DNA of 64,000 nt. It comes from Rhizobium leguminosarum bv. viciae USDA 2370 (GTDB taxonomy: Bacteria; Pseudomonadota; Alphaproteobacteria; Rhizobiales; Rhizobiaceae). Position numbers and translations under genes: made by a program. The stretch spans positions 164,035 through 228,034 of the forward strand of contig NZ_MRDL01000046.1 of the NCBI RefSeq assembly GCF_002008365.1, written 5' to 3'. The notes below the pieces were generated by a model. That model saw only the letters and a program-made list of their open reading frames with translations. It was not told where the DNA came from and made no database searches. Positions 1 through 64,000 of the stretch are shown here, piece after piece (position 1 is the stretch's first letter; each line of letters opens with the position of its first letter).

Positions 1-101
1 CCAAACTGCAAAACCTGCCGGAGAAAGCGCTCTACGGCTTCGATCCCACCTCCTATCTCGGCGTCTATATGCCGGATGCATTCTGGTATAAGGAGGCCTG
101 A
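1..101 (+). CDS. ABC transporter solute-binding protein, C-terminal end (partial)
   Basis: Only the last 32 codons are present, in the frame starting at base 3 and ending at TGA 99-101. The tail includes the stretch YGFDPTSYLGVYMPDAFWY. It lies 4 bases before the first permease start and on the same strand, so it is most likely the periplasmic substrate-binding subunit of the transporter encoded next. The fragment itself is too short for a family assignment; the call rests on position and on the usual order binding protein, permease, permease. The substrate cannot be inferred. Confidence 0.6.
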   Translation, partial: KLQNLPEKALYGFDPTSYLGVYMPDAFWYKEA

Positions 102-105
102 GGCC

Positions 106-1104
106 GTGCTCAGATATATTCTCTGGCGCATCGCCGCCATGGTGCCGACGCTCTTCGTCATTTCGGCGCTGGTCTTCACCATCATCGAGCTGCCGCCGGG
201 CGACTTCTTCGAGAGCCAGATCGCCGAGCTGCGTGCCTCCGGTGAGACCGCCAACCTTCAGGAAATCGAGGAGATGCGCCAGCAATACGGCTTCGACAAG
301 CCGGAGATCGTGCGCTATTTTTACTGGGTCGGCGGCATGCTGCACGGTGACTTCGGGTACTCCTTCGAATATCAGCTGCCGGTCTCCGACGTGGTCGGCG
401 ACCGCCTCTGGCTGACGATGCTCGTCTCCTTCACGACGATCCTGCTCACCTGGCTGATCGCATTTCCGATCGGCATCTATTCGGCCACGCACCAATACAG
501 CTGGGGTGACTACGGGCTGACGTTCCTCGGCCTGATGGGCATCGCCATTCCGAATTTCATGCTGGCTCTGATCCTGATGTATTTCGCCAATATCTGGTTC
601 GGCATCTCGATCGGGCACCTGATGGACCAGCAATATATCTCGGCGCCGATGAGCTGGGAGAAGGCACGATCGATCCTCTCTCACCTCTGGATCCCGGTCA
701 TCATCGTCGGCACGGCAGGCACGGCCGGCATGATCCGGCGGCTGCGCGCGAACCTGCTCGACGAGATGCAGAAGCAATATGTCGTCACCGCGCGCGCCAA
801 GGGCCTGCCGCCCCTCAAGGCGCTGCTAAAATACCCGCTGCGCATGGCGCTCAACTTCTTCGTCGCCGATATCGGCTCGATCCTTCCGTCGATCATCTCG
901 GGCGCCGAGATCGTCGCGATCGTGCTGTCGCTGGAGACGACGGGGCCGATGCTCATCAAGGCACTTCAGAGCCAGGACATGTATCTCGCCGGCTCCTTCC
1001 TGATGTTCCTGGCCTTCCTCAATGTCATCGGCGTGCTGATCTCAGACATCGCACTCGGCTTCCTTGATCCCCGCATCCGTCTGCAAGGCAGGAGCACCAA
1101 ATAA
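106..1104 (+). CDS. ABC transporter permease, DppB/YejB type
   Basis: Inner-membrane permease subunit of a peptide-family (dipeptide/oligopeptide/nickel, or in rhizobia sometimes oligosaccharide) ABC importer. The 332-residue protein starts with a membrane segment followed by a long periplasmic loop ending in HGDFGYSFEYQLPV, then five further hydrophobic segments, as in DppB. The cytoplasmic EAA-like loop is at VVTARAKGLPPLKALLKYPL. I chose GTG at 106 because AAGGAGG lies at 90-96 with good spacing; an upstream ATG at 76 is inside the binding-protein gene. It overlaps the next permease by one base (TAATG), so translation is probably coupled. No ATPase gene is present in the window for this transporter. 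Confidence 0.88.
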   Translation: MLRYILWRIAAMVPTLFVISALVFTIIELPPGDFFESQIAELRASGETANLQEIEEMRQQYGFDKPEIVRYFYWVGGMLHGDFGYSFEYQLPVSDVVGDRLWLTMLVSFTTILLTWLIAFPIGIYSATHQYSWGDYGLTFLGLMGIAIPNFMLALILMYFANIWFGISIGHLMDQQYISAPMSWEKARSILSHLWIPVIIVGTAGTAGMIRRLRANLLDEMQKQYVVTARAKGLPPLKALLKYPLRMALNFFVADIGSILPSIISGAEIVAIVLSLETTGPMLIKALQSQDMYLAGSFLMFLAFLNVIGVLISDIALGFLDPRIRLQGRSTK

Positions 1105-2276
1105 TGTCGCCCCTTCCCGCACCCGGCGCGCCGCTTGCGCATTACGTCTCGACCGCTCCTTTCGATCCGCACGCGACCGAAAGCATGACGGCAGCGCAAT
1201 CGCGCATCCATCTCGCCTCGCAAAAGCAGCTGATGTGGTGGAAGTTCAAGCAGCACAGGCTCGCTTTGATCTCCGGCATCTTTCTCGCCGCCGTCTACCT
1301 GATGATCCTGATCGTCGAGTTCCTGGCGCCCTACGGCCTGCACACGCGCAATGTCGATTTCATTCATGCACCGCCGCAGCGCGTCCACTTCTTCGACAAG
1401 GGCAGCTTCGTCGGTCCCTTCGTCTACGGCCGGAGCATGACGCTCGATATCGACACGCTCCACCGGGTCTATACCGACAAGAAGAATGACGTGCAGCCGA
1501 TTCGTTTCTTCTGCCGCGGCGATGGCTATAAATTCTGGGGCTTTGTCGCCTCGAACTATCATCTTGTCTGCCCGGCGATCGGCGGGCAGATGTTCCTGCT
1601 CGGCACCGACCGGCTCGGCCGCGACGTGCTGTCGCGCATCCTTTACGGCGCGCGGATATCGCTGACGATCGGTCTGATTGGCATTTCGATCAGCTTCGTG
1701 CTCGGCATCATCATCGGCGGCCTTGCCGGTTATCGCGGCGGCATTTTCGATCTCATCGTCCAGCGCCTGATCGAAGTGCTGCAATCGCTGCCGAGCCTGC
1801 CGCTCTGGATGGCGCTGGCAGCCATCATGCCGGTGACGTGGAGCCCGATCGTCATCTATTTCGGCATCACCGTCATCCTCGGCATCATCGACTGGACGGG
1901 GCTGGCGCGTGCCGTGCGCTCCAAACTCCTGGCGCTGCGTGAGGAGGATTATGTCCAGGCCGCACAGCTGATGGGCGCCAGCACGCCGCGCATCATCGGC
2001 CGACATCTGGTGCCGGGCTTCATGTCGCATCTCATCGCTTCGGCGACGATTTCCATCCCCGGCATGATCCTTGGAGAGACCGCGCTCTCCTTCCTAGGCC
2101 TCGGCCTTCGTCCGCCGATCACCAGCTGGGGCATTCTGCTGACCGAGGCAAAAAGCGTCAGCGTCATCGCCTTCTATCCATGGCTGCTCTATCCGATCAT
2201 TCCTGTTGTTCTTGTCATTTTGGCGTTCAACTTTCTGGGAGACGGCTTGCGTGATGCGGCAGATCCCTACAAATAG
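1104..2276 (+). CDS. ABC transporter permease, DppC/YejE type
   Basis: Second permease subunit (390 residues) of the same importer. The order is an N-terminal cytoplasmic stretch, a first membrane segment around residues 50-72, a long periplasmic region of about 90 residues containing the typical LLGTDRLGRDVLSRILYGAR sequence just before the transmembrane core, then five membrane segments. The EAA loop is near DYVQAAQLMGASTPRIIGRH. The ATG overlaps the stop codon of the first permease. The extended periplasmic loop between the first segment and the core resembles YejE-like permeases more than short DppC forms. The ATPase partner is not downstream (a glycosyltransferase follows after about 95 bp), so it must lie before the window or elsewhere. 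Confidence 0.88.
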   Translation: MSPLPAPGAPLAHYVSTAPFDPHATESMTAAQSRIHLASQKQLMWWKFKQHRLALISGIFLAAVYLMILIVEFLAPYGLHTRNVDFIHAPPQRVHFFDKGSFVGPFVYGRSMTLDIDTLHRVYTDKKNDVQPIRFFCRGDGYKFWGFVASNYHLVCPAIGGQMFLLGTDRLGRDVLSRILYGARISLTIGLIGISISFVLGIIIGGLAGYRGGIFDLIVQRLIEVLQSLPSLPLWMALAAIMPVTWSPIVIYFGITVILGIIDWTGLARAVRSKLLALREEDYVQAAQLMGASTPRIIGRHLVPGFMSHLIASATISIPGMILGETALSFLGLGLRPPITSWGILLTEAKSVSVIAFYPWLLYPIIPVVLVILAFNFLGDGLRDAADPYK

Positions 2277-2372
2277 CAGGAAATGCGGCGGTACGTCACG
2301 GCACCGCCCCCTCCTCTTGGCCTCCCGACGGTGGGGGCACTAAGTATGTCGCTCACCCCAGAAGGGATGCCC

Positions 2373-3581
2373 ATGTCCAGACGTCTCGAAGATGCGCGCA
2401 TCCTCATGTACAGCCACGACACCTTCGGTCTCGGCCATCTGCGCCGCTGTCGCGCCATCGCCCATGCGCTGGTGGAGGATTATCGCGGCCTCAACATTCT
2501 GATCATTTCGGGTGCCACGATCGCCGGCGCCTTCGACTACCGCGCCCGCGTCGACTTCGTGAAGATCCCGAGCGTCATCAAGCTGCGCAACGGCGAATAT
2601 ACGTCGCTTGCCAGCCATATCGACCTGCACGAGACGTTGAAGATGCGCGAGTCGAGCATTCGCCACACGGCCGAGACCTTCCAGCCAGATATCTTCATCG
2701 TCGACAAGGAACCGATGGGGCTGAAGGGCGAGGTCGAGGATACGTTGGCTTATCTCAAGGCTCGCGGTACCGTCCTGGTGCTCGGCCTGCGCGAGATCAT
2801 GGACGCGCCGCATCTGCTCGAGGCCGAGTGGAAGAAGAACAGCATCATGCAGAAGATCGACCAATATTACGACAGCGTCTGGGTCTATGGTCCGCCGGAT
2901 TTCTACGATCCGCTGATCGGCCTCGACGTGCCGGCCAGCCTGCGCCGGAAGATGGATTTCGTCGGCTTCCTGCAGCGCAGCGTCTCCAGGGGAAAGACCT
3001 CAATCAACGCCCGCAAGGATAATTACATCCTCGTCACGACTGGTGGTGGCGGCGACGGCTCCGATCTCGTCCACGACGTCATGAACGCCTACGAGGCCGA
3101 CCCGACGCTGACGCAGAAGGCGCTCGTCGTGCTCGGTCCCTATATGCCGGCCGCCGAGCGGGCCAAGCTGGTGCAGAAGGGAGAAGCGATCCCCTATATC
3201 GAGGTGATCGAGTTCGACAACCACATGGAAGAGCTGATCGACAGCGCCACCGGCGTCGTCGCCATGGGCGGCTACAACACCTATTGCGAGATCCTCTCCT
3301 TCGACAAGCCGGCCCTCATCGTGCCGCGCGTCAAGCCACGCGAGGAACAACTGCTGCGCGCCCAGCGGGCAAGCGAGCTCGGCCTCGTCGACATGCTGCT
3401 GCCGGATCAGTCGGTCGACCCCACCATCATGGCCGAAGCGCTGAAGCGCCTGCCCTTCCGCCAGCCGCCGTCGAAGAGCGGCGGCAATATGCGTCTCGAA
3501 GGGCTGGACCATATCTCGCAGACCGTCGGCCGGTGGATCGACGGCCGCGGCAGCCACCTTTCCCTCGTCGGCGCGGAATAG
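2373..3581 (+). CDS. predicted glycosyltransferase, MurG-like (COG4671 type)
   Basis: 402-residue soluble GT-B-fold glycosyltransferase. The N-terminus carries MYSHDTFGLGHLRRCRAIAH, the glycine/histidine signature of the MurG-like 'predicted glycosyltransferase' group. The C-terminal domain has VATGGGGDGSDL-like nucleotide-sugar loop residues (LVTTGGGGDGSDLV) and GGYNTYCEI, where MurG-like enzymes hold the sugar nucleotide. I start at ATG 2373, preceded by GAAGGG at 2361-2366; an ATG at 2346 and an open frame to 2283 also exist. It is the first of three consecutive glycosyltransferase genes and is followed 9 bp later by a GT4 enzyme. Donor and acceptor are unknown. It is a distant paralogue of the third gene of the set. 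Confidence 0.85.
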   Translation: MSRRLEDARILMYSHDTFGLGHLRRCRAIAHALVEDYRGLNILIISGATIAGAFDYRARVDFVKIPSVIKLRNGEYTSLASHIDLHETLKMRESSIRHTAETFQPDIFIVDKEPMGLKGEVEDTLAYLKARGTVLVLGLREIMDAPHLLEAEWKKNSIMQKIDQYYDSVWVYGPPDFYDPLIGLDVPASLRRKMDFVGFLQRSVSRGKTSINARKDNYILVTTGGGGDGSDLVHDVMNAYEADPTLTQKALVVLGPYMPAAERAKLVQKGEAIPYIEVIEFDNHMEELIDSATGVVAMGGYNTYCEILSFDKPALIVPRVKPREEQLLRAQRASELGLVDMLLPDQSVDPTIMAEALKRLPFRQPPSKSGGNMRLEGLDHISQTVGRWIDGRGSHLSLVGAE

Positions 3582-3590
3582 GGCACAGCC

Positions 3591-4838
3591 TTGCCGCAAC
3601 GCCGCAAGATCCTCGTTGTGCTGAAGGGCTATCCCCGCCTTTCGGAAACCTTCATCGCCCAGGAGCTGCTCGGCCTCGAAAAGGCCGGCTTCGACCTCAC
3701 GCTGATTTCGATGCGCCGGCCGACCGACAAGAAGCGCCATCCCGTGCATGACGAGATCCGGGCGCGTGTCGTCTATCTGCCGGAATATCTACACGAAGAG
3801 CCAATCCGCGTGCTGAAAGGCCTGGCCGCCGGTTTCTCCAAACCCGGCTTCAAGACGCTGATGAAACGCTTCCTCGCCGACCTCAAGCGCGACCTCTCCC
3901 GCAACCGTTTGCGCCGTCTCGGCCAGGCACTGGTGCTGGGGCGTGAATGGCCGGACGAGGGCGAATGGCTGCATGCCCATTTCATCCACACGCCGGCCTC
4001 GGTGACGGAATATGCGAGCATCCTCACGGACACCCCCTGGACCTGCTCGGCGCACGCCAAGGACATTTGGACGTCGCCCGACTGGGAGCTGAACGAGAAA
4101 CTCGGCAGCGCCCGCTGGACCGTCACCTGCACCAGGACGGGCTATGAACACATGCGGACGCTGACATCACGCAAAGAGACCGTGCACTTGAGTTACCACG
4201 GTCTCGATCTTGCCCGTTTCGGCCATTTTGCCGGCGAGCGCTCGGACCGGACCGGGAGCGATCCCGACGATCCGGCCTTCATCCTCAGCGTCGGCCGCGC
4301 CGTCGAGAAAAAGGGTTACGACGTGCTGCTGCGGGCGCTGGCACTGCTACCTGCCGATCTTAACTGGCGCATGGACCATATCGGCGGCGGCGAGGAGCTT
4401 GGGAAACTGAAGGCGCTGGCCACGGAACTCGGCATTTCCCCTCGCATCGTCTGGAAGGGCGCCATGGCACAGGAAGACGTGCTCGATCATTACCGCCGCG
4501 CCGACCTCTTCGCACTTGCCTGCCGCATCGCCGCCAACGGCGACCGCGACGGCCTGCCGAACGTCCTGGTCGAGGCATCGAGCCAGCGGCTCGTCTGCCT
4601 CTCGACCGAAGTATCCGGGGTGCCTGAGCTCCTGAAGAACGGTGAAAACGGCCTCGTCGTGCCGCCGGAGGACCCGGCGCTGCTGGCCAGAGCGCTGGAG
4701 GCGGCAATCCGCGACCCAGCACTGCGCAAGCGTCTCGGCGACGCAGCCGAAAACCAGGTGCGCGAACATTTCGACTATCACTCCAGCATCAGACAGCTCA
4801 CCGGCCTGTTCGAGGCCGAATGGCAGAAGGCGTCATGA
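3591..4838 (+). CDS. glycosyltransferase family 4
   Basis: 415-residue GT4 (retaining, GT-B fold) glycosyltransferase. The N-terminal half begins with LKGYPRLSETFIAQELLGLE, typical of colanic-acid/exopolysaccharide GT4 enzymes. The C-terminal half has SVGRAVEKKGYDVLL and the nucleotide-sugar site EASSQRLVCLSTEVSGVPEL, followed by NGLVVPPEDP. The frame begins at TTG 3591, ten bases after the preceding stop; no better start is visible. The 3' end overlaps the third glycosyltransferase (ATGA), so the three genes are almost certainly one transcript. Probably cytoplasmic, adding a hexose to a lipid-linked or soluble acceptor. Substrate unknown. Confidence 0.88.
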   Translation: MPQRRKILVVLKGYPRLSETFIAQELLGLEKAGFDLTLISMRRPTDKKRHPVHDEIRARVVYLPEYLHEEPIRVLKGLAAGFSKPGFKTLMKRFLADLKRDLSRNRLRRLGQALVLGREWPDEGEWLHAHFIHTPASVTEYASILTDTPWTCSAHAKDIWTSPDWELNEKLGSARWTVTCTRTGYEHMRTLTSRKETVHLSYHGLDLARFGHFAGERSDRTGSDPDDPAFILSVGRAVEKKGYDVLLRALALLPADLNWRMDHIGGGEELGKLKALATELGISPRIVWKGAMAQEDVLDHYRRADLFALACRIAANGDRDGLPNVLVEASSQRLVCLSTEVSGVPELLKNGENGLVVPPEDPALLARALEAAIRDPALRKRLGDAAENQVREHFDYHSSIRQLTGLFEAEWQKAS

Positions 4839-5980
4839 CGGCACCGCGCATTTTCTTCTACGTCCAGCACCTGCTCGGCATCGGCCACATAGCCCGCGCC
4901 AGCCGCATCGCCAATGCACTGGTGAAGGACGGTTTTGACGTGACTGTCGTGACCGGCGGCCTGCCTGTGCCGGGCTTTCCGGGCGAGGGTATAAAGACCG
5001 TAGCTTTGCCGGCGGTCGTTGCCAGCAATGCCGGTTTTTCCGGCCTCGCCGATGCCGATGGTCGGCCAGCGGGCGGGGATTTCCTCAATGCCCGCCGCGC
5101 GCTGCTTCTCGATGCCTTCCATGCCGCGAGGCCCGATGTCGTCATCATCGAAGCCTTCCCCTTCGGACGGCGACAGATGCGCTTCGAACTACTACCCTTG
5201 CTCGAGGCGATCGAAAAGGCCGAACCTCGGCCGAAACTCCTAAGCTCGGTGCGCGACATCCTGCAGGAAAACCGCAAGGCAGGCCGCGACGCGGAGACCG
5301 CCAAGCTGGTCAAGGATCATTTCGATGCCGTGCTCGTCCACGGCGATCCCGATTTCATCAGGCTCGAGGACACCTTCCCGCTGACATCCGAGATCGCCGA
5401 CAGGCTGCGTTATACCGGCCTCGTCGCACCACCGCCGGCGCCGGAACCGACCGAGACATTCGACATCATCGCATCGGCGGGCGGCGGCGCGGTCGGTGCT
5501 GCACTGATCGGCGCGGCCAAAGAGGCAGCAGCGCTGCTACCCGCCGATCTTCGCTGGCTGCTGATATCAGGCCCGAACCTGCCGGAGGCCGATTTCGCCG
5601 CGCTGTCTGAGGATGCCGCCCCGAATGTGACGCTGGTGCGCTTCCGCAAGGATTTTCCCTCTCTGCTGCGCGGCGCGAAAGTGTCGATTTCGCAGGCAGG
5701 CTACAATACGGTCGGCGATCTCTTGCGCACCGAGTGCCGGGCGATCCTCATCCCCTTCGTCGCCGACGGCGAAACCGAGCAGACGGTGCGCGCCGAACGG
5801 CTGCAGGCGCTCGGCCTTGCCGACATCCTGCCGGAAAAGGGACTGACGTCGGGCCATGTTAGGGAGGCCGTCGAAAAGGCGCTCGCGGCACAGCTAAGGG
5901 GGCCGGTCTTGCTCGATCTCGCCGGAGCGGAGAAAACCGCCGCCATCATTCGCTCCATGATTGCCGAATCCCTCGCCTAA
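4835..5980 (+). CDS. predicted glycosyltransferase, MurG-like
   Basis: 381-residue MurG-like glycosyltransferase. The N-terminus has YVQHLLGIGHIARASRIAN, parallel to the GLGHLRRCRAIAH element of the first gene in the set. The C-terminal domain has IIASAGGGAVGAAL and SISQAGYNTVGDLL, the nucleotide-binding loops, and ILIPFVADGETEQTVRAERL near the end. I start at ATG 4835, which overlaps the stop of the GT4 gene (ATGA) and has AGAAGG at 4824-4829; an in-frame ATG at 4820 is less likely. This layout (two MurG-like enzymes flanking a GT4) suggests sequential assembly of one short glycan. A 182-bp gap separates it from the degenerate ABC gene downstream. Confidence 0.85.
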   Translation: MTAPRIFFYVQHLLGIGHIARASRIANALVKDGFDVTVVTGGLPVPGFPGEGIKTVALPAVVASNAGFSGLADADGRPAGGDFLNARRALLLDAFHAARPDVVIIEAFPFGRRQMRFELLPLLEAIEKAEPRPKLLSSVRDILQENRKAGRDAETAKLVKDHFDAVLVHGDPDFIRLEDTFPLTSEIADRLRYTGLVAPPPAPEPTETFDIIASAGGGAVGAALIGAAKEAAALLPADLRWLLISGPNLPEADFAALSEDAAPNVTLVRFRKDFPSLLRGAKVSISQAGYNTVGDLLRTECRAILIPFVADGETEQTVRAERLQALGLADILPEKGLTSGHVREAVEKALAAQLRGPVLLDLAGAEKTAAIIRSMIAESLA

Positions 5981-6162
5981 TCCAAAATTCCTGTGATATA
6001 AGCAGAGTTCCGGCGAGAATCGGCATTTCTGCAGCCGGTCGCTTCGCCTTGTTTTCATTGCGATATCGGCGGTCCGGCTGCATGGTCCTGTTCTCAAAAT
6101 TCCTCCCCGTCCCGGCGCCCGGATCGCGCCCCCGGAATTTCCCAGCAAGCTGACGGTTAGCC

Positions 6163-8877
6163 ATGGAAAAAAGCCTCGCCCGCTACATCTGGAAGAACAC
6201 GCGGCTGCAGCAGCTGTGGATTCTGGCTGTCGTCGCCGCCTCGATGGTGCCCTACTTCCTGTCCTTCGACCTGCCGAAGCAGATCGTCAACGGACCGATT
6301 CAGGGTGACGGCTTCGAAGGTCCGGGCGCAAGGCAGACCTTCATGCATATTGCCTATGACATCCCGCTGATCGGCCATGTCGAATTCTTCCAAGGGTTGC
6401 AGCTCAATCGTTTCCAGATGTTGATGGCCCTCAGCCTGGTGTTTCTGGCGCTGGTGGTGCTGAACGGCCTCTTCAAGTTCTACATCAACACCTATAAAGG
6501 CCGGCTCGGCGAGCGCATGCTGCGCCGTATCCGCTTCGAGCTGATCGACCGGGTGCTGCGTTTTCCGCCCATCCACTTCAAGCGGGTAAAATCGGCCGAA
6601 ATCGCCACCATGATCAAGGACGAGGTGGAGCCGATGGGCGGCTTCACCGGCGATGCCTTCGTCTCCCCTGCCCTTCTTGGCGGCCAGGCGATCACGGCGC
6701 TCGCCTTCATCATCGTGCAGAATTTCTGGCTCGGAATGATCGCCGCCGGCATCGTCGGCGTACAGGCGGTCGTCATTCCCCGCATGCGCAAGCGCCTGCT
6801 GGACCTCGGCCGCCAGCGGCAGCTGACGGCGCGCGAGCTCTCCGGCCGCGTTGGCGAAATCGTCGACGGCATCGGCACGATCCACGGCAACGACACATCG
6901 AACCTCGAACGCGCCGACATCGCCTCGCGGCTCGGCCGGATCTTCTCGATCCGCTACGATCTTTACCAGTGGAAGTTCCTGGTGAAATTCATCAACAACT
7001 TCCTCGCCCAGGTCACGCCGTTCCTGTTTTACGCGATCGGCGGCTACCTGGCGCTGCAGGGCCGGCTCGACATCGGCCAGCTCGTCGCCGTCATATCAGC
7101 CTACAAGGACCTGCCCGGGCCGCTGAAGGAACTGATCGACTGGGACCAGATGCGCCAGGACGTGCAGGTGAAGTACCAGCAGGTCTACGAGCAGTTCAAT
7201 GTCGAGCCGCTAATCGACAGCCGTATCCAGGAACTCGCGATTGCCCCGGTCGGGGCGCTGACGAGCGCGCTCGTCGTCACCAATCTGTCGCTCTCCGACG
7301 ACAGCGGCGCCCGCCTCGTCGATCACGTCTCCGTCGAGATCAAGCCGAACGAGACGGTGGCGATCGTCGGGCCGAACGGCAGCGGCGCGGAAGCCTTCGC
7401 CGAAGCGCTCGGCCGCATGGTCTGGCCGGACTCCGGCCGCATCACCATCGACGGGCGCGATCTCCTGGACCTGCCGGAATCGATTACCGGCCGGCGGATC
7501 TCCTATGCCTCGGCCGACACCTTCTTCTTCCACGGCACGCTGGCCAGCAATCTGCTCTACGGCCTCAAACATGCGCCGATGACCGATCCCGTTTACGACG
7601 AGCGGGAAGCGCTGGAGTACAAATGGCATTCCGCCGAGGCAGAGAAGGCCGGCAATCCGACGCTCGACCTCAACAGCGACTGGGTGGACTACAAGGCCGC
7701 CGGCGCCAGCGGGCCCGAGGACCTGCTGAAAGCGATCCGCCCGGTGCTCGACGCCGTCCTCATCTCACAGGACATCCTCGATCTGGCGCTGCGCTCGACC
7801 GTCAATACCGATGTGCATGTGGCAGTCAGCAACCACGTCGTGGCGCTCCGCGCCTCGCTGCGCGACCGGCTGCGCGACGAGGGGCTCGACACGATCGTCG
7901 TGCCTTTCGATTTCGACGCCTACAACGCCCAGGCGACGGTTGGCGAGAATTTGCTCTTCGGCACGATGAAGCGGCCTTTGATGACCAATCGGAGGCTTGC
8001 CGCGCATCCCTATTTCCAGGAGCTCTTCCGTGAAACCGGCCTCAGCACGGATCTCTACGCCATGGGCCTCGAGATCGCCGAGAACGCGGTGGAACTCTTC
8101 CACGACCTGCCGCCGGACCATCCTTTCTTCCAGCAGCTGACCTTCATGACGGCGGACGACATTCCGACCTACCAGGCGCTGCTGCAGAAGCTGCAAAGCC
8201 GCCGCTTCGAGGACGCCACGCCTGAGGAACGTTCGGCTATCATCCGGCTGAGTTTTGCCTATATCGAGCCGCGCCATCGCTTCGGCTTGCTGACGAACGA
8301 GCTCATGGACAAGATCGTCAACGCCCGCAAGCAGTTCCACGAGCATATTCCGGCCGATCTCGCCGAGCTGATCGAGCGCTACGATGCCGAGCGTTTCACC
8401 CCGTCGGCAAGCCTGATGGACAATGTGCTCTTCGGTCGTATCGCCTATCAGCAAGCCGACGCCTCCGACCGCATCCGCGGCATCATGGGCGAACTCTTCG
8501 ATGCGCTCGACCTTTATGACGACGTGCTGTCGATCGGCCTCGAATTCGACGTCGGCTCCGGCGGCAAGCGACTGACCATGGTGCAGCGGCAGAAGCTGAA
8601 CCTGGCCCGCGCGCTGTTGAAGCGCTCGGACTATTTCATCTTCAACCGGCCACTGTCGGCGCTCGACCAGCGGGTTCAGGATCGGATTACCCGCAATATC
8701 ATCGAGGATTTGCATGAGGAAGGCCATCGGCCGGCGATCATCTGGGTGCTCTCCAACGCCCGGCAGGCCGAGATGTTCGACCGGATCCTGCTCTTCGACC
8801 GCGGCGGATTGGCGGAGGCTGGAAACTATCCGGAACTTTCCGAGAAAAACGGGATGTTCAAGGAACTGTTATCGTAA
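6163..8877 (+). CDS. ABC exporter-like protein with enlarged, catalytically degenerate nucleotide-binding domain
   Basis: 904 residues. Residues 1-360 form an exporter-type transmembrane domain (segments near 20-35, 85-105, 185-230 and 290-315). The rest is ABC-like but about 540 residues instead of ~240, and its motifs are altered. Walker A is GPNGSGAE (residues 403-410), with Ala409 where Lys belongs. The Q-loop Gln is Ala451. The signature is LTMVQ (804-808) instead of LSGGQ. Walker B ends FNRP with Asn828 and Arg829 for Asp and Glu. The H-loop His is absent (VLSNAR). The D-loop SALD is intact. About 250 extra residues between Q-loop and signature contain two more copies of the Q-loop-following motif (SNLLYG 462, ENLLFG 595, DNVLFG 753). 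Canonical ATP hydrolysis looks impossible. One uninterrupted frame, so not a pseudogene. Confidence 0.85.
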   Translation: MEKSLARYIWKNTRLQQLWILAVVAASMVPYFLSFDLPKQIVNGPIQGDGFEGPGARQTFMHIAYDIPLIGHVEFFQGLQLNRFQMLMALSLVFLALVVLNGLFKFYINTYKGRLGERMLRRIRFELIDRVLRFPPIHFKRVKSAEIATMIKDEVEPMGGFTGDAFVSPALLGGQAITALAFIIVQNFWLGMIAAGIVGVQAVVIPRMRKRLLDLGRQRQLTARELSGRVGEIVDGIGTIHGNDTSNLERADIASRLGRIFSIRYDLYQWKFLVKFINNFLAQVTPFLFYAIGGYLALQGRLDIGQLVAVISAYKDLPGPLKELIDWDQMRQDVQVKYQQVYEQFNVEPLIDSRIQELAIAPVGALTSALVVTNLSLSDDSGARLVDHVSVEIKPNETVAIVGPNGSGAEAFAEALGRMVWPDSGRITIDGRDLLDLPESITGRRISYASADTFFFHGTLASNLLYGLKHAPMTDPVYDEREALEYKWHSAEAEKAGNPTLDLNSDWVDYKAAGASGPEDLLKAIRPVLDAVLISQDILDLALRSTVNTDVHVAVSNHVVALRASLRDRLRDEGLDTIVVPFDFDAYNAQATVGENLLFGTMKRPLMTNRRLAAHPYFQELFRETGLSTDLYAMGLEIAENAVELFHDLPPDHPFFQQLTFMTADDIPTYQALLQKLQSRRFEDATPEERSAIIRLSFAYIEPRHRFGLLTNELMDKIVNARKQFHEHIPADLAELIERYDAERFTPSASLMDNVLFGRIAYQQADASDRIRGIMGELFDALDLYDDVLSIGLEFDVGSGGKRLTMVQRQKLNLARALLKRSDYFIFNRPLSALDQRVQDRITRNIIEDLHEEGHRPAIIWVLSNARQAEMFDRILLFDRGGLAEAGNYPELSEKNGMFKELLS

Positions 8878-8979
8878 TATTCTATAGGGGCGGCGATGGT
8901 GGGTGTTCCCGATGGGGAACGCCTCGGAGTTTGAAGATGCCTGGTCCTGTGGACCCTGCGTCAGGGGATTGAAACGCTC

Positions 8980-9447
8980 ATGCTGTTGAGAGACGAAGTC
9001 GAAATGCTGCGACGGGTGCCGATCTTTTCAAGGATCGCGCCAGCAAAGCTCAAGCTTTTGGCCTTTACCTCCGATCGCATGACCTACAAGGCCGGACAGG
9101 ATCTCTTCCATCAGGGCGATGTCGGTGACGCCGCCTATGTCATCCTCTCGGGTACCGCCGATATCGTCGTCTCCTCGCCGGCGGGCGAGATCAAGGTCGC
9201 CGATGTCGAACCCAATTCGATCGTCGGCGAAATCGCCATTCTCTGCGATGTCTCGCGCACGGCAACGGTGCGCGCCACCTCGCCGCTCGAAGTGCTGCGC
9301 ATCAGCAAGGAGCACTTCCTGAAGCTGCTCAGCGACTTCCCCGAGATGGCTGTGGAAATCATGCGGGTTCTGGCGGACCGCCTGAACCACACCACCGCGG
9401 AGCTGACCGCAGCCCGGGCGGCGAAACAGCCGCAGATGGCGCAGTAG
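8980..9447 (+). CDS. stand-alone cyclic-nucleotide-binding domain protein
   Basis: 155-residue cytoplasmic protein consisting of one CAP/CRP-type cyclic-nucleotide-binding domain (about residues 10-135) with no DNA-binding helix-turn-helix. The phosphate-binding cassette region reads SIVGEIAILCDVSRTATVRA, matching the family pattern G-E-[IL]-A followed by R-[ST]-A-[ST]-V. An early DLFHQGDVGDAAYVILSGTA matches the beta-roll. The C-terminal helix ends in an Ala/Lys/Gln-rich tail. It lies 102 bp after the degenerate ABC protein on the same strand. I infer a regulatory partner for that protein or the glycosyltransferases; whether it binds cAMP, cGMP or c-di-GMP cannot be read from sequence. Confidence 0.85.
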   Translation: MLLRDEVEMLRRVPIFSRIAPAKLKLLAFTSDRMTYKAGQDLFHQGDVGDAAYVILSGTADIVVSSPAGEIKVADVEPNSIVGEIAILCDVSRTATVRATSPLEVLRISKEHFLKLLSDFPEMAVEIMRVLADRLNHTTAELTAARAAKQPQMAQ

Positions 9448-9462
9448 GGTTTCAAAGCAAGA

Positions 9463-9681
9463 TTTCGGCGGCCTTTTCTGTGCGCGTTGAACGAGGCGCG
9501 AAATTTCCACCTGTTCGATTTTCTGGCGAACACGATAGATCACGATAAAAGATCGTGAAATGACCAGTTGGCGCGTTCCACCAATTCGTCCTGACCGGCC
9601 GATCTCCGGCTGATCGATTCGCAAATCGGTCTGACGCTCGATCTCATCAAGCTGGCTTATCGCAGCCGTGCGAAAGCTTGT
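9463..9681 (-). pseudogene. remnant of a ParE/RelE-family toxin gene
   Basis: On the minus strand an open stretch after TGA (complement of 9682-9684) encodes AISQLDEIERQTDLR, then PEIGRSGRIGGTRQLVI, SFIVIYRVR, VEISRL and QRAQKRPP. This is the C-terminal half of the ParE/RelE toxin fold (PExGRxGRxxGTRELVI, then YRV, then the terminal xxWP-like end). The N-terminal half and any antitoxin gene are missing, there is no plausible start codon, and the frame continues antisense into the cNMP-binding gene with no stop at the normal end. I therefore call it a decayed remnant, not a working toxin. The family match is by eye. Confidence 0.6.
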
Positions 9682-9735
9682 TCAGATCGCAAGAAAACAA
9701 TTCAGTTTATCGCCGGCCAGAATGTCGGCGGTCCG

Positions 9736-9769
9736 AAAAACAAAAGCCTGCATGGTTTCCCATGCAGGC
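9736..9769 (-). terminator. Rho-independent terminator of the MFS symporter gene
   Basis: A perfect 10-bp stem GCCTGCATGG / CCATGCAGGC (9746-9755 and 9760-9769) with a 4-base loop. On the minus strand it is followed by TTTTGTTTTTC. It lies 19 bases after the stop codon of the minus-strand MFS gene. Confidence 0.9.
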
Positions 9770-9787
9770 CTCTGGGTTCAAGTCCGT

Positions 9788-11119
9788 CTATTCGCGCTGC
9801 TCCAGCGCCCTGCTGAAGGCGAGTGCTGCAAGGGTGCAGATGGCGCCCGACAGCAGGTAGTAGCCGACGAAGGGCAGGCCGAAGCGGCTGGAAAGGCTGA
9901 GCGCCACCAGCGGTGCAAAACCTGCGCCGATCAGCCAGGCCAGGTCCGAGGTGAAGGCAGCGCCGGTATAGCGGTAGCCGCGGCCGAAGCGGGAAGAGAT
10001 CGAGCCCGTCGCCTGGCCGAAGGAAAGGCCGAGCACGCCGAAGCCGATGATGACGAAAGCGTCATGACCGCTGTTTCCGGACGCGATCAGGATCGGCCCG
10101 ACGAAGCTGAAGATAGCGATGATGACGGCGCAGATCGCAAGCTGGGCGCGCCGACCGATACGGTCGGCGATCAGGCCCGACGCGATGATGGTGACGATGC
10201 CGACCATGGCGCCGACCACCTGCACCACCATGAAGGCGCCGATCGGCTGGTTGCCGTAAAGGCTCATCCAGCCGAGCGGGAAGATGGTGACGAGGTGGAA
10301 CATCGCAAAGCTCGCCAGCGGCACGAAGGCGCCGATCAGGATGTCGCGGCCATGGACACGCAGCACGTCGAGGATGGGAGCTGCTTCCAGTTCGTGCTGT
10401 TCCAGTAGCGTGCCGAATTCCTTGGTCATGACCAGGCGCAGACGCGCAAACAGCGCCACGACATTGATGGCGAAAGCGACGAAGAAGGGATAACGCCAGC
10501 CCCAGGAGAGGAAATCCTCATTGGAAAGATTGGCGACGAAATAACCGAAGAGCGTGCTGGCCAGCGCGAAACCAATCGGCGCGCCGAGCTGCGGGATCAT
10601 CGCATACCAGCCGCGGTGCTTGGCCGGCGCATTGAGCGCGAGCAGCGAGGCAAGGCCATCCCAGGCGCCGCCGAGCGCGAAGCCCTGGCCGAGACGGAAG
10701 AGCGCCAGCAAGGCGATCGACCAGACGCCGATCTCGTTGTAACCCGGCAGGAAGGCGATCGAGGCCGTTGAGCCGCCGAGCAGGAAAAGCGCGATCGTCA
10801 GCTTGGTGCCACGGCCGTACAGCCGGTCGATCGTCATGAAGACCACGGAGCCCACCGGGCGCGCCAGGAAGGCCAGCGAGAAGATGGCGAAGGAATAGAG
10901 CGTTCCCGTCAGCCTGTCCGGAGCAAAGGGGAAAATCAGCTGTGGAAAGACCAGGACCGAGGCAAGGCCATAGACGAAGAAATCGAAGAATTCCGACATG
11001 CGGCCGATCACCACGCCGATGGCGATGCTGCCCGGCGAAACCGGCTTGTCGTCGTGAATGCGCCGCGCGTCGCGTTCCAGCGACGACGACGACGGTCCGT
11101 AATGCGATGTTGTAGCCAT
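9788..11119 (-). CDS. MFS transporter, metabolite:H+ symporter type
   Basis: 443-residue major facilitator with about 12 hydrophobic segments. It starts with the sequence IAIGVVIGRMSEFFDFFVYG, the N-terminal signature of the metabolite:H+ symporter (MHS, ShiA/KgtP/ProP-like) branch, and contains LFRLGQGFALGGAWDGLASL in the fourth-fifth segment region, where MHS proteins have RxxQGxxxGGE. Substrates in this branch are organic acids, shikimate or osmolytes; which one is unknown. I start at ATG 11119 because GGAGGCG lies just upstream; 11 further codons to 11152 lack a ribosome site. It is divergent from cyoA and ends at a strong terminator. Confidence 0.85.
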   Translation of the reverse strand: MATTSHYGPSSSSLERDARRIHDDKPVSPGSIAIGVVIGRMSEFFDFFVYGLASVLVFPQLIFPFAPDRLTGTLYSFAIFSLAFLARPVGSVVFMTIDRLYGRGTKLTIALFLLGGSTASIAFLPGYNEIGVWSIALLALFRLGQGFALGGAWDGLASLLALNAPAKHRGWYAMIPQLGAPIGFALASTLFGYFVANLSNEDFLSWGWRYPFFVAFAINVVALFARLRLVMTKEFGTLLEQHELEAAPILDVLRVHGRDILIGAFVPLASFAMFHLVTIFPLGWMSLYGNQPIGAFMVVQVVGAMVGIVTIIASGLIADRIGRRAQLAICAVIIAIFSFVGPILIASGNSGHDAFVIIGFGVLGLSFGQATGSISSRFGRGYRYTGAAFTSDLAWLIGAGFAPLVALSLSSRFGLPFVGYYLLSGAICTLAALAFSRALEQRE

Positions 11120-11497
11120 AAAACGCCTCCCTCGTTGAAGCGCTTTCGGCAAGGCGCCTCAGCCTGATCTTGATCAAACCTGCAGGCTTATCAAGTCCGT
11201 AAGACGTAAATAGTTCATCATGGCGGCTCAAAATGAGGCGTGGACGGAAAAAACAGCGTGATCCGGACCGCGATTTTGCGATGGGATGCTGGCCTGGCCG
11301 GTTCAGGCGGATATATTGTTTGGAACATGCGCTCGCCGAAGAATCCTTCTTGATTTCATCAGGATTTCAAAGCTGTAGTGCAACATGATTCTTGCCGCAG
11401 TGCGGCATGATTGCTGCACTGCGACCAAACACCTCATGTCGCTATCTGGTCCAGTGCGTTAGTCGCGGAACAAACGAAACAACAAGAGCTTAGAGAC
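11120..11497. other. divergent intergenic region between MFS gene and cyoA
   Basis: No gene seen in these 378 bp. Near the cyo side there are two 13-base direct repeats, GTGCAACATGATT (11378-11390) and GTGCGGCATGATT (11400-11412), 22 bp apart. There is also an 8-bp inverted repeat CGCAGTGC / GCACTGCG (11396-11403 and 11416-11423). These could be regulator-binding sites for cyo. I do not see a good FNR/FixK box (TTGAT-N4-ATCAA). Confidence 0.5.
11378..11423 (+). promoter_or_regulatory. candidate operator upstream of cyoABCD
   Basis: Direct repeats of 13 bases (11 of 13 identical) spaced by two helical turns overlap an inverted repeat CGCAGTGC-N12-GCACTGCG. They lie 75-120 bp before the cyoA start. 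Tandem sites on one DNA face are typical of activator binding. The regulator is unknown; in R. etli the response regulator ActR has been reported to affect cyo expression, but I cannot show that this is its site. Confidence 0.4.
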
Positions 11498-12664
11498 GTG
11501 CCAAAACTCGCGAAGTTTTCCCGCCTTCTATCCGTCTTGCCGCTGCTTTTCCTGGCAGGATGCAACATGGTGGTCATGGCGCCTTCCGGCGACATCGCCA
11601 TGCAACAGCGCGATCTGATCGTCATCTCGACGGTGCTGATGCTTTTGATCATCGTACCGGTGATCTTCCTGACGCTGTTCTTCGCCTGGCGCTACCGACG
11701 TTCCAATACGGTCGCCACCTACGCGCCGGAATGGCACCATTCGACCCGCCTCGAAATCGTGATCTGGGCGGCACCGCTTGCGATCATCATCGCTCTCGGC
11801 GCCGTCACCTGGATTTCCACCCATAAGCTCGATCCCTACCGCCCGCTCGACCGCCTCGATGCAGAGCGCGCCATTCCGGCTGATACCAAGCCCTTGAACG
11901 TCGAGGTCGTGGCGCTCGACTGGAAGTGGCTGTTCTTCTATCCCGAACTCGGCATTGCCACCGTCAACGAACTCGCTGCCCCGGTCGACATGCCGATCAA
12001 TTTCAAGATCACCGCCTCCTCGGTTATGAACTCTTTCTACATCCCTGCCCTTGCCGGCCAGATCTATGCCATGCCGGGCATGGAGACGAAGCTGCATGCC
12101 GTCATCAACAAGGAAGGCGAATATGAGGGCTTTTCCGCCAATTACAGCGGCGCTGGCTTCTCGCACATGCGCTTCAAGTTCCACGGCCTTACCCAAGAGG
12201 GGTTTGACGCCTGGGTGGCGCAGGTCAAGCAGCAAGGCACGATGCTCAACCGCGACGCCTATCTGAAGCTCGAGAAACCGAGCGAGAAGGAACCGGTGCG
12301 CTATTATGCCGGGGCCGACGCCGACCTTTACAACGCCATCCTCAATATGTGCGCCACACCAGGCAAGATGTGCATGAGCGAGATGATGCACATCGACATG
12401 ATGGGCGGTGGTGGCAAGGAAAGTGCCGAGAACCGCGAGAAGCTGCAATATGACACCCGTCACGCCGACGAAGGCATCGTGGCGCCCGCCGCCACCGTGC
12501 CGGCGACGGGTGCTCCGGCCCGAAGCGAGCCCGCCGAGCGTACCGACGGCAACAGCATGCAGAACGACATGCCCGGAATGGACATGCAGCATGAGGGCCA
12601 TTCCATGCCCGGCATGAGCAATGGCGCCGATCCGGCGCCGGCGCAGCTCAACAACAACAATTAA
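11498..12664 (+). CDS. cyoA: cytochrome o ubiquinol oxidase subunit II
   Basis: Subunit II of the bo3-type quinol oxidase, a heme-copper proton pump that oxidises ubiquinol and reduces O2. The 388-residue protein begins (GTG 11498) with a lipoprotein signal ending LLFLAGC, so Cys is the lipidation site; then two membrane segments and a periplasmic cupredoxin-like domain (VVALDWKWLFFYPE, then TASSVMNSFYIPALAGQIYAM-like residues). As in other quinol oxidases the CuA ligands are absent. The last ~70 residues are unusually Met/His-rich (MCMSEMMHIDMM and DMPGMDMQHEGHSMPGM), a copper-binding-like tail. An open frame to 11411 lacks a start with a ribosome site. First gene of cyoABCD. Confidence 0.95.
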   Translation: MPKLAKFSRLLSVLPLLFLAGCNMVVMAPSGDIAMQQRDLIVISTVLMLLIIVPVIFLTLFFAWRYRRSNTVATYAPEWHHSTRLEIVIWAAPLAIIIALGAVTWISTHKLDPYRPLDRLDAERAIPADTKPLNVEVVALDWKWLFFYPELGIATVNELAAPVDMPINFKITASSVMNSFYIPALAGQIYAMPGMETKLHAVINKEGEYEGFSANYSGAGFSHMRFKFHGLTQEGFDAWVAQVKQQGTMLNRDAYLKLEKPSEKEPVRYYAGADADLYNAILNMCATPGKMCMSEMMHIDMMGGGGKESAENREKLQYDTRHADEGIVAPAATVPATGAPARSEPAERTDGNSMQNDMPGMDMQHEGHSMPGMSNGADPAPAQLNNNN

Positions 12665-12706
12665 CCTGGCGCTTTGCGTCGCAAGACATAATGAACGGGT
12701 TGTTCC

Positions 12707-14710
12707 ATGTTTTCCAATCCTGACCTCCTGAAGTTCGTCTTCGGCCGGTTGACCCTCGATGCCATCCCCTATCACGAGCCGATCCTGGTCGTGACCTTCA
12801 TCGGCGTCGTCATCGGCGCCATCGCGGTGCTCGGCATCATCACCTATTTCAAGTTCTGGGGTCCGCTCTGGCGGGACTGGATTTGCAGCGTCGATCACAA
12901 GAAGATCGGCATCATGTATGTAATCCTCGCCGTCATCATGCTGCTGCGCGGCTTCTCCGACGCGATCCTGATGCGCATCCAGCAGGCAATCGCCTTCAAC
13001 GGTTCGGAGGGCTATCTGCCGCCGCATCACTACGACCAGGTCTTCACCGCCCACGGCGTCATCATGATCTTCTTCGTGGCGATGCCCTTCGTCACCGGTC
13101 TGATGAACTTCGTGGTGCCGCTGCAGATCGGCGCGCGCGACGTCTCCTTCCCGTTCCTCAACAACTTCTCTTTCTGGATGACCACCGCCGGCGCGATCAT
13201 CATCATGCTATCGCTGTTCATCGGCGAATTCGCCCAGACCGGCTGGCTCGCCTACCCGCCGCTGTCGGGCGCTGCCTACAGTCCAGGCGTCGGCGTCGAT
13301 TATTATATCTGGGGCTTGCAAGTGGCCGGCGTCGGAACGACGCTTTCGGGCATCAACCTGATCGCCACCATCGTCAAGATGCGTGCTCCGGGCATGACCT
13401 TCATGAAGATGCCGGTCTTCACCTGGACGGCCCTATGCACCAATGTGCTGATCGTCGCCTCCTTCCCGATCCTGACGGCAACGCTGGCGCTGCTGTCGCT
13501 CGACCGCTATGCGGGAACGAACTTCTTTACCAACGACCTCGGCGGCAATCCGATGATGTATATCAACCTCATCTGGATCTGGGGTCATCCGGAGGTCTAC
13601 ATCCTTGTGCTGCCGGCGTTCGGGATCTTCTCGGAAGTCGTCGCCACCTTCTCGGGCAAGCGCCTCTTCGGCTACGCCTCGATGGTCTATGCGACCTGCG
13701 TGATCATGATCCTGTCCTACATCGTCTGGCTGCACCATTTCTTCACGATGGGCTCGGGCGCTTCGGTCAACTCATTCTTCGGCATCACCACAATGATCAT
13801 CTCGATTCCGACCGGGGCGAAGATGTTCAACTGGCTCTTCACCATGTATCGCGGCCGCATCCGCTACGAGGTGCCGATGCTGTGGACGGTCGGCTTCATG
13901 GTGACCTTCGTCATCGGCGGCATGACCGGCGTCATGCTTGCCGTGCCGCCGGCCGACTTCGTACTGCACAATTCGCTGTTCCTCATCGCCCACTTCCACA
14001 ACGTCATCATCGGGGGCGTTCTCTTCGGCATGTTCGCCGGCGTGAACTACTGGTTCCCCAAGGCATTCGGCTTCAAGCTCGATCCCTTCTGGGGCAAGAT
14101 GAGCTTCTGGTTCTGGCAGATCGGCTTCTGGTTCGCCTTCATGCCGCTCTATGTGCTGGGCCTGATGGGCGTCACCCGCCGCATGAGCCAGTTCGAGGAC
14201 CCGTCGATACAGATCTGGTTCATCATCGCCGCTTTCGGCGTCGGCCTGATTGCGCTTGGCATTGCCGCCTTCCTGATCCAGATCGTCGTCAGCTTCATGA
14301 AACGCGAGGAATTGCGCGACGACAGCGGCGATCCCTGGGATGGCCGCACGCTGGAATGGTCGACCTCCTCGCCCCCGCCGGAATACAACTTCGCCTTGAC
14401 GCCTGTCGTGCACGATCATGACGGCTGGTACGACATGAAGAACCGCGGTTATGCGCGTCCGCTGGAAGGCTTCCGGCCTATTCACATGCCGAAGAATACC
14501 GGCACCGGGGCGATCTTGTCGGGCATCAGTGTCGCACTCGCCTTCGGCCTGATCTGGTATATGTGGTGGCTGGTGGTCGTCTCCTTTGTCGCCATGCTCG
14601 TCGTCGCGATCGGCCACACTTTCAACTACAGACGCGACTTCTACATCCCCGCCGAAGAGGTAACCGAAACGGAAGGCAAGCGAACTGCGCTGCTTGCCGA
14701 GCAGGTGTAA
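12707..14710 (+). CDS. cyoB: cytochrome o ubiquinol oxidase subunit I
   Basis: 667-residue catalytic subunit with heme b, heme o3 and CuB. Visible ligands and motifs: [10 protein letters not shown] (low-spin heme His), [15 protein letters not shown] (CuB His and cross-linked Tyr), LHHFFTMG (CuB His pair) and [10 protein letters not shown] (heme His pair). Quinol-site residues are present: the Arg of RIQQ and the His/Gln of PPHHYDQ, as in E. coli CyoB. The length and about 15 membrane segments match CyoB rather than a cytochrome c oxidase subunit I. It lies 42 bp after cyoA and 6 bp before cyoC. Confidence 0.97.
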
Positions 14711-14716
14711 GAGACC

Positions 14717-15337
14717 ATGAGCGATCAGACCATCGACACGGCCGAAAAGCCTGAATTCTACCTGACCGAAGACCATCATCCGGAAAACAGCACCAATCTC
14801 GGCTTCTGGCTCTACCTGATGAGCGACTGCCTGATCTTCGCGGTGCTGTTTGCAACACACGGCGTGCTCGGCCGCAACTATGCCGCCGGCCCGTCGCCGG
14901 CCGATCTCTTCGATCTGCCGATCGTTGCCCTCAATACCTCGATGCTGCTCTTCTCCTCGATCACCTACGGCTTCGCCATGCTGCAGATGGAGCGGAACGC
15001 AAAAGCGGAAACGCTGTTCTGGCTTGCTGTTACCGGCCTGTTCGGTGCAGCTTTCATCGGGCTTGAGCTCTACGAGTTCATCCACCTGATCCATGAAGGC
15101 GCCGGGCCGACGCGCAGCGCCTTCCTCTCGTCCTTCTTCACTCTGGTCGGCACGCACGGACTGCATGTCACCTTCGGCATCATCTGGCTGATCACGCTGA
15201 TGGTACAGGTGTCGATGCACGGTCTGATCGAGGCCAACCGCCGCCGCCTGATGTGCCTTTCAATGTTCTGGCACTTCCTCGACGTCGTCTGGATCGGCGT
15301 CTTTTCCTTCGTCTACCTGCTGGGAGTTCTCGGATGA
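14717..15337 (+). CDS. cyoC: cytochrome o ubiquinol oxidase subunit III
   Basis: 206 residues, five membrane segments, heme-copper oxidase subunit III family. Typical features are [19 protein letters not shown] near the N-terminus, [10 protein letters not shown] in the middle, and [18 protein letters not shown], with the conserved His/Glu set of subunit III. It overlaps cyoD by ATGA. Non-catalytic, structurally supports subunit I. Confidence 0.95.
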
Positions 15338-15735
15338 GTTCGCAAGCACCTGCACATGAGGATGCCCACGAGGCTCATCACGGCCACAGCCACGGCCATC
15401 AGGCCGGCCACGGCACGTTCCGCAGCTATATGACGGGTTTCGCGCTTTCCGTTATCCTGACCGCCATTCCCTTCTGGCTGGTCATGTCAGGCGTGTTCGA
15501 CAGTCCGGCGGTGACGGCGGTGCTGGTGATGGGCCTCGGCGCGATCCAGATCGTCGTCCATATGGTCTTCTTCCTGCACATGAATACCAGGAGCGAGGGC
15601 GGCTGGACGATCATGGCGCTGATCTTCACCCTCATCATCGTCGCGATCGCGCTCTCCGGATCCCTCTGGGTCATGCATCATCTCAACACCAACATGATGC
15701 CGATGAGCCCCGAAATGATGAAGAACATGCCGTGA
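15334..15735 (+). CDS. cyoD: cytochrome o ubiquinol oxidase subunit IV
   Basis: 133 residues with three membrane segments (about 35-55, 62-82, 95-115), the prokaryotic subunit IV family. The start at ATG 15334 overlaps the cyoC stop. The N-terminal tail before the first membrane segment is strikingly His-rich ([20 protein letters not shown]), more than is usual for CyoD. The third segment ends in a short Met-rich tail ([13 protein letters not shown]). The stop overlaps the SURF1 start (GTGA). Confidence 0.93.
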
Positions 15736-16511
15736 CAGTCACGAGAGGGCGGCGGCAGCGTCACCCGCAGGCTCACGCGGAGAAGTCGGAAAGACAGCGT
15801 TATCGGGTAAAACGAGCGATCTTCGCCGTCTGTCTGGTGCTGCTTGCTGCGGCACTCGCGGCACTCGGCACCTGGCAGGTTGAGCGCCTGGCCTGGAAAC
15901 GCGATCTGATCGTGCGCGTCGACCAGCGTGTGCATGCGGCACCCGTGCCAGCCCCAGCACGTCCCGACTGGAACAAGATCAATGCCACTGATGACGAATA
16001 TCGGCGGGTGATCGTGTCCGGGACGCTGGCGAACGACAAGGAAACGCTGGTCTATGCCTCGACCGCGCTCGGTCCGGGTTACTGGGTGATGGCGCCGCTG
16101 ACGTTTGCCGACGGTTCATCGATCCTCGTCAATCGCGGATTCGTGCCGACCGACAGGCGCGACCCGGCCTCGCGCCGCGAGGGTGAAGTGTCAGGACCGG
16201 TCGAGATCACCGGTCTGATAAGGATGACGGAGCCGAAGGGATCGCTGCTGCAATCGAACGACGTCGCGGCCGACCGCTGGTATTCGCGCGACGTCGCAGC
16301 GATCGCGCAAAAGCGCGGCATTGGTACGATCGCGCCCTACTTCATCGACGCCGATGCCACTGCCAATCCCGGCGGCCTGCCCGTCGGCGGCCTGACCGTC
16401 ATCGCTTTCCCCAACAACCATCTCGTCTACGCGATCACCTGGTACGGGCTGGCAGCGATGGTGCTGGCATTGCTGGTGTTCATTCTTCGCGGCGAGAGGG
16501 CCCCCGCATAA
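15732..16511 (+). CDS. SURF1 family oxidase assembly protein
   Basis: 259 residues, two membrane segments (about 29-46 and 235-253) enclosing a periplasmic domain, the SURF1 layout. Conserved elements: ALGTWQVERLAWKRDLI after the first segment, then GYWVMAPL and ILVNRGFVP in the domain, and a final HLVYAITWYGLA. SURF1 proteins assist heme insertion into heme-copper oxidases. The GTG start overlaps the cyoD stop, so it is the fifth gene of the cyo operon and presumably serves CyoB. The 3' end converges with the histidine kinase gene 17 bp away. Confidence 0.9.
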   Translation: MTVTRGRRQRHPQAHAEKSERQRYRVKRAIFAVCLVLLAAALAALGTWQVERLAWKRDLIVRVDQRVHAAPVPAPARPDWNKINATDDEYRRVIVSGTLANDKETLVYASTALGPGYWVMAPLTFADGSSILVNRGFVPTDRRDPASRREGEVSGPVEITGLIRMTEPKGSLLQSNDVAADRWYSRDVAAIAQKRGIGTIAPYFIDADATANPGGLPVGGLTVIAFPNNHLVYAITWYGLAAMVLALLVFILRGERAPA

Positions 16512-16528
16512 TGCGGCAGTGATCGCCC

Positions 16529-18457
16529 TTATGAAGCAATCCGGCTGATCGCCTCGGCGAGTTGCGCTTGCGAGAAGGGTTTGCCGAGGCGGGGCAGGTC
16601 GACGATGCCTGCGCCTTCGGGAATCTCGGCGTAACCGGTTGCGAGGATGATCGGCATATCAGGCCATTCGTTGCGGATCGCCTGGGCAAGCTGCGCCCCC
16701 GTCATGCGCGGCATGGCATGATCGCAAATCACCAGGTCGACCTGCTGCTTGCGCAGGATGTCGAGTGCCTCGGAGCCCGCCATCGCCTCGAACACGGTAT
16801 GGCCGAGATCCTCCAGCATCAGCGTTGTATTCATCAGGACCAGACCATCGTCATCGACGGCGACGATACGCATCTGGCGCGGCGCATTGTCCTCGCGTTG
16901 CGGCGGGTCTGCAGCGGCCTCGGTCCCCTGCTCGGCAACGGCGACCGGGAACCACAATTCGGCCGTGGTGCCTTCGCCGAGGCTGCTCTTCAGTATGAGG
17001 CGGCCGCCGGACTGGGACGCGAGGCCCTGCACCATGGAAAGGCCGAGACCGGTGCCCTTGCCGACACCCTTGGTGGTGAAGAACGGCGTGATGGCCTGCT
17101 CCACCGTCTTTGCATCCATGCCCTCGCCTTCATCGATCACCGCGATACGGACATAGCGGCCGGCCGACAGCGGGCCCTTACCTGACAGCAGCGACTCCTC
17201 GGAGGCGCGAAGCACGATCCGTCCGCCGGACGGCATGGCATCGCGCGCGTTGACGACGAGGTTCAGGATCGCCATCTCCAGCTGGTTCGGATCGGTAAGG
17301 ATCGTTGGGAGCCTCACGGGGAAAGAGGTCTCGATCACGGTGAGAGGGCCGAGCGAACGGCTCAGCATATCCATCATGCCACGGACCAAGCCGGAGACGT
17401 CGATCGGCTCTATGTGCAATTCCTGCCTGCGGGAAAAAGCAAGCATGCGCTGCGTCAAGGCGGCGCCGCGCTGGGCACCCTGCATGGCATTGTCGACCAA
17501 CGATGTCAGTGAGAGGTCCTGCGGCATGCGCTTCTTCAGGATTTCGAGACTGCCGAGCACAGCCATCAGCAGATTGTTGAAATCATGGGCGATACCGCCG
17601 GTCAATTGACCGATTGCCTCCATCTTCTGCGACTGGAAGAGCTCTTCGCGCGCCTGCTCCAGTGCTCGCTGGGTCTCCATCTTCTCGGTAATATCGCGAG
17701 TGATCTTGGCGAAACCGAGCACATCGCCGTCGTCGTCGCGGATGACGTCGATGACTACGCTGGCCCAAAAGCGGCTGCCGTCCTTGCGCACGCGCCAGCC
17801 TTCCCGCTCGAACCGGCCCTCGGCGCGGGCGAGGCTGAGCGCGGTTTCCGGCAAGCCGGCAGCGCGGTCCTCGGGCGTATAGAAGGTCGAGAAATGCCGG
17901 CCGATGATTTCTTGCGGTCGATAGCCCTTGATCCGCTCGGCACCGAAATTCCAACTGCTGACGTTGCCGTTGGGATCCAGCATGTAGATCGCATAGTCCG
18001 AGACGCCCTGGACCAGCCGGCGGAACTGTTCCTCGCTCTGGCGGATCGTCTGTTCAGCTGCTCTGCGTTCGCTCAGGTCGCGGGTGATCTTGGCATAGCC
18101 GATGAGCTCGCCGGAGGGATGGCGGATCGGATCGATGATCACATGCGCCCAGAAGCGGGTTCCATCCTTGCGCTGGCGCCAGCCTTCCCCCTCGAACCGG
18201 CCGTGCTCCGCCGCGGTGGCCAGCGCGCGCGCCGGAATTCCAGCGGCGCGGTCCTCTTCCAAATAGAAACGGGAAAAATGCTGGCCGAGAATTTCGGAAG
18301 GCTTGTAACCCTTAAAGCGCTGAGCGCCGGTATTCCAGCTGGTGATGATACCTTCGGGGCTCAGCATATAAATGGCGTAGTCGGTGATGGCATCGACCAG
18401 AAGGCGAAAGCGTCCCTCCTCATCTAGAGACGTATCATGTCGATTCAGCACTTCCAT
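16529..18457 (-). CDS. hybrid sensor histidine kinase (PAS-PAS-HisKA-HATPase-REC)
   Basis: 642 residues, no membrane segment, so cytoplasmic sensing. Two near-duplicate PAS domains (about 17-130 and 143-256) share the pattern DYAIYML, then SWN.GA.R.KGY and RDL/RDI. The dimerisation helix carries GGIAHDFNNLL with the phospho-His at 291. The ATPase domain has NLVVNARDAM (N box), DEGEGM and GTGLGLSM. A C-terminal receiver (about 528-640) has VAVDDDG, the phospho-Asp 579 in VICDHAMP, and a final Lys in LGKPFS. The tandem PAS duplication suggests heme, flavin or redox sensing, but no ligand residue is identifiable. No separate response regulator lies next to it; one single-domain receiver is at 31.6 kb. 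Confidence 0.93.
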   Translation of the reverse strand: MEVLNRHDTSLDEEGRFRLLVDAITDYAIYMLSPEGIITSWNTGAQRFKGYKPSEILGQHFSRFYLEEDRAAGIPARALATAAEHGRFEGEGWRQRKDGTRFWAHVIIDPIRHPSGELIGYAKITRDLSERRAAEQTIRQSEEQFRRLVQGVSDYAIYMLDPNGNVSSWNFGAERIKGYRPQEIIGRHFSTFYTPEDRAAGLPETALSLARAEGRFEREGWRVRKDGSRFWASVVIDVIRDDDGDVLGFAKITRDITEKMETQRALEQAREELFQSQKMEAIGQLTGGIAHDFNNLLMAVLGSLEILKKRMPQDLSLTSLVDNAMQGAQRGAALTQRMLAFSRRQELHIEPIDVSGLVRGMMDMLSRSLGPLTVIETSFPVRLPTILTDPNQLEMAILNLVVNARDAMPSGGRIVLRASEESLLSGKGPLSAGRYVRIAVIDEGEGMDAKTVEQAITPFFTTKGVGKGTGLGLSMVQGLASQSGGRLILKSSLGEGTTAELWFPVAVAEQGTEAAADPPQREDNAPRQMRIVAVDDDGLVLMNTTLMLEDLGHTVFEAMAGSEALDILRKQQVDLVICDHAMPRMTGAQLAQAIRNEWPDMPIILATGYAEIPEGAGIVDLPRLGKPFSQAQLAEAISRIAS

Positions 18458-18527
18458 CGGCCCCTCTTAGTCACCAGCGCATTATAACGCAGCAGGGGTG
18501 GGATGGTTCCGATTCAGGCTCAAATTT

Positions 18528-19934
18528 TCAGACGGCCTTGACCTGCGGGTAGAACCTCTCGCCGACACGCTCGGCAGCGGCATAGGCCTGCGAGACGATC
18601 TCCGGCACGAGATCGATATCCGGCAGACTGCCGAGGCCGAGCGGACCGACGGCAAAGAGCCCGGCGACCGTCGAACCATCCTCGAGGAATGGCTCGCCGC
18701 GCGCATTGACCGCCAGCCCCAGCGAGAGCTCGTCCGGCTGGGCCAGGCCGGCGGAAAGCAGGCTCTGCATCAAGGGCGCTGAAAGATCCGGCGCCTGACA
18801 ACGGCAATCGATGATGCGCTCGGCATGGATGACTTCCTCGGCGGCGGAACCGGCCGGCGTGAAGAACAGGCCACTCAGGCCCCGGCGGCCGGCGCGGCCG
18901 CGGCGCAGTACCGTGCGGCCTTCGGCGAGCTCGCGTTTCAGCCGCAGGTGCATGGCCTCCGGCAGGCGGTTGCGATGGCTGTCGTAGATTGCCCTGAGGT
19001 GGCGGTTGAACTGATGCTTGTCGCGAGCCGGCAGTGAACGCCAAAGCGAGCGGGCATGTTTCCTCAGGCCGTTCATCACCGATTGCCAGCTTCGCCCCGC
19101 TTCCTCCGCCTCGCGACAAGCTTGACGGATGAAGTGCACGATCTCCGGCAGGCTCTGCGGCAGCGCTTCGGCCGGGAAGACCGGGTCGGCGGAATTCGGC
19201 GTATGGCTCTGGGGCAGAAAGCCGCGCCGGGAAATGATCGTCACCTGGCCGGTGTAACCGGAATCGCGCAGCTGCAGCAGCTGGTCAACGACGCGGATGC
19301 CGCTGCCGAGCAGCACCGCATGCGGCCGCGCGACGAGGCGCTGGGCCCTGACCGGCGAAGCGTCCTGCTCACCGGCATCCGGCGCAGACAGGCCGTAACC
19401 GGTGGCGAGGATCACGGTATCAAACAGCGGATTGGCGGGATTGGCGCTTTCGAGCAGGAAGCGGTTGCCGTGGCTCCTGCGGATCGCCACGACCGGATCG
19501 TTGCAGACCTGGACGGTGATGTCCCTGCGCGCGGCGAGCGCTTCCGAAAAGCGTTGGTAGACATAATCGCTGAAGATTTCCTTCGGCACGAAGATCTGCC
19601 GGAATCCGGGGATGGCGGCCGGTACAGCGGCGCGGAAGGCGGCGTTGCTGCAGAGCCAGTCGTTGAAATCGTCATTGTCGCCGACCGAAACCGAGAGATC
19701 GCGCACACGGGTGTTGAGGATCGTCGAGGAGCGGGCTGACGCCAGCGCCTGCCCACCGCTGACGGACGAATTCGGATCGAAGAGCTGCAGGTGAAAGGGC
19801 GCGCGTACCGTCTTCATCAGCGCGATGGCCGTCATCATGCCGGAAAAGCCGCGCCCGACGATCGCAATGCGCGGTACGGCGGATATCTGCGCCGCCGCAT
19901 TGGCTCTCGCGGAAAAAAGTCCCTGAACCGTCAT
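18528..19934 (-). CDS. FAD/NAD(P)-binding protein (COG4529-like)
   Basis: 468 residues. The N-terminus has the Rossmann FAD loop IAIVGRGFSGMMTAIAL (about residues 23-39), then SGGQALASARSSTILNTRV, typical of the uncharacterised YdhS-like group, and a second nucleotide-binding loop VILATGYGLSAP. The long C-terminal part contains the GSGIRVVDQLLQL NAD(P)-binding loop and HPI-like RIIDCRCQAPDLS. Probably a flavin-dependent oxidoreductase or monooxygenase; substrate unknown. AAAGGAG precedes the ATG. It lies 70 bp upstream of the histidine kinase on the same strand. Confidence 0.8.
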   Translation of the reverse strand: MTVQGLFSARANAAAQISAVPRIAIVGRGFSGMMTAIALMKTVRAPFHLQLFDPNSSVSGGQALASARSSTILNTRVRDLSVSVGDNDDFNDWLCSNAAFRAAVPAAIPGFRQIFVPKEIFSDYVYQRFSEALAARRDITVQVCNDPVVAIRRSHGNRFLLESANPANPLFDTVILATGYGLSAPDAGEQDASPVRAQRLVARPHAVLLGSGIRVVDQLLQLRDSGYTGQVTIISRRGFLPQSHTPNSADPVFPAEALPQSLPEIVHFIRQACREAEEAGRSWQSVMNGLRKHARSLWRSLPARDKHQFNRHLRAIYDSHRNRLPEAMHLRLKRELAEGRTVLRRGRAGRRGLSGLFFTPAGSAAEEVIHAERIIDCRCQAPDLSAPLMQSLLSAGLAQPDELSLGLAVNARGEPFLEDGSTVAGLFAVGPLGLGSLPDIDLVPEIVSQAYAAAERVGERFYPQVKAV

Positions 19935-20296
19935 CGCAACTCCTTTGCGGCTTTATCCGCACCGTGGGTCGATCGAGGTTTCAACGCATAAAACACCGGT
20001 TCACGCGTTGACGAGGTTCATGCGGCCATTCACAACATCTGCCGCGGCATCGGGGTCCGAACCAGCGGCCCCGCAAGGGAACTAGGGGAGCAATCACGCC
20101 CGCCCATAGTCTATCAAACTAGTAGTGTATGAAAGCGCTAAATGGCGCAGGTGGCAAGAGCTTTGTTGCCATATCTCTTCAAGCCGTTGAAACAAAACAG
20201 GCTTTTGAGATTTCCCGCAGAAATCCCAGACGAAATTTGCACCCAAGACTACGGGATTGATGTTGGAAACATCAGTTCGGCGGTGCTGCCTCGACC
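19935..20296. other. intergenic region with no recognisable gene
   Basis: 362 bp between two minus-strand genes. I see the leader of the FAD protein gene but no RNA fold, repeat or terminator that I can name. A 102-residue plus-strand frame here has no ribosome site or family features and runs into the flavodoxin gene antisense. Confidence 0.4.
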
Positions 20297-20914
20297 TCAG
20301 CTACCCTCGCCCGGATATTGCTTCGCCTTCAGCAGGCCAGCCAGATGCGCGGTGTTACGCGCCAGCATGTCGACGGCTTTCGTCACCACCTTCGGCACCT
20401 TGTCGAGATCGACGAAATTGGTGGAACCCATTGCCTCGCCGACCCAATAGGCGACCGCATTCGCCGGAATGGTGAAGCCGACGTCGTTCAGCGCCTGGAA
20501 GAGCTCGGCCGACACATGATGGGCCCCGTCCTCGTTGCCGACGACAGCAACGGCCGCGACCCTGCCATAGGAAACCATGCGGCCCTGATCGTCAGTCTCC
20601 TCGAGAAAGGCGTCCATGCGCTCGAGCGCCCGCTTGCAGACACTGGATGGCTGGCCGAGCCAGATCGGCGTTGCCATCACCAGGATATCGGCGCCCAGCA
20701 CCTTGGCGCGGATATCCGGCCAGTCATCGCCGGCGCCTTCGTCGGAGGTGACGCCCGGCTTGACGTTGAAATCGGCAAGGCGAAGCACGCCGGTCTCAAC
20801 GCCATGTGCCGACATCGCCTTGTCGATAAGGTCGATCATCCGGTCGGTCGAGGAGGCGTCCTTGGATTCGCTGGTCTTCAGAGTGGCGTTGAGGGCGAGA
20901 GCTTTCAGCGGCAT
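20297..20914 (-). CDS. flavodoxin-fold NAD(P)H-dependent oxidoreductase
   Basis: 205-residue FMN-binding protein of the WrbA/NADPH-dependent FMN reductase group. Visible elements: ALALNATLK at the start (first strand and FMN phosphate loop), ILVMATPIWLGQPSSVCKRA (FMN isoalloxazine loop), and VAAVAVVGNEDGAHH. I start at ATG 20914 with GGAGAG upstream; 19 further codons to 20971 lack a ribosome site. Likely reduces quinones or flavins in the cytoplasm. Divergent from the ABC exporter pair with about 230 bp between the starts. Confidence 0.8.
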   Translation of the reverse strand: MPLKALALNATLKTSESKDASSTDRMIDLIDKAMSAHGVETGVLRLADFNVKPGVTSDEGAGDDWPDIRAKVLGADILVMATPIWLGQPSSVCKRALERMDAFLEETDDQGRMVSYGRVAAVAVVGNEDGAHHVSAELFQALNDVGFTIPANAVAYWVGEAMGSTNFVDLDKVPKVVTKAVDMLARNTAHLAGLLKAKQYPGEGS

Positions 20915-21142
20915 GGATCTCTCCGTAGCGGTTGGCTGTGAGCATTCGCCTGCTGCAACCCGTTCGCCCACAGATTGTTCCCGCCCGGATGCGAGGAGAC
21001 CTCACGTAAAAATAACCAACTGGTGAATTCTTTACTTGAACCCCCAAATGGAATCGGCAAAAGTGAAGGTGCTATCAATCCCTTCATGGATTTGCCGTCT
21101 TTTCGGGCCAGCGTCCGACCACACATCTATTGGAAAAATACC

Positions 21143-22996
21143 GTGAGCAGCGATGCGTTAACACGCGCGACGAAGCCTTCGGCTTCGATGGCGCTTGCAA
21201 CTGCGGCAGGCTGGGGCCGAGGCCTCTACACATTGGTGCGCATCACCATGATGGCCTTCCGCCACCCCTGGCAATCGGGCTTCGCGATCGGCGCCACGCT
21301 TGTCGCCTCCACCTTCCAGTTGATGATCCCGCGCCTTCTCGGCCAGGCCGTCGACCACACGCAGATGGCGATGAGCGGCGGTGCGGCGGGTCAGGCGGCA
21401 CAGGACGCGCTTTTGACCACGGCATTGCTGCTGCTTGGCGCCAGCGTGCTGCGCGGCCTCTTCACTATGGTCCAGAACTATTACAGCGAAGCCGTCGGCC
21501 ATCACATCGGCTATGAGTTGCGGCTGGCCTGCTACGAGAAGATCCAGCGGCTCTCCTTCAGCTTTCATGACACCGTTCATTCCGGCGACCTGATCACCGT
21601 CGGACTCCTCGATCTCGAAGGCGTGCGCATGTATTTTTCCACCGCGCTCGTCCGGATGATCCTGCTGTCGATCCTGATCGGTATCGGCGCCTATATGCTG
21701 CTGTCGACCGATATCGTGCTCGGCCTCCTGGCGCTGAGTTTCGTTCCCTTCGTCGGCTGGCGCTCCTCGGTGACGCAACTGCGGCTACGCGCCACCTGGC
21801 TCGACCTGCAGGAGCGGCTTTCGGTGCTGACCCGCATCATGGAGGAAAATCTCGGCGGTATCCGCGTCGTGCGCGCCTTTGCCGCCCACCAACACGAGAT
21901 TTCGAAATTTGAGGCAGCGTCGAAAAGCGCGCTGGCGCTCGCGCATCAGCGCGTCGGCATCCGCGTCACCAATACCAGCGCCATGACCTTCTCCTTCTTC
22001 GCTGCGATGGGCCTGGTGCTCTGGGTCGGCGGCGGCAAGGTGATGTCGGGCGAGATCACCGTCGGTACGTTGGCCTCGTTTCTGACCTTCATGACCATCC
22101 TGCAGATGCCGGTGCGCCAGCTCGGTCTGATGGTCAACGCCTTTGCCCGCGCCTCCACATGCGGCTCACGCCTCTTTGCCCTTCTCGACCTCGACATCGC
22201 GATCAAGGATGCGCCGGATGCGAAGGAGCTGAACCTCACCGACGGCGTGCTGCGCTTCGAAAACGTCAGCTTCGCCTATCCGGGTTCCGAAAAGCGCACC
22301 GTGCTCCAGGATGTCTCCTTCGAAGCCCGGCGCGGCCAGACGATCGGCATCGTCGGGCCTCCGGGCAGCGGCAAGTCGACGATCGCGCATCTGATCCCAC
22401 GCTTCTACGATGTCAGCGGCGGTAAGATCACGATCGACGGCCAGGACATCCGCAAGGCGACGCTGCAATCGCTGCGCCGGGCCGTGGCCGTCGTCCAGCA
22501 GGATTCCTTCCTGTTCACCACGACGATCGAAAACAACATCGCCTATGGCGACCCGTGGGCGAAGGAAGGCCGCATCGAGCGCGCCAGCGAAAGCGCCCAG
22601 TTGCACAATTACGTGCTCGGCCTTCCCACCGGTTATGGCACTGTCGTCGGCGAGCGCGGCGTTTCGCTTTCCGGCGGCCAGCGGCAGCGTCTTTCGATCG
22701 CCCGCGCGCTGATGTTGAAACCGGCAGTGATGGTATTCGACGATTCGACGGCAGCGATCGATGCGGCCACCGAGCAGCGCATCCGCAGCGCCATGCGCCG
22801 CTATGCCGCTGACCGCGTAACGATCATCGTTGCCCACCGCCTGAGCTCGCTGATGCATGCCGACCAGATCCTGTTCGTCGAAGACGGCCGGATCGTCGAG
22901 CGCGGCACGCATGCGGCGCTGCTTTCGCTCGGCGGGCGCTACAAGGCGCTCTACGACCTTCAGGTGCGGCCCGGCGACGAGGCGCCGAGCGCCTAG
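21143..22996 (+). CDS. half-size ABC exporter, subunit with degenerate Walker B (heterodimer partner 1)
   Basis: 617 residues: six-segment exporter membrane domain (about 25-320) then an ATPase domain. Motifs: Walker A GPPGSGKST, Q-loop VQQDSFLF, signature LSGGQRQRL, Walker B VMVFDDSTAAID in which Asp replaces the catalytic Glu, and H-loop IVAHRLSS. The length fits the GTG start at 21143; an in-frame ATG at 21086 and an open frame to 20975 are alternatives without good ribosome sites. A second half transporter follows after 91 bp, with an intact catalytic Glu but an altered signature. The two together look like a heterodimeric exporter with one degenerate site (as in TM287/288 or BmrCD). Substrate unknown, possibly lipid or drug. 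Confidence 0.88.
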   Translation: MSSDALTRATKPSASMALATAAGWGRGLYTLVRITMMAFRHPWQSGFAIGATLVASTFQLMIPRLLGQAVDHTQMAMSGGAAGQAAQDALLTTALLLLGASVLRGLFTMVQNYYSEAVGHHIGYELRLACYEKIQRLSFSFHDTVHSGDLITVGLLDLEGVRMYFSTALVRMILLSILIGIGAYMLLSTDIVLGLLALSFVPFVGWRSSVTQLRLRATWLDLQERLSVLTRIMEENLGGIRVVRAFAAHQHEISKFEAASKSALALAHQRVGIRVTNTSAMTFSFFAAMGLVLWVGGGKVMSGEITVGTLASFLTFMTILQMPVRQLGLMVNAFARASTCGSRLFALLDLDIAIKDAPDAKELNLTDGVLRFENVSFAYPGSEKRTVLQDVSFEARRGQTIGIVGPPGSGKSTIAHLIPRFYDVSGGKITIDGQDIRKATLQSLRRAVAVVQQDSFLFTTTIENNIAYGDPWAKEGRIERASESAQLHNYVLGLPTGYGTVVGERGVSLSGGQRQRLSIARALMLKPAVMVFDDSTAAIDAATEQRIRSAMRRYAADRVTIIVAHRLSSLMHADQILFVEDGRIVERGTHAALLSLGGRYKALYDLQVRPGDEAPSA

Positions 22997-23087
22997 CAAA
23001 CGGGTATGTTCCCCTCTGCTCCCAAGTGGAGAGGAACGAGTATTGACTATGCAGGCCACCGGAAGTGATGGCCGCGGGAGGAATGAC

Positions 23088-24986
23088 ATGGCCGAGGAAC
23101 TGGAAACCGAGCGCCCCGACGTTCGCGAGGATGGACGCCGCCCGCCACGGGCGGTGGTCGGTTCGCATCGCGTCGAGGAGGAGATGTTCGGCAAGGCCTT
23201 CGACGGCAACATCGTCAAGCGCATCTGGATTTTCGTCCACCCCTATCGCCGTCAGGTCCTCTGGTCCGTCGTCGCCGTTCTGACCTTCACGATGATGCAG
23301 CTCACCATCCCGCTGATCATCCGCTATGCCATCGACCACGGCATGTCGCCGGGCGGCAACCATTCGGCACTGGCCTGGTCGATCGCCGCGTTCACTGTTG
23401 CCATCCTCATCAACTATGCGGCAAGCTACGCGCAGGAAACGCTGGTCGGCGGCGTGGCGGAAGATGTGCTCTTCGATATCCGCAAGGCGATGTTTTCGCA
23501 TCTCCAGCGCGTTTCGCTCTCCTTCATGGATAAGACGGAGGTCGGCCGGCTGATGTCGCGCCTGCAAGGCGACGTCAACTCGATGCAGGAATTTCTCGAA
23601 ACCTCGGTACTGTCAGTCGGCGACATCGTGCTGCTCTTCGGCATCATTTTCGTGATGCTCTATCTCGATTTCAAGCTGGGGCTGCTGACGCTCTCGGTGC
23701 TGCCGGTGCTCTTCATCGTCCGGCTGTTCTGGCTGCCGCTCGCCCGCAAATCCTTCATGGCGGCGCACGAGACCAATTCGATTGCCGCCGGCGCGCTCGC
23801 CGAAGCGATCCACGGCGTGCGTGCCGTCCAGAGCATGGACAGGCAGGGCGTCAACTTCACGCTCTACGACGACAAGGCGCGTGCCAACCTCAAGACGCAT
23901 TTGACGGCGGCGCGCTATGCGCAGGTTATGGTGCCGATCGTCGACAGTCTGACCGGCGTGGCGATGGCGCTCGTCGTCGTCGTCGGCGGCGCCCGCGTTC
24001 TCAACCAGGCGCTCGATGTCGGCGTGCTCGTCGCCTTCCTGTTCTACATTCAGCGCTTCTTCGACCCAATCCGTTCGCTGACACTGCAATATTCGGTGAT
24101 GCAGCGTGCCATGGCTTCCGGCCAGCGGCTGACCGAAGTGCTCGACGTGCCTGTCGACATCAAGGATGCGCCTGGTGCCACGGCGCTATCGCGCGACATG
24201 GACGGCTCGGTGGAATTCAAGGACGTCGTCTTTGGCTACAATCCGAAGCATCCGGTGCTGAAGCATGTCAGCTTCAAGGTCAATCCCGGCGAGACGGTGG
24301 CGCTGGTCGGGCCGACGGGGTCCGGCAAATCGAGCTGCATGTCGCTGATCCATCGCTTTTACGATGTACAGCAAGGCCAGGTGCTGGTTGGCGGCCACGA
24401 TGTGCGCGCACTGACGCAGGATTCGCTCGGTGCACAGATCGCCATGGTGCTGCAGGAGCCCTTCCTCTTTACCGGGACCGTTTTCGAGAACATCCGCTAC
24501 CACAAGCTGGAGGCGACGCGCGAACAGGTGATCGAGGCGGCCAAAGCCGTCGGCGCGCACGACTTCATCATGCGTCTGCCGGAGGGTTACGATAGCGTTC
24601 TCGGCGAGCGCGGCGGCAATCTTTCGCTCGGCCAGCGCCAGCTTTTGAGCTTTGCTCGTGCGCTGGTGGCGGACGCGAAGATCCTCGTGCTCGACGAAGC
24701 GACCGCCAATATCGACAGCTATACCGAGATGCTGATCCAGAAGGCACTGGTAAAGCTGCTCGAAAACCGCACCGGCCTCGTCATCGCCCACCGGCTTGCG
24801 ACGATCCGCGAGGCAGACCGCATCATCGTGCTGCAGAACGGCGAAATCATCGAAAGCGGCGACCACCGTCAGCTGATGAAGAACGGCAAGCTCTACTCCA
24901 AGCTCTATAACCTCAATTACGCCTCCTTCGACGATATTCCCGAAGAGGTGCTGGAAGACACGACGGCGACGCAATCTGCGACCTAG
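23088..24986 (+). CDS. half-size ABC exporter, subunit with intact catalytic Glu (heterodimer partner 2)
   Basis: 632 residues: N-terminal cytoplasmic stretch of about 45 residues, six-segment membrane domain (about 50-345), then ATPase. Walker A GPTGSGKSS, Q-loop LQEPFLF, Walker B ILVLDEATANID with the catalytic Glu, H-loop VIAHRLAT. The signature is LSLGQ rather than LSGGQ. I start at ATG 23088 with GGGAGGA at 23076-23082; an ATG at 23049 is possible. The first 190 bases of the open frame overlap the preceding gene and are not used. The stop codon lies inside the start of a dispersed repeat. The signature change complements the Asp-for-Glu change in partner 1, so both changes map to the same composite ATP site. 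Confidence 0.9.
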   Translation: MAEELETERPDVREDGRRPPRAVVGSHRVEEEMFGKAFDGNIVKRIWIFVHPYRRQVLWSVVAVLTFTMMQLTIPLIIRYAIDHGMSPGGNHSALAWSIAAFTVAILINYAASYAQETLVGGVAEDVLFDIRKAMFSHLQRVSLSFMDKTEVGRLMSRLQGDVNSMQEFLETSVLSVGDIVLLFGIIFVMLYLDFKLGLLTLSVLPVLFIVRLFWLPLARKSFMAAHETNSIAAGALAEAIHGVRAVQSMDRQGVNFTLYDDKARANLKTHLTAARYAQVMVPIVDSLTGVAMALVVVVGGARVLNQALDVGVLVAFLFYIQRFFDPIRSLTLQYSVMQRAMASGQRLTEVLDVPVDIKDAPGATALSRDMDGSVEFKDVVFGYNPKHPVLKHVSFKVNPGETVALVGPTGSGKSSCMSLIHRFYDVQQGQVLVGGHDVRALTQDSLGAQIAMVLQEPFLFTGTVFENIRYHKLEATREQVIEAAKAVGAHDFIMRLPEGYDSVLGERGGNLSLGQRQLLSFARALVADAKILVLDEATANIDSYTEMLIQKALVKLLENRTGLVIAHRLATIREADRIIVLQNGEIIESGDHRQLMKNGKLYSKLYNLNYASFDDIPEEVLEDTTATQSAT

Positions 24987-25089
24987 CGCATCGGCCCGAA
25001 AATCGGAATCGATTTTCGAAAAGCACGATGAGTAGATTCAAAGTGTTAGAACATCTTTTGTGCGTCCGTGAGGACGCACGGCGCTCTAA
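24983..25089 (+). repeat. dispersed intergenic repeat, copy A
   Basis: 107 bp beginning CTAGCGCATCGGCCCGAAAA and ending CGCACGGCGCTCTAA. The first bases supply the stop codon of the ABC exporter gene. A second copy lies in opposite orientation at 30652-30757, differing mainly in the middle. Both copies hold two short dyads (AATCGGAATCGATT and GTGCGTCC...GGACGCAC). Repeats of this kind are common between rhizobial genes. Confidence 0.8.
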
Positions 25090-25193
25090 TCCCCGATGAC
25101 ATGCATTAACGCCTGTCGCAAAGTTTGAACGAACAAACGACTTGCTGCCGCATTTGCCTCTTATCCGGGGCAAGTGCCACTGAGGAGAATATT

Positions 25194-25514
25194 ATGAAGA
25201 GAGTTATTAGCAGCCTGTTGATCGCCACGGCCCTTGTTGGATCGGCCATTCAGCCTGCTGCCGCGCGTGACCACCGTCATCACGATAACACCGGCCGCAT
25301 CATCGCCGGCGGCGTTGCCGCAGGGGTTGTCGGCGGGCTCATTGGCGGCGCGATCGCCAATGGCGGCGGCCCTCGCTATGTCGATGAAGGCCCTCGTTAC
25401 GTAGAGAGCCCCCGCTATGTCGAGCCCCAACCGAGATGCTGGTATGAGGACCGCGATGTCCGCAACCGCTATGACGGCGGCTATCACGCCGAAACTGTAC
25501 GCGTCTGCGAATAA
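25194..25514 (+). CDS. small exported glycine-zipper protein
   Basis: 106 residues. Signal peptide of about 24 residues (positively charged MKR, hydrophobic SSLLIATALVGSA, cleavage near AAA-RD), then a His/Asp patch RDHRHHD, a glycine-zipper segment IIAGGVAAGVVGGLIGGAIA of the type that inserts in membranes, and a tail with a repeated RYVxxx motif (RYVDEG, RYVESP, RYVEPQ) and two Cys. GAGGAG at 25182-25187 fixes the ATG. Similar small glycine-zipper outer-membrane or periplasmic proteins are frequent in Rhizobiales; function unknown. A weak hairpin GAGCGGCG / CGCCGCTC (25537-25567) follows. Confidence 0.8.
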   Translation: MKRVISSLLIATALVGSAIQPAAARDHRHHDNTGRIIAGGVAAGVVGGLIGGAIANGGGPRYVDEGPRYVESPRYVEPQPRCWYEDRDVRNRYDGGYHAETVRVCE

Positions 25515-25710
25515 CGGGTTGATAAACTCGCCACACGAGCGGCGTGACCGATCATTCGTCGCCGCTCATATTCGTTCCCCCTCAGCCGAGGTTGCGTCCA
25601 GCGGCCTCGGCAATCACTATTGCCCGCGGTTATCCCCTTATCGAAAAAATCTCGTTGCCATGCGATCGCTTGTCATCCGGCTGTCAGAGACGATCAATAG
25701 CTGAAAGCCA

Positions 25711-26751
25711 ATGAATGATGGTTCAGTGAACGGCGCCAAGGCGCCGAAGAAAGAACGCATGCGCTTCGTCAGCGCCGAGCAGGTCGCGCAATTGGCGGGC
25801 GTTTCGCGCTCCGCGGTCTCGCGCACATTCACGCCGGGTGCCAGCGTCGCTCCGACGACGCGCGAAAAAGTGCTGCGAGCGGCGCAGGAGCTCGGCTACC
25901 ACGTCAACGACCTGGCGCGCGGCGTGCTTGCCAACCAGAGCCGCCTTGTCGGCATCGTCGCAACACGGCCGGAAGTGGGTTTTCGTGCGCATCTGGCGGC
26001 AGCACTGGCCAAAGCCCTGATCAAACGCGGCAGCATCCCGATCCTGATCAACACCGGCCAGACGGAAGAAGAGCTGCTCGCCGCCCAGAAGATGCTGATC
26101 GGCCACCGCGCCGAGGCGATCATCATCCTGTCCGGCTCGCCGCCGGCGAGTTTCTTCGAACTTGCACAGCGAAACGGCCAGCCGCTCGTCGTGATCGGCC
26201 GTTCGGAACCCGACGCCGACCATGTGCGTGCCGGCAACTCCGAAGCCTCCCGCAAGGCGGCGACGGCCTTTTACGAAAGCGGCAGACGGCGGCTGGCAGT
26301 CATCGGCTCCCACACGGGAACGCCTGCTATCATCGAGCGCGAAAGCGCCTTCCTGTCGACGGCCGAGTCGCTTGGTGTATCCGTCGTCGTCGGACGCGGC
26401 GGCGACTGCGACTATGACGGCGGTGTTGCGGCCGCACGCGCACTCTTCTCGGAGACAATAACGCCCGACGCCGTTTTCTGCGCCAACGACCAGATCGCCT
26501 TCGGACTGATGGATGTCGTGCGCCTGGAAGCGCGGCTGCGTATCCCCGCGGACGTCGCCGTCATCGGCTTCGACGACGTGCCGGAATCCGCCTGGCTGAA
26601 CTACAGGCTCACCACCTTCCGCCAGGATCCGCTGACCATGGCGCAGCGCGCCGTCGAGCTGATGGAGCGGCGGCTTGAAAATCCCGATGCGCCTCCTGGT
26701 TACGAACGCGTCATTCCGGAACTCGTCATCCGCCAGAGCTTCAGACCCTGA
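25711..26751 (+). CDS. LacI-family transcriptional regulator
   Basis: 346 residues. N-terminal helix-turn-helix AEQVAQLAGVSRSAVSRTF and hinge RVLRAAQELGYHVNDLARGV, then a periplasmic-binding-protein-like ligand domain with VVIGRSEPD, AVFCANDQIAFGLMD and VIGFDDVPES. In this family the ligand is usually a sugar or sugar acid. The ATG at 25711 has only a weak ribosome site; the first HTH residue comes about 20 residues later, so an internal ATG at 25759 is possible. Its target is unknown; it is followed by a second LacI gene, with an MFS transporter convergent to that one. Confidence 0.9.
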   Translation: MNDGSVNGAKAPKKERMRFVSAEQVAQLAGVSRSAVSRTFTPGASVAPTTREKVLRAAQELGYHVNDLARGVLANQSRLVGIVATRPEVGFRAHLAAALAKALIKRGSIPILINTGQTEEELLAAQKMLIGHRAEAIIILSGSPPASFFELAQRNGQPLVVIGRSEPDADHVRAGNSEASRKAATAFYESGRRRLAVIGSHTGTPAIIERESAFLSTAESLGVSVVVGRGGDCDYDGGVAAARALFSETITPDAVFCANDQIAFGLMDVVRLEARLRIPADVAVIGFDDVPESAWLNYRLTTFRQDPLTMAQRAVELMERRLENPDAPPGYERVIPELVIRQSFRP

Positions 26752-26817
26752 CACTTGCCCCACGGCTTTTCGCAGGCGCCATCCTGTGGCAAGAAGGGGC
26801 ATGACGCTTTATTTGCC

Positions 26818-26862
26818 GCATGTCGTTGTCCCAAAACCGCTGCACAGTTTTGGGCGACATGC
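26818..26862. repeat. dispersed palindrome upstream of the second LacI gene
   Basis: A near-perfect hairpin: outer arms GCATGTCG (26818-26825) and CGACATGC (26855-26862), inner arms CCCAAAAC (26830-26837) and GTTTTGGG (26847-26854), with a TTGT bulge on the left and a 9-base loop. No T-run follows, so it is not a terminator. I recall near-identical palindromes in many rhizobial intergenic regions, but a genome search is needed to prove it. Confidence 0.7.
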
Positions 26863-26886
26863 ATTGGGGGAGGAAGATCGCCTGAG

Positions 26887-27924
26887 ATGAAAGGAATCCG
26901 CCAGCTCGCCGAGCATCTCGATATTTCGATCGGAACGGTGTCCCGTGCGCTGAACGGCAAGCCCGACGTCAACGATGAAACGCGCCGGCGCGTGCTCGCC
27001 GCCGCCGAAGAGCTCGGTTACGTCGCCAACCAGTCGGGCCGCAGCCTCCGCCAGGGCATGACAAATGTGATCGGGCTGATGCTCGAAGTGAGCCGCGAGA
27101 CGGTCGAAAACAGCGACGACTTCTTCCTTGGCGTCACCGACGGGCTGCAGAGCGTCTTTTCCCGTCACAAGCTCGATCTTGTCATGCTGCCCTGCCCCGA
27201 TGACGAGGACCCGCACGAATATCTGAAGCGCATGGTGGCGCGCCGGCTTGTTGACGCGCTGATCATCTCGGCGACGCGACGCACCGACCGGCGCATCGAG
27301 CTGCTGGAAAAGGCCCGCATCCCCTTCGTGACGCTCGGGCGCAGCGCGTCGGGCGGCAGCTACACCTGGATGGACCTCGATTTCGAGGGCGTGGCGTCGC
27401 GCGGCGTCGACCGGCTGGTCGCCAAAGGCCATCGGCGGATCGCTGTGGCTGTACCCTCCTCCGACATCAATCTCGGCTACCTCTTCCTCGACGCTTACCG
27501 CCAGACGCTGCAACGGCATGATATCCCCTTCGACCCGGCCCTCGTCATCCGGGTCAAGTCGAGCGAACAGGGCGGCTATCAGGCCGGCCACGAATTGCTG
27601 ATGATCGAGCAGCGCCCGACGGCGATCATCCTGATCCATGAACTGATGGCGATCGGGCTTTACCGACGGCTTTCCGAGGCCGGCGTCGTGCCCGGCCGCG
27701 ACCTCGCCGTCGTCGGTTTCCGCGAGGAGCCGCGCACGCATTTCCTGCAGCCGACGCTGACGTCCTTTCGCATGTCGCTGCGCGATCTCGGCGCGCAGCT
27801 CGGCGAAACCCTGCTCGCCACCATGCCGGCCTATGCCGATCACTATCCGCAGGGTGCCCGCAACAGGATTTGGCCGCTGGAACTCATTCCGGGCGAAAGC
27901 GACGCTTTCACTCTGACAACCTGA
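26887..27924 (+). CDS. LacI-family transcriptional regulator
   Basis: 345 residues. The HTH is IRQLAEHLDISIGTVSRALN with the hinge RRVLAAAEELGYVANQSG. The ligand domain contains TLGRSASGGSYTWMDLDFEG and AVVGFREEPR near the end. I start at ATG 26887, preceded by GGGGGAGG; the open frame upstream runs through a palindromic repeat and is not coding. Sugar or polyol effector likely. It converges on an ACS-family MFS transporter 33 bp away, the best candidate for its target. Confidence 0.9.
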   Translation: MKGIRQLAEHLDISIGTVSRALNGKPDVNDETRRRVLAAAEELGYVANQSGRSLRQGMTNVIGLMLEVSRETVENSDDFFLGVTDGLQSVFSRHKLDLVMLPCPDDEDPHEYLKRMVARRLVDALIISATRRTDRRIELLEKARIPFVTLGRSASGGSYTWMDLDFEGVASRGVDRLVAKGHRRIAVAVPSSDINLGYLFLDAYRQTLQRHDIPFDPALVIRVKSSEQGGYQAGHELLMIEQRPTAIILIHELMAIGLYRRLSEAGVVPGRDLAVVGFREEPRTHFLQPTLTSFRMSLRDLGAQLGETLLATMPAYADHYPQGARNRIWPLELIPGESDAFTLTT

Positions 27925-27957
27925 TGCCCTTTGCGTCGATTTGTTTAGCGGCTTGCA

Positions 27958-29247
27958 TCAGACCCGGCTTGGAGCAGCCTGCTCCCTGCTCGACAGCTGA
28001 TGCGTAACGAAAAAGACCAGAAGGGCTCCGGCCGCCAGGCAGGCGGACAGGAAGAACATCGGCGCGATCGTGCTGCCGCTCGCTTCCTTGATCCAGGGCA
28101 CAACGTTTTGGGCGACGAAACCGCCGAGATTTCCGACCGAATTGATGGCCGCAAGGCCGGCTGCGGCACCCGCACCCTTGAGGAAACGTGAGGGCAGGCT
28201 CCAGAACACCGGCTGTGGAGCGAAGATCCCGGCAGCAGCGACGCAGAGGAAGGCGAATTGCAAACTGTGGTTCGGAATGAGCGCCGAGAGCAGCAGGCAG
28301 GCAGCGCCGATGAAGGCAGGAACGACGATATAGGGCGTCTTCGATTGCGCCTTGTCGGCCATGGCGGGAACGACATAGAGCGCGATCGCGACCAGCACCC
28401 AGGGAATGATGTTGAGAAAACCGTTCACCGTGTTGCTGACGCCGAAGGCCTTGACGATGGTCGGCAGCCAGTAGCTCAGCCCATAGGCCGAAAGCGGAAA
28501 GGCGATATAGCAGAGCGCCATTAGCAGCACGCGTGGGTCGATGAGCGCCTTGAAGCCGTTTCCGGCATTCTCGCCCATGCCGGAATTTTCCGAGGCGAGC
28601 CTTCGTTCCAGCCACTTCTTCTCCTCGCCGCTCAGGAAGCTTGCGTTTTCAGGCCGGCCGGGAAGATAGAAGAAGGTGACGATGCCGGCGATGACTGCGG
28701 GAACACCCGTCGCCAGGAATACCCACTCCCAGCCGGCAAAGCCGTAGAGACCGTCGAGATCGAGCAGCACGCCGCCGAGCGGCGCACCGACGGCATTGGC
28801 GATCGCACTGAAAATCATGAACAGCCCGACCATCCTGCCGCGATAGACCGAAGGGAACCACAGCGTCAGCAGATAGAGGACGCCGGGAAAGAAGCCGGCT
28901 TCGCAGACGCCGAGCAGGAAACGCAGGATATAGAACATCGTCGCGTTCTGCGTGAAGGCGAGCGCGATGGTGACGATGCCCCACGAGACCAGGATGCGCG
29001 CGAACCAGACACGGGCGCCGAGCCTGTCGAGGAAGAGGTTGCTCGGCACCTCGAAAAGAAAATAGCCGATGAAGAAGAGCGAAGCGCCGAGGCCATAGGC
29101 ATATTCGCTCATTCCGAGGGCATCGACCATCTGCAGCTTGGCGAAACTGACGTTCTGCCGGTCGATATAGGCGATGAGATAAAGGATGCCGAGAAAGGGC
29201 ATCAGCTTCCAGGTGATTTTAGAGATCAGCCGCTTCTCGTCGACCAT
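27958..29247 (-). CDS. MFS transporter, anion:cation symporter (ACS) family
   Basis: 429 residues and about 12 membrane segments. LIAYIDRQNVSFAKLQM, FFIGYFLFEVPSNLFLDRLG and FLLGVCEAGFFPGVLYLLTLWFP identify the ACS branch, whose members take up organic acids such as glucarate, tartrate, phthalate or hexuronates. The start at ATG 29247 has GGAGG upstream; 40 additional codons to 29367 do not. A LacI regulator ends 33 bp from its 3' end. Substrate not assignable; sugar acid is the likely class. Confidence 0.88.
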   Translation of the reverse strand: MVDEKRLISKITWKLMPFLGILYLIAYIDRQNVSFAKLQMVDALGMSEYAYGLGASLFFIGYFLFEVPSNLFLDRLGARVWFARILVSWGIVTIALAFTQNATMFYILRFLLGVCEAGFFPGVLYLLTLWFPSVYRGRMVGLFMIFSAIANAVGAPLGGVLLDLDGLYGFAGWEWVFLATGVPAVIAGIVTFFYLPGRPENASFLSGEEKKWLERRLASENSGMGENAGNGFKALIDPRVLLMALCYIAFPLSAYGLSYWLPTIVKAFGVSNTVNGFLNIIPWVLVAIALYVVPAMADKAQSKTPYIVVPAFIGAACLLLSALIPNHSLQFAFLCVAAAGIFAPQPVFWSLPSRFLKGAGAAAGLAAINSVGNLGGFVAQNVVPWIKEASGSTIAPMFFLSACLAAGALLVFFVTHQLSSREQAAPSRV

Positions 29248-29353
29248 AAGTATCCTCCGATATGACCATGCTTCGTCACGGCGTAGATAGAGCGGCCAGC
29301 CGATAATCAATTGCGCGTTGCATTTTCTGGGATGGGCCGCGACGGGATCATAT

Positions 29354-29380
29354 GGCCGCACCCGCACACCGGGTGCGGCC
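29354..29380 (-). terminator. hairpin after the Bcr/CflA gene, possible terminator
   Basis: Perfect 11-bp stem GGCCGCACCCG / CGGGTGCGGCC (29354-29364 and 29370-29380) with a 5-base loop, 11 bases after the bcr-like stop. The minus strand lacks a T-run beyond it; the plus strand has TGTCTTT. It may act as an RNA-end stabiliser or a weak terminator. Confidence 0.5.
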
Positions 29381-29390
29381 TGTCTTTAAA

Positions 29391-30590
29391 TCATTCAGCA
29401 GCGGCAACAGCCGCGCGGCGGCCGATCGTTGCCTGGGTCAGCGCGAAAGCTGAGAAGGCGCAGAGCGCAATGCCGGCGGCCATCGGAACGGCAGTACCGT
29501 CGAAGAAGACGCTTGATATGACCATGGCGACGGCGGCGATCACGAAGTGCAGCGTGCCCATCAGTGACGAGGCCGTGCCGGCGATCTCGCCGTGATCCTC
29601 AAGAGCGAGCACCGCGCTCGTCGGGATGACGAGGCCGAGGAAGCCGTAGCCGATGAACAGGAAGGTCGCCAGGACAGGCAGCTGATTGAAGCCAGAGGCC
29701 ATCACCACCGCCATCACCACCATCGCAAGCGCATAAGCGCTGACCGCAATCCGCATGACGCGCACCAGGCCGAAACGCTCGCCGAGCCAGCCTGTGGCCT
29801 GCGATACCGCAAAGAAGGACACGGCGTTGATCGAGAAGGCGAAGCTGTATTGCGTCGGCGTCAGCCCGTAATGCTGGATCAACACGAAGGGCGAGTTGGC
29901 GAGATAGACGAGGAAGCTCGAAATGCCGAGGCCGCCGATAAAGGTCAGCGTCAGGAAATTGCGGTCGGTGAGCAGCAGGCGATAGGCCGCCATGGCGCTT
30001 CTCAGACCGCTGCCGCTGCGTTCGTTCGCCGAACGGGTTTCCTCCAGCTGGGTCGCAAGCAGGACGAGGCCGATGAAGGCGGCAATCGTCACGGCCCAGA
30101 ATACACCGCGCCAGCCGTAGAACTCGATGACGGCGCTGCCCGTCAGCGGCGCCAGGATCGGCGAGATCGAGAAGACCAGCATCAGCAGCGACATCAGGCG
30201 CGCGGCCTGCACGCCGGTGTGCATGTCGCGGACGATGGCGCGCGGAATGACCATGCCGGCGGCGCCGCCAATACCCTGAACGAAACGGAAGGCGATCAGC
30301 GTTTCGATATCGGTGGCCAACGCGCAGCCGATCGAGGCGACGGCGAAGAGGCCGATGCCGAGATAGAGCGGCAGCTTGCGGCCCCACATATCCGACAGCG
30401 GCCCATAGACAAGCTGGGCGAGCGCAAAGGAGATGAAGAAGGCAAGAAGGGTTAGCTGTGTGACGTTATTATCGGCATGCAGGTCCTGGCCGATGGACGG
30501 CAGTGCAGGCAGATACATGTCGATGGCAAAGGGCCCGATGGCCGACAGAAGGCCGAGAATGAGGGCAATGCGAAAGAAGGGAGCCGTCAT
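29391..30590 (-). CDS. Bcr/CflA-family multidrug efflux MFS transporter
   Basis: 399 residues, 12 membrane segments. LGLLSAIGPFAIDMYLPALP at the start, QLVYGPLSDMWGRK between segments 2 and 3, and RFVQGIGGAAGMVIPRAIVRD match the Bcr/CflA drug:H+ antiporter family (chloramphenicol, bicyclomycin and similar). A TetR gene is divergent with 307 bp between the two starts, and candidate operators lie there. This arrangement is typical of an inducible efflux pump. Confidence 0.9.
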   Translation of the reverse strand: MTAPFFRIALILGLLSAIGPFAIDMYLPALPSIGQDLHADNNVTQLTLLAFFISFALAQLVYGPLSDMWGRKLPLYLGIGLFAVASIGCALATDIETLIAFRFVQGIGGAAGMVIPRAIVRDMHTGVQAARLMSLLMLVFSISPILAPLTGSAVIEFYGWRGVFWAVTIAAFIGLVLLATQLEETRSANERSGSGLRSAMAAYRLLLTDRNFLTLTFIGGLGISSFLVYLANSPFVLIQHYGLTPTQYSFAFSINAVSFFAVSQATGWLGERFGLVRVMRIAVSAYALAMVVMAVVMASGFNQLPVLATFLFIGYGFLGLVIPTSAVLALEDHGEIAGTASSLMGTLHFVIAAVAMVISSVFFDGTAVPMAAGIALCAFSAFALTQATIGRRAAVAAAE

Positions 30591-30651
30591 AATGGTGATC
30601 TTTCATAAAAGCGCGGCGGAGGTACCGGATCGTCGCTCCGCTACATTGCTC

Positions 30652-30757
30652 TTAGAGCGCCGTGCGTCCTCTCGGATGCACAAGGACACTCCAACTCTTT
30701 GAATTTACGCATCGTGCTTTCCGGAAATCGGAACCGATTTTCGGGCCGATGCGCTAG
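30652..30757 (-). repeat. dispersed intergenic repeat, copy B
   Basis: About 106 bp. Its reverse complement runs from CTAGCGCATCGGCCCGAAAA to GGACGCACGGCGCTCTAA, matching copy A at 24983-25089 over the full length with identical ends and a more divergent middle. The opposite orientation means the two copies could support inversion of the 5.6 kb between them. Confidence 0.8.
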
Positions 30758-30851
30758 GGTTCAATGATGATCGTTCGCGCGAAGACGAAGTTGGGAGCTT
30801 ATATCTTCAGCGCAACCAGGACTGTCAACAAATTTGGACACAGATGTAAAA

Positions 30852-30885
30852 TTAGACGCCATTGTCTAAAACGTCAAGACGTCTT
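30852..30885. promoter_or_regulatory. candidate TetR operator
   Basis: Two dyads next to each other: TTAGAC-N6-GTCTAA (30852-30869) and the perfect palindrome AAGACGTCTT (30876-30885). They lie just before the tetR start and on the promoter side for bcr. Dyads of this size next to a divergent TetR/efflux pair are the usual operator position. Confidence 0.55.
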
Positions 30886-30897
30886 ATCTTCGCTATC

Positions 30898-31602
30898 ATG
30901 AAAGATCGCATGACACCGGCAGCCCGAATGACAGGGCATACGCAGCGCGGACAATGCGCCAAACGCATGTCGATCCTCGATGCCGCGGCCGACGTATTCT
31001 GCCGCCAGGGTTTTGCCGGTACCAGCATCGACGAGATCGCCGCCGTCGCCTGCGTATCCCGCCAGACGATCTACAATCACTATCGCGAGAAAGAAACGCT
31101 GTTCGTCGCCGTCGTCGAAGACGTCATGAACCGCGCCAACGCGATGCTGTTCTCCGTGCTTTCGACCTTTCCCGATCGCGCCGACCATCTGGAGGATGAC
31201 CTGACGGCCTTCGCCGTGCGCCTCAATAAGAATTGCATCTGCAACCACGACGGAAAATTTCTGCGCAAGCTGGTGCAGACGGAAGGCGAGCGATATCCGC
31301 ACCTCTTCGAAAGCTGGCGCCAGCAGGGGCCAGGCAAGCTGATCACCGCACTGTCAGCACTTTTAGCTCGGCTTGCCCATAAGGGGGCGCTCGCCATTGA
31401 CGACTACGACGTCGCCGCCCGGCAGTTCGTAGCACTCGGCAATGCCGACCTGCAGATGATGATCCTTCTCGGGGGCACGCCCACCGATGAAGAACTCGAA
31501 AAGGCGGCGCGCAACGCGGTTCGCACCTTTCTCAAGGCCTATGGCAGGCCGGAGGTAGATACGACCGGGCATCTGCCGCAGCTCGCAGCCATACCAGGCT
31601 GA
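30898..31602 (+). CDS. TetR/AcrR-family transcriptional regulator
   Basis: 234 residues. HTH region: ILDAAADVFCRQGFAGTSID followed by EIAAVACVSRQTIYNHYREK, the complete TetR signature. The C-terminal domain ends VALGNADLQMMILLGG and resembles AcrR/AefR-like ligand domains. Start uncertain: ATG 30898 or 30910, neither with a good ribosome site; a TTG at 30862 lies inside the candidate operator. Presumed repressor of the divergent Bcr/CflA pump. Confidence 0.88.
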   Translation: MKDRMTPAARMTGHTQRGQCAKRMSILDAAADVFCRQGFAGTSIDEIAAVACVSRQTIYNHYREKETLFVAVVEDVMNRANAMLFSVLSTFPDRADHLEDDLTAFAVRLNKNCICNHDGKFLRKLVQTEGERYPHLFESWRQQGPGKLITALSALLARLAHKGALAIDDYDVAARQFVALGNADLQMMILLGGTPTDEELEKAARNAVRTFLKAYGRPEVDTTGHLPQLAAIPG

Positions 31603-31629
31603 CCAGGCCTTTCCGATAAAGCCAGCCGA

Positions 31630-32070
31630 TCAGGCAAAGACCGTCATCTGTGAGGGTACGACCGCGAACATGCCGACGCGCCGCGCGGCAAGATATTTCA
31701 CCAGCTGCTCGACAACCGAAGGCATGACCGGCTTCTGGACCACGCCAACCGCGCCCTTGACGCCATCGGCGACCACTTCGGGATTGCCCGTCATGAAGAC
31801 AACGGCAATGCCATGCTCCTGCGCCAGCCGTCGGCCGATCTCGGGCCCGGTCGGGCCGTCGGCGAGATTGACGTCGACGAAGGCGATATCGGCAAGCGGC
31901 GCCAGCCGCAACGCCTGTTCACAATCATTCGCAAGGCCGGCGACCTGCATGCCCATGGCTTCCACCGTCGCCTCGAGATCCAGGGCGATCAGGAATTCAT
32001 CTTCAACGATCAATACTCTCTGTTTCATGAGGTCATCTCGTTGCCAGCGCCGCACGACATTGGTGGCCAT
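31630..32070 (-). CDS. single-domain response regulator (CheY-like)
   Basis: 146 residues with only a receiver domain. VLIVEDEFLIALDLE gives the acidic pair, Asp66 in FVDVNLADG is the phosphorylation site, FMTGN has the conserved Thr, and VVQKPV the conserved Lys. No output domain. AAGGGGA precedes ATG 32070; an ATG at 32028 is an alternative. Similar stand-alone receivers in rhizobia act downstream of HWE or hybrid kinases; the hybrid kinase at 16.5 kb is the only kinase in the window but is far away. Confidence 0.88.
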   Translation of the reverse strand: MATNVVRRWQRDDLMKQRVLIVEDEFLIALDLEATVEAMGMQVAGLANDCEQALRLAPLADIAFVDVNLADGPTGPEIGRRLAQEHGIAVVFMTGNPEVVADGVKGAVGVVQKPVMPSVVEQLVKYLAARRVGMFAVVPSQMTVFA

Positions 32071-32776
32071 GATACGTCCCCTTGGTTACGCCGATACTTC
32101 TAAGGAGGGATCCGCTCCGACAGCCTATCCCACGCGAAACTCATGGTGGTAACGGGCAATTCCACAATATGTTCCGCGGTGGAACGTGATTCTTTGGATT
32201 TAAGATATTGTTAACGTTGATAAATTCTTAAACCGGCTGAGGAGAAACCGGATCATCCTCAATCTCACGCGAGCCGGCTCGATGGGAGAATTACAAGACG
32301 ATATAATTATTTCTCCCTTTTGGGGCCAGAATCTGAAGCGCATTGCCAGTAGATACTAATTCTTTGGTAGTATTTTCGAACTCATATTGGGAATACTTCA
32401 CTGGAAGATAGAGAAATATCGTTTGCATGCCGGCTCTAGCGCGATCGTCATTTACTGAAGTCTTTGTAAGTGCGCGGCAAAATCGGAGCTCTTCCAAAAA
32501 CCCTACCTGCTAGGGTCGGGCCAAGCCCGCCGGGCGTATTCCAACCTCCCGTCTCCTGCGGGACGAATGTGCGCGCTAGTGGTGTTCTAATGCATGTAAT
32601 TGTATGGTCTTTCGGCGCGTGTCGGTCCGCCTCCCTCAGCGCCGGTTCGAAGGACGCCGACGAAGAATTTGGATCGACAACCGAACGGACGACGGTGATC
32701 CATCCGCCCGACGAGTCACCCACACCAAGTCTCTTCTCGTCGTCGTCGATGAAACGATCCCCGTATTGTTCTGCGT
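32071..32776. other. gene-poor, lower-GC stretch
   Basis: About 700 bp without a convincing gene. The first ~400 bp are clearly AT-richer than the surroundings. Three overlapping frames exist (32291-32497 minus, 32448-32951 minus, 32470-32889 plus), but none has a ribosome site with a normal start or a recognisable domain, and the longer ones look like low-quality out-of-frame translation. The 32291-32497 frame, read from an internal ATG at 32428, could encode a 45-residue peptide; I would not annotate it. Confidence 0.4.
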
Positions 32777-34003
32777 TCAATGACCCGACAGAACGAGCGT
32801 CTGAACCGGCAGGAGCAGCGCTTGAATTCGCAGAATCATCGCATGTACAAGTCCAACGGCGTCGACCATATGAAGGGCAAACCACCTGACCTTGCCAATG
32901 TTTGGATCGGCGAGCGCGTCGTGATTGTTGGTATATGCGTTGGCGATGCAACTGCTTCCAGGCGGCACGCCATTGAGCCCTCCCGGATAAAGTGGCTGCA
33001 GAAAGACGGTCAGGGTGCCAGGCTGCGCCGTCTGCTGAACGTCGATGAGTTGATCCGTCGCGCGCAATTGTCCGGCCGCGATAACCTCCTGCACGTCGGT
33101 CACGACCATCGGAATGATTGTAAACGGCTTTCCGATGCAGGTTGCTTCGGCGATCATCCCCTTTTTCATGACCTGCGCTTCGATCTGGCCGAAGCCGGCG
33201 ATCAGTGTGCTTTGTCCAGCGCCTTCTGGCACAAGGATCCCGGCAGGACGCAACATTGCATTGACGACGTCCCCGCGACGCAGCGTAAACTGTTGCACAG
33301 TACCCGCGACGCCGGCCCTTACGATGGTCTTGTCGAGTTCGACCTGCGCCTGCGCCAGGGCCGCTTCGGCGCTTGCTCTTTGAGCTGGCAACTGCACGGC
33401 GATCTGTGTCTCCAGGGTCAGCTTTTTCGCCACCGTTGCATCCAGCGCTCCCTTGCGGCCGTCGATCGTCGTCGCTAGGCGTTCGACCTCGCGCCTGGCG
33501 ACAGCGTTGTTCGTCAGGAGCTGCGCCTTCATCTCGTATTCGTCGACTGCCGTCTGGTAGGCACCCTGCGCCTCTTTGATCTGGCCATCGACCCCTATAA
33601 GCTCGGTCTGGGTCACCTTTATTCCGGCCTCGACTTCTGCGACGCGCCGACGGGCCGTCTCCCGCGCCGCCTGCTGTTCGGAATTATCGAGCCTGAACAG
33701 TGGCGATCCGGCCTCGACCTTCTGGTTCAGCCCGATGAAAACTTCCTCTACACGTCCGGTTGCCTCCGGCATGATCGTGACGGTTCGAAATATCGCGGTG
33801 GCAGTCTGGGCTGATGGATGGAAGTAGAAAATCATCGTAATCAGCGAAACGGTCAGAAGAAGGCAGGCGGTGATCCCCCATCGGAGTTCGTACCACACCG
33901 TATAAAGCGTGATGTCGCGGCCGATCCGCTTTCCCTGACCGTAGCGCCGGAACAGATAATCGGGGAGGATCGTCAGCATTGAGCAGAGAAGCAACTCAAA
34001 CAT
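32777..34003 (-). CDS. HlyD-family membrane fusion protein
   Basis: 408 residues. One N-terminal membrane segment (about 45-62, TACLLLTVSLITMIFYF), then the split biotinyl-lipoyl domain (VTIMPEATGRVEEVFIGLNQ and the later TIVRAGVAGTVQQFTLRRGD) enclosing a long coiled-coil hairpin (about 105-225), then a beta-barrel. These are the features of periplasmic adaptors (HlyD/EmrA/AaeA-like). It directly follows a small membrane protein gene (TGA then ATG, no gap), a pairing seen with orphan HlyD-like proteins. No ABC, MFS or RND partner is adjacent, so the pump it serves is unknown. Confidence 0.85.
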   Translation of the reverse strand: MFELLLCSMLTILPDYLFRRYGQGKRIGRDITLYTVWYELRWGITACLLLTVSLITMIFYFHPSAQTATAIFRTVTIMPEATGRVEEVFIGLNQKVEAGSPLFRLDNSEQQAARETARRRVAEVEAGIKVTQTELIGVDGQIKEAQGAYQTAVDEYEMKAQLLTNNAVARREVERLATTIDGRKGALDATVAKKLTLETQIAVQLPAQRASAEAALAQAQVELDKTIVRAGVAGTVQQFTLRRGDVVNAMLRPAGILVPEGAGQSTLIAGFGQIEAQVMKKGMIAEATCIGKPFTIIPMVVTDVQEVIAAGQLRATDQLIDVQQTAQPGTLTVFLQPLYPGGLNGVPPGSSCIANAYTNNHDALADPNIGKVRWFALHMVDAVGLVHAMILRIQALLLPVQTLVLSGH

Positions 34004-34450
34004 TCAGATATCCTCTCCATGTACGCTGGTCTTGGGCGGTGACGGTATTGGCTCTGCTTCCGCAGTATCTTCCGCTATCAGAGCAGGATCGCCTGTCGTT
34101 TCAGCCTGGCGGCCGGAGAGTTTGCCGAGAGACTGGGCGATTGAGTAGAGCGGCGTGGAGAAGTCGGGAATCTGAATAAAGGCCAGAAGCAGCCCGGCAA
34201 TCCAGAAAAGATGGTTGTGGGTGAACAGTGAGATGAGCGCCAGGACGGCCACGATCTCCATCTGCACCTTGTTCGTACGGTGGGCTCTGCGTTCGGGAAG
34301 GGCGTGCAATTGGAAGTACAGATTTCCAACCGCGAGCACGGCCACCAGCAGAAAGACAACGACGACAACGAAAAGGTAGTCCGTATGTCCGGGCGAAGTG
34401 ATGAAAATCGGCAGGTGCTCGATTGCCGCTGGATGAACTGATTGCTCCAT
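34004..34450 (-). CDS. small inner-membrane protein paired with HlyD-like gene
   Basis: 148 residues with two hydrophobic segments (YLFVVVVVFLLVAVLAVGNL at about 25-45 and an IVAVLALISLF...HLFWIAGLLLAFI pair at about 65-90) and a polar Pro/Glu-rich C-terminus. The layout recalls small membrane partners of orphan HlyD proteins (YiaW/YibI-like), though I cannot confirm homology. The start at ATG 34450 has TAGGTGG upstream. Its stop touches the HlyD-family ATG, so both are one operon. Confidence 0.7.
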   Translation of the reverse strand: MEQSVHPAAIEHLPIFITSPGHTDYLFVVVVVFLLVAVLAVGNLYFQLHALPERRAHRTNKVQMEIVAVLALISLFTHNHLFWIAGLLLAFIQIPDFSTPLYSIAQSLGKLSGRQAETTGDPALIAEDTAEAEPIPSPPKTSVHGEDI

Positions 34451-35099
34451 TGCTACCACCTAGAGAAAAAGAGTGAAATGCGCCGTCGTCGAGAGCGTCT
34501 TAGATTTCTTTTGCCAGTGCCGCGACCAACTCCTCGTACATGCTACGGCGCTCGCCACGCGTCGGATCTATCGAGGCCTCCCACCTGGCGAGCTCGGGTT
34601 TTGCTTCTGCAAAGTCCATTGTGCCGGAAACTGGCGCGTAGCAGCGGCCACGCCTTCGTCCATATTTCACTCCCAAGGCGACGACACGGACACGTTTGCT
34701 TCTCTGATGTAGGGAGACGATGGCGTGGTTGTGGAGTATGTTACTGTATCATACGGGTTCGATGACTGTCTCCAGGGCGATTGGGGGCCCCGACGAGGCA
34801 CCGCGACGGCCGGGAGTTCGCTGGAAAGCGACCTGATTTCCTGCTCAATGTCCTCACGGAATTGCAGATGCCGACTTGGCAGCCCGCCGATCTTGAGCAC
34901 GTTATTGGTCGCAAGGCGGGGACGATGGTTCCTTATGCCGTCGGCGCCAGAGCGGCCATAACGGCGCTGAACCCTGCAGTTTCCCTTTGATCAACCAACC
35001 ATTCGCATCCATTGCCGCACGAGACGGCGGCGATTCTCTCTGAGTCGCCGGGCTGCCAATGAGTCGGAGATATGCGGCCGCTATAAGCGGTCGTGTCGA
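34451..35099. other. gene-poor region between HlyD operon and msrA
   Basis: About 650 bp without a confident gene. On the minus strand an open stretch ending at TAA 34500-34502 includes a 39-codon ATG frame from 34619 (MDFAEAKPELARWEAS...) that is protein-like in composition but has no ribosome site and no family I recognise. Several plus-strand frames (34725-34990) are similarly unsupported. It may be a decayed gene. Confidence 0.35.
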
Positions 35100-35801
35100 T
35101 CAGCCCTTGGCCTTCACCAGTACCGGTTGGCTGCGGTAGTCGGCCGGAAACAGCGACTTCAAGTTCTCGATTTTCGGAAGGTCGTTGTAGACGATATAAG
35201 GATAGGTCGGATTAAGCGTCAGGAAATCCTGATGATAGGCCTCGGCGGGATAGAAGCCGGCGGCGTCGGACACCTTGGTGACGATCGGCTGCGGAAAGAC
35301 ATGCGCCTTGTCGAGCTGGCTGATATAGCTCAGGGCGACCTTGCGCTGTTGCGGATCGGAAACGAACAGCGCCGAACGATATTGCGTTCCCTGGTCCGGA
35401 CCCTGGAAATTCAGCTGCGTCGGGTTGTGCGCCACAGAGAAGAAGATCTGTAGCAACTTGCCGTAGCTCACCTGTTTCGGATCGAACTTCACCTGGACGG
35501 ATTCGGCGTGACCCGTCGAGCCGGTGCTGACGGTTTCATACTGCGCCGTTTTGGCGTTGCCTCCGGCATAACCGGAGACGGCGCTCTCAACGCCCTTCAC
35601 GTGCTGGAAGACGCCCTGGACGCCCCAGAAACAACCTCCGGCGAAAATGGCGGTCTCGGTGCCTGGCCCGGCCACCTCGTCAATGGCCGGCGGCGGGATG
35701 ACGACGGCATCCTCGGCCGCACCCGCAGCACACACGCCGAACGAGAATAGAGTGGCAGCAAGGAGCGCGGTAATGCTCCTGCGGTGGGAAGACGTGGACA
35801 T
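35100..35801 (-). CDS. msrA: exported peptide-methionine (S)-S-oxide reductase
   Basis: 233 residues. MsrA reduces the S-epimer of methionine sulfoxide in proteins. The catalytic motif GGCFWGVQGVF places the nucleophilic Cys at residue 57; GYAGG, and the GTQYRS and YHQDFL region near the C-terminus, are all present. An N-terminal signal peptide (RRSITALLAATLFSFGVCAAGAA) makes this a periplasmic form, unlike the cytosolic enzyme. No msrB is adjacent. It is divergent from the alpha-2-macroglobulin gene, so two envelope-protection functions share an intergenic region. Confidence 0.95.
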   Translation of the reverse strand: MSTSSHRRSITALLAATLFSFGVCAAGAAEDAVVIPPPAIDEVAGPGTETAIFAGGCFWGVQGVFQHVKGVESAVSGYAGGNAKTAQYETVSTGSTGHAESVQVKFDPKQVSYGKLLQIFFSVAHNPTQLNFQGPDQGTQYRSALFVSDPQQRKVALSYISQLDKAHVFPQPIVTKVSDAAGFYPAEAYHQDFLTLNPTYPYIVYNDLPKIENLKSLFPADYRSQPVLVKAKG

Positions 35802-36000
35802 GGCGCTACCTCCTGCGATCGCCCAAATCCTTGCTCATCCTAGCAAAAGCCGCAAATCACAAGGCGGTCACTCACGCCGATGTGACAGCTGGACGAAAGC
35901 GCCTGTGCGAAGATGAAACAGCGCTCAACTTCAGTTGACAATCTCGCGAGGAGTGAGGAGAGTGCCCGCCGGTCAGAGCCAGCATTTCCGGGGGGAACCT

Positions 36001-39000
36001 ATGTCCGTGCGCTCGTTCTTCGCTTTCGCGACAATCGCATTTTCCACGATCGCCATCAGCTTTTCCGCCGCCGCTGCGGACACCAAGCGCGACATCCAGA
36101 CGATTAAGGACGCCGATTTCTTCGGCTTCGATCTTCGCACCGAGCAGAACGTCTCGCTCGATCAGTGCAAGACATCCTGCATCGGCGACAAGAGCTGCAA
36201 GGCCTTCACCTACAATCCCAAGGTGAAATGGTGTTTCCTGAAATCCGATTTCAAAACGATGAACGCTTTCCCCGGCGCCATCGCCGGCAAGATCGTCGAA
36301 ACGGCCGGCCAGCAGGAGCGGGATATTGGCGCTGCGCCGCGGCTGACCTTCCTGACGAACGATCTCATCCAGCAGGCCCACGACTTCAAGGATAATCTGA
36401 CCCTGGCCGACGACCAGCAGGGCCAGGGCGCCGACAGCCTGACGGCCAATGCCCGCATTGACCTCACTGCCAACAATCTGGCCGACGCGCTGAAGTCCTT
36501 CCATGGCGCGCTGTCGATCACACCTGACGACGCCGATCTCTGGCTCGAAACCGCCCGCGCCGCAGCCTCGCTCGGCAGCGCCGAGAGCAACACGACCGGC
36601 CAAGCCGTGCTCGACGCGCTGAACGGCTACGAGCTGACGCGCACCACCGCCAAACGCGCCGAGGCGCTGGCCGTGCTCGCCACTGCACTGGAGCGGAATG
36701 CCAACTACCGCCCGGCGCTCGATGCCTACAAGGCGAGCCTGGCGCTTGTCGGCGCCAAAGATGTGCAGGCGGCCTACCTGCAGCTGAAATCAACGCAGGG
36801 CTTCCGCGTCACGGAACACACGGTCGATGCCGACAGCGCCACGCCGCGTGCCTGCGTCACCTTTTCCGAGGCGCTGGTCAAAACCACCGACTACACGCCC
36901 TTCGTGACGCTGAACGGCGAAGCACCAAAGGCGCTCGAGGCCAAGGACAAGCAGATCTGCGTCGAGGGGCTGACGCATGGTCAAACCTACAAGATCGCCT
37001 TCCGCACCGGCCTGCCGTCGGCCGTCGACGAGGTGCTGGAAGCACCTGTCAGCGTCGACGTCTACATCAAGGACCGTAGCCAGATCGTGCGTTTCACCGG
37101 CGACAGCTTCGTGCTGCCCTCGACGGCGCGCCGCGGCATCCCGATCGTCTCGGTCAATATGACCTCGGCCAACTTGAAACTCTACCGCATCGGCGATCGC
37201 GCCATCGCGCCGCTGCTGACCAATTCGCAGTTCCTGTCCCAACTCGACGGCTACAGCGCCCAGAACATCCAGGACCAGAGCGGCGAACTCGTCTGGCAGG
37301 GCTCGATCGACATCGCCAACGAACTCAACAAGGACATCGTCACCAGCTTCCCGGTCGACGAGGCGCTGCCCGAGCGCAAGCCCGGCATATATGTGATGAC
37401 CGCAACGGCGGCAAACGGCCCCGCGCAGGAGTGGGATTCGCAGGCGACGCAATGGTTCCTGGTCTCCGATATCGGCGTCACCACCTATGCCGGTACGGAC
37501 GGGCTCAACGTCTTCGCCCGCTCGCTCGCCTCGGCCAAGCCGATCGCAGGCGTAGAGCTGCAGCTGCTCGCCAAGAACAATGAAGTGCTCGGCACTGCCA
37601 CGACCGACGAAAACGGCCGCGCCACCTTCACTGCCGGCCTGATCCGCGGCACGGCGGCGCTGACGCCAGCCGTCATTACCGCCAAAAACGGCACGTCGGA
37701 CTACGTCTTCCTCGACATGACGCGCGCCGGCTTCGACCTCTCCGACCGTGGCGTGACGGGCCGCGCAGCACCCGGCGCGATCGACGTGCTGACCTTCACC
37801 GAACGCGGCATCTACCGCGCCGGCGAGACGGTGCATGCGCAGGCGCTCGCCCGCGACACCGATGGCAACGCCATCGAGAACCTGCCGCTCACTTTCATCT
37901 TCAGCCGCCCCGACGGTGTCGAAGACCGGCGGATCGTCAGCCAGACCAGCAATCTCGGCGGCTACTCCATCGATTTCCCGACCCAGGAAAACGCCATGCG
38001 CGGCACCTGGACGATGAACATCTATACCGATCCCAAGGGCAGCGCGATCGCCACCAAGAGTTTCCTCGTCGACGATTTCGTCCCCGATCGCACCGACATG
38101 GAGATCAAGACCGAGGCCAAGGAAGTCGGTCCGGACACGCCGGCGACGATCACCGTTTCGGGCAAATATCTCTACGGCGCCCCAGCCGCCGGCCTGACGC
38201 TCGAAGGCGACGTCGTCGTCAAGCCGACGCGCGAGAGTGCGGCCTACAAGGGCTTCCTCTTCGGCCTCGCCGACGAAGAGGCGAGCGAGGATTCGCGCCT
38301 GCCGATCGACGGCCTGCCGGAACTCGACGAGAACGGCGAAGCCTCGACCGACCTGACCATCAGCGACCTGCCGGCCACGACGCAGTTGCTCAACGCTACT
38401 GTCTATATGCGCATGCAGGAGGCGGGCGGCCGCGCCATCGAGCGCTCCTTGACCATTCCGGTGAAGAACCAGGGCGCTTCGATCGGCGTTAAGCCGGAAT
38501 TTTCCGACGATCTGCCGGAGAATTCGATCGCCAACTTTACGGTGATCAGCGTCAAGGCCGACGGACAGAAGCAGGAGACGAAGGGCCTGCGCTGGAAATT
38601 CTATAGCCTCAACCGCGAATATCAGTGGTATCGCGAGGGAACCGCCTGGAAATACGAGCCGGTCTACACCGCCGAGCAGGTCTCCAACGGCAGCGTCGAC
38701 GCGACGATGGACGGCGGCAAGATCTCCGTTCCGGTGACCTGGGGCCGCTATCGCCTCGAAGTGGAAAGCCCCGATGCCGACGGCCCGACCTCCAGCGTCG
38801 AATTCGACGCCGGCTGGTTCGTGACATCGACCTCGACGGAAACGCCCGACGGGCTTGAGATCGCCCTCGACAAGGACAGCTACAAGATCGGCGACACCGC
38901 CAAGCTGAAAGTCACCTCGCGCTATGGCGGCGAGCTGATGGTGACGGCCGGAACCGAAAAGCTGGTTGCCGTACAGAACGCCACGATCGGCGAGACCGGC

Positions 39001-41466
39001 GGCGAGGTCGATATCCCGGTTACATCAGACTGGGGTGCCGGTGCTTATGTGACCGCAACGCTCTTCCGCCCCGGCGACGCGCAGGACAGCCATATGCCGA
39101 TGCGCTCGATCGGCATCAAATGGCTGAAAGTCGATCCTGAACAGCGCGCGCTGCAGGTGACGCTCGACACGCCCGAGAAGATGCTGCCGCGCGGACCGTT
39201 GAATATCGGCCTGCAGGTGGCTGGCGCCGGCGCCAACGAGGACGCCTACGTGACGGTTGCTGCCGTCGATGTCGGCATTCTCAACCTGACGCGCTACGAA
39301 CCGCCGAACCCGGAGGACTGGTATTTCGGCCAGCGCCAGCTCGGTCTTGAAATCCGCGACCTCTATGGCCGCCTGATCGACGGCTCGCTGGGTGCGACCG
39401 GCAAGCTCAGGACCGGCGGTGATGGCGGCGCCATTGCGCTGCAGGCAAGCCCGCCGACGCAGAAGCTCGTCGCCTTCTTCTCCGGGCCGGTGAAGCTCGA
39501 CGCCGAAGGCAAGGCCAATGTCTCCTTCGACATTCCGCAATTCAACGGCACGGCGCGTGTCATGGCCGTCGCCTGGTCGAAATCGGGCGTCGGCCACGGC
39601 GTCAAGGATGTCATCATCCGCGATCCCGTCGTGGTGACCGCAAGTCTGCCGAAGTTCCTCTCCCCCGGCGACAAGGCCAATCTGCGCCTCGACATTGCCA
39701 ATACCGATGCGCCGGCCGGCGACTACAAGCTGCAACTGACCGGTAATGATGCGGTCGGCATCGAGGAAGCTTCTGCCTCGCAGACGATCCGCCTCGAGGC
39801 CGGCGCGAAATCCGAACTGACGCTTTCGCTCATCGGCAAACAGCCGGGCGCCGGCAGCGTCTCGATCAACCTCTCCGACGCTTCCGGCCTTTCACTCGAC
39901 CAGACGGTCGATGTGCCGGTGCGCCCGGCTTCCTTGCCGATCACCGAACGCAGGGTGCTGGCGCTGAAGCCGGGGGCAAAGCTCACCGTCGACAAGAACC
40001 TGCTGGCCGACAGCGTGCTGCCGGGTGCCTCGATCAGCGTCAATGTCACCCGTTCGGCCGCCTTCGATATTCCCGCCCTGCTGATGACGCTCGACCGCTA
40101 TCCCTTTGGCTGCGCCGAGCAGACCACCAGCCGAGCGCTGCCGCTGCTCTATCTCGCCGAAGTCGCAAAGCAGGCGGGTATGGAAAACGACGACGACGTG
40201 CATAAGCGCGTACAGGACGCGATCTACCGCGTGCTTTCCTATCAGGCCTCTGCCGGCAGTTTCGGCCTCTGGGGACCGGATTCGGGCGATGTCTGGCTCG
40301 ATTCTTATGTCACCGATTTCCTGACGCGGGCCCGCGAAATGAAATACGACGTGCCGGAAAGGGCTTTCGTGCAGGCGCTCGAAAACCTGCAGAACACCTT
40401 GTCCTACACCACCGACATCAAGGGCCAGGGCGATCAGATCGCCTATGCCATCTACGTCCTTGCTCGCAACAAGAAGGCTGCGATCAGCGATCTGCGCTAT
40501 TATGCCGATACGATGATCAATGACTTCCCGACGCCGCTCGCCAAGGCGCATATCGCCGCCGCATTGGCGCTCTACGGTGATGCGCAGCGCTCGAAGAATA
40601 TCTTCCTCGACGCGCTGCAGATGTCGGAGCAGTCGATGGTGTCACGCGTGAACCTGTCGCGTACCGACTATGGCACGATCCTGCGCGACGGCGCGGCGAT
40701 CCTGGCGCTCGCCGCCGAAAGCCGGCCGGTACCGCCGGTCATCCCGGAACTCGCCAAGGCGGTCGGCAAGGAATGGGAGCGCAGCAAATATAAGAGCACG
40801 CAGGAAGAAACCTGGATGCTGCTTGCCGCGCGCGCCATCCAAGGCGGTGACGACGGCCTGAAGGTCGATGTCAATGGGGCCGCGCACACCGGTGCCTACA
40901 TGGCACGCATGACCGGCGATGCCCTGGCTGACCATCCGCTGACGCTGACCAACCAGACAAACGACACGGTTTCGGCTGTGGTCACCACCGTTGCCGCTCC
41001 CACAGTGCCGCTGCCGGCCGGCGGCGACGGCTTCGTCATCGAGCGGACCTATTACACGCTCGACGGCGAAGAAGCGAATGTCAGCGAGGCGAAGCAGAAC
41101 GAACGCTACGTCGTCGTCATCCATGTGCGCGAAACCAACGACTGGCCGTCGCGCATCGTCATCACCGACCTTCTGCCGGCCGGCTTCGAGATCGACAATC
41201 CGAATCTCGTCGACAGCGCCCAGATGGCGAATTTCGACTGGATCGGCGAGATCTCCGCTGCCCATACCGAATTCCGCTACGACCGCTTCGTCGCCGCCTT
41301 CAACCGCGCAGCAGGCGATGAGCGCGAATTCAACGTCGCCTATGTCGTTCGTGCCGTCACCCCCGGCACCTACGACCATCCGGCCGCAAACGTCGAGGAC
41401 ATGTACCGGCCGGAGCTTTCGGCCCGCACGGCAACCGGCAAGATGGAGGTCGTGACGGCGCAATAA
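36001..41466 (+). CDS. bacterial alpha-2-macroglobulin with N-terminal PAN domain
   Basis: 1821 residues. Bacterial A2M traps proteases in the periplasm through an internal thioester. Signal peptide (FFAFATIAFSTIAISFSAAA); no lipobox Cys, unlike E. coli YfhM. Next comes a PAN/apple-like domain (about 30-95: Asp-Cys pattern LDQCKTSCIGDKSCKAFTYN and WCFLKS), then macroglobulin repeats, and the thioester motif GCAEQ with Cys1371 and Gln1374. The C-terminal region has the bait-adjacent YNPFG-like YPFGCAEQTTSRALPLLYL segment and an alpha-barrel domain. I start at ATG 36001 with GGGGGA upstream; the frame is open to 35935. The TAATG overlap couples it to pbpC, the classic A2M-PBP1C pair. Confidence 0.93.
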   Translation: MSVRSFFAFATIAFSTIAISFSAAAADTKRDIQTIKDADFFGFDLRTEQNVSLDQCKTSCIGDKSCKAFTYNPKVKWCFLKSDFKTMNAFPGAIAGKIVETAGQQERDIGAAPRLTFLTNDLIQQAHDFKDNLTLADDQQGQGADSLTANARIDLTANNLADALKSFHGALSITPDDADLWLETARAAASLGSAESNTTGQAVLDALNGYELTRTTAKRAEALAVLATALERNANYRPALDAYKASLALVGAKDVQAAYLQLKSTQGFRVTEHTVDADSATPRACVTFSEALVKTTDYTPFVTLNGEAPKALEAKDKQICVEGLTHGQTYKIAFRTGLPSAVDEVLEAPVSVDVYIKDRSQIVRFTGDSFVLPSTARRGIPIVSVNMTSANLKLYRIGDRAIAPLLTNSQFLSQLDGYSAQNIQDQSGELVWQGSIDIANELNKDIVTSFPVDEALPERKPGIYVMTATAANGPAQEWDSQATQWFLVSDIGVTTYAGTDGLNVFARSLASAKPIAGVELQLLAKNNEVLGTATTDENGRATFTAGLIRGTAALTPAVITAKNGTSDYVFLDMTRAGFDLSDRGVTGRAAPGAIDVLTFTERGIYRAGETVHAQALARDTDGNAIENLPLTFIFSRPDGVEDRRIVSQTSNLGGYSIDFPTQENAMRGTWTMNIYTDPKGSAIATKSFLVDDFVPDRTDMEIKTEAKEVGPDTPATITVSGKYLYGAPAAGLTLEGDVVVKPTRESAAYKGFLFGLADEEASEDSRLPIDGLPELDENGEASTDLTISDLPATTQLLNATVYMRMQEAGGRAIERSLTIPVKNQGASIGVKPEFSDDLPENSIANFTVISVKADGQKQETKGLRWKFYSLNREYQWYREGTAWKYEPVYTAEQVSNGSVDATMDGGKISVPVTWGRYRLEVESPDADGPTSSVEFDAGWFVTSTSTETPDGLEIALDKDSYKIGDTAKLKVTSRYGGELMVTAGTEKLVAVQNATIGETGGEVDIPVTSDWGAGAYVTATLFRPGDAQDSHMPMRSIGIKWLKVDPEQRALQVTLDTPEKMLPRGPLNIGLQVAGAGANEDAYVTVAAVDVGILNLTRYEPPNPEDWYFGQRQLGLEIRDLYGRLIDGSLGATGKLRTGGDGGAIALQASPPTQKLVAFFSGPVKLDAEGKANVSFDIPQFNGTARVMAVAWSKSGVGHGVKDVIIRDPVVVTASLPKFLSPGDKANLRLDIANTDAPAGDYKLQLTGNDAVGIEEASASQTIRLEAGAKSELTLSLIGKQPGAGSVSINLSDASGLSLDQTVDVPVRPASLPITERRVLALKPGAKLTVDKNLLADSVLPGASISVNVTRSAAFDIPALLMTLDRYPFGCAEQTTSRALPLLYLAEVAKQAGMENDDDVHKRVQDAIYRVLSYQASAGSFGLWGPDSGDVWLDSYVTDFLTRAREMKYDVPERAFVQALENLQNTLSYTTDIKGQGDQIAYAIYVLARNKKAAISDLRYYADTMINDFPTPLAKAHIAAALALYGDAQRSKNIFLDALQMSEQSMVSRVNLSRTDYGTILRDGAAILALAAESRPVPPVIPELAKAVGKEWERSKYKSTQEETWMLLAARAIQGGDDGLKVDVNGAAHTGAYMARMTGDALADHPLTLTNQTNDTVSAVVTTVAAPTVPLPAGGDGFVIERTYYTLDGEEANVSEAKQNERYVVVIHVRETNDWPSRIVITDLLPAGFEIDNPNLVDSAQMANFDWIGEISAAHTEFRYDRFVAAFNRAAGDEREFNVAYVVRAVTPGTYDHPAANVEDMYRPELSARTATGKMEVVTAQ

Positions 41467-43544
41467 TGAGGCGGTGGCACAAGTTTGCGATCGGGTCCGC
41501 AGCCGGCATCATTCTTGCCGGCGCGGCTCTCTTTGCGCTCGATGCCGCCGACAAGGCCTTTCCGCCGCCGCTGGACAGGGCAAATGCCGTGTCTGCCGAG
41601 GTGCTGGATGCCGATGGGCAATTGTTGCGTGCGTTTGCGACGTCGCAAGGCCGCTGGCGGCTGAAGACGGCGGTCTCCGACGTCGATCCGCAATTCTTGC
41701 GCATGCTGATCGCCTATGAGGACCAGCGTTTCTACGACCACGGCGGCGTCGATCCCTGGGCGCTCGGGCGCGCTGCCGTGCAACTGGTCAGCAATGGCCG
41801 CATCGTCTCCGGCGCCTCGACGCTTTCGATGCAGGTGGCCAGGCTGATCGAGCCGCGCGAAGGACGCTCGCTTTCGGCAAAACTGCTGCAGTTGGTGCGC
41901 GCCGTGCAGATCGAGCGGCGGCTGTCGAAGGAAGAGATTCTCGACCTCTATCTGACGCACGCGCCCTATGGCGGCAATCTGGAAGGCGTGCGCGCCGCAA
42001 GCCTTGCCTATTTCGGCAAGGAACCGCGACGCCTGACGGTCGCCGAGGCGGCTTTGCTCGTCGCCCTGCCGCAATTGCCGGAACGGCGCCGGCCGGACCG
42101 CAATCTCAAGGCAGCCGAGGCCGCGCGCAAGCGTGTGCTTGACCGCGTAGCGGTCGCTAGAGCCGTTGGTGACGGCGAAGCGGAGCGGGCTGAAGGCGTC
42201 GCGGTCCCGTCGCGGCGCATGCAATTGCCGGCACTTGCCGCCCATGTCGCCGAAGCCGCACTGCGCAAGGAGCCTGATGTCCTCAAGCATCAGACGACTT
42301 TGAAGAAACAGGTGCAGCAGGGGCTGGAAGCGGTTGCGCGGGCAGCGGCGTTCAAGCTCGGGCCGAAGCTTTCGCTTGCCATGGTGATGGCGGATGCGCA
42401 AACCGGTGCGATTGTCGGCGAGGTTGGCTCAGCCGATTATTTCGATGCCAGCCGCTCTGGCTGGATCGACATGACGCGCGTCAACCGCTCGCCGGGCTCA
42501 ACGCTGAAGCCCTTCATTTATGGGCTGGCTTTCGAACAGGGCCTGGTGTCCCAGGAAACGATCATCGAGGACCGGCCCGCTGACTTCTTCGGCTACCGGC
42601 CGCGCAATTTCGACATGAGCTACCAGGGCGACGTCACCGTGCGCGAGGCGCTGCAGCTTTCGCTGAACGTGCCGGCCGTCAAGCTGCTCGATGCCGTCGG
42701 GCCGTCGCGGCTGATGGTGCGCTTCCGCCGCGCCGAGGTACGCCCGGTCCTGCCGCCGAATGAGACGCCGGGACTGGCGATCGGTCTCGGCGGCGTCGGC
42801 ATCACTTTGAAGGATCTGGTGCAACTCTATACGGCCCTCGCCAATCGCGGCCAGCCGGCAAGGCTCGGCGACGGCGTCAGCGGCGCACCGGGCAAGCTCG
42901 ACGGCGAACCGTTGCTGGAACCGGTCGCGGTCTGGAACGTCGCCGATATTCTCTCCGGCGTCATTCCTCCCTCAGGCGCACCGCAGCGCGGCATCGCCTA
43001 CAAGACCGGCACGAGCTACGGCTACCGTGATGCCTGGTCGGTCGGCTATGATGGGCGTTATGTGCTAGGCGTCTGGGTCGGACGGCCTGACAACAGCGCC
43101 GTGCCGGGATTGACCGGTTATGGCACCGCCGCGCCCGTCCTCTTCGAAGGGTTCGCCAAGTCAGGCATCGCGACGACGCCGCTTCCCCGCCCGCCTGCGG
43201 GCGCCGTGCGCATCGCCCAGTCGGAGCTGCCCATCAGCCAGCGGCGCTTCGCCCTCAATGCCAGCGGCCTGCTCGCCTCCGGCCGCGAGGCCCCGCCTGA
43301 GATCATCTATCCGCCCGAGGGCGCGCATGTCGATCTCGGCGCTGGTCAAGGGAACTTGTCACCGCTGATGCTGAAGCTCCAGGGTGGCCGAGCCCCCTTC
43401 CGCTGGCTTGCCAATGGCAAGCCGCTGCCTGATCTGTCCCGCCGGCGTATCCAGCAATGGCTGCCTGATGGCGGCGGCTACTCGAAACTAACCGTCATCG
43501 ACTCGGCCGGACGCGCCGCAAGCGTCGGCGTTTTCATCGACTAG
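41466..43544 (+). CDS. pbpC: penicillin-binding protein 1C (bifunctional peptidoglycan synthase)
   Basis: 692 residues. One membrane anchor (about 8-27). The transglycosylase domain has EDQRFYDHGGVDP with the catalytic Glu85, and GASTLSMQVARL. The transpeptidase domain has SPGSTLKPFIYG with Ser345 and Lys348, SLN, and KTGTS at Lys513. A C-terminal BiPBP_C-like domain (about 600-690) distinguishes PBP1C from PBP1A. It overlaps the A2M stop by one base. Together they are thought to repair peptidoglycan at sites of protease or membrane attack. Confidence 0.95.
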   Translation: MRRWHKFAIGSAAGIILAGAALFALDAADKAFPPPLDRANAVSAEVLDADGQLLRAFATSQGRWRLKTAVSDVDPQFLRMLIAYEDQRFYDHGGVDPWALGRAAVQLVSNGRIVSGASTLSMQVARLIEPREGRSLSAKLLQLVRAVQIERRLSKEEILDLYLTHAPYGGNLEGVRAASLAYFGKEPRRLTVAEAALLVALPQLPERRRPDRNLKAAEAARKRVLDRVAVARAVGDGEAERAEGVAVPSRRMQLPALAAHVAEAALRKEPDVLKHQTTLKKQVQQGLEAVARAAAFKLGPKLSLAMVMADAQTGAIVGEVGSADYFDASRSGWIDMTRVNRSPGSTLKPFIYGLAFEQGLVSQETIIEDRPADFFGYRPRNFDMSYQGDVTVREALQLSLNVPAVKLLDAVGPSRLMVRFRRAEVRPVLPPNETPGLAIGLGGVGITLKDLVQLYTALANRGQPARLGDGVSGAPGKLDGEPLLEPVAVWNVADILSGVIPPSGAPQRGIAYKTGTSYGYRDAWSVGYDGRYVLGVWVGRPDNSAVPGLTGYGTAAPVLFEGFAKSGIATTPLPRPPAGAVRIAQSELPISQRRFALNASGLLASGREAPPEIIYPPEGAHVDLGAGQGNLSPLMLKLQGGRAPFRWLANGKPLPDLSRRRIQQWLPDGGGYSKLTVIDSAGRAASVGVFID

Positions 43545-43680
43545 AACATCCGAACGCACGATCCACCGATTAAAAAAGTTGCAGCGTCCCTTAGGCGTGT
43601 CAAAAGACGCGCGGTGCTGCAAGGAACAAAAACCCGGCTGCAACCGTTCCGGAGGGTCTCTTTCCAACATCAGCGGCCTC

Positions 43681-46290
43681 ATGACACTCCCGAGAGCGAC
43701 CTACCGGATACAATTCCGCAACGGCATGACCTTCGATCGCGCCTGCGACCTCGTCCCCTATCTCAAGACGCTCGGCATCAGCCACCTCTACGCCTCGCCG
43801 ATCTTCACCGCCGTCAGCGGTTCGACCCACGGCTATGACGTGACAGACGCCAACGAAATCGACCCGGTGCTCGGCGGCCGGGCCGCATTCGAGCGGCTGG
43901 CGGAAAGCCTTGCATCCGCAGGCATGGGACTGATCCTCGACATCGTGCCGAACCACATGGCGGCCTCGCCGGAAAACGGCTGGTGGCGCGACGTGCTGAT
44001 ATTTGGGCGACAGAGCGCCTATTTCAGCCACTTCGACATCGACTGGAGCGAGCCGCTGACCCTGCCGCAGCTCGGTCAGGACTTCGAGGGAGCACTCGCC
44101 GGTGGCGAGCTTCGCATCGCGCTCGACGAAACGCACGGTAACTTCGCGTTCGGTTATTTTGAGACGCTGTTGCCGCTGAACCCGGCGAGTTACGGAGCGA
44201 TCGCAGATCGGCTCGACGATCCGATTGCCACCAGAATGGCGGAGGCTGCGGCCGTCACCTCCGGCGAGAACTTCAACCGCGCGATGCGCGATATCCTCTT
44301 CGAAGGCGGCGATCGAGCCGCCCTCCAGCAGAAGCTCAATGACGTCTCGGCCGATCGCGATTTCATGAGAAGCCTGCATGAGGGACAGCATTGGCGGCTG
44401 ACGCACTGGAAGACGGCGGCGCGACATCTGAGTTATCGCCGTTTTTTCGAGGTGACCGGACTGGTCGGCACCCGCGTCGAAGATCCCCCGGTGTTCGAGG
44501 ACATGCACCGGCTGGTGATCGAGCTGGTGCGCCATGGCAAAGTGCAGGGCCTGCGCATCGACCATGTCGACGGGCTCGCCGAGCCCAAGGCCTATCTCGA
44601 CAGGTTGCGGGAGGCGGTGGGACCGGACACCTATATCGTCGTCGAAAAGATCCTCGGGGCTAGCGAGGTCCTGCCGGAGAGCTGGCGGGTTGCCGGAACC
44701 ACGGGATATGAATTCATCGCCGCGCTGAGCGAGCTGTTCATCGACGCCGGAGGTCTGCGCATATTGGATGATGCCTATCGCAGGATCGCCGCCGACACGG
44801 GTGATCTCGAGGCGGGCCGGCGAATTGCCAAGCGACTGATGGTCGAACGTAATTTCGCCGGCGAGACCAATAGGCTGGTGTCGATCGCGGCAGGCATCTT
44901 TCCCGAGGCAAAAAGAGACGAGATCGCCACCGCGCTTAGCGAACTGCTGATCACCTTTCCCGTCTACCGCACCTATGGCGACGGTGGCCCGCTTTCCTGG
45001 CAGGATTCAGCGGTGCTGGCGGCGACCGCTTCGCAAGCGATGGCGCTGCTCGACGATCAACGTGCCCTCGACCAGGTTCTGAAGCTTCTCGAAGGCAAGG
45101 TCGAGGGTGACGCGGCCCACGAGTTCCGCATCCGCTTCCAGCAATTGAGCGGGCCGGTGATGGCGAAGGCGACCGAGGATACGCTTTTTTACCGCTATAA
45201 CAGGCTGCTTGCCGCAAACGAAGTGGGCGGTGAACCCGGCAAGGCGCCTGGCGGCCCGGAGGAATTCCACCGCCGCATGGCAGAGCGGGCGCGGCTGCAG
45301 CCGCATGGGCTTTCGACAAGCGCGACCCACGACACCAAACGCGGCGAGGATGCGCGTGCAAGGCTTTATGCGCTGAGCGAGGGCGCGGATGTTTTTGCAC
45401 AGGCGGTCGAGCGGTGGCGAGACATGAACCGGCCGTGGCTGAAGGATCTGCCGGATGGCGCAGCGCCGGAGCCAAATGTCGAATGGATGCTCTATCAGGC
45501 TCTGGCCGGCATCTGGCCGGAAGATTTCGATAGAGGACAGACGGAAGAACTCCGCGAACGCTTCACCGATTACGCCGTCAAGGCCGTGCGCGAGGCGAAA
45601 CTGCGCAGCGACTGGACGGAACAGGATGCCGCTTACGAGGAAACGGCCACGACCTATGCCGCGGCCCTGGTTTCGCCTGATAATGGCGTCTTTCTCGAGG
45701 ATTTCGAAAGGGTGCTGCAGCCCTTCATCGCGGCGGGTTACCTCAACAGCCTGTCGCAGACACTGCTCAAGCTGACGGCCCCCGGCATTCCCGATATCTA
45801 CCAGGGTGCCGAAAGCTTCGACTTCAGCCTCGTCGATCCAGACAACCGCCGACCAGTCGATCATGAGCGGCTGAAAGCATGGCTTGATGAAGCCGGGCCG
45901 ATCGCCAAGCTGCAGGCGGCGGCGTTGAAGCAGCGCATTGTCGGGATCGGCCTGCAGCTGCGCCAGCGGCACGCGGACCTCTTTTCCAGAGGCGACTATC
46001 TGCCGCTGAAGGTGACGGGCGCCCGGCGAGACCACATCCTCGCTTATGCCCGGGTGCACAAGGATGATTTCGCCATCATCGCAGCGCCACGGCTGATGTT
46101 CGGCTGGCTCGACCCCGGCGTGCTCTTTGCCGGCCCGGAATTCTGGGAGGATACGGCGATCGCCGTCCCCTCCCCGCTTCACGGTCTAAAGGCGGACCTG
46201 CTGACCGGAAAGACGATCGAGCCCGGGGGCAGCATCTCGGTCGCCGCCCTGCTCGGGAGCCAGCCGGTCGGGCTGATCACCCCGATCTGA
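43681..46290 (+). CDS. treY: maltooligosyl trehalose synthase
   Basis: 869 residues, GH13 family. It converts the reducing end of maltodextrin into a terminal trehalose unit; TreZ then releases trehalose. Motifs: ATYRIQFRNGMTFDRACDLV (start), LILDIVPNHMA (region I), GLRIDHVDGL with the nucleophile Asp (region II), VVEKILG with the acid/base Glu (region III), and SATHDTKRGEDARARL (region IV). ATG 43681 is the natural start; the open frame to 43579 adds no homology. treZ and glgX are not adjacent, which is unusual because treY normally sits with them. It follows pbpC by 136 bp. Confidence 0.95.
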   Translation: MTLPRATYRIQFRNGMTFDRACDLVPYLKTLGISHLYASPIFTAVSGSTHGYDVTDANEIDPVLGGRAAFERLAESLASAGMGLILDIVPNHMAASPENGWWRDVLIFGRQSAYFSHFDIDWSEPLTLPQLGQDFEGALAGGELRIALDETHGNFAFGYFETLLPLNPASYGAIADRLDDPIATRMAEAAAVTSGENFNRAMRDILFEGGDRAALQQKLNDVSADRDFMRSLHEGQHWRLTHWKTAARHLSYRRFFEVTGLVGTRVEDPPVFEDMHRLVIELVRHGKVQGLRIDHVDGLAEPKAYLDRLREAVGPDTYIVVEKILGASEVLPESWRVAGTTGYEFIAALSELFIDAGGLRILDDAYRRIAADTGDLEAGRRIAKRLMVERNFAGETNRLVSIAAGIFPEAKRDEIATALSELLITFPVYRTYGDGGPLSWQDSAVLAATASQAMALLDDQRALDQVLKLLEGKVEGDAAHEFRIRFQQLSGPVMAKATEDTLFYRYNRLLAANEVGGEPGKAPGGPEEFHRRMAERARLQPHGLSTSATHDTKRGEDARARLYALSEGADVFAQAVERWRDMNRPWLKDLPDGAAPEPNVEWMLYQALAGIWPEDFDRGQTEELRERFTDYAVKAVREAKLRSDWTEQDAAYEETATTYAAALVSPDNGVFLEDFERVLQPFIAAGYLNSLSQTLLKLTAPGIPDIYQGAESFDFSLVDPDNRRPVDHERLKAWLDEAGPIAKLQAAALKQRIVGIGLQLRQRHADLFSRGDYLPLKVTGARRDHILAYARVHKDDFAIIAAPRLMFGWLDPGVLFAGPEFWEDTAIAVPSPLHGLKADLLTGKTIEPGGSISVAALLGSQPVGLITPI

Positions 46291-46330
46291 GGACCAGCCG
46301 TCGCTAAAATCGAGTCCATGAAAATAGTGC

Positions 46331-46361
46331 TTGACCTTCCAGTCGCTGGAAGGTGGATAAG
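46331..46361 (+). promoter_or_regulatory. MerR-type copper promoter with CueR/HmrR box
   Basis: A perfect inverted repeat ACCTTCCAG-N3-CTGGAAGGT (46334-46354) lies between TTGACC (-35, 46331-46336) and GATAAG (-10-like, 46356-46361), a 19-bp spacer. The long spacer with a dyad inside is the mark of MerR-family activation. It precedes the copper ATPase gene, and an HmrR-type regulator gene follows the ATPase. Confidence 0.9.
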
Positions 46362-46397
46362 CCTATCCAACGGCCCTCCGGGGCACAGGAGATAGTC

Positions 46398-48923
46398 ATG
46401 GATATCAAGCACCAGCACGACCACCACCACAGCCACGACGATGGCGATGATCATTGCCATTGCGGCCATGATCAGGAGAAGGCTGCCGATGCCGTGATCC
46501 GTGATCCTGTCTGCGGCATGACCGTCGATCCGCAAGCCGGCAAGCCATCGCTTGAGCATGACGGCCGCACCTATCATTTCTGCTCCGAGGGCTGCCGGAC
46601 GAAGTTTGCGGCGGCACCTGCGGATTATCTGGCCGCGAAGGACGCCGTCTGCGGCATGACCGTCGATCGCTCGACGGCGAAACACTTTCTGAAAGTCGAC
46701 GGTGAAAAGTTCTATTTCTGCTCGGCCGCCTGCCATGCGAAATTCGAAGCCGACCCCTCAGCCTATCGCGACGGCAAGCACCCGCCGGCAAAGCCGGCGC
46801 CGACGGGCACGCTCTACACTTGCCCGATGCATCCCGAAGTCATCAGCGACCGTCCCGGCGACTGCCCGAAATGCGGCATGGCGCTGGAGCCGATGGGCAT
46901 TCCGCCTGCTGACGAAGGTCCGAACCCGGAACTCGTCGATTTCGTCAGGCGGCTCTGGGTCAGCGCCATCCTTGCCGTGCCGCTGCTGGCGCTGAGCATG
47001 GGGCCGATGTTCGGCCTGCCGCTTCGCGAAACGATCGGCGAGCCGCAGGCCACCTACATCGAACTGCTGCTAGCAACGCCGGTGGTGCTCTGGGCAGCCC
47101 TGCCCTTCTTCCGCCGCGCATGGGCGTCTCTCGTCAACCGCAGCCCGAATATGTGGACGCTAATCGGTCTCGGCGTCGGCACCGCCTATGTCTACAGCGT
47201 CGTCGCCACGCTTGTACCCGGCATCTTCCCGATGAGCTTCCATGGCCACGGCGCGGCCGTGCCCGTCTATTTCGAGGCAGCAGCCGTCATCGTCGCGCTC
47301 GTCTTCGTCGGCCAGGTGCTGGAATTGAAAGCGCGCGAACGTACCGGCTCGGCAATCCGCGCTTTGCTCGACCTTGCGCCGAAGACGGCGCGGCGCATCG
47401 ATGCCGACGGCAGCGAGCGCGACGTGCCTGTTGGCGATATCCAGACCGGTGACCAGCTGCGCGTTCGCCCTGGCGAGCGGGTGCCGGTGGATGGCTCCGT
47501 CCTCGAAGGCCAGTCGACCGTCGACGAATCGATGATATCAGGCGAGCCCCTGCCTCTGGAGAAGTCGAAAGGCGACCCGCTGACCGGTGGCACGATCAAC
47601 AAGAACGGCACCTTCGTCATGGCCGCCGAAAAGGTCGGCGCAGATATGGTGCTGTCGCGCATCGTCGACATGGTCGCCAAGGCGCAACGCTCGCGGGCGC
47701 CGATCCAGGGCGCCGTCGACCGGGTGTCGGCCGTCTTCGTGCCGGCGGTGGTCGCTGCTGCCATCCTTGCCTTCCTTGTCTGGGCCGCGATCGGGCCCGA
47801 GCCGCGCATGGCGAATGCACTGCTAGCCGCCGTCGCCGTTCTGATCATCGCCTGCCCTTGTGCGCTCGGCCTGGCAACGCCAATGTCGATCATGATCGCC
47901 ACCGGGCGCGGCGCGCAGGAAGGCGTGCTGATCAAGGATGCCGAAGCGCTTGAGCGCTTTTCCAAGGTCGACACGCTGATCGTCGACAAGACCGGCACGC
48001 TGACTGAAGGCAAGCCGAAGCTTACCGATGTCATCGCCTTCGGTGGGGTCGGCGAAGACCGGCTGCTGTCGCTGGCGGCAAGCCTGGAGCGCGGCTCCGA
48101 ACATCCGCTGGCCGAAGCGATCGTTTCCGGCGCCGAGGAGCGCGGCGTCCCCTTCGTGGAGGTCACCGGTTTCGAGGCAAAGACCGGCAAGGGCGTTCAG
48201 GGCCGTGCCGGCGGCACGACGGTGGCGCTCGGCAATGCCGCGATGCTTACCGATCTCGGCATTGATCCGGCGGTACTTGCCGAGAAGACCGAGGCCCTGC
48301 GCGGCGCCGGCAAGACGGTGATGTTCGTGGTGTTCGATGGCGCGCTTGCCGGTCTCGTCGCCGTTGCCGACCGCATCAAGCCGACGACAACAGCCGCCAT
48401 CAAGGCACTGCACGACAGCGGGTTGAAGATCATCATGGCGACCGGCGACAACGAGCGCACGGCGCGTGCGGTGGCAAAAAGCCTCGGCATCGACGAGGTT
48501 CGCGCCGATGTGCTTCCGGAAGGCAAGAAGGCGCTGATCGACGAATTGCGTAGCAAGGGCGCCATCATCGCCATGGCCGGCGACGGCGTCAACGACGCCC
48601 CGGCGCTCGCCGCCGCCGATGTTGGCATCGCCATGGGGACCGGCGCCGACGTCGCGATGGAAAGCGCCGGCATCACATTGGTGAAGGGCGACCTGAACGG
48701 CATCGTCAGGGCACGGCGGCTGGCGGAGGCGACGATGCAAAACATCCGCCAGAATCTCGGCTTCGCCTTCGGCTATAATGCACTTGGCGTGCCGATCGCG
48801 GCCGGCGTGCTCTATCCGATCTTCGGGCTGCTGCTTTCGCCGATGATCGCCGCAGCAGCAATGAGCCTCTCGTCCGTTTCGGTCATATCAAATGCGCTGA
48901 GACTGCGCTTTGCAAAATTATAG
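46398..48923 (+). CDS. copper-exporting P1B-type ATPase
   Basis: 841 residues. The N-terminus is His-rich ([20 protein letters not shown]), followed by two YHS-type metal domains (VCGMTVDPQ and VCGMTVDRS, each ending FCSEGC/FCSAAC) and a heavy-metal-binding element TCPMHPEV...CPKCGMAL; no classical CxxC HMA domain. The membrane ATPase has the ion-site CPC (Cys486-Pro-Cys488), the phosphorylated Asp530 in [11 protein letters not shown], and SEHPLAEAI and [15 protein letters not shown] and the HMBD/YHS layout mark Cu(I)/Ag(I) export. I start at ATG 46398 with AGGAGA upstream, inside a longer frame from 46353. Usual names are copA/actP; I leave the symbol open. Confidence 0.93.
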
Positions 48924-48932
48924 GAGATGGCG

Positions 48933-49322
48933 ATGAATATCGGCGAAGCATCGGAACGGTCCGGCCTGCCTTCGAAGACGATCCGCTACTACGAGGATAT
49001 TGGCCTCATCCGCCCCGAAAGGGGCGGAAACGGCTATCGCGACTATGCCGCAACCGACGTTCACAAGCTGCGCTTCCTGCAGCGCTCGCGCGGCCTCGGC
49101 TTTTCCGTCGAAGAATGCCGGCAATTGCTGGCGCTCTATGAGGACAAGGACCGGGCGAGTGCCGACGTCAAGGATATCGCTCAGACAAAGCTTGCCGAGA
49201 TCGATCGCAAGATCCGCGAGCTGACGGAGCTGCGCCGGACGCTTGAGCACCTCGTGCATGCCTGCCACGGCAACGACAGGCCGGACTGTCCGATCCTCGA
49301 AGAGCTTTCGGGCGGCGGCTGA
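48933..49322 (+). CDS. hmrR: copper-responsive MerR-family activator (CueR/HmrR)
   Basis: 129 residues. The N-terminal HTH is MNIGEASERSGLPSKTIRYY, the dimer helix is about 80-108, and the metal loop ends CHGNDRPDC, giving Cys111 and Cys119 with the same spacing as the Cu(I)-binding pair of CueR; Ser76 lies at the monovalent-metal position. AGGAG at 48922-48926 fits ATG 48933 (an ATG at 48927 is too close). Its stop is preceded by the ATPase and it should bind the operator at 46334-46354, forming a positive copper-response loop on its own operon. Confidence 0.9.
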   Translation: MNIGEASERSGLPSKTIRYYEDIGLIRPERGGNGYRDYAATDVHKLRFLQRSRGLGFSVEECRQLLALYEDKDRASADVKDIAQTKLAEIDRKIRELTELRRTLEHLVHACHGNDRPDCPILEELSGGG

Positions 49323-49341
49323 CCATTTCAGGCGACCTGCA

Positions 49342-49647
49342 TCAGGAAAGCTGTGGCATGTTCTGGTTGGCTGCCGGCGAGGGTGCCCGCTCGTCAGGCT
49401 CCTCGTCTTCGCCGTCGTCCAGCACCCCGTCATCCAGCCTATGCTTGATCGCCAGCGCGTAGATCACGTCGAGAATATTGCGGTCTCTGAGATGAGGATC
49501 CATCAGGGCGAGAAGCGAGGCTCGGACGATCTTCTTGCTGGTGGCCTTCGGACAACGCGCCTTGACGAAATCATAGAGCGCCTCATCCGTCAGCCCTTCC
49601 ATGGCGCCGTCCACGAGAGCTTCGTAGACCCGCTTCTTTTCCTTCAT
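49342..49647 (-). CDS. conserved hypothetical protein
   Basis: 101 residues, soluble and mostly helical (MKEKKRVYEALVDGAMEGLT and ASKKIVRASLLALMDPHLRD regions), acidic and low-complexity at the C-terminus. GGGGGAA lies before the ATG. No domain that I recognise. It is convergent with hmrR with 19 bp between the stops. Codon use matches the neighbours, so I think it is real; function unknown. Confidence 0.65.
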   Translation of the reverse strand: MKEKKRVYEALVDGAMEGLTDEALYDFVKARCPKATSKKIVRASLLALMDPHLRDRNILDVIYALAIKHRLDDGVLDDGEDEEPDERAPSPAANQNMPQLS

Positions 49648-49834
49648 TCTTTATTTTCCCCCGCAAATCAGCGGCGTCATGATCTGTCATGTAATTGTCA
49701 TAAACAATTGGGGATTTGAGGCGCTGGTCCGCTTGAGAAGACTATTTTCATGATGATCCGGCGACGATCTTCGGCCCGCATGATTTTTTTACCGCGCCGG
49801 GAATAAAACCCGCCGCACTTGCGTATACTCAATC

Positions 49835-50374
49835 ATGGAACGCAAAGAACGCCCCTTCGACGTCATCGGACAGCTTGCAGCGCTGAGGCGCTACGCTCGC
49901 TCGCTGGTGCGCAATTCGGACGAGGCGGAGGATCTGGTGCATGATGCGCTGGTGCGCGCCTTCGAGAAGCGAAAGAGCTTCCGCAGCGGCGGCAACCTGC
50001 GCACCTGGCTGCTCTCCATCCTGCACAATGCCCATATCGATCGTCTTCGCCGGAACCGATCGCTGACGCGCCGCCACGATGAGGCGGCTGTCGAAGCCGA
50101 GCAGTCGCTTCCGGCCGGCCAGGAACACGCCGTGCGCCTGCAGCAGGTGCGTGACGCCTTCTTCGACCTCCCGGAGGAACAGCGCGAGGCGCTGCACCTC
50201 GTCGCGATCGAAGACCTTTCCTACCAGGAAGCCGCCCAGGCGCTCGGCATTCCCGTGGGGACGCTGATGTCGCGCATCTCCCGCGCGCGCGCTCAACTGC
50301 GCGAATTCGAGGAGAAGACGCCGCGGGTTTCGCATCTGAGAATCATCGGAGGGAACGGCAATGAAAGCAATTGA
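49835..50374 (+). CDS. ECF-subfamily RNA polymerase sigma factor
   Basis: 179 residues with sigma-70 regions 2 (about 15-80: LRRYARSLVRNSDEAEDLVH, ALVRAFEKRKSF, RTWLLSILHNAHID) and 4 (about 110-160: DLPEEQREALHLVAIEDLSY, then ALGIPVGTLMSRISRARAQL), and no region 3, the ECF definition. No Shine-Dalgarno precedes ATG 49835, but TATACT sits at 49824-49829, so the transcript may be nearly leaderless. It overlaps the anti-sigma gene by 14 bases. Its regulon is unknown. Confidence 0.9.
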   Translation: MERKERPFDVIGQLAALRRYARSLVRNSDEAEDLVHDALVRAFEKRKSFRSGGNLRTWLLSILHNAHIDRLRRNRSLTRRHDEAAVEAEQSLPAGQEHAVRLQQVRDAFFDLPEEQREALHLVAIEDLSYQEAAQALGIPVGTLMSRISRARAQLREFEEKTPRVSHLRIIGGNGNESN

Positions 50375-51128
50375 TCCGATCCTCGATGCCGATCTTAACG
50401 CCTATGTCGATGGCGAGCTCGATGTCGCTCGTCGCATCCAGGTGGAATCCTATCTTTCCGAGAATCCGGCGATTGCCGCCAAGGTCATGGCCGACCTCAG
50501 CGTGAGGGGCGAACTGCGTCTGGCGCTGGCCGGCGAAAGTGCCTTTGGCCGCCCCGAGACCCGCGATGCCGCCCGGCGGCTGGAACGTGGCCTTTCCTAT
50601 GGCCGCATCTTCCATTCCATGCAGCGCGTTGCCGCCGTCGGCATTCTGATCGCCGCCGGCTGGGTGGCGCACAATTCCTTCGGCGCCTTCTCGGCGACTG
50701 AGGTGGTGGCATCGGTTCCGGCACCCGCCTATGTCGAGGATGCCGTCCGCGCCTATCAGACCGCCGCTCTGCGCCAATCGATGCCTCCGCAGACGCCGGC
50801 CAGCTATAGCGCTGACGATATTCGCGCCGCCACCGCGATCGTGATGCCCGAACTGCCTAGGGATTGGAAGGTCGCCGACGTGCAGATCTTCCCGTCCGAA
50901 TTCGGCCCCAGCGTCGAGATGGCGATCGAACAAGCAGATGGAAAGCGACTGTCGCTTTTTGCCGTCCGTCCGGGCGCCTTCGAGGTCAAGCCGGTCAGTC
51001 ATCTCACGCTGGAAAAAGCGGAAGCCGCCTATTGGCAGATCGGCGAGGTCGCTTATGCGCTGATCGCCGACGATAGCGGTCTCAATCTCGACCAGGCGGC
51101 CGAACGGCTCGCCCGCTCGCTCTATTAA
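50361..51128 (+). CDS. membrane anti-sigma factor
   Basis: 255 residues. The N-terminal cytoplasmic part (LNAYVDGELDVARRIQVESY, NPAIAAKVMADL) matches the COG5662-type anti-sigma domain, but I see no His-x3-Cys-x2-Cys zinc motif. One membrane segment is at about residues 90-106 (RVAAVGILIAAGWVAHNSF); the rest is periplasmic and mentions no known fold. It overlaps the sigma gene and should hold that sigma at the membrane until an envelope signal releases it. Confidence 0.85.
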   Translation: MKAIDPILDADLNAYVDGELDVARRIQVESYLSENPAIAAKVMADLSVRGELRLALAGESAFGRPETRDAARRLERGLSYGRIFHSMQRVAAVGILIAAGWVAHNSFGAFSATEVVASVPAPAYVEDAVRAYQTAALRQSMPPQTPASYSADDIRAATAIVMPELPRDWKVADVQIFPSEFGPSVEMAIEQADGKRLSLFAVRPGAFEVKPVSHLTLEKAEAAYWQIGEVAYALIADDSGLNLDQAAERLARSLY

Positions 51129-51148
51129 TTCAAACCGAGGAGATCAGC

Positions 51149-51859
51149 ATGAACCCGATCAATCCCCGCTACGGCGCCGTCGCCGGCTCCCAGGCCCTCT
51201 TCGACGAAGGCCTGCGCCAGCATATGCTGCGCGTCTACAACTATATGGCTCTCGGCCTCGTCATAACAGGCCTCGTCGCCTTTGTCGTCGGCTCGACGCC
51301 GGCACTCTACGTCCCGATCTTCGGCTCGCCGCTGAAGTGGGTGGTGATGCTTGCCCCGCTCGCCTTCGTCTTCTTCTTCTCGTTCAAGATCCAGACGATG
51401 TCGGCCAGCACCGCTCAGATCACCTTCTGGGCCTTCTGCGCCGTGATGGGCCTGTCGCTCGCTTCCGTCTTCCTGGTCTTCACCGGGATGAGCATCGCGC
51501 GGACCTTCTTCATCACCGCCACGATGTTCGGCGCCACCAGCCTCTACGGCTATGCGACGAAGCGCGATCTCTCGCGCATGGGCTCGTTCCTGATGATGGG
51601 CCTCTTCGGCGTCATCATCGCCTCGGTCGTCAACATCTTCCTGGGTTCAAGCGCGCTGCAGTTTGCGATCTCGGTAATCGGCATCGTCGTCTTCGTCGGT
51701 CTCACCGCTTACGACACGCAGAACATCAAGGAACAGTATTCGGAAAACTTTGATCAGGAATCGAACCAGAAGCTTGCCGTCTTCGGTGCGCTCTCGCTCT
51801 ACCTGAACTTCGTCAACATCTTCCAGCTTCTGCTCAACTTCACCGGCGAGCGGGAATAG
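51149..51859 (+). CDS. Bax inhibitor-1 / YccA family membrane protein
   Basis: 236 residues, seven hydrophobic segments after a soluble N-terminus of about 30 residues. The family pattern RVYNYMALGLVITGLVAF at the start, SLYGYATKRDLSRMGSFL in the middle, and YDTQNIKEQYSEN near the C-terminus (the conserved Asp of the pH-sensitive site) are visible. Bacterial members conduct or modulate Ca2+ leak, or act on FtsH-dependent quality control. It lies 20 bp after the anti-sigma gene, so it is probably co-transcribed. Confidence 0.9.
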   Translation: MNPINPRYGAVAGSQALFDEGLRQHMLRVYNYMALGLVITGLVAFVVGSTPALYVPIFGSPLKWVVMLAPLAFVFFFSFKIQTMSASTAQITFWAFCAVMGLSLASVFLVFTGMSIARTFFITATMFGATSLYGYATKRDLSRMGSFLMMGLFGVIIASVVNIFLGSSALQFAISVIGIVVFVGLTAYDTQNIKEQYSENFDQESNQKLAVFGALSLYLNFVNIFQLLLNFTGERE

Positions 51860-51947
51860 GACTGCGCTTCTGGGGGCAAAGGAAGCGCAAGAGCGCCTGG
51901 TCTGCAGTCTGTGACAGGATGGCGGACTGGGTGCTCACCTAAAGGAG

Positions 51948-51977
51948 ACGGCCGGGCCAACGCCCGGCCGTTTTCGT
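51948..51977 (+). terminator. Rho-independent terminator after the BI-1-like gene
   Basis: Perfect 10-bp stem ACGGCCGGGC / GCCCGGCCGT with a 4-base loop, followed by TTTCGTTT. It ends the sigma/anti-sigma/BI-1 unit and sits at the convergence point with the DUF1612-type gene; the minus strand has CTCCTTT beyond the stem and may also stop. Confidence 0.88.
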
Positions 51978-51978
51978 T

Positions 51979-53112
51979 TCAGATGATACCCCAGGCGCGA
52001 TAGCGGCCCCGGCCGGTAATTTCACGAATGCCGATCTCATTGACGAGATTCAGCGCACCGCGCGGCGTGATGCGCAAATGACGGGCGATCATCGCCGCCG
52101 AGACCATTGGCCGCGACAGAATGAAATCGGCAAGCTCCGGCAGGCTGCTGTTCGAACGGCGGCCGCGAAAGCGCAGCTCCATCTGCGTGCGCGCCAGCGA
52201 CAGACGATCGATTTCCTTGAGGCCGGCCACAGCACCCAGATGCATCGCCTCCAGAAAGGCTTGCAGCCGCGTGGCGCGATCGCGCGCCCGACGACGCTCG
52301 TGGCGCACCAGCTTCAGCCCGCCGTAAAAAGAAAACAGATGCGAGGCGACCTTGCCGCGGGCGCGCAGATGGCTTGCGACCAGAAGCCCACCGAGCCAGT
52401 GCTGACGCCGCAACGGCTCGATCCTTTCCCAGGCTTCGAAGAGGATGATGGCGCCGAGAACTGGTGGCAAGCTATCGGCCAATGGCTGGACGCTTCGCCA
52501 CTCCGTAAGCCGCTGTTCCTCGTCCCACTCGTCGTCACCGAGCAAACCGAGAGGATCTTCGTTGCGCCTTGCCGGGGTAACGGCGGCCGTCTCGCTTGCC
52601 GGCGTTTTCCCGGCATGGATATCGAGCAGCTTCTGCGAGCGGGCAAGAAGCGCATCGATCTCCGCCATCTCGGCAGCGAGCGGCCCGTCCTCATCCTCAC
52701 CTTCTCCGTCGGACTCAACCGGAACTGCCAGGCTCTTCGCTTCCTGTGCTTTCCCCTCCCCTTCCCCGCCGGTCGCAGTCAGCGTCGCAAGGCCCGAGAC
52801 GCCAAGTGCCCAGGAGGGGTCGCCGGTCCAGATGCGCCGACGTGCCCGCAGCACGGAATGGGCGATCGTCAGTTCGTGGGTGGGAGCGCGGCTATCCATA
52901 TGCGCATCATGCAAAACGAGATCCTCGACATGCACGAGTTCGCCGGCCACCCAGAGCGCGCCGGCGGCGTCGAAGAAATGGCTGCGTTCAGCAAATCCCT
53001 CGCCGACCACCGAGCGTAACACCCGCTCGTCCAGCCGAGCCACCGCATCCTCCGCCGCGGCAATGGAGGGAAGCAGGGTCTGAAGCATTGCACCGTCGAT
53101 ATCGTAGCGCAT
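51979..53112 (-). CDS. DUF1612 / HTH_DUF1612 protein (RHE_PE00001-type)
   Basis: 377 residues. N-terminal region: MLQTLLPSIAAAEDAVARLD, FFDAAGALWVAGELVHVEDL, LHDAHMDSRAPTHELTIAHS, then an acidic linker (EGEDEDGPLAAE), a helical middle (LFEAWERIEPLRRQHWLGGL) and a C-terminal winged-helix-like segment (MIARHLRITPRGALNLVNEI). This is the DUF1612 plus HTH_DUF1612 architecture found next to rhizobial repABC cassettes. Function unproven; it may be a DNA-binding or Fic-like regulator. It lies 180 bp after repC on the same strand. Confidence 0.8.
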   Translation of the reverse strand: MRYDIDGAMLQTLLPSIAAAEDAVARLDERVLRSVVGEGFAERSHFFDAAGALWVAGELVHVEDLVLHDAHMDSRAPTHELTIAHSVLRARRRIWTGDPSWALGVSGLATLTATGGEGEGKAQEAKSLAVPVESDGEGEDEDGPLAAEMAEIDALLARSQKLLDIHAGKTPASETAAVTPARRNEDPLGLLGDDEWDEEQRLTEWRSVQPLADSLPPVLGAIILFEAWERIEPLRRQHWLGGLLVASHLRARGKVASHLFSFYGGLKLVRHERRRARDRATRLQAFLEAMHLGAVAGLKEIDRLSLARTQMELRFRGRRSNSSLPELADFILSRPMVSAAMIARHLRITPRGALNLVNEIGIREITGRGRYRAWGII

Positions 53113-53292
53113 TGTTAAGCTTTACGGTTTTTCACAAATGGAAGCAAAATAGGTGTTTCCTTCCGCCATGTATGACATGGTTAATGGTGTATTTCAACAA
53201 AAGTCGAGGGAAGGAAGCCGTTGAGATGGCAGATCGACCGGCCGCATATCCTTCTAACCGTCGCAGCTGGCGCGAAGCTTTTTCATAGCCGT

Positions 53293-54507
53293 TCATCCGG
53301 TTTTCCTCGCTGCCGGACCATTTGCCCGCATCAGCGCCATCAGCATCGGTCCGAGCGAAAATTCGCCGCGCTCCGCCCGCCGCGTCAGGTCACGCAGGTA
53401 GCCGCCGGCCGAGTTGATATGTCCGCCCCTTTCCAGAATGCAGGCGATCACCGTGGCGGCGTTTTCCGGCCCCATGACATCGCAGGCCAGCTGATAGGCG
53501 CTGGGGCTGACGCCAAGAGTGGAACGGACGATCACGGCCGCGGCCATCAGATCGCGCCAGCTGCCAATGCCGCCGCCTGCTCCGTAAGCGATGATCTCCG
53601 GGCAAGCCTGCAGCACCATGGCAAGGGGGAAGGATTTCGGCGGCTCCCGCCACGGCTGCGGTTCTTCCTCCGGCTTTGCGCCCTGCTTCGGTTCGAAGCT
53701 TGGTTCAAGTTCAGATATGAGGTGTGAGTTTGAATTATGTATGTGCCGACCGTTTTGGTTATCATTGCCGTCTGTTTTTTCTGTTTTCGACTTCGATTTC
53801 AGCGTCTTGACGATCAATTCCCGGAAAGCTTCGAGATCAGCCAGCAGACTTTCCATCTCGGCAGCCGACGGACGGCGCGGCAGGCTAGCGGAAAGCAGAT
53901 TGAAATGCTTCTGCATCTCGACCCATTCGCCGGCAATTTCCTCTTCCAGCGCGATCTCGATGAGCTTGGTGATATCGCGCCGGCAAAGTGTCAGGCGCTC
54001 CCTCAGGCGCTTCCATTCGAGTCTGGCGGCCATCACCTGAGCCGCCTGCGCCTCGATCTCGCGAGCGCGCACCAGGAGCGGCGCCAGGCTGAAGCCAAAG
54101 GCCTCACCAAGCCCGCCTTCGCCGTTGCGGCGGGCAAAACGTTTCCCGTTCGGGCTATCCCGCCGGATGATCAGGCCCGCTTCCACCAGCATCGCCAGGT
54201 TCCGCCGCAACGTCGTGCCGGCCATGCCGTGCGTGCGAAGCGACAGCTGCTCGTTCGAGGGAAAGACGACGAAACCGTTGGCCTCGGCAATCTCGTTCTT
54301 CGGATAGAAGCTCAACAGCGCGTTGAGAACAGCCAAGGCACGGTCCGATACGCCGACCATGTCCTTTGCTTCGCAGAGTGCACGAAAGATCTTCCACTTG
54401 TCGACCGATGCGTCCGGATCGACCTTGCTGGCGCTTTCCTGGCTTGCCAGCATGCCAAGCGTCATCGATCGCCGCCCGAAGGGCGTCGATACATATTGAG
54501 GCTCCAT
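53293..54507 (-). CDS. repC: plasmid replication initiator RepC
   Basis: 404 residues. RepC is the only replicon protein needed to fire replication; it binds an origin inside its own gene. Features: winged-helix N-terminal domain (RALAVLNALLSFYP, SLRTHGMAGTTLRRNLAMLV), a middle linker (about 240-290) with low GC at DNA level, and a C-terminal domain with GGIGSWRDLMAAAVIVRSTL and GPENAATVIACILERG. The start at ATG 54507 follows AAAGGTGAGGG. It is separated from repB by the ctRNA-containing intergenic region, as in all repABC operons. Confidence 0.97.
   Translation of the reverse strand: MEPQYVSTPFGRRSMTLGMLASQESASKVDPDASVDKWKIFRALCEAKDMVGVSDRALAVLNALLSFYPKNEIAEANGFVVFPSNEQLSLRTHGMAGTTLRRNLAMLVEAGLIIRRDSPNGKRFARRNGEGGLGEAFGFSLAPLLVRAREIEAQAAQVMAARLEWKRLRERLTLCRRDITKLIEIALEEEIAGEWVEMQKHFNLLSASLPRRPSAAEMESLLADLEAFRELIVKTLKSKSKTEKTDGNDNQNGRHIHNSNSHLISELEPSFEPKQGAKPEEEPQPWREPPKSFPLAMVLQACPEIIAYGAGGGIGSWRDLMAAAVIVRSTLGVSPSAYQLACDVMGPENAATVIACILERGGHINSAGGYLRDLTRRAERGEFSLGPMLMALMRANGPAARKTG
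53701..53800. other. AT-rich segment of repC, putative origin of replication
   Basis: Within repC the region 53701-53800 is markedly lower in GC than the flanks (runs such as GAATTATGTATG, GTTTTGGTTATCATTG, TGTTTTTTCTGTTTTCG). In repABC plasmids studied (for example R. etli p42d) the origin is a low-GC stretch in the middle of repC. The encoded protein part is a polar linker, consistent with DNA rather than protein constraint. Confidence 0.55.
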
Positions 54508-54566
54508 GTCCCTCACCTTTTCTCAAGGCAAAAGAAAGCTACCACCCAAAAGGATGCCGAAGATGC

Positions 54567-54595
54567 TTGACAGTGATTCGAGGAAGTGCGATTCT
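54567..54595 (+). promoter_or_regulatory. promoter of the repABC antisense RNA
   Basis: TTGACA (54567-54572), 17-bp spacer, GATTCT (54590-54595). It points toward repB, opposite to the operon, 25 bases before the presumed ctRNA 5' end. Confidence 0.6.
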
Positions 54596-54601
54596 CAGAT
54601 T

Positions 54602-54651
54602 GTCCAGATATGAGAAAGGCTTCCGCGACGGCAACGTTCGGAGGCTTTTTT
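54602..54651 (+). ncRNA. repABC counter-transcribed RNA (incompatibility RNA)
   Basis: On the strand opposite to repABC in the repB-repC gap, a short RNA of about 50 nt can be drawn from the TTGACA promoter. It ends in a hairpin GCTTCCG...CGGAGGC (54619-54645) with an inner GACG/CGTT stem and GCAA loop, then TTTTTT at 54646-54651, a Rho-independent terminator. Position, size and structure match ctRNAs that pair with the repC leader and limit its expression. Exact 5' end inferred. Confidence 0.8.
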
Positions 54652-54661
54652 CTTTTGCGGC

Positions 54662-55657
54662 CTATTCTCCTGCTTGCAATTTGCCGGCCCGATAGGCTTC
54701 GTAAAGCTCATCGAGACGGCGTGAAATGTAAGCGCCGAAATCCGGCGCATCGCCGGTCTTCAACGCGATCGTGAAGGAATTGCCGGCGCTCTTGATTCGG
54801 CCGGCAATTTTGCCGCCGCTCTTCGGCTTCCAGTCAAATTCCGTGGTTTCGGGCTTCGCTTCTTTCTTGGCGAGCTCGGCAACCAAAAGCTCGAAACGGC
54901 GGTCGCTCTCTTCCGCCAGGAAACTTCCCGAAGCAATGAGCTTGGCAAGCCGCGCGGCCGTCATCCCGTTCCAGTCCTGGGCAAGCGCCATCCATCTGCG
55001 TCGCCCAATGCCAGGCGCGGCCCCGACCGACCTGACGATTTCGGCAGGAATAGCCTTTGCGACGGATATCAGCTTCGAAAGCTCCGTCTTATCCGTCGAC
55101 AGCGCTTTCATGATGACGGGACGCTCAAAACCCTTCAGCTCGAGATTGAGGGCAAAGACCGCGCGCTCGATATAAGAAAGGTTCCGACGCGCCGAATTCT
55201 CAATGCCCTGCGCGATGACGACATCGGTATCGTCAAGCTTGCGGACGATCGCTTGCACCTTGAGCCCGAGCAGCTTGACCGCCTGCAGGCGGCGATGGCC
55301 GTAGGCGATCTGGAAGCGATCCTGATCATTGGGATGGCGGCGAACGAGGATCGGCACTTCCTGGCCGTTCTCAGCAATCGAGCGCACAAGCTCGTCCTCT
55401 ATATCGAGCGGCTGGTCAGCAAGGCGGTCGCGGACGAAGGAGGAATCGATCAAATCAGGATCGAGTTCGACGATGCGTTCACCGGAGAGCAAGGCCTCCT
55501 GCATCGCCCTGCTCTCTTCCTCCATGCGGCCAAGGGTCAGTGCCATCGTCCGAACCGGCCCGGCCGATCCGCGCGAAGATGGCTCCTCGTAGTTGGCCGC
55601 GGCCAACTCCTGCGCCGTATCGTCAAAAAGACCTTTCAGGCGATCGCGTCTGCTCAT
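54662..55657 (-). CDS. repB: plasmid partitioning protein RepB (ParB-like)
   Basis: 331 residues. ParB-type core: VPILVRRHPNDQDRFQIAYG, HRRLQAVKLLG (the GxRRxxA-like CTP-binding region), QGIENSARRNLSYIERAVFA, then the HTH that reads parS (SKLISVAKAIP, FLAEESDRRFELLVAELA). It binds the two parS sites and, with RepA, segregates the replicon. Its ATG overlaps the repA stop (ATGA). One parS is inside its own 5' coding region. Confidence 0.97.
   Translation of the reverse strand: MSRRDRLKGLFDDTAQELAAANYEEPSSRGSAGPVRTMALTLGRMEEESRAMQEALLSGERIVELDPDLIDSSFVRDRLADQPLDIEDELVRSIAENGQEVPILVRRHPNDQDRFQIAYGHRRLQAVKLLGLKVQAIVRKLDDTDVVIAQGIENSARRNLSYIERAVFALNLELKGFERPVIMKALSTDKTELSKLISVAKAIPAEIVRSVGAAPGIGRRRWMALAQDWNGMTAARLAKLIASGSFLAEESDRRFELLVAELAKKEAKPETTEFDWKPKSGGKIAGRIKSAGNSFTIALKTGDAPDFGAYISRRLDELYEAYRAGKLQAGE
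55592..55607. promoter_or_regulatory. parS site 1
   Basis: Perfect 16-bp palindrome GTTGGCCGCGGCCAAC fitting the repABC parS consensus GTT-N4-GC-N4-AAC. It lies within the 5' part of repB. Confidence 0.9.
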
Positions 55658-56850
55658 GTACGGCCCCAGGCTTTGTGAACACCGGCGAGAACCTCGCTGT
55701 TGGCGGCATTGACCGATTCCAACGCCCGGTCATAGGTCGAGCGGCGCACCTGCCCTTTCTCGATCTCGTAGAGCGTCTGCTTGGTCAGACCGACATCGGC
55801 GATTGCTGTCGATTTGAGAATGGTCGCCGTCAACACGTCATCACTGAAAAGACTGCGCAGCAGCGCAACGATCTGCGACTGCGGCGCATCGAAGGGTTCG
55901 TGACGAGTGACGACATATTTGATGAAGTCATGCTGCAGGTCGCCGCCGGCCTTGCGTACGACGGAAAGCAGATCCGAAGTCATCAGCAGGAACTGCGACA
56001 TGGAAGCGACATCGACCATCTGCGGATGGATGGTGATGAGCAGCGATGTTGCGGCGCAAACGGCGCCAAGCGTGAGGTAACCGAGCTGCGGCGGGCAGTC
56101 GATCACCACGATGTCGTAATCGGCCTCTACCTCGGCAATGGCAACACCAACGCGACGGAAGAACAGCTCGCCCGGCCGCTGCCGATCGTTCAGTGCCCGT
56201 GGCGTTTCGTGCTCGAACTCCATCAGCTCGAGATTGCCCGGCACCAGATCCAGTCCGTCGAAATAGGTCTTGCGGACGATCTCCTTCAGCGCCTTGCGGC
56301 CCTCATCGTAACGAATTGCGCCATAGAGCGTATCGCCCTCGGAAAGATCGAATTCGGGCTGAACGCCGAGCATTGAGGAAAGCGAAGCCTGCGGATCGAG
56401 ATCGATCGCAAGCACCCGGTAACCCGCCAGCGCCAGATACTGCGCCAGATAGAGCGTCGTCGTTGTTTTGGCCGAGCCGCCCTTGAAATTGGTCACGGCA
56501 ACCGTCTGCAGCTTTTCGCCAGGACGGCGCCACGGCTGATAGGTCAGCGCGTCCTTCGGCTTGAGCTTCGCCATATACTGGCGCAATTCGTTGATCTGGC
56601 CGAGTGTGTAGGAACGCCGGCCATTCTGGGCAAGATCCGGCTGCGGTCCCTTGCCATCCAGTGAAAGCTGGCGAAGATAGCCGTCGGAGACGCCGATCAT
56701 CTGGGCAGCCTCGCCGGAGGAGAATGTTCGTAGCGTCTTTTGCGAGAGCGGCGGAAACAGCTTGTCACGGAGGAGCTTCAGTTGCCGCGAAAGCTGGTTC
56801 GCATGCCGCTCGATCCGTACATCTGTCGTCGATACGCTAATGTTGTCCAA
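55654..56850 (-). CDS. repA: plasmid partitioning protein RepA (ParA-like ATPase)
   Basis: 398 residues. N-terminal winged-helix (FSSGEAAQMIGVSDGYLRQL) that represses its own promoter, then the ParA ATPase domain: deviant Walker A NFKGGSAKTTTTLYLA, DLDPQASLSSML, VIDCPPQLGYLTLGA (Walker B). RepA segregates the plasmid and represses the operon, helped by RepB. Start uncertain: TTG 56850 (with AAGGA 9 bases upstream) or TTG 56859; no ATG fits. First gene of repABC. Confidence 0.95.
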   Translation of the reverse strand: MDNISVSTTDVRIERHANQLSRQLKLLRDKLFPPLSQKTLRTFSSGEAAQMIGVSDGYLRQLSLDGKGPQPDLAQNGRRSYTLGQINELRQYMAKLKPKDALTYQPWRRPGEKLQTVAVTNFKGGSAKTTTTLYLAQYLALAGYRVLAIDLDPQASLSSMLGVQPEFDLSEGDTLYGAIRYDEGRKALKEIVRKTYFDGLDLVPGNLELMEFEHETPRALNDRQRPGELFFRRVGVAIAEVEADYDIVVIDCPPQLGYLTLGAVCAATSLLITIHPQMVDVASMSQFLLMTSDLLSVVRKAGGDLQHDFIKYVVTRHEPFDAPQSQIVALLRSLFSDDVLTATILKSTAIADVGLTKQTLYEIEKGQVRRSTYDRALESVNAANSEVLAGVHKAWGRT

Positions 56851-56967
56851 AACACCCAATCCTTTTCGATGCGCTTTTCTGTCAACATAGCGTCAAAAAG
56901 CGTATCAAAAGTGACACGATTCGGGATTTGCAGCAACAATAGGGCTAAGCCGCTATCCACAGGCCCG

Positions 56968-56983
56968 GTTGGCCGCGGCCAAC
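56968..56983. promoter_or_regulatory. parS site 2
   Basis: Second copy of GTTGGCCGCGGCCAAC, identical to parS site 1, lying between repA and cobF, about 1.4 kb away from the first. Having one site upstream of repA and one in repB is within known repABC variation. Confidence 0.9.
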
Positions 56984-57053
56984 TCATCGTTCAGCCCTTG
57001 CGACGTCCAAGCTTTTTCGGCATGACCGCCAGGACTCAACGGGGAGTATCCGC

Positions 57054-57818
57054 TTGAAGCATATCCATATCATCGGCATCGGCACGGGCAACCCGGAGCA
57101 CCTGACCATACAGGCCATCAACGCAATGAACGCAGCCGACGTGGTCTTCCTGCCGGTCAAGGGCGTCGGCAAGGAAGAGCTCGCCGAAATCCGGCGGGAT
57201 ATCTGCGACCGCTATATCACACGGCCGGCCGGCAGGATTTCAGAGTTCGCGGTGCCGCAAAGGCAGACGGCAGACAAGACCTATGTGCAGAGCGTCGACG
57301 CCTGGCACGGTGAGATCGCCGGCATCTATGCAGAACTGATCTCCGGTCTCCCGGATGATGGCAGCGGCGCCTTTCTCGTCTGGGGCGATCCCAGTCTCTA
57401 CGACAGCACGATCCGCATCATCGAACGCGTGCGGCAGGAAAGCAGCCTGGATTTCGATTACAGCGTCATCCCCGGCATCACCAGCATCCAGGCGCTGGCG
57501 GCCAGCCACAGAATCCCCGTCAACCTCGTCGGCAAACCGATCGAGATCACCACAGGGCGCAGGCTGGCGCAGGATGGACTTCTAACCGACAGCACCGTCG
57601 TCATGCTCGACGGCGAACAGGCTTTTGCGAAGATCAACAATCCCGATGCCGAGATCTTCTGGGGCGCCTATCTCGGAACCAAGGACGAGATCGTTAGATC
57701 AGGACGACTTGGCGACATCGCCACCGACATTCTGACGCTCAGGACCGAGGCCAGGCAGCGGCACGGCTGGATCATGGACATCTATCTCCTGCGCAAGGGA
57801 CGGGATTTCGACGATTAA
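57054..57818 (+). CDS. cobF: precorrin-6A synthase (deacetylating)
   Basis: 254 residues. CobF methylates C-1 and removes the C-1 acetate of precorrin-5 in the aerobic route. The tetrapyrrole methyltransferase fold is clear: IIGIGTGNPEHLTIQAI (first SAM loop), AFLVWGDPSLYDST (GDP loop), SVIPGITSIQALAA. Only CobF-type enzymes carry the LPVKGVGKEEL region. TTG start with GGGGAG 8 bases upstream. It is the first cob gene and reads away from repA; no cobalamin riboswitch is visible in the ~200-bp leader. Confidence 0.95.
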   Translation: MKHIHIIGIGTGNPEHLTIQAINAMNAADVVFLPVKGVGKEELAEIRRDICDRYITRPAGRISEFAVPQRQTADKTYVQSVDAWHGEIAGIYAELISGLPDDGSGAFLVWGDPSLYDSTIRIIERVRQESSLDFDYSVIPGITSIQALAASHRIPVNLVGKPIEITTGRRLAQDGLLTDSTVVMLDGEQAFAKINNPDAEIFWGAYLGTKDEIVRSGRLGDIATDILTLRTEARQRHGWIMDIYLLRKGRDFDD

Positions 57819-57891
57819 CCAGTGCGAAGCCTTTCCAGCATGCTTTGCCGGCCCGGCTGCGATGATGTAAGAAGTGGCCAGAGGATCGAGA

Positions 57892-59274
57892 ATGAGCATT
57901 AAGGCCGCAAAGGCGAGCGACAGGACGGGCGAGGCGGATCTGCACGGTCGCCCGGCGGCGACGATGCGTAGACGCGGCGCCTGCCCCGCCCTTGCCGCGC
58001 CGATGGCGACCGGCGATGGTTTGCTGGTGCGGTTGCGGCCGGTTGGCGGCGCGCTGACGCTGTCGCAGTTCGCAAGCCTTGCCCGCTCCGCCGCAGCACA
58101 TGGAAACGGCATTCTCGAAATCACCGCCCGCGGCAATCTGCAGATCCGAGGCCTTCGGGCTGAGACCGTCGGACAGCTCGCTGCCGATATCGATGCCGCC
58201 GGGATCACCGTGCCGGAAGGGCCGGCAATCGAGACATCGCCGCTGCACGGCATCGACCCGGAAGAGATAAGCGATCCGGCCGTGATGGAAATGGCCTTGC
58301 GTGCTACGCTCCACGATCTGTTTGCCTCGCCGCGACTCGCGCCGAAGCTTTCGCTTATCGTCGACGGCGGCGGATCCTTCGGATTGTCAGCACTGTCCGC
58401 CGACATTCGTGTCGTCGCGCAATTCGGCGCGGATTGGCTTGTCGCGATCAATGGCGACGGTGAAACTGCAATGCCAGTCGCGATCGGTCCTGCCGAGGCG
58501 GCGATATCAGCCGTTGGCGAAATTCTGAGCTTGTTGGCGACCCTCGGGCAGGGCAGGCGAGCAAGGGATATCGACGCGACGCTTCTGCGGGCGCGTTTTC
58601 CCGCGATGGATGGCATTCAATTCATTTCGTCTCGCGCGGCAGTCATGCCGCTTGCCGGCTCGCACAGGCTTGACGACGGCAAAATCATACTCGGCGTCAG
58701 GCCGGAATTCGGGCAGATGAGAGCGTCCGATCTGGTCGCTTTGCTTGACCTGGCAAAAGCCCGTGGCGCAACAGCGATCCGGCTTGCGCCCGGTCGCGGT
58801 TTCTTCCTCATCGGGCTTTCCGACGATGCAGTGCTGGCTATGCAGATCGCCGCAGCCAGACATGGCTTCAGCAGCCAGCCTGGCGAGAATACCGAGCATA
58901 TCGCCGCCTGTGCCGGCGCCGGCGCCTGCGGCTCCGCTTTCTACGAGACGCGGACCCTTGCGCGCCGTCTCATTGCCGCAGCACCTGCCCTTTTCGACGG
59001 TTCGCTGACGCTGCATCTATCCGGCTGCGCCAAGGGCTGCGCTCATGCCCGGCCGGCGCTGACCCTGACGGGCTCAGCGGAAGGTTATGGCCTCATCCTC
59101 AATGGGCTTGCGGCGGATCAGCCGGACGAACGGATCGCTGGCGGTCGGATCGATTTCGCTATAGAGAGGCTCGCCCGGTCCATCGAAGACAACAAAGACG
59201 CTGGCGAATCGACCGCCGCCTGCCTTACACGGCTTGGCGCCATCGGCGTTTCGAAGGCGCTGCGACAGGAATAG
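57892..59274 (+). CDS. cobG: precorrin-3B synthase
   Basis: 460 residues, nitrite/sulfite-reductase ferredoxin-like. CobG, the O2-using step that marks the aerobic pathway, makes precorrin-3B. Two halves with LEITARGNLQIRGL and IRLAPGRGFFLIGL, and the 4Fe-4S/siroheme-like cysteines CAGAGAC (Cx5C) and SGCAKGC (Cx3C) near the C-terminus. I start at ATG 57892 with AGAGG upstream. It ends 2 bp before cobH. Confidence 0.95.
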   Translation: MSIKAAKASDRTGEADLHGRPAATMRRRGACPALAAPMATGDGLLVRLRPVGGALTLSQFASLARSAAAHGNGILEITARGNLQIRGLRAETVGQLAADIDAAGITVPEGPAIETSPLHGIDPEEISDPAVMEMALRATLHDLFASPRLAPKLSLIVDGGGSFGLSALSADIRVVAQFGADWLVAINGDGETAMPVAIGPAEAAISAVGEILSLLATLGQGRRARDIDATLLRARFPAMDGIQFISSRAAVMPLAGSHRLDDGKIILGVRPEFGQMRASDLVALLDLAKARGATAIRLAPGRGFFLIGLSDDAVLAMQIAAARHGFSSQPGENTEHIAACAGAGACGSAFYETRTLARRLIAAAPALFDGSLTLHLSGCAKGCAHARPALTLTGSAEGYGLILNGLAADQPDERIAGGRIDFAIERLARSIEDNKDAGESTAACLTRLGAIGVSKALRQE

Positions 59275-59276
59275 GA

Positions 59277-59909
59277 ATGCCAGACTACGATTATATCCGC
59301 AGCGGCGATGCGATCTACGAGCGTTCCTTTGCCATTATCCGTGCCGAGGCCGATCTTTCGCGCTTCACCGACGATCAAGCCGAAATCGCCGTGCGCATGA
59401 TCCATGCCTGCGGGCTGGTCGAGGCAGCGGAACATTTCCTGTTTGCCGCCGATTTCGTCAGCGCTGCGCGCGATGCGCTGAAGGGTGGCGCGCCAATCTT
59501 CTGCGACGCGGAAATGGTGTCCCAGGGCGTCACCCGGGCGCGGCTGCCGGCGCTGAACGAGGTGATCTGCACGATGCGCGATCCCGCGACACCGGAGCTT
59601 GCGCGCGAGACCGGCAATACGCGTTCGGCCGCCGCCATGCATCTCTGGCTCGATCGGCTCGGCGGCAGCGTTGTCGCGATCGGCAATGCGCCGACCGCCC
59701 TCTTCCATCTGCTTGAACTCCTGCGCGACGGCGCCCCAAAACCCGCCGCGATCCTCGGCATGCCTGTGGGCTTCGTCGGCGCGGCGGAATCCAAGGATGC
59801 ATTGGCGGAAAATTCCTACGGCGTACCCTTTGCCATCGTCCGCGGCCGGCTTGGCGGCAGCGCCATGACGGCAGCCGCCATCAATGCATTGGCGAGGCCA
59901 GGCCTATGA
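59277..59909 (+). CDS. cobH: precorrin-8X methylmutase
   Basis: 210 residues. CobH moves the C-11 methyl to C-12, giving hydrogenobyrinate. The catalytic His43 is in RMIHACG; other family sequences are FCDAEMVSQGV, GNAPTALFHLLEL and RGRLGGSAMTAAAIN. It overlaps cobI by ATGA. Confidence 0.96.
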   Translation: MPDYDYIRSGDAIYERSFAIIRAEADLSRFTDDQAEIAVRMIHACGLVEAAEHFLFAADFVSAARDALKGGAPIFCDAEMVSQGVTRARLPALNEVICTMRDPATPELARETGNTRSAAAMHLWLDRLGGSVVAIGNAPTALFHLLELLRDGAPKPAAILGMPVGFVGAAESKDALAENSYGVPFAIVRGRLGGSAMTAAAINALARPGL

Positions 59910-60637
59910 CGACAAGCGGCCGTCTTATCGGCGTCGGCACGGGTCCCGGCGATCCGGAGCTCCTGACCCTCAAAGCCGTGCGCGCCATCGAAGGCGCGGA
60001 TGTGATTGCCTATTTCGCCAAGCAGGGCAGGGGCGGCAACGGCAAGGCGATCGTCGAGCCGCTGCTGAAATCCGGCGTGACGCTGCTGCCGCTCTATTAT
60101 CCGGTGACGACCGAGATCGACAAGAACGACGAACGCTATCAGAGCCTGATCACCCAATTCTACGACCTGTCTGCCAAAGCGGTCGCCGGGCATCTCGATG
60201 CCGGGCTGACCGTCGCCGTTCTCAGCGAAGGCGATCCGCTCTTCTACGGCTCCTATATGCATCTGCATATCAGGCTTTCCCAGCGCTACCCGACGGAAGT
60301 GATCCCCGGCATCAGCGCCATGTCGGGCTGCTGGTCGCTTGCCGGCATGCCGATCGTCCAGGGCGACGACGTGCTTACCGTACTGCCCGGTACGATGGCC
60401 GAGACCGAGCTGACGCGCCGCCTTGCCGATACGCAGGCCGCCGTCATCATGAAGGTCGGCCGCAATCTGCCGAAGATCCGCCGGGCGCTCGCAGCGGCCG
60501 GCCGGCTTGCGGAAGCCGTCTATGTCGAGCGCGGCACCATGGCGAATGCGGCGATGGAAAAGCTTGCCGACAGGACAGACGGCGATGCCCCGTATTTTTC
60601 GCTGGTGCTGGTGCCGGGCTGGGAGGGCAGCCGATGA
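59906..60637 (+). CDS. cobI: precorrin-2 C20-methyltransferase
   Basis: 243 residues, tetrapyrrole methyltransferase. GVGTGPGDPELLTLKAVRAI (SAM loop), AVLSEGDPLFYGSYMHL, and VIPGISAMSGCWSLAGMPI are diagnostic for CobI/CbiL; an oxygen-type pathway makes CobI the right name. Translationally coupled with cobH and cobJ (ATGA overlaps at both ends). Confidence 0.96.
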   Translation: MTTSGRLIGVGTGPGDPELLTLKAVRAIEGADVIAYFAKQGRGGNGKAIVEPLLKSGVTLLPLYYPVTTEIDKNDERYQSLITQFYDLSAKAVAGHLDAGLTVAVLSEGDPLFYGSYMHLHIRLSQRYPTEVIPGISAMSGCWSLAGMPIVQGDDVLTVLPGTMAETELTRRLADTQAAVIMKVGRNLPKIRRALAAAGRLAEAVYVERGTMANAAMEKLADRTDGDAPYFSLVLVPGWEGSR

Positions 60638-61398
60638 GCGGCAGGCTTTTCGTGATCGGCACCGGTCCCGGCAATCCCGAGCAGATGACGCCGGAGGCTT
60701 TGACCGTCGTCGACCAGGCAACGGATTTCTTCGGCTACGGACCCTATCTCGACAGGCTGCAGCTCCGCGACGATCAGCTGCGCCATGCCTCGGACAATCG
60801 CGAGGAGCTCGACAGGGCGGGGGCAGCCCTCGCCATGGCGGCTGACGGCGCGAAAGTCTGCGTCGTCTCCGGCGGCGACCCCGGCGTCTTCGCCATGGCC
60901 GCCGCGGTCTGCGAGGCAATCGAGAACGGGCCGGCCGCCTGGCGCTCGGTCGATCTCACCATTCTGCCCGGCATCACCGCGATGCTGGCAGTGGCGGCAA
61001 GAGCCGGTGCCCCGCTTGGCCACGATTTCTGCGCCATTTCGCTATCTGACAATCTAAAGCCTTGGAATATAATAGAAACCCGCCTTGAACTGGCGGCAAA
61101 AGCGGGTTTCGTCATCGCGCTCTATAATCCGATCAGCCGAGCGCGGCCGTGGCAGCTCGGCGACGCCTTCAAGCTGTTGCGCAACCATCTGCCCCCAGCA
61201 ACGCCGGTTATTTTCGGGCGCGCGGCCGGGCGCCCGGACGAGCGCATCGCCGTCCAGCCGCTGTCGCAGGCAGATGCGTCGATTGCGGATATGGCGACCT
61301 GCATCATCATCGGCTCGGCCGAGACACGCATCGTCACGCGGCCAGGCCGACTGGACCTCGTCTATACGCCGCGTTTCATGGCGGGAGGAAACAGGTGA
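60634..61398 (+). CDS. cobJ: precorrin-3B C17-methyltransferase
   Basis: 254 residues. CobJ methylates C-17 with ring contraction. Motifs: LFVIGTGPGNPEQMTPEALT, FGYGPYLDRL, VVSGGDPGVFAMAA, LPGITAMLAVAARAGAPLGH and CAISLSDNLKPW. The frame is open upstream through cobI to 59884; the true start is ATG 60634 overlapping the cobI stop. Its 3' end overlaps the 3' end of the inverted cobK by 37 bases. Confidence 0.96.
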   Translation: MSGRLFVIGTGPGNPEQMTPEALTVVDQATDFFGYGPYLDRLQLRDDQLRHASDNREELDRAGAALAMAADGAKVCVVSGGDPGVFAMAAAVCEAIENGPAAWRSVDLTILPGITAMLAVAARAGAPLGHDFCAISLSDNLKPWNIIETRLELAAKAGFVIALYNPISRARPWQLGDAFKLLRNHLPPATPVIFGRAAGRPDERIAVQPLSQADASIADMATCIIIGSAETRIVTRPGRLDLVYTPRFMAGGNR

Positions 61399-62132
61399 TC
61401 GATCGCCGCCAGCGCCGCCTCGACAGTTTCGACCGTTTTGACGATCGAGGCCGGAGCGCGCGCCACCATCATCACCTCGATACCGAGCAGGCGGGCTGCC
61501 TCGATCTTCGCATAGGTGGCGGCACCGCCGCTATTCTTGGCGACGATGATGTCGATATCGTGCTGTCTCAGCAGATCGCATTCACCGTCCAGCGTGAACG
61601 GACCCCGATCGAGGATGTACTCGACATTATCAAGCGCAAGCGGCGGTTCGACGGGATCGACGCTGCGAATGAGATAGTGATGCTGCGGCGCGGCTTCCGC
61701 ATGATACGCGCCCTGCCGGCCCGTCGCCAAGAAGACTCGGCGGGGGAGGGGGCCAAGCGCTTCGATGGCAGCCGGAATGCTCTGCACGTCCCGCCATCGA
61801 TCGCCCGGCCGGCGTTGCCATTCGGGACGGCGCAGAGCGATGGCAGCGATACCGCTGGCCTCAGCCGCGAAAGCGGCATTGGCCGAAATGCGCTCGGCGA
61901 AGGGATGCGTGGCGTCGATCAACAGGTCATATCCGCCGGCCTTCAGGAAAGCGGCGAGTGCGGTAGCGCCGCCGAAACCGCCGATACGAACCGGAACAGG
62001 CTGCATGGCCGGTTTTTCGGTGCGTCCGGCAAGCGACAACAAAACATCGCAATCATCACGCGCCGCGAGCGCCTCGGCCAGCAGCCGCGCCTCGCTGGTG
62101 CCGCCGAGGATCAAGATGCGGGGTCGTCCCAT
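61362..62132 (-). CDS. cobK: precorrin-6A reductase
   Basis: 256 residues. CobK/CbiJ family: reduces precorrin-6A with NADPH. ILILGGTSEARLLAEAL (Rossmann), LLIDATHPFA (the catalytic region), VFLATGRQGAYH and IVAKNSGGAATYAKIEAARL are present. It is the only cob gene on the minus strand. Its start codon (62130-62132) shares two bases with the cobL start (62131-62133) in a CATG. A GGAGG lies about 11 bases upstream, inside cobL. The 78 extra N-terminal residues in the longer frame are antisense to cobL and not real. Confidence 0.93.
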   Translation of the reverse strand: MGRPRILILGGTSEARLLAEALAARDDCDVLLSLAGRTEKPAMQPVPVRIGGFGGATALAAFLKAGGYDLLIDATHPFAERISANAAFAAEASGIAAIALRRPEWQRRPGDRWRDVQSIPAAIEALGPLPRRVFLATGRQGAYHAEAAPQHHYLIRSVDPVEPPLALDNVEYILDRGPFTLDGECDLLRQHDIDIIVAKNSGGAATYAKIEAARLLGIEVMMVARAPASIVKTVETVEAALAAIDHLFPPAMKRGV

Positions 62133-63363
62133 GTCTGATGTCGCTCCTCCGTCAGTCCAGCGCTGGCTGACTATTATCGGCATCGGCGAAGATGGTCCAG
62201 AAGGGCTGGGCGAGGAGGCAAAGAGGCTGATCGCGACCGCACCCGCCGTCTTCGGCGGTGCGCGGCACCACGCACTTGCTGCCTCGCTGATCACAGGCGA
62301 AAGGCTTTCCTGGCAGAGCCCGTTCGAGCGCTCGGTCGAGGCCATCCTTGAAAGGCGCGGCACGCCTGTTGTCGTGCTCGCCTCTGGCGATCCCTTTCTC
62401 TATGGCGTCGGCGCAACGCTCTCCCGCTACGTGGCGGCAGACGAGATGCGCGCCATTCCCGCACCCTCGGCCTTCAGCCTTGCTGCCTCCCGCCTTGGCT
62501 GGCCACTGCAGGACGTCGCGTCGCTCTCGCTGCATGGACGGCCGATCAACCTGATCCGGCCGCATCTGCACCCCGGACGGCGCATCATCGCGCTGACCTC
62601 GGACGAGAAGGGGCCCGGCGATCTGGCTGCCCTGCTGACTGCCACTGGCTTCGGTCAGTCGCGACTTACGGTGCTCGAGGCGCTTGGCGGTGCTCGGGAA
62701 CGGCAAAGAAGTGCTGTGGCGGCGGATTTCGATCTCGTGGACATCGATCCCCTGAATGTCTGCGCCGTCGATGTTGCGGCAGGGGAGGGGGCTCGCATCC
62801 TGCCTTTTGCCGCAGGGCTCGAAGACGAGCTGTTCGAGCATGACGGACAGATCACCAAACGTGAAATCCGGGCGATGACGCTTTCCGCACTCGCGCCGCG
62901 TCACGGCGAACTGCTCTGGGATATTGGCGCAGGCTCGGGCTCAATCGGCATCGAATGGATGCTGGCCGATCCCAGCCTGAAGGCAATCGCCGTCGAACAA
63001 TCGCCGGAACGGGCCGCACGGGTCGCCCGCAATGCATCCGCCTTCGGCGTGCCGCATCTTGCCGTCATCGAAGGTTTGGCGCCGGATGCGCTGAAGGGCC
63101 TGCCGGAACCGGATGTGATCTTTCTCGGCGGCGGCGGCAGCGAACCGGGCGTTATCGATGCCGCGATTGCCGCGCTGAAGCGAGGAGGGCGGCTTGTTGC
63201 CAATGCCGTGACGCTGGAGATGGAAGCGGTGCTGCTCAGTGAACATGCCAAACGCGGCGGCTTCCTCACGCGGATCGAAATATCGCGCGCCCAGCCTGTC
63301 GGCGGCATGACCGGCTGGCGGCCGGCCATGCCGGTAACGCAGTGGCGCTGGACGAAAGGATGA
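62131..63363 (+). CDS. cobL: precorrin-6Y C5,15-methyltransferase (decarboxylating)
   Basis: 410 residues, a fusion of CbiE (residues 1-200: [36 protein letters not shown]) and CbiT (about 240-400: [53 protein letters not shown]). It methylates C-5 and C-15 and decarboxylates the C-12 acetate. Start is ATG 62131 or ATG 62116; the latter has GAGGA at 62106-62110. Either start overlaps cobK divergently. Confidence 0.95.
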
Positions 63364-63367
63364 CGAG

Positions 63368-64000
63368 ATGACGGTGCATTTCATCGGCGCGGGACCAGGT
63401 GCTGCGGATCTGATCACGGTGCGTGGCCGTGATCTCATCGCCCGGTGCCCGGTCTGCCTTTATGCCGGCTCGATCGTCTCGCCCGAACTGCTGCAATATT
63501 GTCCGGCGGGCGCGCGCATCGTCGATACGGCGCCGATGTCGCTCGACGAGATCGAGGCAGAATATCTTCGCGCTGCCGCGGCGGGCCAGGATGTCGCCCG
63601 GCTGCATTCCGGCGATCTCTCGGTCTGGAGTGCGGTCGCCGAGCAGGTGCGCCGGCTTCAAAAACACGGCATCGACTATACGATGACGCCAGGCGTTCCG
63701 GCCTTTGCCGCCGCAGCCTCAGCCCTCGGCCGAGAGCTGACGATCCCGGCCGTGGCGCAGAGCCTGGTGCTGACCCGCGTTTCCGGCCGCGCGTCACCAA
63801 TGCCGAACGACGAGACACTGGCAAAATTCGGCGCGACAGGCGCCACGCTGGCAATCCATCTGGCAATCCACGCGCTGAAGCAAGTGGTCGAAGAGTTGAC
63901 GCCGCTTTACGGCGTCGACTGCCCGGTCGCGATCGTCGTCAAGGCCTCCTGGCCAGACGAGCGCATCCTGCGCGGCACGCTCGCCGATATCGAGGCAAAG
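63368..64000 (+). CDS. cobM: precorrin-4 C11-methyltransferase (partial, runs off window)
   Basis: 211 codons are present, with no stop before 64000. [20 protein letters not shown] (SAM loop), [51 protein letters not shown] and [14 protein letters not shown] are diagnostic of CobM/CbiF. The ATG at 63368 follows cobL by 4 bases. The reaction precedes CobF in the pathway. Confidence 0.93.

Follow-up and report, generated by a model that had tools for sequence, protein, structure and literature searches.

The gene at positions 6163–8877 on the forward strand of the window, by which we mean the whole 64 000-nucleotide stretch of Rhizobium leguminosarum DNA that was analysed, encodes a protein, here termed pABC, that is by descent a member of the ABC exporter superfamily: both the membrane domain and the fold of the nucleotide-binding domain (NBD) are present. 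It fails the Walker A, LSGGQ, Walker B, Q-loop and H-loop tests for an ABC ATPase and, judged from its sequence, most likely no longer hydrolyses ATP. We tentatively read pABC as an ATPase-dead exporter that may serve as a membrane component of a surface-glycan pathway under the control of a cyclic nucleotide-binding (CNB) protein.

Reading frame and domains of pABC

An ORF scan of the window confirmed an ABC-exporter-like frame of 904 residues, and the frame described in the original prediction is thus real. The claim that it is otherwise intact does not hold, as it overlooked an insert of about 300 residues that splits the NBD. In a Pfam scan of the 904 residues, ABC_membrane (PF00664) matches residues 87–312 with 57.1 bits (cut-off 28) and ABC_tran (PF00005) matches the front part of the NBD alone, residues 387–480, with 51.6 bits (cut-off 25). 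These are the sole domains above their cut-offs in that scan, in which no peptidase domain was found. The best NCBIfam match, MsbA_lipidA, reaches 183.1 bits where the cut-off is 602. R. leguminosarum plasmids match the first 10 000 bases of the window with 100.0% identity, and one of them labels pABC 'ABC transporter ATP-binding protein'. The features of pABC are as follows.

6163–8877, + strand: pABC, a 904-residue degenerate ABC exporter (ORF, Pfam, family searches, model)
6163–7197, + strand: membrane domain, residues 1–345, with ABC_membrane at 87–312 and predicted β-strands at 58–81 (Pfam, model)
7198–7611, + strand: first part of the NBD, residues 346–483 (Pfam, PDB sequence matches, structure alignment)
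7369–7392, + strand: degenerate Walker A, residues 403–410, GPNGSGAE (sequence, alignment)
7513–7515, + strand: Q-loop position 451, Ala (sequence, alignment)
7513–7797, + strand: copy 1 of the helical-subdomain segment, about residues 451–545 (profile comparison)
7612–8514, + strand: insert, residues 484–784, 301 residues (PDB sequence matches, alignment)
7840–8073, + strand: copy 2 of the helical-subdomain segment, residues 560–637 (hhalign to copy 3)
8317–8544, + strand: copy 3, residues 719–794, continuing towards the signature (profile comparison)
8515–8874, + strand: second part of the NBD, residues 785–904 (PDB sequence matches, structure alignment)
8572–8586, + strand: degenerate signature LTMVQ, residues 804–808 (sequence, alignment)
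8632–8649, + strand: degenerate Walker B, ending in Asn828/Arg829 (sequence, alignment)
8656–8667, + strand: retained D-loop SALD, residues 832–835 (sequence, alignment)

Loss of the ATPase motifs

In the Walker A motif Ala409 and Glu410 stand at the positions of the Lys and the Ser/Thr, the Q-loop position is Ala451, the signature reads LTMVQ, Walker B ends in Asn828/Arg829 and the H-loop has no His (local sequence WVLSNAR). All five losses named in the original prediction are correct in both the sequence and the alignment, and the D-loop is kept as had been claimed.

The same motifs were scored in 108 non-redundant members of the family (85% identity cut, with the window counted in). None of them carries an intact motif set and none has an SGG signature; the maximum is four of the six scored motif features. 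The Walker A Lys409 is kept in 40 members and Ser/Thr410 in 12, with both present (GK[ST]) in five, while Lys followed by Glu or Asp occurs in 31. The Q-loop Gln451 is retained in 17 members, and a His at position 864 of the H-loop in 19. Asp828 of Walker B is present in 18 members, Glu829 in 36 and both in five. The D-loop Asp835 is found in 89. Given the 31 members with Lys-Glu/Asp and the five with GK[ST], some relatives of pABC may still bind nucleotide.

Minimal numbers of changes, with no direction assigned, were counted on a tree that FastTree inferred from an alignment stripped of the motif columns. They are 11 for Lys409, seven for Ser/Thr410, 11 for Gln451, 11 for Asp828 and 13 for Glu829. 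Residual motif states that change at least 7–13 times each fit with catalysis being unconstrained; the mostly kept Asp835 also changes at least ten times on this tree.

Distribution and selection

Homologues were found in all 36 of the other genomes searched in the genus (E 1e-100; one is split over two contigs), in eight of 24 genomes from other families of the order at the same threshold and, at E 1e-60, in 129 of 385 sampled genomes of the class, the own genome counted. The class matches are mostly full length, with some in pieces and one (G270) with an internal stop. The Sinorhizobium meliloti 1021 record of pABC is frame-broken, a single case like the stop in G270. In a phylum sample of 398 genomes homologues occur in 27, every one inside the class, and a search with an insert-only profile yields 31, again all inside the class and each in a frame of at least 863 residues; the family was not found beyond the class in this sample. 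Of 545 confirmed places, the best 80 include named carriers from Rhizobium, Sinorhizobium/Ensifer, Agrobacterium, Brucella, Mesorhizobium and Phyllobacterium, and plasmid-borne members also occur in Methylobacterium, Azospirillum, Ruegeria and Sulfitobacter. A search for viral copies gave 41 pattern matches, none of which was confirmed.

Five pairwise comparisons with relatives in the Rhizobiales gave an overall dN/dS of 0.06–0.11 for pABC, evidence of purifying selection, some of these ratios being rough because the corresponding dS exceeds 1. In the same comparisons dN/dS is 0.03–0.07 for the membrane domain and 0.10–0.30 for the half that contains Walker A. In all five, dN is at its lowest in the membrane domain, as is dN/dS in three. 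This domain makes up 345 of the 904 residues and accounts for 34 of the 58 columns that are invariant in alignment A1.

The original prediction took the loss of all five motifs in one long frame to mean that a non-ATPase role had been selected. One sequence alone is insufficient for that argument, but the family data agree with it, and with no intact motif set among the 108 members and the low overall dN/dS selection for such a role is well supported. Homologues with intact motifs were sought as a refutation; since the 108 members include none, the reading is not refuted.

Two other accounts of the losses can be set aside. A pseudogene or a sequencing error is ruled out by the family-wide conservation and the dN/dS values, and a strain-specific mutation by the same or similar motif states in the aligned rows from the same genus.

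No description of a pABC-like family appeared among the open-licence PMC papers listed by the literature searches. In the annotated plasmids examined, the genes for pABC and the CNB protein are named as ordinary ABC transporter proteins or left unannotated.

An insert that repeats a segment of the NBD

In a PDB sequence search, exporter NBDs match residues 378–486 and 784–902 of pABC separately, which places about 300 inserted residues between the Q-loop and the signature. The insert is 301 residues long here and 291–305 residues across 54 rows, the window among them. Profile–profile comparison revealed three tandem copies of one segment in pABC, the first of which is the ordinary stretch of the NBD from the Q-loop to the helical subdomain. 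In hhalign the pairs with copy 1 score 95–96% and copies 2 and 3 score 99.2–99.3% against each other; the eight control segments all score below 6%, as against 95–99% for the copy pairs. An initial run with longer windows gave 93.7–98.8% (98.6% for copy 2 against copy 3), and 82–92% when copy 1 was trimmed to 61 residues. When compared with a small profile built from four canonical exporters, copy 1 reaches 96.6%, whereas the resemblance is weak for copy 2 (19%) and copy 3 (66%). The insert is best explained by an internal triplication that added two further copies of the helical-subdomain segment.

A foreign domain is disfavoured as the origin of the insert, the profile comparison giving repeats of the NBD's own segment. 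A Pfam scan of the insert returned nothing at E 10, HMMER filters being known to drop weak matches, and a Foldseek search of the PDB with the insert modelled alone returned no match at E 0.001. VIA-align gave weak rows for the insert (best Z 4.8, 2.7 Å over 71 residues), in which the helical regions of several ABC exporters appear among unrelated rows.

The AlphaFold2 model of pABC was built from 58 sequences and has a mean pLDDT of 82.4 and a pTM of 0.77, with low confidence at residues 154–172 and 318–339. In this model each copy repeats a short strand, a helix, a short strand and helices. The NBD of ComA aligns with residues 363–904 of the model over 240 of 240 residues (Z 27.6, 2.2 Å; VIA-align), and the predicted NBD fold is complete, closing around the insert. 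The fold neighbours of pABC include TmrAB, TM287/288, BmrCD and SUR chains, as expected for any exporter.

The cyclic nucleotide-binding partner

Directly downstream of pABC lie the following features.

8980–9447, + strand: CNB protein of 155 residues (PF00027, 1.6e-21; adjacency and fusion in homologues)
9226–9270, + strand: phosphate-binding cassette of the CNB protein, GEIAILCDVSRTATV (conservation in 102 rows)

Its pocket residues are conserved, with the Gly in 102, the Glu in 95 and the Arg in 101 of 102 rows, the window among them. A Thr follows the cassette Arg in 86 CNB rows. Such a Thr occurs in cGMP-binding kinases; as a pointer to cGMP it is only a lead. Pfam finds cNMP_binding alone in the 155 residues, with no second or DNA-binding helix–turn–helix (HTH) domain. 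Identification of the protein as a Crp/Fnr regulator fails for want of the HTH, although some records still use that name.

Of 107 homologues, 12 carry a CNB domain at their own C-terminus and 88 have one encoded by the next gene downstream, on the same strand. In the remaining seven none was found within the stretch searched; for three of these that stretch reached only about 1.5 kb downstream, and the other four are members of a diverged group. In named Rhizobiales loci (the best 80 of 545), a downstream CNB gene on the same strand, 26–323 bases away, is present in 80 of 80. The adjacent cyclic-nucleotide protein had been proposed as a gate for pABC. As a partner, either fused to pABC or encoded beside it in 100 of the 107 homologues, it is strongly supported by linkage; it is this linkage that suggests control of pABC, and the gating role is putative.

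Gene neighbourhood

Upstream of pABC the window contains the following genes on the same strand.

76–1104, + strand: Opp-type permease, oppB-like ('ABC transporter permease' in a 100%-identical plasmid)
1104–2276, + strand: Opp-type permease, oppC-like (ORF; annotation in a 100%-identical plasmid)
2283–3581, + strand: GT28-like glycosyltransferase, GT28a (Pfam; frequent neighbour)
3591–4838, + strand: GT4-like glycosyltransferase (Pfam; frequent neighbour)
4820–5980, + strand: GT28-like glycosyltransferase, GT28b (Pfam; frequent neighbour)

We take both permeases to be Opp-type from the families of their neighbours. The full order in the own genome is cyclase, OppDF-type ATPase, substrate-binding protein, the two permeases, the three glycosyltransferases, pABC and CNB. 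Of these, the cyclase and OppDF-type ATPase genes precede the window, whose first 100 bases or so carry the end of the binding-protein gene.

Neighbours were counted in 61 non-redundant loci, each 14 kb or longer. Of these, 33 contain matching glycosyltransferases, 28 Opp-type parts and 11 a class III cyclase scoring at least 150 bits, so neither the cyclase nor the glycosyltransferases are obligatory beside pABC; where absent, they may be encoded at a greater distance or in another part of the genome. Within 10 kb on each side of the 80 named loci (the best 80 of 545), glycosyltransferases occur in 63 and a cyclase of at least 150 bits in 19. The cyclase is directly upstream of the pABC–CNB pair in five loci (L142 from Agrobacterium vitis, L143 from Allorhizobium, L144, L145 and L147), and no glycosyltransferases were found in the stretches of these five.

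The cyclase retains the metal-binding Asp residues and the Asn/Arg. The usual position of the purine-selecting Lys is Ser in 21 of 25 aligned rows and Lys in two. With Ser in place of Lys, any cyclic-nucleotide product is putative.

The S. meliloti counterpart and a surface polysaccharide

On pSymB of S. meliloti 1021, pABC lies at 841.7–844.4 kb with the gene order seen here. The locus is preceded by a second GT4 gene, a gene that we presume to be deacetylase-like (it has no Pfam match), a DUF3095 gene and the cyclase. In strain R14 pABC and CNB are followed by an FkbM gene and then by one for a LacI regulator. SM_b21272 likewise encodes a LacI regulator (PMC11387232, available in part), and counting back from it would place pABC at about SMb21269 and GT28a at SMb21265. 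The gene order agrees with that of smb21252–smb21271, the cluster for the S. meliloti phazolicin-protecting polysaccharide (PPP; PMC10128002, available in part), as mapped by counting gene numbers alone. By this inferred mapping, the pABC neighbourhood very likely corresponds to the PPP cluster. The original prediction did not point to a surface-polysaccharide cluster, nor did it mention the cyclase. The available text of PMC10128002 on the cluster makes no mention of an inactive exporter or a CNB pair. Seven of the nine S. meliloti PPP genes are reported to be up-regulated under predation (PMC10315480, available in part); the available text of PMC10128002 does not say whether pABC is one of these nine.

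S. meliloti MsbA2 (SMb21191) is likewise encoded on pSymB, by an exporter-family gene near glycosyltransferases (PMC3687685, available in part). The identity of pABC with MsbA2 is ruled out, the operon of the latter starting at about 938 kb according to the same source as against 841.7 kb; no match to pABC was found at E 1e-20 in the MsbA2 stretch of pSymB (930–950 kb).

Possible role of pABC

With homodimeric exporters of the MsbA/ABCB type (PF00664 and PF00005) pABC has the membrane domain and the NBD fold in common, but unlike them it has lost the ATPase motifs and has the insert and a CNB partner. HetC of Nostoc resembles pABC in having a CNB domain attached to an ABC exporter. However, in HetC the CNB domain is N-terminal, ppGpp binding is reported, a peptidase domain is present and, in contrast to the motif-less pABC, a catalytic ATPase residue is essential (PMC10986499, available in part).

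On the reading that we tentatively prefer, pABC, probably homodimeric, would form a part of a surface-glycan pathway that sits in the membrane and is controlled by a signal. The class III cyclase would produce a cyclic nucleotide, and the CNB protein would bind it, placed on the C-terminal side of the NBD as in the fused relatives. This binding would shift the pair of NBD and membrane domain, and the shifted pABC would switch the path of a glycan precursor or the glycosyltransferases at the membrane. We infer the homodimer, the nucleotide binding by the CNB protein, the gating and the substrate. In working exporters the helical subdomain adjoins the membrane domain. A more specific version is conceivable but doubtful. 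In it the whole family would have traded ATP hydrolysis for second-messenger control: the CNB domain, whether fused or separately encoded beside pABC, would replace ATP binding as the switch of the NBD, and the tripled helical subdomain would form a lever on the membrane domain, so that a cyclic nucleotide controls a surface-polysaccharide pathway.

It is unlikely that pABC contributes to a heterodimeric exporter as its degenerate half, with the ATPase supplied by an unlinked ordinary half-exporter. Heterodimeric exporters with one degenerate site do exist and share with pABC the loss of NBD catalytic residues (PMC7756269, available in part); other exporter-like frames are present in the genome of the window, and TmrAB, TM287/288 and BmrCD are fold neighbours, albeit ones that any exporter would have. 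However, such exporters keep one canonical site, whereas pABC encodes no intact site, and ATP stays bound at their degenerate sites (same source), whereas pABC is without the Walker A Lys, the Gln and the signature. The 596-residue canonical exporter encoded upstream is not a conserved neighbour either, matching in none of the 61 long loci at 150 bits and in one at 148.

By analogy with SbmA/BacA, pABC could instead transport independently of ATP, powered by an ion gradient, with the NBD remnant structural and the CNB protein modulating, which we consider improbable. SbmA/BacA has an exporter-like membrane domain with no ATPase and no NBD. The constraint on the membrane domain of pABC, seen in its dN and its share of invariant columns, speaks for this account, but pABC conserves both an NBD fold and the insert, whereas transporters of the SbmA/BacA type have no NBD at all. 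More improbable still is a role that involves no transport, with pABC as a scaffold or receptor bringing the glycosyltransferases together, much as the ABC protein SUR regulates a channel. SUR chains do turn up in the fold search (as they would for any exporter) and glycosyltransferase genes are frequent neighbours, but 28 of the 61 long loci have no matching glycosyltransferase in the stretch fetched.

ABC exporters are defined by ATP-driven motion, and a widespread family that combines dead sites with an enlarged coupling subdomain and an associated receptor for a second messenger would, if the preferred reading of pABC as a CNB-controlled membrane component is true, reveal how the fold can be driven or used in an ATP-free way. 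It would also provide a target for the action of a cyclic nucleotide on a polysaccharide that protects rhizobia from a peptide antibiotic. The surface polysaccharide in question may matter in root colonisation as well. In R. leguminosarum, pRL110056, which is termed an O-antigen gene, has a role in root colonisation (PMC11103875, available in part), and our guess, judged from its number, is that it belongs to the pABC cluster.

Cyclase and pABC reading frames in the S. meliloti records, and genes at locus L107

The stretches carrying the cyclase and the degenerate ABC exporter (pABC) were compared between the record of S. meliloti 1021 (pSymB 818000-864000; L228) and that of strain 2011 (L229). 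Each of the two stretches differs by one single-base indel and is otherwise identical, and both reading frames are broken in the 1021 record, whereas they are unbroken in that of 2011. The indels may be either sequencing errors or genuine, and could have concealed the pABC gene.

At locus L107, two genes were located as follows.

L107:8773-10185, class III cyclase, lying on the operon's upstream side
L107:5834-7060, DUF3095 protein, close to the cyclase

In the class III cyclase, Ser occupies the position of the Lys that normally selects the purine in 21 of the 25 aligned rows. The DUF3095 protein also has a counterpart in the S. meliloti cluster.

Diverged and fused relatives of pABC

A diverged pABC group (L213-L217) was observed in genomes of the same order as that of the window. 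In the three members that were checked (L213, L215 and L217), the insert that splits the nucleotide-binding domain, together with the part of this domain that follows it, scores 286-291 bits, and the membrane domain is barely detectable (≤2.4 bits). A neighbouring gene for a cyclic-nucleotide-binding (CNB) protein was found in none of the four members of this group that were counted. Separately, a single genome (G214) encodes three pABC-family members (L081, L082 and L218), all three with a fused CNB domain.

Further exporter-like frames and glycan-cluster genes

The window holds two more ABC exporter-like frames, arranged in tandem.

Window 21410-24902 (converted coordinates), two ABC exporter-like frames of 684 and 710 amino acids

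The glycan clusters of other Alphaproteobacteria (L067-L106) contain additional genes for a histidine phosphatase, a second GT4 glycosyltransferase, a Methyltransf_17 protein, a deacetylase-like protein and a small, seemingly membrane-bound protein.
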